The notes below the pieces were generated by a model, which searched no databases, was not told the origin of the DNA, and saw only the letters and a program-made list of their open reading frames with translations. A stretch of DNA of 45,524 nt from Betaproteobacteria bacterium (GTDB lineage: Bacteria > Pseudomonadota > Gammaproteobacteria > Burkholderiales > SG8-39): positions 1 to 45,524 of the forward strand of contig VBBY01000029.1 in the NCBI GenBank assembly GCA_005881595.1, read 5' to 3'. A program made the position numbers and the translations under genes. Below, one piece after another: positions 1-45,524 of this stretch. Numbering within the stretch: position 1 is the first letter of the stretch; every line of letters starts with the position of its first letter.

Positions 1-662
1 AGATAGACGCTGACGCGGTTCCACGGCGACAGGTTCGAGCTCGAGGCATGCACCAGGCAGCCGTGGAACAGGATCATCGAGCCCGGCGGGCCTTTGGGGG
101 CGACGATCCCGCCGTGGTCGACGAGTTGTTTTATGGTTTGATTTGAAATGACCCAGAGAGGATAGCTGGTCGTGCTCGTATCATGTCCGGCCTCCAGCAC
201 GCCCTGCTTGTGGCTGCCCGGGATGAGCATCAGCGGGCCGTTGAACTCGTTCACCTCGTCGAGGAAGATCGCCACGTTCATGGCGCGCGCCTCCGGCATC
301 TGGTCGTCGTTGACCCAGGTGCCGTAATCCTGGTGCCACTGCCAGACGTCGCCGTCGAAGGCCGCCTTGCCGTTGATCTTGAACTGGTGCATGTACACGT
401 CCTCGCCGAACAGCTGCTTGATCGGCTCGACCATGCGGGGATGGCGCGCGAGCTTGGCGAACGGGTAGCTGTACAGGTGCGCGGCGAAATTGGTGCGCAC
501 CACGTCCCCGCTCTTCTCGCGCACGTTCTCCGGGCGCCGCTGGGCGTAGAGCGCCGGCACCTCGTCGGTCAGGACCCTGATCTCCTGCGGCGTGAACAGG
601 CTCGGGAAGAACAGATAGCCGTCGCCGTCGAACTGCTGAAGCTGCTGGGCAGAGAGTTTCAT
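1..662 (-). CDS. Phytanoyl-CoA dioxygenase (PhyH) family protein, 3' end cut off by the window
   Basis: About 220 codons are visible, from an ATG at 662 to the window edge without a stop, so the C-terminus is missing. The protein opens MKLSAQQLQQFDGDGYLF, the usual start of PhyH/ectoine-hydroxylase-like Fe(II)/2-oxoglutarate oxygenases. The iron-binding HxD pair is visible as WHQDYG (about H110 and D112). A later histidine in MILFHGCLVHASS (about residue 205) is a good candidate for the third iron ligand. A strong Shine-Dalgarno (AAGGAGG, 6 bases upstream) supports the start. Members hydroxylate small carboxylates, CoA esters or compatible solutes; the substrate here is unknown. It diverges from the CDF transporter with 29 bases between the two starts. 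Confidence 0.85.
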   Translation of the reverse strand, partial: MKLSAQQLQQFDGDGYLFFPSLFTPQEIRVLTDEVPALYAQRRPENVREKSGDVVRTNFAAHLYSYPFAKLARHPRMVEPIKQLFGEDVYMHQFKINGKAAFDGDVWQWHQDYGTWVNDDQMPEARAMNVAIFLDEVNEFNGPLMLIPGSHKQGVLEAGHDTSTTSYPLWVISNQTIKQLVDHGGIVAPKGPPGSMILFHGCLVHASSSNLSPWNRVSVY

Positions 663-1560
663 GGGCGGCCTCCTTCGACTAGTATAAATCCATGTCCGCC
701 AGAGCAGACTCGGTACGCTCGATTCTCTATGCGCTGGGCGCGAATCTCGCCATCGCGGCCGCGAAGACCGTCGCTGCGATCGCCACCGGGTCGAGTGCGA
801 TGCTCGCCGAGGCGATCCATTCGTTCGCCGATTCCGGCAACCAGGGGCTGCTGCTCTGGGGCATGAAGCAGGCAAAGCGGCCGCCGAGCCCCGACTACCC
901 GCTCGGCTGGGGCAAGGCGGTGTTCTTCTGGTCGTTCGTGGTCGCCCTGGTGCTGTTCTGCCTCGGCGGCGTATTCTCGCTCTACGAAGGCTGGCACAAG
1001 CTGCAGCAGCCAGAGGCTCTCAGCTATCCCTGGGCGGCGGTCGGCGTGCTGGCGTTCGGCCTTGTCGCCGAGACCGTGTCGTTGCGCGCCTGCCTTGCTG
1101 AAGTGAACAAGGTCAGAGGCGGAAGAACCCTCTGGCGCTGGTTCCGCGAAACCCGGCAGAGCGAGCTGGTGGTGATTCTCGGCGAGGACCTGGCGGCGCT
1201 TCTCGGACTGGCGCTTGCGTTGTGCGCCGTTCTGGTGACGATTCTTTCCGGAGATCCGGCCTGGGATGCCCTCGGCTCGATGGCGATCGGCGTGGTGCTG
1301 GTCGTGGTGGCGATCGGGATCGCGGTGGAGATCAAGGGCCTGTTGATCGGCCAGAGCGCCGCGCCGGACACCGAGGAGCGCTTGCGCCGCTTCCTCGAGG
1401 GACGTGAAGAAGTCGAGCAGCTTTTCCGCCTGTTGACCCTGCAGCTCGGAGCCTCGCTGATGGTCGCGGTGAAGGCCAGGATGAAAGCCGCGACGGCGGC
1501 CGAGCTGGTCGCGGCGATCAACCGCACCGAGGCAGCGGTGCGCGCCGAGTTTCCCGAGAT

Positions 1561-5643
<4,083 letters not shown>

Positions 5644-5683
5644 CTACCTAGGGCGTGTAGGGATGGGCAAGTTTACAGGAATT

Positions 5684-6148
5684 TCAGTAGGGCCTCCCAT
5701 CCTTGTGCGCCGCTGCCGTTCCCTGCCCGGTTTCGATCCACATCAGGTCGTCGTCGGGATAGAGCGCCAGGTCGCCATCGATGCGGTTGCCGATTTCCAG
5801 GTATTGTGCCGGCCGCGTCGAGCGGTTGACGAAGTGGTGCGCGTCGCGCTTGCCCGCTGGATAGCCCGCGCACATGCCGGCCTTCAACAGCTGCTCGCCG
5901 GAACTGGTCACGAGGGTGACCTCGCCTTCGAGCACGTAGACGAATTCGTCTTCCAGCGTGTGCCAATGGCGCAATGCCGACTGGCCGCCGGGACCGAGCC
6001 TCACCAGGTTGACGCCGAGCTTGGTCAGGCCGCAGGCATCTCCCAGGCGCCTTTTCGCGCGATCGCCCATCCTCGACTTGAACGGCTCGGGATACCCCGA
6101 GCCGCGGACAACGGGCACGGCCTGCGGGTCGAGTGCAGGAAGTTTCAT
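5684..6148 (-). CDS. Cupin domain-containing protein
   Basis: A 154-aa single-domain cupin. The two cupin motifs are visible: LRHWHTLEDEFVYVLEGEV (metal-ligand histidines and Glu, about residues 60-78) and GYPAGKRDAHHFVNRS (about 95-110). The N-terminal segment SRMGDRAKRRLGDACGLTKLGVNL is typical of a widespread uncharacterised cupin group. Its ATG overlaps the stop of the ABC ATPase gene (ATGA at 6145-6148), so it is translationally coupled to the importer. It may sense or process the imported compound, but no reaction can be assigned. Confidence 0.82.
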   Translation of the reverse strand: MKLPALDPQAVPVVRGSGYPEPFKSRMGDRAKRRLGDACGLTKLGVNLVRLGPGGQSALRHWHTLEDEFVYVLEGEVTLVTSSGEQLLKAGMCAGYPAGKRDAHHFVNRSTRPAQYLEIGNRIDGDLALYPDDDLMWIETGQGTAAAHKDGRPY

Positions 6149-6933
6149 GGTGATACCTCCTCCATCTGGGCCGCCTTCATCGCCTCGACGCGGATTTCCT
6201 CGGTGAGGCGCGCCTTGTAGGCTGAGAATTCGGCGCTCGTCTTCATCGTGTAGTGGCGCGGATGCTGCAGATCGATCGGAACGATCGCCTTGATGCGGCC
6301 CGGCCGCGCCGACATCACCGCGACGCGGTTGGCCATGAAGATCGCCTCGTCGATGTCGTGCGTGACGAACAGCACCGTCTTGCGGTCGGCTTCCCAGATG
6401 CCGAGCAGCAGCTCCTGCATCAGCGCCCGCGTCTGGTGGTCGAGCGCGCCGAAGGGCTCGTCGAGCAGCAGGACCTTGGGATCGTTGGCGAGAGCACGCG
6501 CCAGCGCCGTGCGCTGCTGCATCCCGCCCGAGAGCATTTTCGGATAGTGGTTTTCGAACCCTTTGAGACCCACGCGGGAAATCAAATCCGCCGCCTTTGC
6601 ATGCGTTGAACGTGCGCCGAACAGAATGTTCTGCTCGATGGTAAGCCAGGGAAACAGCGTATAGGACTGGAACACCATGCCGCGGTCCGGCCCCGGCCGG
6701 CTGACCGGCTGTGCGTCGAGCAGAACACTTCCCGCGGTCGGCGTCTCCAGCCCGGCGACGATGCGCAGCAGGGTCGACTTGCCGCAGCCCGAAGGGCCCA
6801 GGATGCAGAGGAAGTCGTTGTCCTCGACGCTCAGGTCGATCCTTTCCAGCGCTCGCGTGACGGCGCCGCCAGGCACGCCGGGAAATTGTTTCACCACCGC
6901 CTCGATCGCCAGCCGGTTCAAGCCAGGCTCCAC
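6145..6933 (-). CDS. NitT/TauT-type ABC transporter ATP-binding protein
   Basis: A 262-aa ATPase of the SsuB/TauB/NrtD group. It shows Walker A GPSGCGKST (about residues 47-55), Q-loop MVFQSYTLFPW, signature LSGGMQQRTALARAL, Walker B VLLLDEPFGALD and the switch FVTHDIDEAI. The listed start is GTG at 6933, overlapping the permease gene by 16 bases. A TTG at 6921 overlapping the permease stop as TTGA is an alternative start five codons later. The protein energises uptake with the adjacent permease and binding protein; the substrate is not known. Confidence 0.92.
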   Translation of the reverse strand: MEPGLNRLAIEAVVKQFPGVPGGAVTRALERIDLSVEDNDFLCILGPSGCGKSTLLRIVAGLETPTAGSVLLDAQPVSRPGPDRGMVFQSYTLFPWLTIEQNILFGARSTHAKAADLISRVGLKGFENHYPKMLSGGMQQRTALARALANDPKVLLLDEPFGALDHQTRALMQELLLGIWEADRKTVLFVTHDIDEAIFMANRVAVMSARPGRIKAIVPIDLQHPRHYTMKTSAEFSAYKARLTEEIRVEAMKAAQMEEVSP

Positions 6934-7688
6934 GGAAAGAGCCTGCGGTTAAGCGCCTTGAACAGAAGATCTGAAACCAGCCCGATGCAGCCGATGACCA
7001 GGATGCCGAAGATGATCTGGCCGGTATTGAGCAGCGCCTGGCTGTCCATGATCATGTGGCCGATGCCGGCCGAGGCGCCGATCAGCTCGGCGACGATGAC
7101 GTAAGTCCAGGCCCAGCCCAGCACCAGCCGCAGGATCTCGGCGATTTCGGGCGCGCCGCTGGGCAGCAGCACGCGGCCGACGATCTCGCGGTCGCTCGCC
7201 CCCAGCGTGTAGGCCGCTTCCACCAGGTCGCGGCGCGTGTTGCCGATCACCACCGCCACCATCAGGACGATCTGGAAGAACGAGCCGACGAAGATGACGA
7301 GGAGCTTCTGCGCTTCGCCGGTGCCGGCCCAGAGGATGAGCAGCGGAATGAACGCCGACGCCGGAAGGTAGCGGGAAAAGGAGATGAACGGCTCGAAGAA
7401 GCCCTCGATCGGCTTGTAGGCGCCCATCGCCATGCCGAGCGGCACGCCGATCGCGGCGGCGATGAGAAAGCCGCCGAAGACGCGCCAGACGGTGATGAGG
7501 ATGTCGCGCACGAAACCGTGCGCAAGCAGGTTCCAGCCTTCGCGCAGCATCGTCGCCGGGTCGGCCAGGAAGGTGGGCGACACGAAACCGCCGAAGGTCG
7601 CCGCCGCCCATGCCGCGAAGAACAGCACGAAAAACGCCACCCCGAGCGCGACGCGCGCGCCCGGGGTGACCGGCTTCAGCGGGGTCAA
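6918..7688 (-). CDS. NitT/TauT-type ABC transporter permease
   Basis: A 256-aa inner-membrane permease of the SsuC/TauC family with about six hydrophobic segments. The EAA loop that contacts the ATPase is visible as EAAYTLGASDREIVGRVLLPSGAPEI (about residues 158-183, shown as EAAYTLGASDREIV then GRVLLPSG). A terminal GASAGIGHMIMDSQALLNT is also typical. The apparent start codon is TTG at 7688, one base after the stop of the binding-protein gene, so translational coupling is likely. A GTG about 16 codons downstream would remove part of the first helix and is less likely. Confidence 0.9.
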   Translation of the reverse strand: MTPLKPVTPGARVALGVAFFVLFFAAWAAATFGGFVSPTFLADPATMLREGWNLLAHGFVRDILITVWRVFGGFLIAAAIGVPLGMAMGAYKPIEGFFEPFISFSRYLPASAFIPLLILWAGTGEAQKLLVIFVGSFFQIVLMVAVVIGNTRRDLVEAAYTLGASDREIVGRVLLPSGAPEIAEILRLVLGWAWTYVIVAELIGASAGIGHMIMDSQALLNTGQIIFGILVIGCIGLVSDLLFKALNRRLFPWSLA

Positions 7689-7689
7689 G

Positions 7690-8625
7690 TTACCTGATGT
7701 AGGAGGCGTCGATCGTCGTATTGACGTCGGGCACCGACTTGATGACGCCGACCTCGAGCAGGAGCTGCCCCGCCTCCTTCAGGAAGGCCTGCAGCTCGCC
7801 GGCGAAAAACCTGCGGTTCGCCGCGCGATCCTGCCAGCGCAGGTAGGAAGCCGATTTCGCGAACGCTTCGCCGCTCTGCTTCACGTCGGCACCCATCACC
7901 TCGTAGGACTTCTGCGGCTCGGCGGCGATGATTTCGAGCGCCTGGAAGTAGCTCTCGGTGAGCGCTCTCGCCGCTTTGCCGTTCTCGGCCAGAAACCTGG
8001 GGGTGCAGCCGAAAGTGTCCATCACCACCGGGTAGTCGAGCGTCGTGGCGATGATCTTGCCGGCCTCGGGCTTGGCGCGCACCGCCGAGAGATACGGCTC
8101 GTAGGTCATCACGGCGTCGTACTGGCCGGCGAGGAACGCCTGCGCCGCCGGGCCCGGATCGATCGACACGACCGTCACATCCTTCGGCGTGAGACCGTTC
8201 TTCTTCAGCATCCACGCCATGACAAAGTACGGCGATGTGCCGGGCGCCTGCGAGCCGATCGTCCTGCCCTTCAGCTCGGCGATCCTGGCGATCGCGCTGC
8301 GCGTCGCCATGCCGTCCGCGCCGTAGCTCTTGTCCATCTGGAAGATCTGCCGAGTGGCGACGCCGTTCGCGTTCCACAGCAGCCAGGTTTCGGCGGTGGT
8401 CGCGGCGCATTGGATGTCTCCGGAGGCGATCGCCAGATGCCGCGACTGCTGCGGGATCTTCTTGATGGTGACCTCCACGCCGTGCTTCTTGAACACGCCC
8501 GCCTGCACTGCGAGCGTGAGCGGCGCGAAGCCGGTCCAGCCGCTGATGCCGACGTTGACCTTGTCCTGTGAAAGCGCCGCTGCGGCAGCAAGCGCCAGCG
8601 CGGCGGCAAAGAGGATGCGGGTCAT
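7690..8625 (-). CDS. NitT/TauT-type ABC transporter substrate-binding protein
   Basis: A 311-aa periplasmic protein with a signal peptide ([20 protein letters not shown]). The family core follows: [21 protein letters not shown], a run ending [18 protein letters not shown], and [19 protein letters not shown]. Relatives bind taurine, sulfonates, nitrate, pyrimidine precursors or aromatic acids; binding residues do not settle the ligand here. It is the first gene of the importer operon. A GGAGG ribosome site precedes its ATG by 4 bases. It diverges from hutU with only 36 bases between starts, so the two units probably share regulatory DNA, which hints at a nitrogen-containing ligand. Confidence 0.9.
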
Positions 8626-8661
8626 AGTGCCTCCAGAGGTTCTGTGCAAAGATGTTACCAA

Positions 8662-10326
8662 ATGGACCCCGCAGCATCGCGCGTGGTGCGCGCACCGCGC
8701 GGCAGCAGCATCTCCGCGCGCAGCTGGCTCACCGAGGCGCCGCTGCGCATGCTGATGAACAACCTCGACCCCGAGGTGGCGGAGCGCCCGGAGGACCTGG
8801 TGGTCTACGGCGGCATCGGCAAGGCCGCGCGCAACTGGGATTGTTTCGACCGCATCGTCGAGACCCTGCGGCGCCTGGATCTTGACGAGAGTCTCCTGGT
8901 GCAGTCCGGGAAGCCGGTCGGCGTCTTCAAAACGCATCCCGACGCGCCGCGCGTGCTGCTCGCAAATTCCAACCTGGTGCCGCGCTGGGCGACCTGGGAG
9001 CACTTCAACGACCTCGACCGCAAGGGCCTGATGATGTACGGGCAGATGACGGCCGGCTCCTGGATCTACATCGGCAGCCAGGGCATCGTGCAGGGCACCT
9101 ACGAGACTTTCGCCGAAGCCGGCCGCCAGCATTACGCCGGCGACTGGTCGGGCAAATGGATCCTGAGCGCCGGGCTCGGCGGCATGGGCGGCGCGCAGCC
9201 GCTGGCGGCCACCATGGCCGGCGCCTCGATGCTGGTCATCGAATGCGATCCCTCGCGCATCGAGATGCGCCTCAAAACGGGGTACCTGGATAAGAAGGCC
9301 GCCGACCTGGACGAGGCGACGGCGATCCTTAAAAACACGAGCAGCCCCGTTTCCGTGGGCCTGCAGGGCAACGCCGCCGAGCTCCTGCCGAAAATCCTTG
9401 AAATCTCGCGAACCACCCAGTTCAGGCCGGCGCTGGTCACCGACCAGACTTCGGCGCACGACCCGGCGAACGGCTACCTGCCCGAGCGCTGGTCGCTCGA
9501 CAAATGGAAAAGGTTGAGAGGAACAGAACCTGAAGAGGTAGCGCTGTCGGCGCGCGAATCGATCGCGCGTCACGTGCGCGCGATCCTCGGCTTCAAGGCG
9601 ATGGGGATCCCCTGCGTCGACTATGGCAACAATATCCGCCAGGAGGCCAGGGACGCGGGCGTGAAGAACGCGTTCGACTATCCCGGCTTCGTCCCTGCCT
9701 ACATTCGGCCGATGTTCTGCGCCGGGAAGGGTCCCTTCCGCTGGGTGGCGCTGTCGGGCGACCCTGCAGACATCGCGCGGACCGACGCCAGGATGAAGGA
9801 TCTGTTCTCGCAGGACAAAAACCTTCTCCGCTGGCTCGAGCTCGCCGGGAAAAAGATCCGTTTCCAGGGCCTGCCGGCGCGAATCTGCTGGCTCGGGCTC
9901 GGCGAGCGCCATCGCGCGGGCCTCGCCTTCAACGAGATGGTGCGAAACGGGGAGCTGAAGGCGCCGGTCGTCATCGGCCGCGACCACCTCGATGCGGGAT
10001 CGGTGGCCAGCCCCAACCGCGAGACCGAGGCGATGAAGGATGGCTCGGATGCCGTGTCCGACTGGGCTTTTCTCAACGCGCTGCTCAACTGCGCGAGCGG
10101 CGCCACCTGGGTCTCGATCCACCACGGCGGCGGCGTCGGCATGGGCTATTCGCAGCATGCCGGCATGGTGATCGTCTGCGACGGCAGCGATGCGGCGGCG
10201 AGGCGCATCGAGCGCGTCCTGTGGAACGACCCGGCGAGCGGCGTGATGCGCCATGCCGACGCCGGCTACGAGGAGGCAGTACAGTGCGCACGGCGCAACC
10301 GCCTCGATCTGCCGATGCTCGAGTGA
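8662..10326 (+). CDS. hutU: Urocanate hydratase (urocanase)
   Basis: A 554-aa enzyme of histidine catabolism that converts urocanate to imidazolone propionate using tightly bound NAD+. Diagnostic segments are [40 protein letters not shown], the nucleotide-binding [37 protein letters not shown] with the family cysteine, and [17 protein letters not shown]. The ATG at 8662 ([14 protein letters not shown]) is chosen because family members start shortly before this RAPRG motif; an in-frame GTG at 8644 would add six residues. Its stop overlaps the GTG start of hutH. hutI, hutF, hutG and the repressor hutC are not in this window. Confidence 0.95.
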
Positions 10327-11846
10327 TCGGCCTCGGAAAACAGCAGCTCAGCCTCTCCCGCCTGCGCACGATCGCGCGCGAGGGCCCGCCGCTCGAGCTC
10401 GATCCGGCCTGTCTTCCCGCATTGCGCGCCGGACTCGCCAGCGTCGAGCGCATCGTCGCCTCCGGCAGGGCGGCCTATGGAATCAACACCGGCTTCGGCC
10501 GGCTGTCGCAGACCCGGATTCCGGTAAGCGAGCTGGAGCAGCTCCAGACCAACATCGTGCTGTCGCACGCCGCAGGCACCGGGCCGCTCCTGGACGATGC
10601 CGCAGTGCGGCTGACGATCGCGCTCAAAGTCGAGAGCCTGGCGCGCGGCTATTCGGGCGTGCGTCCGCAATTGGTCGATCTGCTTCTCGGCCTGTACAAC
10701 CGGGGCATTTATCCGCTCATCCCGGCCAAGGGCTCGGTCGGCGCCTCGGGCGACCTAGCCCCTCTCGCCCATCTTTCGCTCGCCCTGCTTGGAATCGGCG
10801 AGGTACGAGTCGCCGGACGCCTGCTGCCGGCGCGGCAGGCGTTGGGCAACGCAGGGCTTGAGCCGATCAAGCTCGCCCCAAAGGAAGGTCTCGCGCTTCT
10901 GAACGGCACCCAGGTCTCTACCGCGCTCGCGCTCCTCGGCCTGTTCGCCGCCGAGGACCTGTTCGCCGCCGCGGTGGCCGCCGGCGCTCTCTCGGTAGAC
11001 GCGGCCGCCGGCAGCGATGCTCCCTTCGATCCGCGGATTCACGCGCTGCGCGGGCACGCCGGGCAGCAGGACGTCGCCGGCCGCTACGCCGCGCTGCTCG
11101 CCGGCAGCGAGATCCGCCGCTCCCACCTGGAGAACGATCCGCGGGTGCAGGATCCTTACAGCCTGCGCTGCCAGCCGCAGGTGATGGGCGCTTGCCTCGA
11201 GCAGATGCGCTATGCGGCGCGAGTGTTCCAAATCGAGGCTAGCGCAGTCAGCGACAACCCGCTGGTTTTCCCGCAGGGCGACGAAGTCGTCTCGGGCGGC
11301 AACTTTCACGCCGAGCCGGTCGCCCTCGCCGCCGACGCGCTGGCGGTCGCGATCGCGGAGATCGGCGCCCTCGCGGAGCGGCGCATCGCCCTCCTCATCG
11401 ACCCGACCCTGTCGGGCCTGCCGCCTTTCCTGGTGCAGCACGGCGGAGTCAACTCGGGATTCATGGTCGCGCAGGTGACCGCCGCGGCGCTGGCGAGCGA
11501 GAACAAGTCGCTCGCGCACCCGGCGAGCGTCGACAGCCTGCCGACCTCGGCCAACCAGGAGGACCACGTCAGCATGGCGACCTCGGCCGCGCGCCGGCTC
11601 GGCGACATGGCGGCCAACAGCGCCGGTATCGTCGCCATCGAGCTGCTCGCGGCGGCGCAGGGCATCGACTTCCGCGCGCCGCTAAAGACTTCGCCGCGGC
11701 TGCAGGAGGTTCACGCGCTGGTCCGTTCTCGCGTGGGCTTCTACGCTCACGACCGCTATTTCGCCCCCGACATTACCGCCATCCAGGCGCTTGTGGAGGC
11801 AGGCGCTTTTCATCGGTTCGCGCCCGGCCTGCTGCCCTCGCAATGA
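10323..11846 (+). CDS. hutH: Histidine ammonia-lyase
   Basis: A 507-aa enzyme that deaminates L-histidine to urocanate, the substrate of HutU. The Ala-Ser-Gly triad that cyclises into the MIO cofactor is in [15 protein letters not shown] (about residue 142). Other motifs are [63 protein letters not shown] and [16 protein letters not shown]. The start is GTG at 10323, which overlaps the hutU stop as GTGA and matches family length; the open upstream frame lies inside hutU and is not coding. It ends 13 bases before the convergent acetoacetyl-CoA synthetase gene. Confidence 0.96.
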
Positions 11847-11859
11847 AGGAACGCTAGCG

Positions 11860-13773
11860 CTACTCGCGCAGCTCGGCGCGGTTCCTGAAGTGCTCGAGCG
11901 CCTCGGGATTGGCCAGCGCCTCGAGGTTCTTCACCGGCCGGCCATGCACCACGTCGCGCACTGCCAGCTCGACGATCTTCCCGCTCCTGGTGCGCGGGAT
12001 ATCTTCGACCTGCAGGATCTTGGCCGGCACGTGCCGCGGGGTGGTGTTCTCGCGGATCCTGCGCTTGATCGCGTTGGCGAGCGAATCGTCGAGCGCGCGA
12101 TCTTCGCGCAGCTTGACGAACAGCACGACCCGCACGTCGCCCGCCCAGTCCTGCCCGATCACCAGCGACTCGACGATCTCCTCCAGCTGCTCGACCTGGC
12201 GGTAGATCTCAGCGGTGCCGATGCGCACGCCCCCGGGGTTCAGCACCGCGTCGGAGCGGCCATGGATGATGATGCCGCCGCGCGGCGTCATCTCGCACCA
12301 GTCGCCCTGGCACCAGACGTTCGGGTACTTGGCGAAGTACGCGGAGCGGTACCTGGCGCCGTCGGGGTCCTTCCAGAAGCCCACCGGCATCGAGGGAAAG
12401 GGCCTGGTGCAGACCAGCTCTCCCTTCTGGTTCCTGACCGATCTTCCATTTTCATCGAACACCTCCACGGCCATGCCGAGGCCTTTGGCCTGGATCTCGC
12501 CGCGCCATACGGCGCCCGCGGGATTGCCGAGGACGAAGCAGGAGACGATGTCGGTGCCGCCGGCGATCGACGACAGGCACAGGTCGCCCTTGATGTTCGC
12601 GTAAACGTAGTCGAAGCCTTCCGGCAGCAGCGGCGATCCGGTCGAGAGCACGGCGCGCAGCTTCTCCAAACGGTGCGTTTCCCTGGGTTTCAGGCCAACC
12701 TTGCTCAGAGCGTCGATGAATTTCGCCGAGGTGCCGAAATGCGTCATGCCTTCCGCGTCGGCCAGGTCGAACAGCAGCCGTCCGCGCTCGACGAACGGCG
12801 AGCCGTCGTAGAGCAGCAGGGTCGCCTCCGACGCCAGCGCCGAAACCAGCCAGTTCCACATCATCCAGCCGAGCGTAGTGAAGTAGAACAGGCGGTCACC
12901 GGGCTTCACGTCGCTGTGCAACCGGTGCTCCTTCAGGTGCTGCAGCAGCGTCCCGCCGGCGCCGTGGACGATGCACTTCGGAACGCCGGTGGTGCCCGAA
13001 GAGTACAGGATGTACAGGGGATGGTTGAACTCGAGCGGCTCGAAGCGGATCTCGCCGGCGTCGAACGGGTCGAGGAAGTCGTAAAGCGAGGTTCCGGCCG
13101 TGGCGGGGGAGCCGATGTAGTCGATGACGACGCACTCCTCCACCGAAGGCAGCTGGTCCAGTATTTGTGCAGCCTTTTCCTGCGAATCGAACTCCTTGCC
13201 GCCGTAGAAATAGCCATCGGCGCAGAACAGCACCTTCGGCCCGATCTGGCCGAAACGCTCGAGCACGCCTTGCACGCCGAAATCGGGCGAGCAGCTCGAC
13301 CAGACCGCGCCGAGGCTTGCGGCTGCCAGCATCGCCGCGGCCGCCTCCGGCAGGTTGGGCAGATAGCCTGCGACCCGGTCGCCCTTTTTCACGCCGGCGT
13401 CGGCGAGCGCCTGCGACAGCCGGGACACCAGGTCGTAGAGGTTGCGATGGCTCAAGCGGCGCTTGACCCGGTCCTCGCCCCAGAAAACGATCGCGTCGCG
13501 ATGGTCGCGCGAGCCAAGCAGGTTTTCGGCGAAGTTCAGCCGTGCGTCGGGAAACCACAGTGCGCCCGGCATGCGATCGCCGTCGACGAGCGTGCGCGCT
13601 CCCTTCTGCCCCTTCACCCCGCAGAACTCCCAGACCAGGTTCCAGAAAGCGCCGCGCTCCGCGACCGACCAGGCATGCAGCTCGTCGTAGCTTTTCTTGC
13701 CGGCGAGCCCGATGAAGCGCGCCATGTCGGTCTGTGCGGCGCGCTCGGGCGTCGGCGTCCACATGGGCGTCAC
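11860..13773 (-). CDS. aacS: Acetoacetate-CoA ligase (acetoacetyl-CoA synthetase)
   Basis: A 637-aa adenylate-forming enzyme that activates acetoacetate to acetoacetyl-CoA. It opens [20 protein letters not shown], typical of this family. The ATP-binding loop is [20 protein letters not shown] (about residues 255-274), preceded by [20 protein letters not shown]. Later motifs are [35 protein letters not shown] and [18 protein letters not shown] with the catalytic lysine. The start is a GTG at 13773 with AGGAG 8 bases upstream; an ATG three codons later (13764) is possible. It probably scavenges ketone bodies or recycles acetoacetate from catabolism. Confidence 0.92.
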
Positions 13774-13800
13774 TGCGGCAGCTCCTCCACAGGCCGACGA

Positions 13801-13808
13801 TTATAATT
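13801..13808. promoter_or_regulatory. Symmetric ATTATAAT box between divergent aacS and ETF-QO genes
   Basis: The 42-base gap between the two starts holds TTATAATT, which reads TATAAT on both strands. On the minus strand it lies about 28 bases upstream of the aacS GTG, a good distance for a -10 box. On the plus strand it lies only 9 bases before the chosen ETF-QO ATG, so that transcript would be almost leaderless or would use the ATG at 13831. No clear -35 hexamer is visible on either side, so this is a candidate only. Confidence 0.4.
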
Positions 13809-13815
13809 GCCCGCC

Positions 13816-15438
13816 ATGCCGCGCGAATCGATGCACTACGACGTGGTGGTCGTAGGCGGCGGCCCGGCGGGCCTCGCCGCGGCGATCCGCCTGAAGCAGC
13901 TCTCCGCCGGGCTCTCCGTGTGCGTGCTCGAGAAGGGATCCGAGATCGGCGCGCACATCCTTTCCGGCGCCGTGATGGATCCCCGCGCGCTCGCCGAGCT
14001 GTTTCCGGACTGGAAACAAAGAGGCGCGCCGCTCGATACCCCGGTGAGCGAAGACCGGTTCCTCTTCCTTACCGGATCGGGGTCCTTCAGGACGCCGGAT
14101 TTCCTGCTGCCCGCCTGCTTCAAGAATCACGGCAACTACGTCATCAGCCTCGGCAACCTGACGCGCTGGCTGGGCAGGCAGGCCGAGAGCCTGGGCGTTG
14201 AAATCTTTCCCGGCTTTGCCGCGGCGGAAATCCTCTACGAAGGCGAGCGCGTAAAGGGCGTCGCCACCGGCGAGCTCGGCATCAGCCGCCGCGGCGAGAA
14301 GACCGGGGCCTACCAGCCCGGGATCGAGCTGCACGCGAAATACAGCTTCTTCGCCGAGGGCTCGCGCGGGCATCTCGGCAGGCAGCTGTTCGCGCAGTAC
14401 GCCCTGCAGCGAGACGCCGATCCGCAGGTCTACGGCATCGGGCTGAAGGAGCTGTGGGAGGTGCAGGCCGAGCGCCACTCGCCCGGTCTCGTGCTTCACA
14501 GCGCCGGCTGGCCGCTCGACGCCGGCACTTACGGCGGGTCTTTCCTGTATCACATGGAGGATCGCCAGGTCGCGGTCGGCTTCGTCGTCGGCCTCGGCTA
14601 TTCGAATCCGTTCCTGTCGCCCTACGAGGAATTCCAGCGCTTCAAGACCCACCAGGCGATCCGGCAGTTTCTGGAGGGCGGAAAGCGCGTCTGCTACGGC
14701 GCCCGCGCGATCACGGCCGGCGGCCTGCAGTCGCTGCCGAAACTGGTTTTCCCGGGCGGCGCGCTGGTCGGCGACGAAGCCGGATTCCTCAACGCCTCGC
14801 GCATCAAGGGCAGCCACTGTGCCATCAAGAGCGGCATGCTCGCCGCTGAAGCGGCAGCGCAGGCGATCCAGGCCGGACGCAGCGGCGACGAGCTTGCCGC
14901 CTACCCCGAAGCGTTCCGCGCGAGCTGGCTTTACGAGGAGCTTTACCGCGCCCGCAACTTCAAGCCCTGGATGTCCAAGGGGCTCTATAGCGGCTCGCTG
15001 ATGGTCGGCATCGACCAGATAGTGTTGCGCGGCAAAGCGCCCTGGACGCTGCGACACCATCAGGCGGACCATCAGACGCTGAAAAGCAAGGATGCCGTAA
15101 AGCCGATTGCCTATCCCAAGCCCGATGGTGTGCTGAGCTTCGACCGGCTGTCGTCGGTGTTCATCTCCAACACCAACCACAACGAGGACCAGCCGGTCCA
15201 CCTGACGCTCAAGGATCCTTCCGTCCCGCTGCAGAATCTGCAGATCTATGCCGGGCCGGAGCAGCGCTACTGCCCTGCCGGTGTCTATGAGTTCGTTGAC
15301 CTCGAGACCGCGCCGCGCCTCCAGATCAACGCGCAGAACTGCGTGCACTGCAAGACCTGCGATATCAAGGACCCGCAGCAGAACATCGTCTGGGTCGCGC
15401 CGGAAGGCGGCGGCGGCCCCAACTATCCCAACATGTAG
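13816..15438 (+). CDS. Electron-transfer flavoprotein-ubiquinone oxidoreductase (ETF-QO)
   Basis: A 540-aa membrane-associated flavoprotein that passes electrons from reduced ETF to ubiquinone. The N-terminal FAD site is VVVVGGGPAGLAAAIRLKQL, followed by EKGSEIGAHILSGAVMDPRA. The C-terminal 4Fe-4S domain has its first cysteine in RYCPAGVYEF and three more in NCVHCKTCDIKDPQQNIVW. The length is about that of bacterial and mitochondrial ETF-QO. ATG at 13816 was chosen; an in-frame ATG at 13831 (MHYDVVVVG) is also plausible given the TATAAT just upstream. Its donor ETF is encoded nearby at 18777-20466, and two acyl-CoA dehydrogenases lie in the same window. Confidence 0.95.
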   Translation: MPRESMHYDVVVVGGGPAGLAAAIRLKQLSAGLSVCVLEKGSEIGAHILSGAVMDPRALAELFPDWKQRGAPLDTPVSEDRFLFLTGSGSFRTPDFLLPACFKNHGNYVISLGNLTRWLGRQAESLGVEIFPGFAAAEILYEGERVKGVATGELGISRRGEKTGAYQPGIELHAKYSFFAEGSRGHLGRQLFAQYALQRDADPQVYGIGLKELWEVQAERHSPGLVLHSAGWPLDAGTYGGSFLYHMEDRQVAVGFVVGLGYSNPFLSPYEEFQRFKTHQAIRQFLEGGKRVCYGARAITAGGLQSLPKLVFPGGALVGDEAGFLNASRIKGSHCAIKSGMLAAEAAAQAIQAGRSGDELAAYPEAFRASWLYEELYRARNFKPWMSKGLYSGSLMVGIDQIVLRGKAPWTLRHHQADHQTLKSKDAVKPIAYPKPDGVLSFDRLSSVFISNTNHNEDQPVHLTLKDPSVPLQNLQIYAGPEQRYCPAGVYEFVDLETAPRLQINAQNCVHCKTCDIKDPQQNIVWVAPEGGGGPNYPNM

Positions 15439-15454
15439 ACTGCCGACAGCGCCT

Positions 15455-16984
15455 ATGGAAACCACCGATCTGACGCCCAGGTTCTGGAGCCCGGACGTCC
15501 TCTGGCTGACGGTCATCGCGGCGGTGCTGACGGTCCTGCTGCTGCGCGCGCGCCGGCACGAGCGCACGGTGTTCGTCAACACGCTGTGGCTGTTCCTGCT
15601 CGGGGTCATCGGCCAGGCCTCCGCCGGCGCCGTCTATGCGCTCGACTTCCCGAGCGCTGCGAAAACGGTCTACGCGGTGTTCCGCATCATCTCGGCGATC
15701 GCGCTCATCCGCCTGTTCGGCTTCGGCGTGTTCCGGCTGCTGCTGCCGCTCCTCGGCAGGGACCTGCCGCGCATCATCGAGGACCTGGCGATCGTCGTCG
15801 CGTACGTGGTCTACGGTTTCGTGCAGCTGCGCGGCGCCGGCGTCGATCTCTCCAGCCTAATCACCACCTCGGCGATCCTGACCGCGGTGCTCGCCTTCTC
15901 GATGCAGGACACGCTCGGCAACCTGCTCGGCGGGCTGGCCATCCAGCTCGACAACTCGGTGCGGGTCGGCGACTGGGTGCGCGTCGACGACCTGGTCGGC
16001 CGCGTGCGCGACATCCGCTGGCGCTCGACGCTGATCGAGACGCGCAACTGGGAGACGGTGGTGATCCCGAACAGCGCGCTGATGAAGTCGCGCGTGGCGA
16101 TCCTCGGCCGGATCGAGGGCGCGCCGCTGCAGTGGCGGCGCATCCTCAATTTCATGGTCGACCCCGCAGTGCCCCCGGCGCGCGTGATCGCCATCGTCGA
16201 CGAGGAGATGCGCGAGCTGGCCATGACCAACGTGGCGCGCACCCCGGCGGCGAGCTGCGTGCTCTACGGCTTCGAGTCGGGCAACCTGCGCTACCAGCTG
16301 CGCTACTTCCTGACCGACCTGATGGAGGACGACCTCACCGATTCGATGGTGCGCGTGCACCTGTTTGCTTCGCTGCAGCGCGCCGGGATCCGCATCGCCG
16401 AGCCGCAGCATACCACCCACGCCATCCAGCGCGACGAGGCCCACGCGGAGACCGTGCGCCGCCGCGAGCTGACGCGGCGCCTCGAGATGCTCGGCAGGGT
16501 CGGCCTGTTCGCCGGGCTCTCCGAGAACGAAAAGGCCGAGGTCGCCGAGCGCCTGCAGTACGCGCCGTTCGCGCGCGGCGACGTGATCACCAAGCAGGGC
16601 AATACCGCGCACTGGCTGTACATCATGGCCTTCGGCGATGCCGAAGTGCTCTACGAGCCGCCCAGCGGCCCGCCGCAGGTCCTCGCCCTGTTGCAGCCGG
16701 GACAGTTCTTCGGCGAGATGGCGCTGATGACGGGCGACGCCCGCACCGCGACGGTGGTGGCCAAGACCGACGTCGAGTGCTGGCGCCTGGACCGCGCCTC
16801 GGTCCAGCAGCTGCTGCAGACGCGGCCGGAGATCGCCGAGGAAGTGAAGCGCGTGATCGGCGCGCGGCGCGGCGAGCTGGAGCGCGCGCGCGAGGCGTTC
16901 ACCGCGTCGGCGGTCGATGCGAGCGCGGCGCGGCAGGGCGACCTGCTCGGCCGCATCCGCCGCTTCCTCGGCCTCGGCGCGTAA
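15455..16984 (+). CDS. MscS-family small-conductance channel with C-terminal cyclic-nucleotide-binding domain
   Basis: A 509-aa inner-membrane protein. Hydrophobic segments at about 13-35, 45-67, 75-100 and 110-130 precede the MscS pore helix and beta domain: TAVLAFSMQDTLGNLLGGLA, NSVRVGDWVRVDDLVGRV and RNWETVVIPNSALM. A cNMP-binding domain follows (about 350-465), with the phosphate-binding cassette FGEMALMTGDARTATVV containing the expected Glu and Arg. This is the architecture of bacterial cyclic-nucleotide-gated MscS-type channels, which in the tested cases open by ligand rather than tension. ATG at 15455 follows the ETF-QO stop by 16 bases; the longer open frame upstream lies inside ETF-QO. 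Confidence 0.9.
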   Translation: METTDLTPRFWSPDVLWLTVIAAVLTVLLLRARRHERTVFVNTLWLFLLGVIGQASAGAVYALDFPSAAKTVYAVFRIISAIALIRLFGFGVFRLLLPLLGRDLPRIIEDLAIVVAYVVYGFVQLRGAGVDLSSLITTSAILTAVLAFSMQDTLGNLLGGLAIQLDNSVRVGDWVRVDDLVGRVRDIRWRSTLIETRNWETVVIPNSALMKSRVAILGRIEGAPLQWRRILNFMVDPAVPPARVIAIVDEEMRELAMTNVARTPAASCVLYGFESGNLRYQLRYFLTDLMEDDLTDSMVRVHLFASLQRAGIRIAEPQHTTHAIQRDEAHAETVRRRELTRRLEMLGRVGLFAGLSENEKAEVAERLQYAPFARGDVITKQGNTAHWLYIMAFGDAEVLYEPPSGPPQVLALLQPGQFFGEMALMTGDARTATVVAKTDVECWRLDRASVQQLLQTRPEIAEEVKRVIGARRGELERAREAFTASAVDASAARQGDLLGRIRRFLGLGA

Positions 16985-16992
16985 GCCGAAGG

Positions 16993-18780
16993 CTAGTAGG
17001 CGGCAAGGAACTGGTCTTCGGAAAGCGCCATTACGCCGGCCGCGCCGTTGACCACGGTGTTGCGCAGCGCCGGCGCCTGCACCAATACATGATCGGCGTA
17101 GAAGCGCGCCGTCGCGATCTTCGCCTCGAGGAAACTGCGCTCGCCGCTCTGCAGCGTGCGCTCGGCCGCGAGCGCCGCGCGCCCCATCTGCCAGCCGCCG
17201 GCGACGATGCCCATCAGCTTCAGAAACGGCACCGCCCCGGCGAATGCCGGCCGCGGGTCCTTCGCGCTGGATGCGACGATGAATTCAACACAGTCGGCGA
17301 GCGCCTGCACGCCGGCCGCGAACTGGCTTCTAAGGGCAACCAGATTCTCATTGTTCGATTTCGAAAGCTGGGCCTCGAATTGCTTCAGCTGGGCGATCCA
17401 TTCCTTCGCGGTCTCGCCGCCCTCGCGTGCGATCTTGCGGCCGACCAGGTCCATCGCCTGGATGCCGGTCGTGCCCTCGTAAATGGTCGTGATGCGCGCG
17501 TCGCGCAGGTATTGCGCAGCGCCGGTTTCCTCGACGAAGCCCATGCCGCCATGCACCTGCACGCCCAGCGAGGCGATCTCGATGCCGGTCTCGGTGCTCC
17601 AGCCCTTCACCACGGGAATCATCAGGTCGACATACGCCTGATGGCGCCTTCGCTCGGCCGGATTTCCCGATTTATGGGCAAAATCCATCGCCGCGGCGGT
17701 CGTGTAGGCCAGCGCGCGCATCGCCTCGGCCTGCGATTTCATCAGCATCAGCATGCGCCGCACATCCGGATGCCGGATGATCGGCACGGTCTTGCCGCCG
17801 GCTACCAGGTCGCGGCCCTGCAGGCGCTCCCTGGAGAAGGCGAGCGCGCGCTGGAACGCCCGCTCGGCGATCGCCACGCCCTCCAGGCCGACGGCGAAGC
17901 GCGCCGCGTTCATCATGATGAACATGTATTCAAGGCCGCGGTTCTCCTCGCCGACCAGGTAGCCGACCGCCTGGTCGTACACCATTACCGCGGTCGGGCT
18001 GGCGTGGATGCCGAGCTTGTGCTCGATCGAGGCGCACCTGGCGCTGTTGCGCCTGCCCGCCTTGCCGTCGGCGTCGGGGATGAACTTCGGCACGACGAAA
18101 AGCGAGATCCCCTTCACGCCTTCGGGCGCGTCCGGCGTGCGCGCGAGCACCAGGTGGACGATGTTGTCGGCCAGGTCGTGCTCGCCGTAGGTGATGAAGA
18201 TCTTCTGGCCCGAGATCAGGTACTCGCTTGCCCGGCGCTCGGCGCGCGTGCGCACGAGGGACAGGTCCGACCCGGCCTGCGGCTCGGTGAGGTTCATCGT
18301 CCCGGTCCACCTGCCTTCGATCATCTTCGGCAGGTAGGCCTGCTTCAGAGCATCCGAACCGCGCAGCAGCAGCGCCTCGACCGCGCCCTGGGTGAGAAGG
18401 GGGCAGAGCGAAAAGCTGAGGTTCGAGCTCTTCCACATCTCCTGCACCGGCGTCGATACCAGCCTCGGAAGCCCCTGCCCGCCCCACTCGTGCTCGAAGG
18501 GCAGCGCGTTCCATCCGCCGTCGCAGAACTTGCGGTACGCGTCGCGAAAGCCGCGCGGGGTACGCACCTCGCCGCCGCTCAATTTCGAGCCTTCCTGGTC
18601 TCCTGAAAGATTAATAGGATCAAGTACTTCTGAAGCAAACTTCGAAGCTTCCTCGAGGATGGCGTCTACGGTATCCGGGGTGGCTTCCTCGAACCGCGGC
18701 AGCTTCGCAACCTCGGCAAGCCCCGCGAGCTCGTTAAGGACGAAGCGCATATCCTTCAAGGGCGCCACATACGCGCTCAT
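16993..18780 (-). CDS. Acyl-CoA dehydrogenase, DmdC-like long form
   Basis: A 595-aa FAD enzyme, longer than the usual 380-aa acyl-CoA dehydrogenase because of N- and C-terminal extensions. This matches the group holding 3-methylmercaptopropionyl-CoA dehydrogenase and related medium/long-chain enzymes. Visible motifs are MNLTEPQAGSDLSLVRTRAE, YLISGQKIFITYGEHDLADN, and near the C-terminal core GVQVHGGMGFVEETGAAQYL and RDARITTIYEGTTGIQAMDL. The substrate is uncertain. Its ATG overlaps the etfA stop (ATGA at 18777-18780), so it is coupled to the ETF genes that take its electrons. Nine bases separate it from the convergent MscS-like gene. Confidence 0.92.
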   Translation of the reverse strand: MSAYVAPLKDMRFVLNELAGLAEVAKLPRFEEATPDTVDAILEEASKFASEVLDPINLSGDQEGSKLSGGEVRTPRGFRDAYRKFCDGGWNALPFEHEWGGQGLPRLVSTPVQEMWKSSNLSFSLCPLLTQGAVEALLLRGSDALKQAYLPKMIEGRWTGTMNLTEPQAGSDLSLVRTRAERRASEYLISGQKIFITYGEHDLADNIVHLVLARTPDAPEGVKGISLFVVPKFIPDADGKAGRRNSARCASIEHKLGIHASPTAVMVYDQAVGYLVGEENRGLEYMFIMMNAARFAVGLEGVAIAERAFQRALAFSRERLQGRDLVAGGKTVPIIRHPDVRRMLMLMKSQAEAMRALAYTTAAAMDFAHKSGNPAERRRHQAYVDLMIPVVKGWSTETGIEIASLGVQVHGGMGFVEETGAAQYLRDARITTIYEGTTGIQAMDLVGRKIAREGGETAKEWIAQLKQFEAQLSKSNNENLVALRSQFAAGVQALADCVEFIVASSAKDPRPAFAGAVPFLKLMGIVAGGWQMGRAALAAERTLQSGERSFLEAKIATARFYADHVLVQAPALRNTVVNGAAGVMALSEDQFLAAY

Positions 18781-19715
18781 TTCTTCAGCTCCTCGACTAG
18801 GGTCGGCACGATCTGAAACAAATCGCCGACCACCCCATAGTCGGCGACCTGAAAGATCGGCGCCTCCTCGTCCTTGTTGATCGCCACGATCACCCGGCTG
18901 TCCTTCATTCCTGCCAGGTGCTGGATCGCGCCCGAGATGCCGACCGCGACGTAGAGGTCCGGCGCGACGATCTTCCCGGTTTGCCCGACCTGCCAGTCGT
19001 TAGGCACGAACCCGGCGTCGACCGCCGCGCGCGAAGCGCCCATCGCCGCCCCCAGCCGGTCGGCGAGCGGCTCCAGGACTTTGGTGAAATTTTCCCCCGA
19101 CGCCATCCCTCTGCCGCCGGAGACGATGATCTTCGCCGCGGTGAGCTCCGGGCGCTCCGATTTCGACAGCTCGCGCCCGACAAACGAAGACAGCCCGCTG
19201 TCGGCCGGCGCCGCCAGCTTCTCCACGGCCGCGTCGCCGCCGGCTGCCGCCACTGCATCGAAGGCGGTGGTGCGCACCGTGATCACCTTGAGCGGGTCCC
19301 TGGATTTCACCGTGGCGAGCGCGTTCCCGGCGTAAATCGGGCGCACGAAGCTGTCGGCGCCCTCCACCGCGACGATATCGGAGATCTGCTGCACGTCCAG
19401 CAGCGCGGCGACGCGCGGCATGACGTTCTTTCCGTTGGACGTCGACGGCGCGAGGAGGTGCGAATAGTTCTTCGCCACGGAAACCACCGTCGCGGCGACA
19501 TTCTCGGCAAGGAAATCGCGCAGCTGCGGCGCATCCGCATGCAGCACTTTCGCCACCCCGGCGATCTGCGCCGCCGCCTTGGCCGCGGCCCCTGCCTCGT
19601 GGCCGGCGATCAGCACGTGAATATCGGATCCGAGCTTCTGCGCGGCGGCAACGGCATTGAGGGTCGCCTTGCGGACCGACTTGCTGTCGTGCTCGGCCAC
19701 GACCAGAACCGCCAT
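18777..19715 (-). CDS. etfA: Electron transfer flavoprotein subunit alpha
   Basis: A 312-aa FAD-binding ETF subunit. The C-terminal FAD domain is canonical: [60 protein letters not shown] and [20 protein letters not shown]. With EtfB it accepts electrons from acyl-CoA dehydrogenases and hands them to ETF-QO. It follows etfB with a 1-base gap and overlaps the downstream acyl-CoA dehydrogenase by 4 bases, so all three are probably translated from one message. Confidence 0.97.
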
Positions 19716-19716
19716 C

Positions 19717-20466
19717 TCAGATCACCTTTGCGTCGTTGCGCAGCTTGTCGACCAGCGCTTTCGCGTCCGCGACCTTCACTCCCGCCTTGCGCTTCGCCGG
19801 CTCCACCACCTTCAGCGTCGTGAGGCGGGGCGTCACGTCGACGCCGAGGGCATCGGGCGTGAGTACCTCGAGCGCCTTCTTCTTCGCCTTCATGATGTTC
19901 GGCAGCGTGACATAGCGCGGCTCGTTCAGCCGCAGGTCGGTAGTCACGACCGCCGGCAGCTTGATGGCGTCGGTCTCGAGCCCGCCGTCGACCTCGCGCG
20001 TCACTACGGCCCTGTCTGCCTCGAGCCTTATTTTCGAGGCAAACGTCGCTTGCGGCCATCCCAGGAGAGCCGCCAGCATCTGCCCGGTCTGGTTGGCGTC
20101 GTCGTCGATCGCCTGCTTGCCCATGATGACGAGCTGCGGCTTTTCGCGCTCGGAGACGGCCTTGAGGAGCTTCGCCACCGCGAGGGGCTGCAACTCGGCG
20201 TCTGTATTGACGAGAATCGCGCGGTCGGCGCCGATCGCGAGCGCGGTGCGCAGCGTCTCCTGGCAGGCCTGCACGCCGCACGACACCACCACGATCTCGG
20301 TCGCGACGCCGGCTTCCTTCAGGCGCACCGCCTCCTCGAGCGCGATCTCGTCGAAAGGGTTCATCGACATCTTGACGTTGGCGGTCTCGACGCCGGTGCC
20401 GTCCGCCTTGACGCGCACTTTGACGTTGAAATCGACCACACGCTTGACGCTGACCAGGATTTTCAT
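19717..20466 (-). CDS. etfB: Electron transfer flavoprotein subunit beta
   Basis: A 249-aa AMP-binding ETF subunit. It opens [20 protein letters not shown] and contains [40 protein letters not shown], and [20 protein letters not shown], the loop that docks on acyl-CoA dehydrogenases. It begins only 3 bases after the stop of the kinase/cNMP-binding fusion gene, so it appears continuous with the chemosensory operon. I cannot tell whether an internal promoter within that kinase gene serves etfBA separately. Confidence 0.97.
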
Positions 20467-20469
20467 ACC

Positions 20470-21758
<1,289 letters not shown>

Positions 21759-21762
<4 letters not shown>

Positions 21763-24700
21763 GCCGGCAGATATTTCATGACCTGCTCGAGCAGCTCGGA
21801 TTCCTGGTACGGCTTGCCGAGAAAGGCGTTGACGCCCAGCCGCGTCGCCTGGTCGCGGTGCTTCTCGGCGGTGCGCGACGAGATGACGATGATCGGAATG
21901 CCGCGGGTGCGCGAGTCGCCGCGCACGGTTCGCGTCAGCTCGAAGCCGTCCATGCGCGGCATCTCGATGTCGACCAGCATGACGGCAGGCAGCGTGTCCT
22001 TGATCAGCTCGAGCGCGTCGACGCCGTCCTTGGCGGTGAGCACCCGGTAGCCCTCGCGCTCGAGCAGGCGGCTGGTGATCTTGCGCACCGTGAGCGAGTC
22101 GTCGACCACCATGATGAGCGGGGTAGCCGCGGCCGCAGGCGCCGCCATTGCCGCCGGCGCAATCGCAGTCTTCGCCAGAGCGCTTCTCGCGTGCTGCGCA
22201 AGCTGCACCGGATTGATGATGAGCACGATCCGGCCGTCCCCCAGCACTGTCGCGCCGCCGACGCCCGGCACGCGCGCCAGCTGCGGCCCGATGTTCTTGA
22301 CGACGGTTTCCTGGTTGCCGATCAGCTCGTCCACGTGCAGCGCGATGCGCTGGATGCCGCTGCGCAGGAGCAGGACCGAGTTGTAGGCCTGGATTTCGGT
22401 GGCGCCGCGCCCGCCGAGCAGATGCGGGAGGTAGTACAGCGGGTAGGAGCGGCCCTGCGACTCGATGACCGCCTTCTCGTAGAGGCCCGCCAAGGCGTCC
22501 GCCTTGACGCGCAGCACCTGCTCGACCATGGCGGAGGATACCGCGAGGACGCTGCTTGCGGCGCGCACGATGACGGTCTGCGTCACGGCGAGCGTCAGCG
22601 GCAGGTAGACGGTGAAGGTCGTGCCGCGGCCGCGCGTGCTGGCGATCTCGACGCGCCCGCCGATCGAGGCGATCTCGCTGCGCACCACGTCCATGCCGAC
22701 GCCGCGGCCGGAAAGCTGAGTCAGCTTGCCGGCGGTCGACAGGCCGGACACGAAGATCAGCTGCGCGAGCTCGGCTTCGCTCGCCTGCTGATCGCGGGTC
22801 AGCACGCCCTTCTCGATGGCCTTCTTGCGCAGCTGGTCGAGATCGAGGCCGGCGCCGTCGTCGCTCACGACGAGCGCGATTTCATTGCCTTCCTGGCGCA
22901 GGTTGATGGCGATGCGCCCGGATTCCGGCTTGCCTGCGGCCAGCCGCTCTTGCGGGGATTCCAGGCCGTGGCCCAGGGCGTTGCGCAGCATGTGCTCGAG
23001 CGGCGCGCCGATTCTCTCGAGCACGCTGCGGTCGAGCTCGACCTGGCCGCCTTCGATCTCCAGCTCGGCCTTCTTGCCGACCTCGCGCGCAGTCTGCCGC
23101 ATGATGCGGTACAGGCGCTCGTTAAGGTTCGAGAACGGCACCGCGCGCATGCGCATCAGCTCCTGCTGCACGTCGCGGCTGATGCGCGCCTGCTGCAGCA
23201 GGCCGGCGTCGGTTTCGCCCAGGCTCTTCAGCAGCGACTGCTGGATCGACGCGGCGTCGTTCAGGCTCTCGGCCATCATCCGCGTCAGCTCCTGCAGCCG
23301 CGTATAGCGGTCGAACTCGAGCGGATCGAAGTCGCGGTCGCGCTGCTCGAGCACCGACTGCCGCGACTGTATCTGGCTGTCGGCCTGGACCTCGACCTCG
23401 CGCAGCTGATTGCGCAGGCGCGCGACGCTGTCGTTCAGATCGCCCAGCGACTGCTTCACCTGCCGCAGCTCCGCCTCGATGCGCGAGCGCGCGATGGCGA
23501 TCTCCCCCGCCTCGGAGATCAGGTGATCGAGGATATCGGCGTTGACCCGCAGCAGCGCCGCCGGGCTGGGCAGCGGCGGCTCGGCCCGGGGCGCAGGCGC
23601 GGGCGGAGCCGCCGCCGGCGCCACCAGGCGGCCGCCCATGTGCTCCAGGTCGAGGCTCAGGCGGTCCATCTTCGACTCGAGCTGATCGAACAGCTGCGCC
23701 GAAAACTCGCCGCTCTCGATGGCCGCCTCGATCTGGCTTTCGATGATGTGCGTCAGCTCGCCGAGCCGGATCGCGCCTGCCATCCGGGCGCTGCCTTTGA
23801 GCGTGTGCAGGCCGCGGCGCAGCGAGTCGGAGATGTTCTGGTCGGAGGGGTTCGCCTTCCAGTCGCGCAGGTCGCTGCCGATGCGCGGCACCAGGGCCTC
23901 CGCTTCCTCGAGGAAGATCGGCAGCAGCTGCTGGTCGATGTCGTCCTTCATCACGCGCAGCTCCCTGCCGCTCTTCGCGGCAGGGGCAGGCGGCGGTGGC
24001 GGCGTCTGCAGGCGCGCGGTCAGTTCGTGCAGGGCCCGCGCGGCTTCGATCGCCGGCGCCGGCGCCTGACGCTGCGCAAGGGCGGCGACCATTTCACGCA
24101 GCTTGGCGACCGCCTCCCTCACTGGTTCCACGTCGCGCGGGGCCCTGACATGGCTGGCGACGGGCGTCCAGTGCTCGAGCGCCGCGGCGAGATCAGCTAC
24201 CGCGCCAAAGCCCGCGGTGCGAGAGCTGCTCGCAAGCGTGTGTGCCGCACGCGCGAACTCATCGGAAGCCTCGGACTGGGTTTCCAGCGTCTGGACGTGC
24301 TGCAGCGCTTCCTTGGCATAGATGTCGAAGAAGCTGCGTGCGAGGCGCGTGGTGCCGACCGTGATCTCCTCGGGCTCCGGCTCCACGGCCCTCAGCTTCT
24401 GAGCCCGTTCCACGATCGCCCTGCCGTCGAGAGCGAAGCTCTCCCGGCCGCGCAGCCTGCCTATCCATTCCCTGAAGGCCGCGCTCGCCAGGGCGATCAG
24501 CTCGAGCAGCTCGGGGGAGGCCGGCTGCTGCCGCTCGAGCCAGCGGTTCATGACCTGCTCGATTTCCCAGGCGACCTCGCCGAGATCGGTCAGGCCGACC
24601 ATGCGGCCGCTTCCCTTCAGGGTATGAAAGCCGCGGCGGATCGTCGTCAGCACGTCGCGGTCGCCGGGCCGCTCGCGCGAGCGCGGCAGCGACGCATCGA

Positions 24701-26501
24701 TATTCCCGAGCACTTCGCCCGCTTCCTCGAGGAAGATGTCGAGCAAGCCTTCGGATTCCGCCGCCGGCTGCGTCTCGCGGGGTTTTTCCTGCGGCTTCTC
24801 GGGCGCCGCCGCGCTCGCGGCGCGTTTCTCGTAGCGGCTGAAAAAAAGCTCGATCGCCTTGTCGGACGGATCGCGCCCGTTGACGCACGGCGCCAGGAAC
24901 AGGCCGAGGCTGCTGAGGCCTTCGGCGATCCAGTCCATGTCCTCCAGCGAGGCGTCACGCTCGCGGGCGGCGCAGGCCTTGATCAGCGCTTCGCAGAGCG
25001 CCGTGACCTGGGTGGCGCGCTCGAATCCCAGCACGGCGAGCGCGCCATGGATCTGCCGCAGGTGAGTGTCGAGGCCGCGGAGCGCCTCGCGCGCCGCCAG
25101 CTCGCGCGAGTAGGCATCGAGCACCTGCTCCACGTGCTGGAGATTGGCGAGGATCTCCTTCGCCACCTGCGCGCGCAGCTGCAGCGCGCCGATCTGCTGG
25201 CTGAGATCGGCGCGCAGCCCGGCGGGCGGCTCGCCGGTCGATTTGCCTTGCGCGGCATCGAGCAGCCAGCCGCCCATGATGCCGATCTGCTGCTGCAGGT
25301 CGGCCGGCGGGCGGGCGAAATTCTCGAGCACGCTCTCCGCCAGCAGGAAGGCCGAGGCCATCTCGATGACCATGAACTGGCTCTTCGGCGGATACGGGTC
25401 GGGGAGCCGCGTCGCGACGAGGGTGATGGCGTCCAGCAGCTTGATCAGGTGCTTGTTGCCGAGCTCGGCGGCCTTCGCCTTGAACCAGCTCACCAGCTCG
25501 CGGAACCGCAGCACGCTCTTCGGCTCGCCGGTCACGTACTGCTGCCACACGGCCTTCAGCGCGTCCAGCCGCGAGCGCGCGTCGCCCAGGACCGGCTGCA
25601 GCCGGTCCATGTCGAGCTCCACCTTCTGGCCGGCGGCCTCGGGCGACGGGATCAGGCTGTCGAGGCGGTAGAGCAGCTTGATATCCTTGAGGCGTTGCGT
25701 AGACGGCTTGGCGCGCGCGACCAGATACAGCATTTCGCGCAGCAGCGGATCGTTGACCGCCTGCGAGCCGGCAGCGAGGTCCCGCATGTGGAAATCGATC
25801 TTGTTGCAGAGCACCTTGGCGCTCGCCTGCCAGTTGGGCTCCGGCGCATCGAGCAGGCCGTCGACGAGCCCGATCGCGACCCAGGCGAGCGCGCGCGGCT
25901 CGGGGAGCTGCGCCGAGACCTGGTAGAGCGCGTCGAGCGCCTGGCGCATGTCCTCCGGGCCGGCGGCCGAGCCGCGCAGCCAGGCCAGCAGCCCGCGCTG
26001 GAAACGCGCGCGCTGCGCCTGCAGATGCGGCGCCAGCTCGTTCTTTGCCAGCGTCCAGGGGCTGGGATGCGAAGGCGCCGGCGGGGTCAGATCGGGGAAG
26101 AACAGCTCCTTTTCGGAGCTGTCGGCCTTGCCCTGCAGCTCGGCGAGCTCCCGATAGACGGGAAACAGCCGCAGCGGCACGTTCGCCTGGCCGCGCGCCA
26201 CGTCGTCGACGAACTGCTTCAGGGCGAGCACCGCGCGGTCGATGATGCCGATCGACGCCGTGCTGGGCCGCGAGCCGTTCGCTCCCGAGAAGCTGCCTTC
26301 GATCGCTTCGCAGAAGCGCGTCGCGCCGCTCAGCCCCACCATGCGCAGCGCCCCGCTCACCTGGTGCAGGTGCTCGGGGCATATGCTGAGCGCAGCGGGA
26401 TCGTGCGGGGACGCGGAAAACTGCGCGATGCTGTCGCGCACGTTCTCCAACGCCTGATCCACTTCGGCGGTGATCCAGGACAGGATGGTGGCGTCGGCCA
26501 T
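21759..26501 (-). CDS. chpA: ChpA-type chemotaxis hybrid histidine kinase with several Hpt domains, CheW-like and receiver domains
   Basis: A 1580-aa CheA-like kinase of the Pil-Chp pathway. Five Hpt-like helical bundles can be traced: about residue 46 (LHQVSGALRMVGL), 480 (LRQIHGALAVLGF, His position replaced), 624 (HTLKGSGRMVGL), 757 (HTLASSSRTAGF, lysine and glycine lost) and 898 (HTLKGSARMAGA). A CheA dimer/ATPase core follows, with an N-box near 1172 (HMLRNALGHGLESPQER), DDGAGLDLDQLRKKA and LSGRGVGMDVVRSEI. A CheW-like domain comes next. The C-terminal receiver (about 1455-1580) has VVDDSLTVRK and phospho-acceptor LVDIEMPRMDGFEL. It should phosphorylate PilG and PilH to control type IV pili. 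Confidence 0.93.
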
Positions 26502-26508
26502 GGTCCAG

Positions 26509-28644
26509 TCAGGCGAGCTTGAAGCCCGCCACCGAGTTCTTCAGGCCGTCGGCCAGCGCCGTCAGCCGCGCCGCCGAAGCGGCGGTCTTCTTGGTGCCTT
26601 CCGTGGTCAGCTGCGTGATGCCGAGGATGATCTTCATCTTGCCAGCCACCTGCGCGGCGGACACCGCCTGCTGCTGCGTGGCGCCGGAGATCGAGCCGAT
26701 CAGCTCGGCGAGGCGGCTCGAGACCTGCTCGATCTCGCGCAGCGCCTGGTCCGCCTCGTCGGCGGTCTTCGTCCCCTCGACCACGCCGCGCGTGCTGCGC
26801 TCCATCGCCTCCACCGCGTCCTGCGTGTCGCGCTGAATGCTCTTCACGATCGCGCCGATGTGCTTGGTCGCCTCGCCTGAGCGCTCCGCCAGCCGCTGCA
26901 CTTCCTCGGCGACCACCGTGAAGCCGCGTCCGGCCTCGCCGGCCGAGGCTGCCTGGATGGCGGCGTTCAGCGCCAGCACGTTGGTCTGCTCCGTGATGTC
27001 CGAGATCAGCTGCACGATCTCGCCGATCTCCTGCGAGCTTTCGCCCAGCCGCTTGATGCGCTTGGAGGTCTCCTGGATCTGCACGCGGATGTCGTTCATG
27101 CCGCGGATCGCGTTCTGCACCGCCTGCGCGCCCTTGCCGGCGGCATGCAGCGACGTTTCCGCCACCTTGGCGGAGTCGTTGGCGCTCTTCGAGACTTCGT
27201 TCATCGATTGCGCCATCTGCGCCACCGCCTGGCCGGTGCCCTGGATCTCGGTCGCCTGCTTCTGCGCCGCCTGCAGCAGCTGGCCGGTCACCGTCTGCGC
27301 TTCCTGCGTCGCGGCGGTCACCTGCTGGGCCGCGCCGGTGATGCCGGTCACCAGGCGACGCAGCTCGTCGATGCTGTAGTTGATCGAGTCGGCGATCGCG
27401 CCGGTGATGTCCTCGGTCACCTTCGCGCGCGCCGTAAGGTCGCCGTTCGCCAGGTTGCCGATCTCATCGAGCAGCCGCAGGATCGCGTCCTGGTTGCTGC
27501 GGTTCATCCGCTCGCTTTCCTCGGCGCGGCGCCGGCTGTCGTCGACGTACGCCTTGCCGATCAGCAGCAGCACCAGGACGGCCAGCACCGACACCACGCC
27601 CAGGGCGACGTAGTTGATGCGCCGCGCGTTCAGCTCGTCCTCGTAGCCGCCGCTCAGGCGCTCGGCGGCGCCGAGCAGGGTCTCGCTGTCGTTGAACATG
27701 TCGCGGCTGGCGCGCTTGGCGTTTACCAGGCGCTGCATGTTGCCGAGGATCTCGCTCACCGCGCGCTGATAGTCCTTGAACGCCGCTTCCAGCTCCCCGA
27801 GCTTGCCCCGCATCTCCGCGTCGGCGACCCGGCCGATGCGCAAGGCCTCGCTGCCCTGCAGCAGCCCCTGCAGGGTGTCGCGGTAGGTGTTCGAGTCCTT
27901 GCCGAGGAGGAACGAGACTTCCGGGTCGATGATCTCCTCCGCGAGCATGGCATTGGCGTTCTTCGCCATGCGCTGCGTCAGCATCATGAGCTGAGCGGTG
28001 ATCGCGTTCTGCCGGGCCGACCCGCCGGACTGAACGCTGATGGCGGCGATCTCGTCGGTGAGCTCCTGCAGCACCGGGTTGCCGGCATTGATCGATCGCA
28101 CCGCCTGGCCCAGCGACACCAGGTTGCGTTCCTCGGCGATCACCAGCGACGCGTTGCGCTCGGTCTTCTTCCATTCCTGGTCCAGGGCACTGAGCATCGG
28201 CCGCACGCGCTCGGAGGTCGGCGGCAGATCGACGCCGCTCGCCACACCGCCCGAGCGCAGCAGCTTCACTTCCGACGCGAACTCGTCGCGGCTGTCGCGC
28301 AGCTGCTTGAATGCCGCGGCGTTGCCCTGCGAGGCCTGCTGAGCCGCCTTGGCGAGGCGCTGCGACAGCATGCGGATCTTGCCGACCACGGCGATGTACA
28401 GCGAATTGAAGGTCGCCTGTCGCGCATCCACTACCACGATCGCGGCGTCGGCGAGCAGGAGAAGCACCAGCAGCGCGGTCAGCAGCTGGAGCTGCCGGCC
28501 GCCTGTCAGCCGGCGAATGAGCCGCAGCGGCGCCGCCAGCATGCCGCCAGAGGCGGCCCGCGGCGGGCGCCGCAGCGGCGCGCCGTGCTGCGCGGCCTCG
28601 CCGCGGCTGAGAAACGGCAGTTTGAGGGCTAATTTGAATGCCAT
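26509..28644 (-). CDS. pilJ: Type IV pilus chemoreceptor PilJ (methyl-accepting chemotaxis protein)
   Basis: A 711-aa transmembrane receptor. TM1 is at about 53-73 (LLTALLVLLLLADAAIVVVD) after a 50-residue cytoplasmic, Arg-rich leader. The periplasmic part has two related PilJ-type helical modules (FNSLYIAVVGKIRMLSQRLA and AQLMMLTQRMAKNANAMLAE). TM2 is at about 346-366, then a HAMP-like segment (ILRLLDEIGNLANGDLTARA). The signalling hairpin tip is ISDITEQTNVLALNAAIQAA followed by AGEAGRGFTVVAEEVQRLAE. It should gate ChpA through PilI. It lies 18 bases after a binding-protein gene and 7 bases before chpA. Confidence 0.93.
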   Translation of the reverse strand: MAFKLALKLPFLSRGEAAQHGAPLRRPPRAASGGMLAAPLRLIRRLTGGRQLQLLTALLVLLLLADAAIVVVDARQATFNSLYIAVVGKIRMLSQRLAKAAQQASQGNAAAFKQLRDSRDEFASEVKLLRSGGVASGVDLPPTSERVRPMLSALDQEWKKTERNASLVIAEERNLVSLGQAVRSINAGNPVLQELTDEIAAISVQSGGSARQNAITAQLMMLTQRMAKNANAMLAEEIIDPEVSFLLGKDSNTYRDTLQGLLQGSEALRIGRVADAEMRGKLGELEAAFKDYQRAVSEILGNMQRLVNAKRASRDMFNDSETLLGAAERLSGGYEDELNARRINYVALGVVSVLAVLVLLLIGKAYVDDSRRRAEESERMNRSNQDAILRLLDEIGNLANGDLTARAKVTEDITGAIADSINYSIDELRRLVTGITGAAQQVTAATQEAQTVTGQLLQAAQKQATEIQGTGQAVAQMAQSMNEVSKSANDSAKVAETSLHAAGKGAQAVQNAIRGMNDIRVQIQETSKRIKRLGESSQEIGEIVQLISDITEQTNVLALNAAIQAASAGEAGRGFTVVAEEVQRLAERSGEATKHIGAIVKSIQRDTQDAVEAMERSTRGVVEGTKTADEADQALREIEQVSSRLAELIGSISGATQQQAVSAAQVAGKMKIILGITQLTTEGTKKTAASAARLTALADGLKNSVAGFKLA

Positions 28645-28662
28645 GCGATTCTCCGTGGTTTC

Positions 28663-29796
28663 CTAGCGCAGGAACTTGCCCTCGCGGGCGATGATGGTCA
28701 GGTCGACGAACTTCGACCCGGCGTGGTTCTGCGGCGAATAACTCACGTAGAAACCGCCGACGTCGACGTCCTGCATCCTCTCGAGCGCATCGATGAACGC
28801 TTCGCGGGTCAGATCCCTGCCGGTGCGCTTGAGCCCTTCGACGAAGACCTTGGCCACGACGAAGCCCTCGATCGCGCTGAAATTGAAATCGGGGTGGCCC
28901 GCCTTGGCCGCGAGCCGCTGGTACTCCTTGACGACCGGCACCGCCGCCCCCCACGGGAACGGCATCACCTGGGAGATCGCCACGCCCAGGCCGTCGCTGC
29001 CGAGCGCGTCGGCCAGCGCCTTGCTGCCGACGAACGAGACGTTGTAGAACGTCGCCGCGCTGCCGCTCCTTTTCATCTGCCGGATGAATTCCGCGCACGA
29101 GGTGTACTGGCTGATCATCACCACGGCGTCGGGCTTCGCGGCGTTGATGGCCTTTACCGCATTCTCCACCTTGATCGTGTTGCGCTCGACGGTGCCGAGG
29201 GCGGAGACCTTCAGGCCGCGCTTCGCCATCGCGATCTCGGTGCCCTTGAGACCGGCCTGGCCGTAGGCGTCATCCTGGTAGAACACGGCGATGCTCTTGC
29301 CGCCGATCGACAGCACCTGCTCGACGATCTTGTCGGTCTCGTCGTAGTAGCTGGCGCGCACGTGGAAGATGTAGCGGTTGAAGGGGGCGCGCAGCGCCTC
29401 GGCGCCGGTGAACGGGCCGAAGAACGGGACTTTCGCTTCGGTGAAGACCGGGATCGCGGGCACGCTGGTCGGCGTGCCGACGTAACCGATCAAGGCGAAC
29501 ACCTTGTGCTCGTCGATCAGCTTCTTCGTGTTCGGCACGGTGCGCGCAGGCTCGTAGCCGTCGTCGAGCGTGATCAGCTCGATTTTCCGGCCGTGCACGC
29601 CGCCCTGCGCGTTGACGTAGTCCAGGTACGCGCTCACGCCGTTGCGCATCTGGATGCCGAGCTGCGACGCCGGCCCGGTCAGCGCCACCGACTGGCCGAG
29701 CACGATCCGGTCCTTCGTGACGCCGTTTTCAGCCGCCGCGGGCTGCGCCAGCAGCACCGCCAGAGCGATCAGGAGGCGAACGCAGTTCTTCTCCAT
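28663..29796 (-). CDS. LivK-like periplasmic ligand-binding protein (type I fold) inside the Pil-Chp operon
   Basis: A 377-aa exported protein. A signal peptide (MEKNCVRLLIALAVLLAQPAAA) is followed by the type I periplasmic-binding fold of branched-chain amino acid ABC systems: DRIVLGQSVALTGPASQLGI, GGVHGRKIELITLDDGYEPA, FALIGYVGTPTSVPAIPVF and VFYQDDAYGQAGLKGTEIAM. No permease or ATPase gene of a Liv-type transporter is nearby. The gene lies between pilI (9 bases) and pilJ (18 bases) on the same strand, so it is co-transcribed with the chemosensory genes. A role as a sensory ligand-binding partner for PilJ is inferred; an orphan importer subunit is the alternative. Confidence 0.9.
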   Translation of the reverse strand: MEKNCVRLLIALAVLLAQPAAAENGVTKDRIVLGQSVALTGPASQLGIQMRNGVSAYLDYVNAQGGVHGRKIELITLDDGYEPARTVPNTKKLIDEHKVFALIGYVGTPTSVPAIPVFTEAKVPFFGPFTGAEALRAPFNRYIFHVRASYYDETDKIVEQVLSIGGKSIAVFYQDDAYGQAGLKGTEIAMAKRGLKVSALGTVERNTIKVENAVKAINAAKPDAVVMISQYTSCAEFIRQMKRSGSAATFYNVSFVGSKALADALGSDGLGVAISQVMPFPWGAAVPVVKEYQRLAAKAGHPDFNFSAIEGFVVAKVFVEGLKRTGRDLTREAFIDALERMQDVDVGGFYVSYSPQNHAGSKFVDLTIIAREGKFLR

Positions 29797-29805
29797 CCAG
29801 GCCCC

Positions 29806-30315
29806 TCAGATTCCCACGTCGAGAAATTCCGGCTGCTGAACCAGGGCCGGCAGGTCCAGCTCTTTCCACCGCCTGCCTTCCGCATCGCTGTATTCGGCCC
29901 TGATCCAGGGCGCCTGCGCGGCGTCGCGAGCGCGCGCCTGCAGCTGCGAGGCGTTACGCAGCCCGAGCGAGCCGTCCACCAGCAGCGCGCTGCCGACGCG
30001 GAAGCGCTCGCCGACGAGCAGCAGGCGGGCCCGCTCGCGCACGGCGACCCCCGGCCCGCCGAGGAAGGCGGAGAAATCGACCACGCTGTAGAGATTGCCG
30101 CGGATATTGGTGACGCCCTTGAACCACGCGCGAGTCAGGGGCACTGCGCTGATCGGCGTGACGGGAATGACCTCGCCGGCATCCGCCAGGTCGACAAGCC
30201 AGCCTTCCTCGCCTACCTGCAGGGCCAGCTTCGAAGCGGTGCCGCCGAGCTCGGCGCTTTGCAGCCGGGCCGACAGCTCGCGCTGGTAATCCCGCAGGGA
30301 AGCTTTGGCCGCCAT
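29806..30315 (-). CDS. pilI: PilI-type CheW coupling protein
   Basis: A 169-aa CheW-domain protein that should connect the PilJ receptor to ChpA. It opens MAAKASLRDYQRELSARLQS, similar to PilI proteins, and carries the CheW segments LALQVGEEGWLVDLADAGEV, RAWFKGVTNIRGNLYSVVDF and ARLLLVGERFRVGSALLVDG. The ATG at 30315 overlaps the pilH stop by 4 bases (ATGA), confirming this start against a longer upstream open frame. Its order after pilG and pilH matches the Pil-Chp operon of pseudomonads, except that the next gene is a binding protein rather than pilJ. Confidence 0.9.
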   Translation of the reverse strand: MAAKASLRDYQRELSARLQSAELGGTASKLALQVGEEGWLVDLADAGEVIPVTPISAVPLTRAWFKGVTNIRGNLYSVVDFSAFLGGPGVAVRERARLLLVGERFRVGSALLVDGSLGLRNASQLQARARDAAQAPWIRAEYSDAEGRRWKELDLPALVQQPEFLDVGI

Positions 30316-30680
30316 CAGCCGAGAGCGGCGATCTTGGCCAGCAGGTCGGCCTGGTTGATCGGCTTCACGATGTAATCGCGTGCGCCCTGGCGCATGCCCC
30401 ACACCTTGTCGGTCTCCTGCGCCTTGCTGGTGCAGATGATGACCGGGATGTGCTTGGTGCTGTCGTCCCGGGCCAGCATGCGGGTCGCCTGGAAGCCGTT
30501 CTGGCCTGGCATGACCACGTCCATCAGCACCAGGTCGGGGCGATGCTGCTTGACCTTGGCGAGCGCGTCTTCGGCGCTGTCGGCAGTCGAGACCTTGTAC
30601 CCGTTCTTCACCAGCAGCTCGCTGAGAAACTGGCGATCGGTGGCGGAGTCATCGACGATGAGGATGTTCTTGATTGGCAT
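30315..30680 (-). CDS. pilH: Response regulator PilH (single receiver domain)
   Basis: A 121-aa CheY-like protein with no output domain. Acidic pocket residues are in NILIVDDSATDRQFLSELL, the phospho-acceptor Asp is in DLVLMDVVMPGQNGFQATRM (about D54), the switch Thr/Ser is in IPVIICTSKAQETD, and Lys is in DYIVKPINQADLL. In the Pseudomonas pathway PilH opposes or drains phosphate from PilG. It starts 22 bases after the pilG stop and overlaps pilI by 4 bases. Confidence 0.92.
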   Translation of the reverse strand: MPIKNILIVDDSATDRQFLSELLVKNGYKVSTADSAEDALAKVKQHRPDLVLMDVVMPGQNGFQATRMLARDDSTKHIPVIICTSKAQETDKVWGMRQGARDYIVKPINQADLLAKIAALG

Positions 30681-30702
30681 GACGGATGGCCTTTCAATGG
30701 GA

Positions 30703-31107
30703 TCAGGTGGGAAGCGAAGCCGGCTTGACGTACTCGTTGACCGCCTCGATCAGCCCTTCCTTAGTAAAAGGCTTGGTCAGGTAGCGATCGGATCCGGCGA
30801 GCCTGCCGCGCGCGCGATCGAACACGCCGTCCTTGCTCGACAGCATGATCACGGGCGTGGATTTGAGCTGCGGGTTCTGCTTGATCAGCGCGCAGGTCTG
30901 GTACCCGTCGAGCCGCGGCATCATGATGTCGACGAAGATCACCTGCGGCTGGTGATCGGAGATCTTGGAAAGCGCATCGAAGCCGTCTTCGGCCAGGATG
31001 ACTTCATAGCCGGCCTGGCGCAGAAATAGCTCCGCGCTGCGTCGAATAGTGTTGCTGTCATCGATCACGAGCACCTTGATGGCGCCCGTCGGCGATGCTT
31101 GACTCAC
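30703..31107 (-). CDS. pilG: Response regulator PilG (single receiver domain)
   Basis: A 134-aa CheY-like protein. Motifs are KVLVIDDSNTIRRSAELFLR, phospho-acceptor Asp in VIFVDIMMPRLDGYQTCALI, TPVIMLSSKDGVFDRARGRL and YLTKPFTKEGLIEAVNEYV; the wording is very close to PilG of pseudomonads. In those species PilG promotes pilus extension and stimulates adenylate cyclase CyaB. The start codon is GTG at 31107 with a purine-rich GGGGGAG just upstream. It is the first gene of the long chemosensory operon, and the AT-rich region upstream should hold the promoter. Confidence 0.93.
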   Translation of the reverse strand: MSQASPTGAIKVLVIDDSNTIRRSAELFLRQAGYEVILAEDGFDALSKISDHQPQVIFVDIMMPRLDGYQTCALIKQNPQLKSTPVIMLSSKDGVFDRARGRLAGSDRYLTKPFTKEGLIEAVNEYVKPASLPT

Positions 31108-31304
31108 TACTCCCCCTTTTCTTGGACCGCGAGCTGGGCTTTGTACTTAATAGTCTGACATTTACTTCTATTTTTTCAAGTGAAATAATTGCTATCTACA
31201 GCTTGCGGCGGCACCGGAGCCGGTCACGCCCTCGTGCGATGCAAACCACAGCGGCGGAACTCTATCTCTTACAGTAAGTTACCGCCGATGAATGCGGTGA
31301 AGCT
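31108..31304. promoter_or_regulatory. Intergenic region between divergent pilG and the Bug binding-protein gene
   Basis: A 197-base gap, the longest in the window. Positions 31141-31200 are strikingly AT-rich against the local GC background and contain several TTGAAA-, TATTAA- and TATTTT-like hexamers on both strands. None of the pairs I checked had canonical 16-18 base spacing, so I do not call a specific promoter. The remainder holds a short palindrome ACCGG-AG-CCGGT (31213-31224) and a longer imperfect inverted repeat near the plus-strand gene. Promoters for both the pil operon and the plus-strand cluster are expected here. Confidence 0.5.
31252..31287. repeat. Imperfect inverted repeat just upstream of the Bug gene
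   Basis: The left arm CGGCGGAACT (31252-31261) and right arm AGTTACCGCCG (31277-31287) are complementary apart from one extra base, with a 15-base spacer. The right arm ends 17 bases before the ATG at 31305. It could be an operator or a 5'-UTR hairpin. There is no T-tract, so it is not a typical terminator. Confidence 0.35.
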
Positions 31305-32261
31305 ATGAAAAAGTTGTTTCTCGCCCTCGTTCTCGCCGCCCCGCTTGCCGCTTACGGGCAGGCCTGGCCGGCAAAACCGATCCGCTGGGTCGTGCCCTAC
31401 ACCGGCGGCGGCATCACCGATACCGTGACGCGCGTGGTGACGCAGAAGATGCAGACCTCGCTCGGCCAGCCGATCGTGGTCGACAATCGCCCCGGCGCCA
31501 ACAGCATCCTCGGCGCCGACATCGTCGCGAAGGCGCCGCCGGACGGGTACACCATGCTCACGGTCATTGCGGCCCACGCCGCGAATGCAACGCTCTACGC
31601 CGGCAAGCTGCCCTTCGACACGGTGAAGGGCTTTGCGCCGATCTCGCTGGTCGGCATCGCGCCGCTGATCCTGACCGTCAACAATGACTTACCCGCCAAG
31701 GACGTGAAGCAGCTGATCGCCTACGCCAAGGCCAACCCCGGCAAGATCAACTTCGGCTCCTCGGGCATCGGTGCCGCCGCGCATCTGACCACCGAGCTGC
31801 TGAAGCAGACCGCCGGGATCGACATGGTGCATGTGCCGTACAAAGGCACCGCGCCCGCGCTCACGGCCCTGATGGCAAACGATATCCAGCTCCTCGTCGA
31901 CGTGCCGAGCACGCTGATGCCGCATGTGCGGGGCGGCAAGATTCGCTCGCTCGCCATGTTCTCCGCGAAGCGCATCCAGGGCGCGCCCGATGTGCCGACC
32001 ATCGCCGAGGCCGGAGGGCCGCCGATCGAGTCGTCGACCTGGGTGCTGTTTCTCGCACCCGCGGGCACGCCGCGCGGGATCGTGGACCGCCTCTCGGCCG
32101 AGACGGCGAAGGCGATCAACGAGTCCGGCATCAAGGAGCGCTTCGGACAGATCGGCATCGAGCCGGTAGGCGGCAGCCCCGAGCAGGCGGGGCAGTTCCT
32201 CGACGCCGAGATGGCCAAGTGGGCGCAGGTCATCAACGCCGCAGGCGTCAAGGCCGATTGA
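31305..32261 (+). CDS. Bug family (TctC-like) tripartite tricarboxylate transporter substrate-binding protein
   Basis: A 318-aa periplasmic protein with a signal peptide (MKKLFLALVLAAPLAAYG). The Bug core follows: WPAKPIRWVVPYTGGGITDT, GQPIVVDNRPGANSILGADI, APPDGYTMLTV, INFGSSGIGAAAHLTTELLK and VDVPSTLMPHVRGGKIRSLA. Bug proteins bind carboxylated compounds; in many Burkholderiales they are orphan receptors lacking their TctAB membrane partners, and none is seen here. It is the first gene of a plus-strand cluster; its TGA shares one base with the next ATG (TGATG). Confidence 0.92.
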   Translation: MKKLFLALVLAAPLAAYGQAWPAKPIRWVVPYTGGGITDTVTRVVTQKMQTSLGQPIVVDNRPGANSILGADIVAKAPPDGYTMLTVIAAHAANATLYAGKLPFDTVKGFAPISLVGIAPLILTVNNDLPAKDVKQLIAYAKANPGKINFGSSGIGAAAHLTTELLKQTAGIDMVHVPYKGTAPALTALMANDIQLLVDVPSTLMPHVRGGKIRSLAMFSAKRIQGAPDVPTIAEAGGPPIESSTWVLFLAPAGTPRGIVDRLSAETAKAINESGIKERFGQIGIEPVGGSPEQAGQFLDAEMAKWAQVINAAGVKAD

Positions 32262-32989
32262 TGGCGCGCAGGCCGATCCGCTCCGATCTAGCGTGGTCAA
32301 GCGCCGACCGCATCGTGGTGCGCGGCAAGGATCTGCCGGGGGAGATCCTCGGCAAGCTGAACCTCGGCGACATGGCCTTCCTCGAGCTCACCGGGCGTAC
32401 GCCGGAGCCGCGCGAGTCGAAGCTGTTCAACGCGATGGTGGTGACGCTGGTCGAGCATGGCCTCACGCCGAGCGCGCTCGCCGCGCGGCTCACCTACCTC
32501 GGCGCGCCCGAAGCCATGCAGGCGGCCGTCGCGGCCGGCCTGTGCGGGCTGGGGAGCGTGTTCGTCGGCTCAACCGAGGGCTGCGCGAAGCTCCTGTCCG
32601 AAGCCGTTGCGCGGGGCGACGATGCGAGGAAGATCGTCGCCGACAACAAGAGAATCCCCGGCCTCGGCCATCCGCTTCACAAGCCAGTCGACCCGCGAGC
32701 CGTGCGGCTCTTTGAAATCGCCCGGGAGACGGGCTACTACGGGAAGTTTTGTGAACTGATGGAAGCGGTAGGGAAGATGAAAGGCCTTCCCGTCAATGCT
32801 ACCGGAGCCATCGGGGCGCTCGCCTGCGAGCTCGGCTTCGACTGGAAGGTGTGCCGCGGGCTCGGCGTGATGGCGCGCGCGGTCGGGCTGGTCGGCCACT
32901 TGCTGGAGGAGTCGCAGCAGCCGATCGCCGAGGAGATCTGGCTGCGCATCGACGAAGAGGCGTCGGCGCACCTCAAGCCGAAAAAATGA
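32261..32989 (+). CDS. Short citrate-synthase-fold protein, citryl-CoA lyase-like
   Basis: A 242-aa protein, far shorter than citrate synthase (about 430 aa) and close to stand-alone citryl-CoA lyase-like proteins. Two catalytic histidines of the fold can be aligned: His66 in VEHGLTPS and His137 in PGLGHPLHKPVDPR. The catalytic Asp position appears to be Asn179 (LPVNATGAIGALACELGF). This change would weaken condensation or cleavage by the citrate synthase mechanism, so the product name is only by similarity. The gene sits between a Bug binding protein and an acyl-CoA dehydrogenase with 1- and 4-base overlaps, suggesting a CoA-ester pathway for an imported carboxylate. Confidence 0.75.
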   Translation: MARRPIRSDLAWSSADRIVVRGKDLPGEILGKLNLGDMAFLELTGRTPEPRESKLFNAMVVTLVEHGLTPSALAARLTYLGAPEAMQAAVAAGLCGLGSVFVGSTEGCAKLLSEAVARGDDARKIVADNKRIPGLGHPLHKPVDPRAVRLFEIARETGYYGKFCELMEAVGKMKGLPVNATGAIGALACELGFDWKVCRGLGVMARAVGLVGHLLEESQQPIAEEIWLRIDEEASAHLKPKK

Positions 32990-34137
32990 ATCTCGGCCGC
33001 GACAACCACCCGGAGTTGCGCGACGCCGTTCGCGCGCTGTGCGGCCGGTTCGACTCGGCCTACTGGCAGGACATCGACGACAAGCGCGCCTACCCGGAGG
33101 CTTTCGTCGACGCGCTCTCCACGGCGGGCTGGCTGTCGGCGCTGATTCCCGAGGAGTACGGCGGCTCGGGCCTGACGCTGACCGAGGCCTCGGTGATCAT
33201 GGAAGAGGTGACGCGCTCGGGCGGCAACGCCGGCTGCTGCCATGGCCAGATGTACAACATGAACACGCTTCTTCGCCACGGCTCGGACGCGCAGAAGAAG
33301 AAATACCTGCCGCAGCTCGCTCGCGGCGAGCTGCGCCTGCAGGCGATGGGCGTCACCGAGCCCGGCGCCGGCACCGACACGACCAACATCAAGACGCTGG
33401 CAGTAAGGAAAGGCGACCGTTATGTTGTGAACGGCCAGAAAGTGTGGACCTCGCGCCTGCAGCATTCCGAGCTGATGATCCTGCTCGCGCGTACCACGCC
33501 GCTCGCCGAAGTGACAAAGAAGTCCGACGGCATGTCGATCTTCCTCGTCGAGACGAAAAGCCACGGGCTGGAGGTGAAGCCGATCCGCAACATGGTGAAC
33601 CACGAGACCAACCAGGTGTTCATCGACAACCTCGAGATCCCGGCGGCGAACCTGATCGGCCAGGAAGGCAGGGGATTTCGCTACCTGCTCGACGGGCTCA
33701 ACGCCGAGCGCATCCTGATCGCGGCCGAGTGCATCGGCGATGGCTACTGGTTCACCGAAAAGGCCTCCAGATACGCTCGCGAGCGCGTCGTCTTCGACCG
33801 GCCGATCGGGCAGAACCAGGGCATCCAGTTCCCGATCGCCGAGAGCTACATGGAGATCGAGGCGGCGAACCTGATGCGCTACAAGGCCGCTGCGCTTTTT
33901 GACAAGAAGCTCGACTGCGGCGCCGAGGCGAACATGGCCAAGCACCTCGCCGCGAAGGCGTCCTGGGAGGCGGCCAATGTGTGCCTGCAGACCCACGGCG
34001 GCTTCGGCTTCGCCGCCGAGTACGACGTCGAGCGCAAATTCCGCGAGACGCGCCTGTACCTGGTGGCGCCGATCTCGACCAATCTCATCCTTGCGTACCT
34101 GGCGGAGCACGTCCTGGGCTTGCCGCGATCGTTTTGA
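32986..34137 (+). CDS. Acyl-CoA dehydrogenase
   Basis: A 383-aa FAD enzyme of standard length. Motifs include GWLSALIPEEYGGSGLTLTE, the substrate/FAD segment MGVTEPGAGTDTTNIKTLAV, YVVNGQKVWTSRLQHSELMI and the C-terminal CLQTHGGFGFAAEYDVERKF with RETRLYLVAPISTNLILAYL. The last differs from the common RDAR..IYEGT pattern and is frequent in catabolic acyl-CoA dehydrogenases beside CoA-lyase or CoA-transferase genes. The ATG overlaps the previous stop (ATGA at 32986-32989). The final 53 bases overlap the end of the convergent FAD monooxygenase. The substrate is unknown. Confidence 0.92.
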   Translation: MNLGRDNHPELRDAVRALCGRFDSAYWQDIDDKRAYPEAFVDALSTAGWLSALIPEEYGGSGLTLTEASVIMEEVTRSGGNAGCCHGQMYNMNTLLRHGSDAQKKKYLPQLARGELRLQAMGVTEPGAGTDTTNIKTLAVRKGDRYVVNGQKVWTSRLQHSELMILLARTTPLAEVTKKSDGMSIFLVETKSHGLEVKPIRNMVNHETNQVFIDNLEIPAANLIGQEGRGFRYLLDGLNAERILIAAECIGDGYWFTEKASRYARERVVFDRPIGQNQGIQFPIAESYMEIEAANLMRYKAAALFDKKLDCGAEANMAKHLAAKASWEAANVCLQTHGGFGFAAEYDVERKFRETRLYLVAPISTNLILAYLAEHVLGLPRSF

Positions 34138-35311
34138 CATGCTCGGGACGAACCCCCAGGCCGATCAGCCGCGCCGGAATGCGGCGCAGCAGCGGATAGC
34201 GCGCAAGCAGGCGTAGAAAGAGCGGTGGCTCAAGCCGCTCGCCGGTGCCCAGGACGCGCGCGATCACACGCTGCTGCATCATGAGCTGCAGCCGCTGCGT
34301 GACGCGCACCGGCCATTCGCGGCGTTTCTGCACCTTGCGCAGATCATCCACCGACACTCGATGGTCCTTGAGCGGCGCTGCCAGGATGTTGGCGGCCGCC
34401 ACGGCATCCTGGATCGCGAGATTGATGCCGACGCCGGCGACCGGCGACATGGCGTGAGCGGCATCGCCGATGCACAGCAACCCGGGCCGGTACCACTGCC
34501 GCAGCCTGTCGACGCGAACCGTGAGCAGCTTGATTCTCTCCCAGTCGGTGAGCTCTGCGACGCGATCGGCGAGGAACGGCAGCAGCCTGGCGATACCGGC
34601 ACGCAACGCCGGCAGGCCGCTGCGGCGCACCTCTTCGGCTGCGCCTTTTGCGATCACATATCCGCATTGCCAGTAGTCGCCGCGGTAAATCAGGACCAGG
34701 ATGCGGCCGGCGTCGAACAGCGCCATGGTCGCTTCGGGGTCGTCTGCGCGCCGCGACAGCCTGAACCACAGGACGTCCATCGGCGCGCCGAATTCCTCCA
34801 CCTGGAGACCGGCCTGCGCGCGCACGCTGGAGTGCCTGCCGTCTGCGCCGATGACCAGGTCTGCCTCGACCTCGAGGTCTTTCGCTCGAACTCCGGCAAT
34901 GCGTCCGTCGCGCTCGATGAGGGACATCACCTCGGCATTCATGCGCAGCTCGAAGTGCGGCGAGCGCGCAGCTTCCCTGGCGAGAAAGGCCAGGAAGTCC
35001 CACTGCGGCATCATCGCGATGAAGCGGCAGCGGGTGGGCAGATGGCTAAGATCAGCCACCACGATCTCGCGCTCGCCGAACTTCGCCGCAAATTGCGGCA
35101 CCTCCTGGTGCGGCAGCCGCAGCAGGCCCTCGAGCAAGCCAAGCTCGTGCATCACCTCCAGCGTCGAGGGGTGAATCGTGTCGCCGCGGAAGTCGCGCAG
35201 GAAATCGGCGTGCTTCTCCAGCACCAGCGTGCGCACGCCGGCGCGGGCGAGCAGCAGCCCGAGCATCATGCCAGCCGGGCCGCCGCCGGCAATGCAGGCC
35301 TGGCGGTTCAG
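34085..35311 (-). CDS. FAD-dependent monooxygenase (class A flavoprotein hydroxylase family)
   Basis: About 408 aa. FAD-binding motifs are in order: ACIAGGGPAGMMLGLLLARA at the N-terminus, the DG motif ADLVIGADGRHSSVRAQAGL (about residue 155) and the GD motif LLCIGDAAHAMSPVAGVGIN (about residue 280). No ATG, GTG or TTG gives an intact GGGPAG motif. The best start is CTG at 35311 (LNRQACIAGGG), which overlaps the stop of the upstream molybdenum-hydroxylase gene as CTGA, mirroring the ATGA junctions elsewhere. It is the last gene of the TRAP/Mo-hydroxylase operon, and relatives hydroxylate aromatic rings. It overlaps the convergent acyl-CoA dehydrogenase by 53 bases. Confidence 0.85.
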   Translation of the reverse strand: MNRQACIAGGGPAGMMLGLLLARAGVRTLVLEKHADFLRDFRGDTIHPSTLEVMHELGLLEGLLRLPHQEVPQFAAKFGEREIVVADLSHLPTRCRFIAMMPQWDFLAFLAREAARSPHFELRMNAEVMSLIERDGRIAGVRAKDLEVEADLVIGADGRHSSVRAQAGLQVEEFGAPMDVLWFRLSRRADDPEATMALFDAGRILVLIYRGDYWQCGYVIAKGAAEEVRRSGLPALRAGIARLLPFLADRVAELTDWERIKLLTVRVDRLRQWYRPGLLCIGDAAHAMSPVAGVGINLAIQDAVAAANILAAPLKDHRVSVDDLRKVQKRREWPVRVTQRLQLMMQQRVIARVLGTGERLEPPLFLRLLARYPLLRRIPARLIGLGVRPEHVKTIAASPGRAPPGTQG

Positions 35312-37548
35312 GCGCGCGATAGCGCTGCTTTCACTCTCTCCGCGTTGAGCGGCGCCTTGCGCAGGCGCACCCCCGTGGCGTCGAAGAACGCGTTCGCCAC
35401 GGCGGCCGGGATCACCCGCATCGTCGGCTCGCCGGCGCCCGAGGGTGCGACCTCCGGCCGGTTGATCAGCACCACCTCGATCGCCGCCGGAGCGTCCTGC
35501 ATCTCCAGGATCGGGTAGCTCGCCCAGTCGACGCTGCTGACCGCATCGCGGTCGAAGCGGACCTGCTCGTAGACCGCGCGCGAGATGCCTTGCACGACGT
35601 TGCCTTCGATCGTGTAGCGCAGGCCCTGCGGATTGATCACCAGCCCGCAATCGTGCGCGACCACCACGCGACGCGCCCAGATCCGCCCAGTGCTGCGCTC
35701 GACCTCGACCTCGGCCACGGCGGCCACCGCGGTGCCGTTGCGCTCGGCAAAAGCGATGCCCCGGCCCTTCATGGTTCTTTCAGAAGAATTCCTTGCCTGC
35801 CATCCGGCCTTTTCGGCGGCGGCTTTGACCACCGCCTGGTGCCGCGGATCGGTGAGGTACCTGAGGCGGAAGGCGACCGGATCTTCGCCCACCGCGGCGG
35901 CCAGCTCGTCGATGAACTGCTCGGCTCCGAAGTGGATCTCTGGCCCGACCGGATCGCGCATATGCGCGGTGCGCAATGGCGAGCAGTTCTCCACCAGCGG
36001 CGCGATCGTCTCCCAGGCGAGCAGCTTGTTCTCGAAGCCGTAGGACTCCGCCGGCACGCCGAAGATCTGCGTTCCCTTCGCCGGGATGCCGGTGGCCTGC
36101 CCGACCAGGCTGTCGGCCGGGTCCGACTCGTTGGTAGCGATGTGCTGGCGCGAGAAGCCCTTGGCGACGAACTCGTAGCCGATCACCTTGCCGGAGGCGT
36201 CGATCGCCGCGCGCGCGCGATGCACGCACGCCGGGCCCTTCGGGTCCCACGCCGTGCCGTCGGCCCGCATGCCCTGCACCCGCACCGGCTTGCCGGCCGC
36301 CTTCGAGAGGAACGCCGCGTCGAGCGCGGCGTCTCCGGCGTCGTTGCGCCCATAGGAGCCCGGCCCGGCAACCCAGATCGCCCGCACTTTCTCCGGCGCC
36401 ATGCCGAGCAGCTTGGCCACGCCGTCACGCACAAAGTGGGGCTTCTGCGATCCCGTCCACACCGTGCAGCGGTCAGCCTTAGCGTCTGCAACCGCGCAGC
36501 CGGGACCCATGCTGGCATGCGACTGGAACGGCCACTCGTACTGCGCTTCGACGATGCGCACGCCCGGCGCGCTGAACGCCGCCGCCAGGTCGCCCTTCTT
36601 CACGGGCTCCTCGCGCTTCACGACCTTGGCACTTCGGATGTGCTCGTGCAGCGAATCCATCGCCGGGAAGGCGCCGTCGAGCGCATGCCAGTCGACCTTC
36701 AGCATCTGCGCCGCTCGTACTGCGTCCCACTCGCGTGGCGCGACCACCGCGACGAAGTCCTTCTCGCGCACGACGCGCGCGCCGCGGATCGACCTGATCG
36801 AGGCCTCGTCCACGCCTCGTACTTTGCACGCCGCCCGCGGCGGCCGGATGACCCGCGCGTGGAGCATGCCTTTCACGCGCACGTCGGTGACGAACCGGTC
36901 GGTGCCGTAAACCTTCCAGGCGACGTCGCGGCGCGCGAAGGACTTGCCCACCACCCTGTACTCCTGAGGCGTCTTGGGCTTCGCCCGGACCTTGATGTCC
37001 ATCGCGTTCCCGACTTGCTTGTTCCACTCCACGGGGTGATGAAAATACTTGCCGCCGACCAGCTCGCTGTAGGCAACTTTCCTTCCGTCCTGAGAAAGAA
37101 TGATTCCCTCTTCAACCCGCAACTGCTCGGCTGGCACACCGAGCCGCTTCGAACCGCTTTCCAGCAAAAGGCGCCGCGCTTCCGCCGCGGCGCTGCGCAG
37201 CAGTCGCCCGCCATTCGATACGCCAGTGCTGCCCGAGGCGCCACCCTGGTTGCACGAGGTGCCGGTGTCGCCCATCAGCACGTCCACCTTGTCGCAGGCC
37301 ACATCGAGCTCGTCGGCCACGATTTGCGCGATCACGACCTCGAGGCCCTGTCCCATGTCCATCTTGCCGAAGAAGGCCTGCACGCGGCCGTCGGGCAGTA
37401 CTGCGATCCAGGAATCGAGCTCAGTCGGCACGAGCGCGGGCTTGCCGCCGGCGACTTGCGCCAGCGCCCCGGTGAGCGGCGGCGCGGCAAACGAAACGAC
37501 CAGCGCCCCGGAGGTCTTCAGGAATTCGCGGCGAGTCAGAGTCGTCAT
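35308..37548 (-). CDS. Molybdenum hydroxylase large subunit (isoquinoline 1-oxidoreductase beta-like, xanthine dehydrogenase family)
   Basis: A 746-aa molybdopterin-binding subunit. The N-terminus MTTLTRREFLKTSGALVVSF is a twin-arginine signal, so the folded complex is probably exported. Cofactor-site segments are GKMDMGQGLEVVIAQIVADE, QGGASGSTGVSNGGRLLRSA, QSHASMGPGCAVADAKADRC and, near the C-terminus, SGAGEPTMRVIPAAVANAFF with the catalytic Glu. Relatives hydroxylate N-heteroaromatics or oxidise aldehydes, and pass electrons to a 2Fe-2S subunit. It lies 10 bases after that subunit's gene. No separate FAD subunit of the XdhA/CoxM type is present, as in isoquinoline oxidoreductase. The substrate is not known. 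Confidence 0.9.
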   Translation of the reverse strand: MTTLTRREFLKTSGALVVSFAAPPLTGALAQVAGGKPALVPTELDSWIAVLPDGRVQAFFGKMDMGQGLEVVIAQIVADELDVACDKVDVLMGDTGTSCNQGGASGSTGVSNGGRLLRSAAAEARRLLLESGSKRLGVPAEQLRVEEGIILSQDGRKVAYSELVGGKYFHHPVEWNKQVGNAMDIKVRAKPKTPQEYRVVGKSFARRDVAWKVYGTDRFVTDVRVKGMLHARVIRPPRAACKVRGVDEASIRSIRGARVVREKDFVAVVAPREWDAVRAAQMLKVDWHALDGAFPAMDSLHEHIRSAKVVKREEPVKKGDLAAAFSAPGVRIVEAQYEWPFQSHASMGPGCAVADAKADRCTVWTGSQKPHFVRDGVAKLLGMAPEKVRAIWVAGPGSYGRNDAGDAALDAAFLSKAAGKPVRVQGMRADGTAWDPKGPACVHRARAAIDASGKVIGYEFVAKGFSRQHIATNESDPADSLVGQATGIPAKGTQIFGVPAESYGFENKLLAWETIAPLVENCSPLRTAHMRDPVGPEIHFGAEQFIDELAAAVGEDPVAFRLRYLTDPRHQAVVKAAAEKAGWQARNSSERTMKGRGIAFAERNGTAVAAVAEVEVERSTGRIWARRVVVAHDCGLVINPQGLRYTIEGNVVQGISRAVYEQVRFDRDAVSSVDWASYPILEMQDAPAAIEVVLINRPEVAPSGAGEPTMRVIPAAVANAFFDATGVRLRKAPLNAERVKAALSRA

Positions 37549-37558
37549 GGTGTTCTCC

Positions 37559-38023
37559 TCACGCCAGGCGAGCTTGCGCGCGCTTGATGGCGCGCAGGAT
37601 GGCCACGTGCGTTCCGCAGCGGCACTTGAGCCCGGCGAGGGCGTCGCGCAGCTGCGCGTCGCTCGCCTTCGGGTTCTTCTTGAGGTAAGCCGCGGCGGTC
37701 ATCACCCAGCCGTTGATGCAGTAGCCGCACTGCGGCACCTGCTCCTCGACATACGCCGCCTGCAGCGGGTGCGGCTTGTCCGGCGTGCCGAGGCCCTTGA
37801 GGGTGGTGACCGTCCTGCCGCTCGCGGCGGACACCGGCAGCACGCACGAGCGCACCGGCTCGCCGTCCAGGTGCACCGTGCAAGCGCCGCATTGCGCGAG
37901 GCCGCAGCCGAAGTGGGGATTATCGAGACCGAGATCGTTGCGCAGGGCGTACAGCAGCGGCATCTCTGGCTCGGCGTTGACTGAAACGCGCCTGCCGTCG
38001 ACAGTGAATCTGAAGCTCGGCAT
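37559..38023 (-). CDS. 2Fe-2S subunit of the molybdenum hydroxylase (IorA-like)
   Basis: A 154-aa iron-sulfur protein. The plant-ferredoxin-like N-terminal cluster ligands are in HFGCGLAQCGACTVHLDGEP and VRSCVLPVS; the helical domain cluster has VPQCGYCINGWVMTAAAYL and LKCRCGTHVAILRAIKRAQ. This is the two-cluster small subunit of xanthine dehydrogenase-type enzymes. It has no signal peptide, so export would have to be together with the Tat-tagged large subunit. It sits 8 bases after dctM and 10 bases before the large subunit, linking transport and oxidation in one operon. Confidence 0.94.
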   Translation of the reverse strand: MPSFRFTVDGRRVSVNAEPEMPLLYALRNDLGLDNPHFGCGLAQCGACTVHLDGEPVRSCVLPVSAASGRTVTTLKGLGTPDKPHPLQAAYVEEQVPQCGYCINGWVMTAAAYLKKNPKASDAQLRDALAGLKCRCGTHVAILRAIKRAQARLA

Positions 38024-38031
38024 AGCTCCTC

Positions 38032-39345
38032 CTAATGGCTCATCGCCGGCAGCCAGGTGGCAAGCGGCGGAAAGATAATGATCAACCCGATCAGCAACAG
38101 AACGCAAGCGATGAACGGCATGCCGGCGAGGTAGATGTCCTTCATCGTCGTGCCCGGCGGCGCGACGCCTTTCATGACGAACAGCAGCAGCCCGAACGGC
38201 GGCGTCGTGTAGCCGATCTCCAGCGCCAGCAGCATGATCAGGCCGAACCAGGTGAGGTCGAAGCCGAGCGTCTTGGCGAGCGGGAAGAAGATCGGCGCGG
38301 TGAGCAGCATCATGGACAGCTGGTCCATGAAGCAGCCGAGGAACAGGATCACCCCGATCATGACGAACAGCATGCCGAGCGGCGTCACATCGAAACCGAG
38401 CGCCCAGTTCATGAGCCCGCTCGAGGCCCCCGTGAAAGCGAGTACCTGCGCGAAGGTCGCCGAGCCGAAGATGATGAGGAACGCCATGACCGTCACGCGC
38501 AGCGCGCCGTTGAGCGACTTGACCAAGGCCTTCCAGGTCATCTCGCCGTAGCAGGCGGCGAGCACGATCACCGAGAGCGCGCCGAGCGCCGCCGCCTCGG
38601 TCGGCGTGCACCAGCCGACGATCATGATGATCACGGAGAAGACGATGATCGCTACCATCGGGATCACGTCGACGAAGAACAGGCGGATCTTTTCCCGCCG
38701 CGACACGGGTTCTGGCGCATAGGCCGGCGCCGCCTCCGGCAGGATCACCGTCCATGCCCAGATCAGCACGCCGTACATCGACGCCAGCAGGAAGCCGGGG
38801 ACGACGCCGGCGATCAGCAGGTCCGCCACGTCGGTACGGCCGAGGGTCGCGAGCAGCACCGTCAGCGCCGAGGGCGGGATGATCACCGCCAGGCCGCCCA
38901 CGCCCATGATCGGCCCGATCGACAGGTACTTGCTGTAGCCCCGGCGCATCATCTCCGGCACCATCAGCGAGCCGAGCAGCGCGCAGGCTCCCATGCTCGA
39001 GCCCGCCGGGCCGGCGAACGCCGTGCCGCCGATCAGCGTCACGTACGCGAGCCTGCCGCGCACGTTGCCGAGCAGCTTGTCGGCGGCATTGAAGCACTTC
39101 GTCGCCAGCCCCGTGTGGTAGAAAAGCTCGCCCATCAGCAGGAACATCGGGATCGGCACCAGCGCGAAGCTGGTCATCGCGCCGAAGCCGTTGTTGATCA
39201 CCTGCACGATGCCGGGGCCGCCGCCCATGAACAGCGCCGCGGCGACGATGTTGGTCGCGAAGAAGGCGATCGCCACCGGGATGCCGAGCATCATCAGCCC
39301 GACGCCGAGGCCAAACAGGAGCAGCGCGGCCCAGTACCACTGCAT
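38032..39345 (-). CDS. dctM: TRAP transporter large permease (DctM family)
   Basis: A 437-aa inner-membrane protein with about a dozen hydrophobic segments. DctM hallmarks include MGVGGLAVIIPPSALTVLLA, VVPGFLLASMYGVLIWAW, MIVGWCTPTEAAALGALSVI and, toward the C-terminus, DQLSMMLLTAPIFFPLAKTL then WFGLIMLLALEIGYTTPPFG. It forms the ion-driven translocation channel for a solute delivered by the DctP protein encoded two genes upstream. It starts 7 bases after dctQ. The genetic link to the molybdenum hydroxylase suggests the imported solute is its substrate or a related compound. Confidence 0.94.
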   Translation of the reverse strand: MQWYWAALLLFGLGVGLMMLGIPVAIAFFATNIVAAALFMGGGPGIVQVINNGFGAMTSFALVPIPMFLLMGELFYHTGLATKCFNAADKLLGNVRGRLAYVTLIGGTAFAGPAGSSMGACALLGSLMVPEMMRRGYSKYLSIGPIMGVGGLAVIIPPSALTVLLATLGRTDVADLLIAGVVPGFLLASMYGVLIWAWTVILPEAAPAYAPEPVSRREKIRLFFVDVIPMVAIIVFSVIIMIVGWCTPTEAAALGALSVIVLAACYGEMTWKALVKSLNGALRVTVMAFLIIFGSATFAQVLAFTGASSGLMNWALGFDVTPLGMLFVMIGVILFLGCFMDQLSMMLLTAPIFFPLAKTLGFDLTWFGLIMLLALEIGYTTPPFGLLLFVMKGVAPPGTTMKDIYLAGMPFIACVLLLIGLIIIFPPLATWLPAMSH

Positions 39346-39352
39346 GCAGGGC

Positions 39353-39817
39353 CTACTCCGACTGCCCGCCGAGGCTGCCGAGGAAATCCTCGCGCCGCAC
39401 GACGAAGCGCAGGAACTCGATGCCCATCATCGCGAACGACAGCGGGATGAAGCCGACCACCATCCAGCGCGGCATGTCGAGCGAGCGCACGTCCTTCTCG
39501 TTCTGCAGGAAGTCGCTGATCGTGACGTCGAGGCCGTACCAGGCGAGGATTGCGCAAACCGCGATGCAAACGCCGCCGATGACGCAGGTGAGCAGCTTGC
39601 GCGGCCGGGGCTTCAGGGTCATCAGGAGGATCTCGACGTAGATGTGTCCCTTCTCGCGCACCAGCCAGGGCGCGCCAAGGCAGGGCACGGCGAGCAGCGC
39701 GTACTCGGTGAACGTGAAGAAGTGGGCCGAGCTCTGGTACCCCAGGTTGCGCAGCACCACGTCGAGGCAGATGACGACCATCATCGCCGCCATCAGGAAG
39801 CCGGCGGCGATCGCCAT
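39353..39817 (-). CDS. dctQ: TRAP transporter small permease (DctQ family)
   Basis: At least 154 aa with four hydrophobic segments. Family features are VICLDVVLRNLGYQSSAHF, ALLAVPCLGAPWLVREKGHI and a tail with RWMVVGFIPLSFAMMGIEFL. The ATG at 39817 lies at the edge of the first helix and has no ribosome site. The frame is open upstream and encodes a plausible DctQ N-terminus (LRYVVKAYDAVLYG), so translation may begin at a CTG near 39850, just after the DctP stop. It pairs with DctM in the membrane. Confidence 0.88.
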   Translation of the reverse strand: MAIAAGFLMAAMMVVICLDVVLRNLGYQSSAHFFTFTEYALLAVPCLGAPWLVREKGHIYVEILLMTLKPRPRKLLTCVIGGVCIAVCAILAWYGLDVTISDFLQNEKDVRSLDMPRWMVVGFIPLSFAMMGIEFLRFVVRREDFLGSLGGQSE

Positions 39818-39863
39818 GCCGTAGAGGACGGCGTCGTACGCCTTGACTACATAGCGCAGGGGA

Positions 39864-40856
39864 TCAGCCCGGTGTGAAGAGCTGCACGATCCGCTCGTAG
39901 TTCTCCATGCCGCCCGCCTTCTCCGTGCGCTCCTTCATGCGCGCCAGGCTCGCGGCGCGGGCGCCGGCCACGAAGCGCCTGGACGCGTCCGGCGACTGCG
40001 CCAGCGTCTTGATGCCGCGCTGGGCGAGCTCCGCCTGCTCCTTCTTCCACAGCTCCTGCAGCGACTGCAGGCTGGCAGACTCGTGCTCGATGGCAGTGCG
40101 CTGCAGGATCTCGCGCGTCTTGGGCGAAAGCGAGGTCCACTTCTTCTGGTTCATGATGATCATCAGATCGGTCTCGAAGAAGTCGGGCAGGATGCGGTAC
40201 TTGATGTAGCGGTCCCAGTTGAGGTCCATCAGGCCGATCTGCGTCCACGCCGTGATGTCCACCGTGCCGCGCTCGAGCGCCGTGTACAGCTCGGAAGAGT
40301 TGATGTTGATGACCTGCGCGCCGAGATAGTTGGTGAGGAACGCGTTGTAGATCGGATTGCCGCGCACCTTGAAGCCCTTGATGTCGATGTGCCCGCCGCT
40401 GTCGAACTTCGGCTCCTTGGTCGACCACAGGGTGAAGCGGATGCCGCTGTCCACCCATCCGAGCAGAACCACGCCCATGCGTTTTTGATGGATCTGGTTA
40501 AGGAGGTCGATGCCGCCGTTCTTGCGCGCCGTCGGCCCGTCGACGGTGCTGGCGCTCACCGCGTCGCACTCGGGCACGACCGCGGCGTAGAACGCGCACG
40601 GCGAGTAGACCATGTCGACGACGCCGCTGCGCACCGCGCCGGGCTGCTCCATCATGCCGATCGCTTCCGGCCCGCCGCGCACCTGGATCGTGAACTCGCC
40701 CCTGCCCGCGTCGTTGGCCTTCTTCACGAACTCGAGGAAGCTGCGCGAGTAGATGAGCGAGGCCGGAAACACGTGGGTTGCCGAAATCGTGTCCGCCGCC
40801 AGCACGGGCGCGCCGAGCGCGAGCCCCAGCGCAAGAGCAAAAATCCTCTGCAACAT
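39864..40856 (-). CDS. dctP: TRAP transporter substrate-binding protein (DctP family)
   Basis: A 330-aa periplasmic protein with signal peptide MLQRIFALALGLALGAPVLA. The DctP fold is visible in DTISATHVFPASLIYSRSFL, GRGEFTIQVRGGPEAIGM, KGFKVRGNPIYNAFLTNYLG with the conserved arginine of the carboxylate site (about R166), and YTALERGTVDITAWTQIGLM. TRAP binding proteins usually hold organic acids through that arginine. It is the first gene of the minus-strand operon with a GGGAGGGAGG ribosome site, and diverges from the acyl-CoA ligase across 50 bases. Confidence 0.93.
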   Translation of the reverse strand: MLQRIFALALGLALGAPVLAADTISATHVFPASLIYSRSFLEFVKKANDAGRGEFTIQVRGGPEAIGMMEQPGAVRSGVVDMVYSPCAFYAAVVPECDAVSASTVDGPTARKNGGIDLLNQIHQKRMGVVLLGWVDSGIRFTLWSTKEPKFDSGGHIDIKGFKVRGNPIYNAFLTNYLGAQVININSSELYTALERGTVDITAWTQIGLMDLNWDRYIKYRILPDFFETDLMIIMNQKKWTSLSPKTREILQRTAIEHESASLQSLQELWKKEQAELAQRGIKTLAQSPDASRRFVAGARAASLARMKERTEKAGGMENYERIVQLFTPG

Positions 40857-40906
40857 GGCCTCCCTCCCGTTGTCCGAACGACGCGCGGCATCTTACCATC
40901 CGCAGA

Positions 40907-42373
40907 GTGACGACGGTCTTTTCGGCGTTCGAGCAGACTGCCCGCGCGCACGGCGCCAGGCCGTTCCTGCAGCTGTTGCCTGAAAAGCTGGAGCTGAGCT
41001 ACGCCGCGGCGCTCGACCGGGTGACGGACATCGCCGCGCGCTACCGCGCGCGCGGCTACCGCGCCGGGCACCGCGTCGCGCTGCGGCTCGAGAACCGCCC
41101 CGAGTTCCTGCTGCACTTTCTCGCCCTCAACTCGATCGGCGCGAGCGTAGTGCCGATCAATCCAGACTACCGTTCAGCGGAGCTGGAATATATCCTGGGC
41201 CATTGCGAAGCGAGCCTGGTCGTGACCCGGGAAATGCTCGACGGGGATTTTCCGGTCGCCCCAAAACCGGGGAATGCGCGCGAGTGCGCCCTGCTCTATA
41301 CCTCGGGCACCACCGGCAAGCCGAAGGGCTGCCTGCTGAGCAACTTCTACTTCCTCAACGTGGGGCGGCGCTATATCGCCGAAGGCGGCCTGTGCGCATT
41401 GCGCGAAGGCGAAGAGCGGCTCATCACGCCGCTGCCGCTGTTTCACATGAACGCGCTCGCGGTGTCGACGACCGCGATGATCCTGACCGCGGGTTGCGTG
41501 GTACAGCTAGACCGCTTTCATCCAAAAACCTGGTGGCGCGACGTCGCCGAGTCCGGCGCGACGATCGTGCATTACCTCGGTGTCATGCCCGCCGTGCTGT
41601 TGAATTTACCTGAGACATCTTTTGATAAGGCGCATTGCGTGCGCTTCGGCTACGGCGCTAATGCCAATCCCGCGGACCACGCCGCGTTCGAGGAGCGCTT
41701 CGGCTTTCCGCTGATCGAGGCCTGGGCGATGACCGAGACCGGAGGGGGGGCGCTGATCGCGGCGAGCCGCGAGCCGCGGCATGTCGGCACGCGCTGCATC
41801 GGCCGCCCTCCGCCAACGCTGGAGATCCTGATAGACGAAGAAAGCGGAGAGCTCCTGGTGCGGCAAGCCGGGCCGGATCCGCGCCGCGGCTTCTTCTCCG
41901 GCTACCTCAAGGACCCCGAGGCGACGGCCGCAGCCTGGCGCGACGGCTGGTTCCACACCGGCGACGTGGTGCGCCGGGGGCCGGACGGCGCGCTGCATTT
42001 CGTCGATCGCCGCAAGAACATCATCCGCCGCGCCGGCGAGAACATCGCCGCGCTCGAGGTCGAGGCGGCGCTCGCCGGCCATCCCGCGGTGGGCCAGGTG
42101 GCCGTGATCGCTGCGCCCGACCCGGTGCGCGACGAGGAAGTCATGGCCTGCGTGGTTCTCAACCAGAGCAACGCGGTGAGCCGGGAGACCGCCATCTCCA
42201 TCCAGAATTGGTGCCTGGAGCGGCTCGCCTACTTCAAGGCGCCGGGCTATGTCGCCTTTCTCGACTCGCTTCCCGTCACCTCGACCAACAAAGTGCAAAA
42301 GGCGAAGCTGGCGGACTTCGCGCTGCATCCGACCGGCTGCTTCGACGTCCGGGAGCGCAAGCGCCGGCCATGA
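40907..42373 (+). CDS. Acyl-CoA ligase (AMP-binding, crotonobetaine/carnitine-CoA ligase-like)
   Basis: A 488-aa adenylate-forming enzyme. The ATP loop is LLYTSGTTGKPKGCLLSN (about residues 125-142), followed by PLPLFHMNALAVSTTAMILT, GYGANANPADHAAFEERFGF, IEAWAMTETGGGALIAASR and the hinge VDRRKNIIRRAGENIAALEV; the catalytic lysine is in TSTNKVQKAKLADFA. It is shorter than typical fatty-acyl-CoA ligases and closest to the CaiC group. GTG at 40907 gives the expected N-terminus; the open frame further upstream lies in the divergent dctP gene. It should activate the pathway acid for the thiolase-like and DUF35 proteins downstream. Substrate unknown. Confidence 0.9.
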   Translation: MTTVFSAFEQTARAHGARPFLQLLPEKLELSYAAALDRVTDIAARYRARGYRAGHRVALRLENRPEFLLHFLALNSIGASVVPINPDYRSAELEYILGHCEASLVVTREMLDGDFPVAPKPGNARECALLYTSGTTGKPKGCLLSNFYFLNVGRRYIAEGGLCALREGEERLITPLPLFHMNALAVSTTAMILTAGCVVQLDRFHPKTWWRDVAESGATIVHYLGVMPAVLLNLPETSFDKAHCVRFGYGANANPADHAAFEERFGFPLIEAWAMTETGGGALIAASREPRHVGTRCIGRPPPTLEILIDEESGELLVRQAGPDPRRGFFSGYLKDPEATAAAWRDGWFHTGDVVRRGPDGALHFVDRRKNIIRRAGENIAALEVEAALAGHPAVGQVAVIAAPDPVRDEEVMACVVLNQSNAVSRETAISIQNWCLERLAYFKAPGYVAFLDSLPVTSTNKVQKAKLADFALHPTGCFDVRERKRRP

Positions 42374-43530
42374 CTCGCAAGGGCTACGAAGGCGTCGCCG
42401 TCGCCGTTCCGGTCACCGTGCCGTATGTGCGCTATTCGATCCGCGCTGCCCATTGGTGGTTGGCAAGATGTATTTCCGAAATCCTCAAGTCTGCGGGGCT
42501 GAAGAAGGACGCGATCGACGGACTGAGCGTCTCGAGCTTCACGCTGGCGCCCGACACCGCCATCGGCCTCACCCAGCACCTGGGCCTGTCGCCGCGCTGG
42601 CTCGACCACCTGCCGCTCGGCGGCGCGAGCGGCGTGGTCGCCTTGCGGCGCGCGGCGCGCGCGGTGCAGGCGGGCGACGCGGACATCGTCGCATGCATCG
42701 CCGGCGACACCAATCATGTCGACTCCTTCCGGCTGACGCTCGCCAATTTCAGCCAGTTCGCGCGCGACGCGGTCTATCCCTACGGCGCGGGCGGCCCGAA
42801 CGCGAGCTTCGCTTTTCTCACGGCGTACTACATGCGCGTCTACGGCGCGACGCGCGAGGATTTCGGCAAGCTGTGCGTGGCGCAGCGCGCCAACGCGCTG
42901 AAGTATCCGCACGCGCTTTTCAAGAAACCGCTGACGCTGGAAGAGTACCTGTCGGCGCGGGCGATCGCCGAGCCACTGCATCTGTTCGACTGCGTCATGC
43001 CGTGCGCGGGCGCCGAGGGGTTTCTGGTCTTGAGCGAAGAGCGTGCAAAAGCGCTCGGCATTCCGTTCGCAGCCTTGATGGGGACCATCGAAAGGCATAA
43101 CGCCTATGCCGCGGATCCGGTGCAGATGCGCGCCGGCTGGGCGCTCGATCGCGAGGATCTCTACGCGCAGGCCGGCGCCGGACCGGGCGACATGGACTTC
43201 GTCCAGACCTACGACGACTACCCGGTGATTTCGCTCCTGCAGCTCGAAGACCTCGGCTTCTGCGCCAAGGGCGAGGCGCCGGCTTTCGTACGCGAGCACA
43301 GCTTCACGCACGACGGCAGCTTTCCGCTCAATACCAGCGGCGGGCAGCTCTCGGTCGGGCAGGCCGGCGCCGCGGGCGGCTTCCTCGGCATGGTGGAAGC
43401 GCTGCGGCAGCTGACCGGCCAGGCGCAGGCGCGCCAGGTCAAGGATGCGAAACTCGGCCTAGTCAGCGGCTTCGGCATGATCAACTTCGACCGTGGTCTC
43501 GGTTCCGGCGCGGCGATCCTCCGATGCTAG
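42370..43530 (+). CDS. Thiolase-fold (SCP2/lipid-transfer type) protein lacking thiolase catalytic residues
   Basis: A 386-aa thiolase-superfamily protein. The nucleophile Cys position reads GGASG (84-88, Ala86), the usual catalytic His motif GHP reads SVGQAGAAGG (Gln331), and the second Cys region reads LVSGFGM (about 364-370, Ser). It should therefore not act as a classical thiolase. This pattern, with a DUF35 gene immediately downstream, resembles Ltp2-type proteins that catalyse retro-aldol cleavage of CoA thioesters in steroid side-chain degradation. Tyrosines in FVQTYDDYPV (281, 284) lie in the region where those enzymes carry active-site tyrosines; that match is inferred. It overlaps the ligase by 4 bases and the next gene by 7. 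Confidence 0.85.
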   Translation: MTRKGYEGVAVAVPVTVPYVRYSIRAAHWWLARCISEILKSAGLKKDAIDGLSVSSFTLAPDTAIGLTQHLGLSPRWLDHLPLGGASGVVALRRAARAVQAGDADIVACIAGDTNHVDSFRLTLANFSQFARDAVYPYGAGGPNASFAFLTAYYMRVYGATREDFGKLCVAQRANALKYPHALFKKPLTLEEYLSARAIAEPLHLFDCVMPCAGAEGFLVLSEERAKALGIPFAALMGTIERHNAYAADPVQMRAGWALDREDLYAQAGAGPGDMDFVQTYDDYPVISLLQLEDLGFCAKGEAPAFVREHSFTHDGSFPLNTSGGQLSVGQAGAAGGFLGMVEALRQLTGQAQARQVKDAKLGLVSGFGMINFDRGLGSGAAILRC

Positions 43531-44759
43531 ACAAGCCAAAACGCAAAAACCCGGTCCTGCGCACGCGGCTGCCGACACTGCCGCCGGCGGCGCGCAGCCG
43601 CGCCGCGCTCGGGCTGACCGCCGCTGCGGCGCTCGGCCGCTTCGAGCTGCAGCAGTGCCGCGATTGCGGCACGGTGCAATACCCTCCGCGCGAGGCTTGC
43701 CAGCAATGCCTTTCGATTCATCTTCAATGGCATCCTCAGTCAGGGGACGGCGAACTTCTGTCGAGCACGCTTTTACATCACAGCAACGACCTGTTCTTCC
43801 GCGAGCGGCTGCCGTGGCGCCTCGGCCTCGTGCAGCTCGACTGCGGCCCTACCGTGGTGGCGCACCTGCATGGCGGCGTGCCGCCCGCGCCCGCGCGAGT
43901 GCGCGTGGCCGCGCGGCTTGACCGTGCCGGGCAGGCAGTGCTGGTGGCGTTACCCGAGAAGGAGACTTCCAACATGGCAGACGACCGGCAATTGCGGGAA
44001 TTCACCTGCGATCCGAAATTCCGCAAAGTCCTGGTGACCGACGGCAAGACCGCGGCCGGCCAGGCGATCGTGAAAGCGCTCGCCCAGGCGGGCGCAGAGA
44101 TCATCTGGGTGGGGTATGCCGAGCCATGGAAGAAGTTTTCCGGTTTTGATGCGTTAAGCAAGGTTTCCCAGGTCAGCCTGCTGCCGCTCGATGTCACCGA
44201 CTCGAAAAACGTCCGCGAGCTGGCGGCCGAGATCGGCGGCAAGGTGGACATCCTGATCAACAACGCCGAGCACCACCGCGCTTTCGGCATCGGCAACCGG
44301 CCGGGCGTCGAGACCGCCCGCGCCGAGATGGACGTCAACTACTTCGGCCTGCTGCGCCTGGCGCAGGAATTCGGCCCGGCCATGCGCGCGCGCGGCGCCG
44401 ACGGCCTGGCGAGCGCGGCAGCCTGGGTGAATGTGCTGTCGATCTACGCGCTCGCCAATTTTCCGCCGCACGGCACCTTTTCCGCCTCCATGGCGGCGGC
44501 GCACTCGCTGGCGCAGTGCCTGCGCGCCGAAATGCGGCCCGCGGGCGTGCGCGTGGTCAATGTCTTCCCCGGGCCGCTCGACGACGAATGGAACCAGCTG
44601 CTGCCGCCGCCCAAGGTCGCTGCGGCCGGGCTGGCGGGTGCCATCGTCGGCGCCCTGCGCGATGGCGTCGAGGATGTGTATCCCGGCGACGTCGCGCAGG
44701 AATGGCTCGCGCGCTGGCGCGACAATCCGAAGGCGCTGGAAAGAGAGCTGTCCTCATGA
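43524..44759 (+). CDS. DUF35 zinc-ribbon/OB-fold protein fused to a degenerate short-chain dehydrogenase (SDR)
   Basis: A 411-aa continuous reading frame with two parts. Residues 1-150 are a DUF35 protein: rubredoxin-like zinc ribbon with Cys45, 48, 59 and 62 (CRDCGTVQYPPREACQQC), then an OB-fold (about 75-145). Residues 151-411 are an SDR fold: VTDGKTAAGQAIVKALAQ in place of TGxxxGxG, INNAEHHRAFG in place of NNAG, and Asn272 in MDVNYFGLLRL. The catalytic YxxxK is replaced: GTFSASMAAAHS has Phe319 and Met323, although Ser306 remains. The SDR half is therefore probably not a normal oxidoreductase. DUF35 proteins bind thiolase-like partners, here the gene just upstream. Confidence 0.85.
   Translation: MLDKPKRKNPVLRTRLPTLPPAARSRAALGLTAAAALGRFELQQCRDCGTVQYPPREACQQCLSIHLQWHPQSGDGELLSSTLLHHSNDLFFRERLPWRLGLVQLDCGPTVVAHLHGGVPPAPARVRVAARLDRAGQAVLVALPEKETSNMADDRQLREFTCDPKFRKVLVTDGKTAAGQAIVKALAQAGAEIIWVGYAEPWKKFSGFDALSKVSQVSLLPLDVTDSKNVRELAAEIGGKVDILINNAEHHRAFGIGNRPGVETARAEMDVNYFGLLRLAQEFGPAMRARGADGLASAAAWVNVLSIYALANFPPHGTFSASMAAAHSLAQCLRAEMRPAGVRVVNVFPGPLDDEWNQLLPPPKVAAAGLAGAIVGALRDGVEDVYPGDVAQEWLARWRDNPKALERELSS
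43959..43976 (+). promoter_or_regulatory. Internal Shine-Dalgarno and ATG at the DUF35/SDR junction
   Basis: AAGGAG (43959-43964) lies 9 bases before the in-frame ATG at 43974 (Met151), exactly at the border between the DUF35 and SDR parts. Translation from here would yield a separate 261-aa SDR-fold protein in addition to the 411-aa fusion. The fused frame may thus have arisen by loss of a stop between two formerly separate genes, with the old start kept. Confidence 0.5.
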
Positions 44760-45524
44760 GCATCCTCGATAGTCTGGTTCGCGAATTGTCGGCAGGCAGA
44801 ATCCGCGTGGTCGACCTGACCCAGACCCTCTCGCCCGAGTTTCCGCAGATCTCGCTGCCGCCGGAGATGGGCCAGGCCTGGCCGTTCCGCATCGAGGAAG
44901 TGTCGCGTTACGACGAGCGCGGCCCGGCCTGGTACTGGAACAATTTTTCCTGCGGCGAGCACACCGGCACGCATTTCGACGCGCCGATCCACTGGGTGTC
45001 CGGCAGGGACTTGCCGAACAACGCGACTGACAGCATTCCGCCGCAGCGCTTCATCGGTCCTGCCTGCGTCCTGGACTGCAGCCGCGAGGCCGCGGAGGAT
45101 GCGGATTTCCTTCTCACGGTTGCATGGATAAAGAAGTGGGAAAAAAAACACGGTCGCCTTCCGCCCCGCGCGTGGGTCCTGATGCGCACCGGCTGGTCGA
45201 AACGCAGCATCGAACCGGTCGAGTACCAGAACTACGACGAGACGGGCCAGCACACGCCCGGCCCGGACACCGACGCGGTGAAGTTCCTCGTCGCCGAGCG
45301 CGACCTGCTCGGCTTCGGCACCGAGTCGATCGGCACGGATGCCGGCCAGGCGTATCACCTGCGCCCGCCCTATCCCTGCCACTACTACATGCACGGCGCG
45401 GGGCGCTACGGCCTGCAATGCCTCACCAACCTGGACCAGCTGCCGCCGACCGGCGCGGTGGTGGTGGCGGCGCCATTGAAGATCCGCAACGGCAGCGGCA
45501 GCCCGCTGCGCGCGCTTGCCCTGA
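44756..45524 (+). CDS. Cyclase family protein (kynurenine formamidase-like metal hydrolase), 3' end cut off
   Basis: 256 codons are visible and the frame is still open at the window edge; probably only a few residues are missing. The signature HTGTHFDAPIHW (about residues 71-82) is the metal-binding HxGTHxDAPxH motif of the cyclase/KynB family, and VDLTQTLSPEFPQISLPPEM at the start plus FGTESIGTDAGQAYH later are typical. Family members hydrolyse amides or lactones such as N-formylkynurenine or isatin. The ATG overlaps the previous stop (ATGA at 44756-44759), so it belongs to the ligase / thiolase-like / DUF35-SDR cluster. Its substrate there is unknown. Confidence 0.9.
   Translation, partial: MSILDSLVRELSAGRIRVVDLTQTLSPEFPQISLPPEMGQAWPFRIEEVSRYDERGPAWYWNNFSCGEHTGTHFDAPIHWVSGRDLPNNATDSIPPQRFIGPACVLDCSREAAEDADFLLTVAWIKKWEKKHGRLPPRAWVLMRTGWSKRSIEPVEYQNYDETGQHTPGPDTDAVKFLVAERDLLGFGTESIGTDAGQAYHLRPPYPCHYYMHGAGRYGLQCLTNLDQLPPTGAVVVAAPLKIRNGSGSPLRALAL

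Follow-up and report, generated by a model that had tools for sequence, protein, structure and literature searches.

Background

Several sensors are known to work with the help of a solute-binding protein (SBP), the precedents being TorT-TorS, LuxP-LuxQ, maltose-binding protein-Tar, LsrB-Tsr and PstS-CtpL (PMC6321045). In this group CtpL is an HBM-type receptor activated by an SBP, and both CtpL-PstS and Tar-maltose-binding protein are cases in which the SBP brings ligand to the helical periplasmic domain of a methyl-accepting chemotaxis receptor (MCP; PMC6321045). PilJ, of the Pil-Chp system in P. aeruginosa, is itself a chemoreceptor; its domain has been assigned to the HBM type (PMC12632253), and it has been proposed that ligand reaches it indirectly, carried by an SBP (PMC10896506, PMC12632253). 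A sequence-only reading of the DNA studied here had tied pseudomonad Pil-Chp to surface contact and pilin and not to a soluble SBP, which in the light of these papers was too strong. In the searchable literature, outside which most subscription papers lie, no SBP is reported as a PilJ operon gene. SBP-assisted receptors are thus known, and for PilJ an SBP has hitherto only been proposed; here we describe an operon-encoded candidate.

Results and discussion

A binding-protein gene inside a Pil-Chp operon

The window, by which we mean the whole stretch of DNA analysed, comprises 45,524 nt (positions 1-45,524, forward strand) of contig VBBY01000029.1 from a Betaproteobacteria bacterium (GCA_005881595.1). 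On its minus strand lie pilG-pilH-pilI, a gene for a periplasmic binding protein (PBP), pilJ and chpA, in that order, and then a Ser/Thr kinase gene:

30703..31107 (-): pilG, response regulator receiver, 134 aa (Pfam receiver)
30315..30680 (-): pilH, response regulator receiver, 121 aa (Pfam receiver)
29806..30315 (-): pilI, CheW-like adaptor, 169 aa (Pfam CheW); its start overlaps the pilH stop
28663..29796 (-): PBP, LivK-fold periplasmic binding protein, 377 aa, ATG start, Sec signal peptide (by inspection)
26509..28644 (-): pilJ, methyl-accepting receptor, 711 aa (two stretches of PF13675, and MCPsignal)
21759..26501 (-): chpA, CheA-type kinase, 1580 aa (four Hpt stretches, HATPase, CheW and receiver, all Pfam)
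20470..21762 (-): Ser/Thr protein kinase, 430 aa, with a cyclic-nucleotide-binding domain at its C-terminus; final gene of the operon

The PBP gene is separated from pilI by 9 nt and from pilJ by 18 nt, so that the uninterrupted one-strand order and the two gaps described from the sequence alone are exactly as stated. Stretches resembling ribosome-binding sites precede the ATG codons of the PBP gene (GAGGGG) and of pilJ (GGAG). Two receivers, a CheW adaptor, a PilJ-domain MCP and a multi-Hpt CheA are brought together in one cluster, which has the same content and order as pilG-pilH-pilI-pilJ-chpA of P. aeruginosa Pil-Chp, apart from two additions: an SBP gene that separates pilI from pilJ and, after chpA, a gene for a Ser/Thr kinase that has a cNMP domain. 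No PBP is known from the P. aeruginosa pil operon. PilT-family pilus motors are represented by three proteins over the cut-off in the host's own genome and are present in all 15 PBP-linked genomes. By inspection, no cheR- or cheB-like gene was seen 3' of chpA within the window.

Family, fold and pocket of the binding protein

The PBP matches PF13458 (Peripla_BP_6) over residues 31-360 at 7e-62, with 210 bits against a gathering cut-off of 31.7. Its N-terminus, MEKNCVRLLIALAVLLAQPAAA-ENG, reads on inspection as a Sec signal peptide that lacks a lipobox, and in the translation the hydrophobic segment ends in AQPAAA-E. An AlphaFold2 model (pLDDT 93.9) has the two lobes of a type I SBP; it is matched best by two solved type I SBPs, 4kv7 (Z 52, rmsd 1.4 over 347 residues) and 3lop (Z 48). 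The signal peptide and type I fold read from the sequence alone agree with these observations.

The label 'LivK-like', also given from the sequence, fares differently in its two parts: the fold and Pfam family are indeed those of the branched-chain amino acid SBPs LivJ and LivK, whereas the pocket is not. The NCBIfam LivK/LivJ model PRK15404 gives the PBP 63.4 bits, far under its cut-off of 477. When the PBP is aligned with E. coli LivJ, S79 of LivJ corresponds to T108 and is kept, E226 corresponds to S254, a Ser shared by every one of the 43 sequences aligned, and Gln or, mostly, Ala stands at the position of Y202. In LivJ, the amine of the ligand is bound by E226. A branched-chain amino acid is consequently a doubtful ligand for the PBP as judged from its sequence, because an invariant Ser stands in place of this Glu. 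Our guess would be a carboxylate that has no alpha-amine, which fits the aromatic- and keto-acid-bound structures among the structural matches. The motif DDGYEP is common to the window PBP and that of one other genome (G070), whereas most aligned clade members have DDRYEA; the ligand may therefore differ between members of the clade.

Loss of the LivJ amine-binding Glu and of the Tyr at LivJ 202 could also be read as loss of small-molecule binding altogether, with the PBP persisting in a structural or inhibitory partnership with PilJ; TorT and LuxP do contact their sensors in both the ligand-bound and the ligand-free state (PMC6321045). We regard such a ligand-independent role as very improbable, since the cleft is conserved and not decayed (T108 in 41 of 43 sequences, S254 in 43 of 43), as would be expected of a site with a different ligand.

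Conservation within the Pil-Chp clade

We surveyed 98 genomes of the host's family, in which the PilJ relatives form two sets. In the first, the PBP gene lies directly upstream of pilJ for all 12 full-length PilJ proteins at 71-100% identity, and the PBP is retained at 68-82% amino acid identity across all 12 related clusters. The PBP gene of G005 is split over two contigs, and the contig of G010 begins inside it; in G009, where pilJ is partial, the PBP is also present. The 13 PBP-linked genomes comprise nine of genus g1, two of g3 (G012, G090), one of g7 (G107) and one of g14 (G070), and the named records of most clade members are betaproteobacterial metagenome bins, together with one single-cell genome. 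Most other g7 and g14 genomes have no PilJ of the PBP-linked type, which suggests that the pil cluster has been transferred, although contamination of the bins may also account for this pattern.

In the second set, the remaining full-length PilJ proteins of the family are at most 60% identical, and pilI and pilJ are adjacent in the 18 of 18 that were examined; fragments in G073, G074 and G088 (82-86% identity) end short of the pilI-pilJ stretch. Together with 27 junctions from the order, these 18 make 45 pilI-pilJ junctions outside the clade, none of which holds a gene between pilI and pilJ. Measured between the stop of pilI and the earliest possible start of pilJ, these junctions span -223 to 305 nt, too little to accommodate a gene of the size of the PBP. 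Most Pil-Chp systems do without a PBP gene.

The genes upstream of pilG vary (dnaKJ-grpE, a TctC-like gene, oxidoreductases or a Liv operon) and the PBP is constant throughout. Relative to the window copy, dN/dS of the PBP is 0.18-0.41, and that of the PilJ periplasmic domain is similar (0.18-0.44); the PBP is under purifying selection. One scan of viral contigs returned no viral relatives of the PBP. An insertion confined to a single strain, the outcome that the sequence-only reading had named as counting against itself, is ruled out by 12 loci between pilI and pilJ, from 12 genomes in four genera, and by a linkage in a second family.

A second linkage and the phylogenies

That second family is f26, represented by two genomes (G122, G168), and among the 300 genomes of the order that we surveyed it is the only other co-location of a close PBP relative with pilJ. 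Both genomes examined have the order PBP-pilG-pilH-pilI-pilJ-chpA; the f26 PBPs show 64-65% identity, and in G168 the gene lies about 130 nt before pilG. The PilJ tree unites the 12 PBP-linked proteins in a single clade (SH-aLRT 100); a branch with support 99 separates them from the f26 pair, which is placed with lineages that have no PBP. The PBP tree likewise groups the pilI-pilJ PBPs in one clade (support 93), with the f26 PBPs separate from it. The simplest reading of these trees would be two separate linkages of a PBP with Pil-Chp; alternatively, there may have been one old linkage followed by many losses.

Orphan PBPs adjoin the pilI-pilJ clade in the tree, and many of them lie between dnaJ and cysS, often as tandem pairs (L040-L043, L047, L048, L052). 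The pil cluster itself adjoins dnaKJ-grpE in G107 and G012, and these two observations together hint at the origin of the pil PBP. At one further locus (L074) and many others in Sphaerotilaceae, orphan relatives occupy, in many genomes, the interval between a divergent gene that on sequence inspection is molybdopterin-oxidoreductase-like and one that is M20-type amidohydrolase-like.

Relatives elsewhere often adjoin sensor genes

Outside the order, we examined 24 loci in Pseudomonadota (L194-L205, L299-L310), which were picked from the top matches and not at random. A signalling gene on the same strand adjoins the PBP relative in 17 of these 24, mostly directly downstream. The neighbours are as follows:

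L194, L198, L202, L299, L302, L304: chemoreceptors (MCPs)
L195, L196, L200, L301: histidine kinases (L196 by sequence inspection)
L199, L300: HAMP-containing sensors
L307, L308: GGDEF proteins
L306 (G869:C32, 2-6058): CheA-receiver-CheW-CheW cluster, with the PBP relative directly after it, where the contig ends
L205: sCache protein
L309: CHASE2-kinase

At two further loci (L201, L303) the sensor gene is on the opposite strand. The sensors of L195 and L299 pass the Pfam cut-off for TorS_sensor_domain; at L299 (G765:C1, 1385-5730) the gene after the PBP relative encodes a chemoreceptor of 891 aa that has HAMP and a TorS-type sensor domain. Across lineages, an SBP gene of this family is linked to a receptor gene, as would be expected of an SBP-assisted chemoreceptor. 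Sensor linkage is common in the family and not universal, because most relatives within the order are orphans beside housekeeping genes.

Is the binding protein a transporter subunit?

An SBP of the Liv-type transport fold might instead provide the solute-binding subunit for an ABC transporter whose genes lie elsewhere, its place in the pil operon being a historical accident. The host's own genome offers candidates, namely 34 BPD_transp_2 permeases in 17 Liv-type pairs, and an SBP can work with a permease in trans, as do LivJ and LivK of E. coli, which share one. Each of the 17 pairs, however, has a PF13458 protein on its own contig, and no permease is therefore obviously short of an SBP. The contigs that carry a PF13458 protein but no permease are that of the window PBP, C44, C247, C27 and C128, and also C150, where the PF13458 protein is a fragment. 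The absence of transporter partners nearby, as read from the sequence, holds for the window, which contains no transporter of Liv type; the PBP has no linked LivHMGF, and the permease pairs of its genome have other SBPs. It differs in this from LivJ and LivK. LivH or LivM adjoins the PBP relative in none of the 24 loci outside the order, where the neighbours are sensors and not permeases.

A Liv operon does lie upstream of pilG in two clade members (G005 and G006; L033, L053), but it carries its own SBP. We considered the PBP as the SBP of this operon and rejected that assignment for the same reason, and because other genomes differ at this position. A chance placement, moreover, is unlikely to have persisted in 12 of 12 clusters and to be matched by a second linkage in another family. 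A transport role as the explanation of the locus is thus unlikely, and the PBP may still be shared in trans by a Liv-type permease.

The PilJ receptor and its proposed pairing with the binding protein

The periplasmic helical ligand-binding domain of PilJ, at about residues 72-345, matches the P. aeruginosa PilJ structures 7zjr and 8wdf (4e-38). The PBP gene and pilJ are in one frame, and a read-through fusion built by reading the PBP stop TAG as a residue was modelled with AlphaFold2 (pLDDT 91.9, pTM 0.57): the parts are well folded and their mutual placement carries no confidence, so that the model speaks on neither side of the docking question. In G017 and G018, for example, an ordinary PilJ occurs with a close orphan PBP elsewhere in the genome, and the pairing may also work in trans.

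Six of nine clade-specific periplasmic sites in PilJ fall within residues 197-213. The f26 PilJ has D197/E198 in common with the clade and, again like the clade, has no acidic residue at 212, where one is found in the 43 PBP-less PilJ sequences aligned. P. aeruginosa PilJ has E aligned to position 198 and Q to position 212. We considered this signature as a case of convergence and dropped it, as P. aeruginosa PilJ has some of the same residues and the pattern was found post hoc.

With docking on PilJ left unconfirmed by the fusion model, and with three genes separating the PBP gene from pilJ in f26, the PBP might act on the pilus system by another route, for example as a periplasmic component of pilus assembly or surface sensing. 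The gene nevertheless adjoins pilJ in the main clade, and the operon encodes no other periplasmic protein. The relatives, furthermore, pair with many kinds of receptor that have a transmembrane sensor in common, which makes the receptor the likely partner. Action other than through PilJ accordingly seems to us distinctly unlikely.

The kinase closing the operon

The last gene of the operon (20470-21762, minus strand) overlaps chpA by 4 nt and encodes a protein matching PF00069 (2e-50) and PF00027 (5e-15). This kinase gene is found 3' of chpA in every PBP-linked cluster of the clade whose contig extends far enough, and was absent after chpA from the stretches examined in five PBP-less clusters. 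As cAMP is among the outputs of Pil-Chp in P. aeruginosa, it is tempting to imagine that the kinase is gated by cAMP. In two genomes of family f48, a relative of the kinase is encoded some 2 kb upstream of pilJ (G144:C10:4172-5410 and G187:C1:287111-288364), which possibly represents a second linkage of the kinase to Pil-Chp.

A co-receptor model

We consider it likely that the PBP is a secreted, dedicated co-receptor of PilJ, similar to TorT, which passes its ligand state to the receptor. TorT-TorS is a close likeness, in that the gene of a type I SBP neighbours that of a sensor whose periplasmic domain is helical, and two relatives of the PBP adjoin proteins over the TorS_sensor_domain cut-off; here, however, the partner would be a chemoreceptor of a pilus system and not a kinase. 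E. coli TorT itself aligns with the PBP in a gapped and unconvincing manner in a multiple alignment, a comparison of sequence only, and the structural matches shown for the PBP include no TorT, which excludes nothing. CtpL-PstS and Tar-maltose-binding protein are alike in the type of receptor domain that is served, but their SBPs are parts of transporters, whereas the PBP is encoded in a chemosensory operon with no transporter nearby.

The sequence-only reading had proposed that this array senses a small molecule through PilJ. Survey results now favour that proposal (a gene fixed in the clade, the f26 linkage and relatives that adjoin sensors), and gene order and family context are observed; the contact with PilJ, the binding of a ligand and the effect on motility we infer. 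Once exported, the PBP would bind a small ligand, conceivably a carboxylate, in its interlobe cleft. The ligand state of the PBP would then alter how it contacts PilJ at the helical periplasmic domain, in a manner resembling that of TorT with TorS and of maltose-binding protein with Tar. The signal would pass from PilJ through PilI to ChpA, which would set the phosphorylation of PilG and PilH and so bias pilus extension and retraction.

Conclusions

More tentatively, and as something a little less probable than not, these loci may represent a distinct variant of Pil-Chp in which PilJ was made an SBP-dependent chemoreceptor at least twice. The PBP would provide the input and, in the main lineage, the kinase, gated by a cyclic nucleotide, an added output, so that surface motility could be steered by a specific solute, and the PBP would belong to a family serving chemoreceptors, kinases and cyclases across Pseudomonadota.

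An SBP gene of its own beside pilJ suggests that a surface-motility system senses chemicals through a dedicated helper protein. As a specific candidate SBP is now at hand for a specific PilJ, the idea is testable with two small soluble proteins. For the wider PBP family, gene order may offer a route to the partner SBPs of many orphan sensors.
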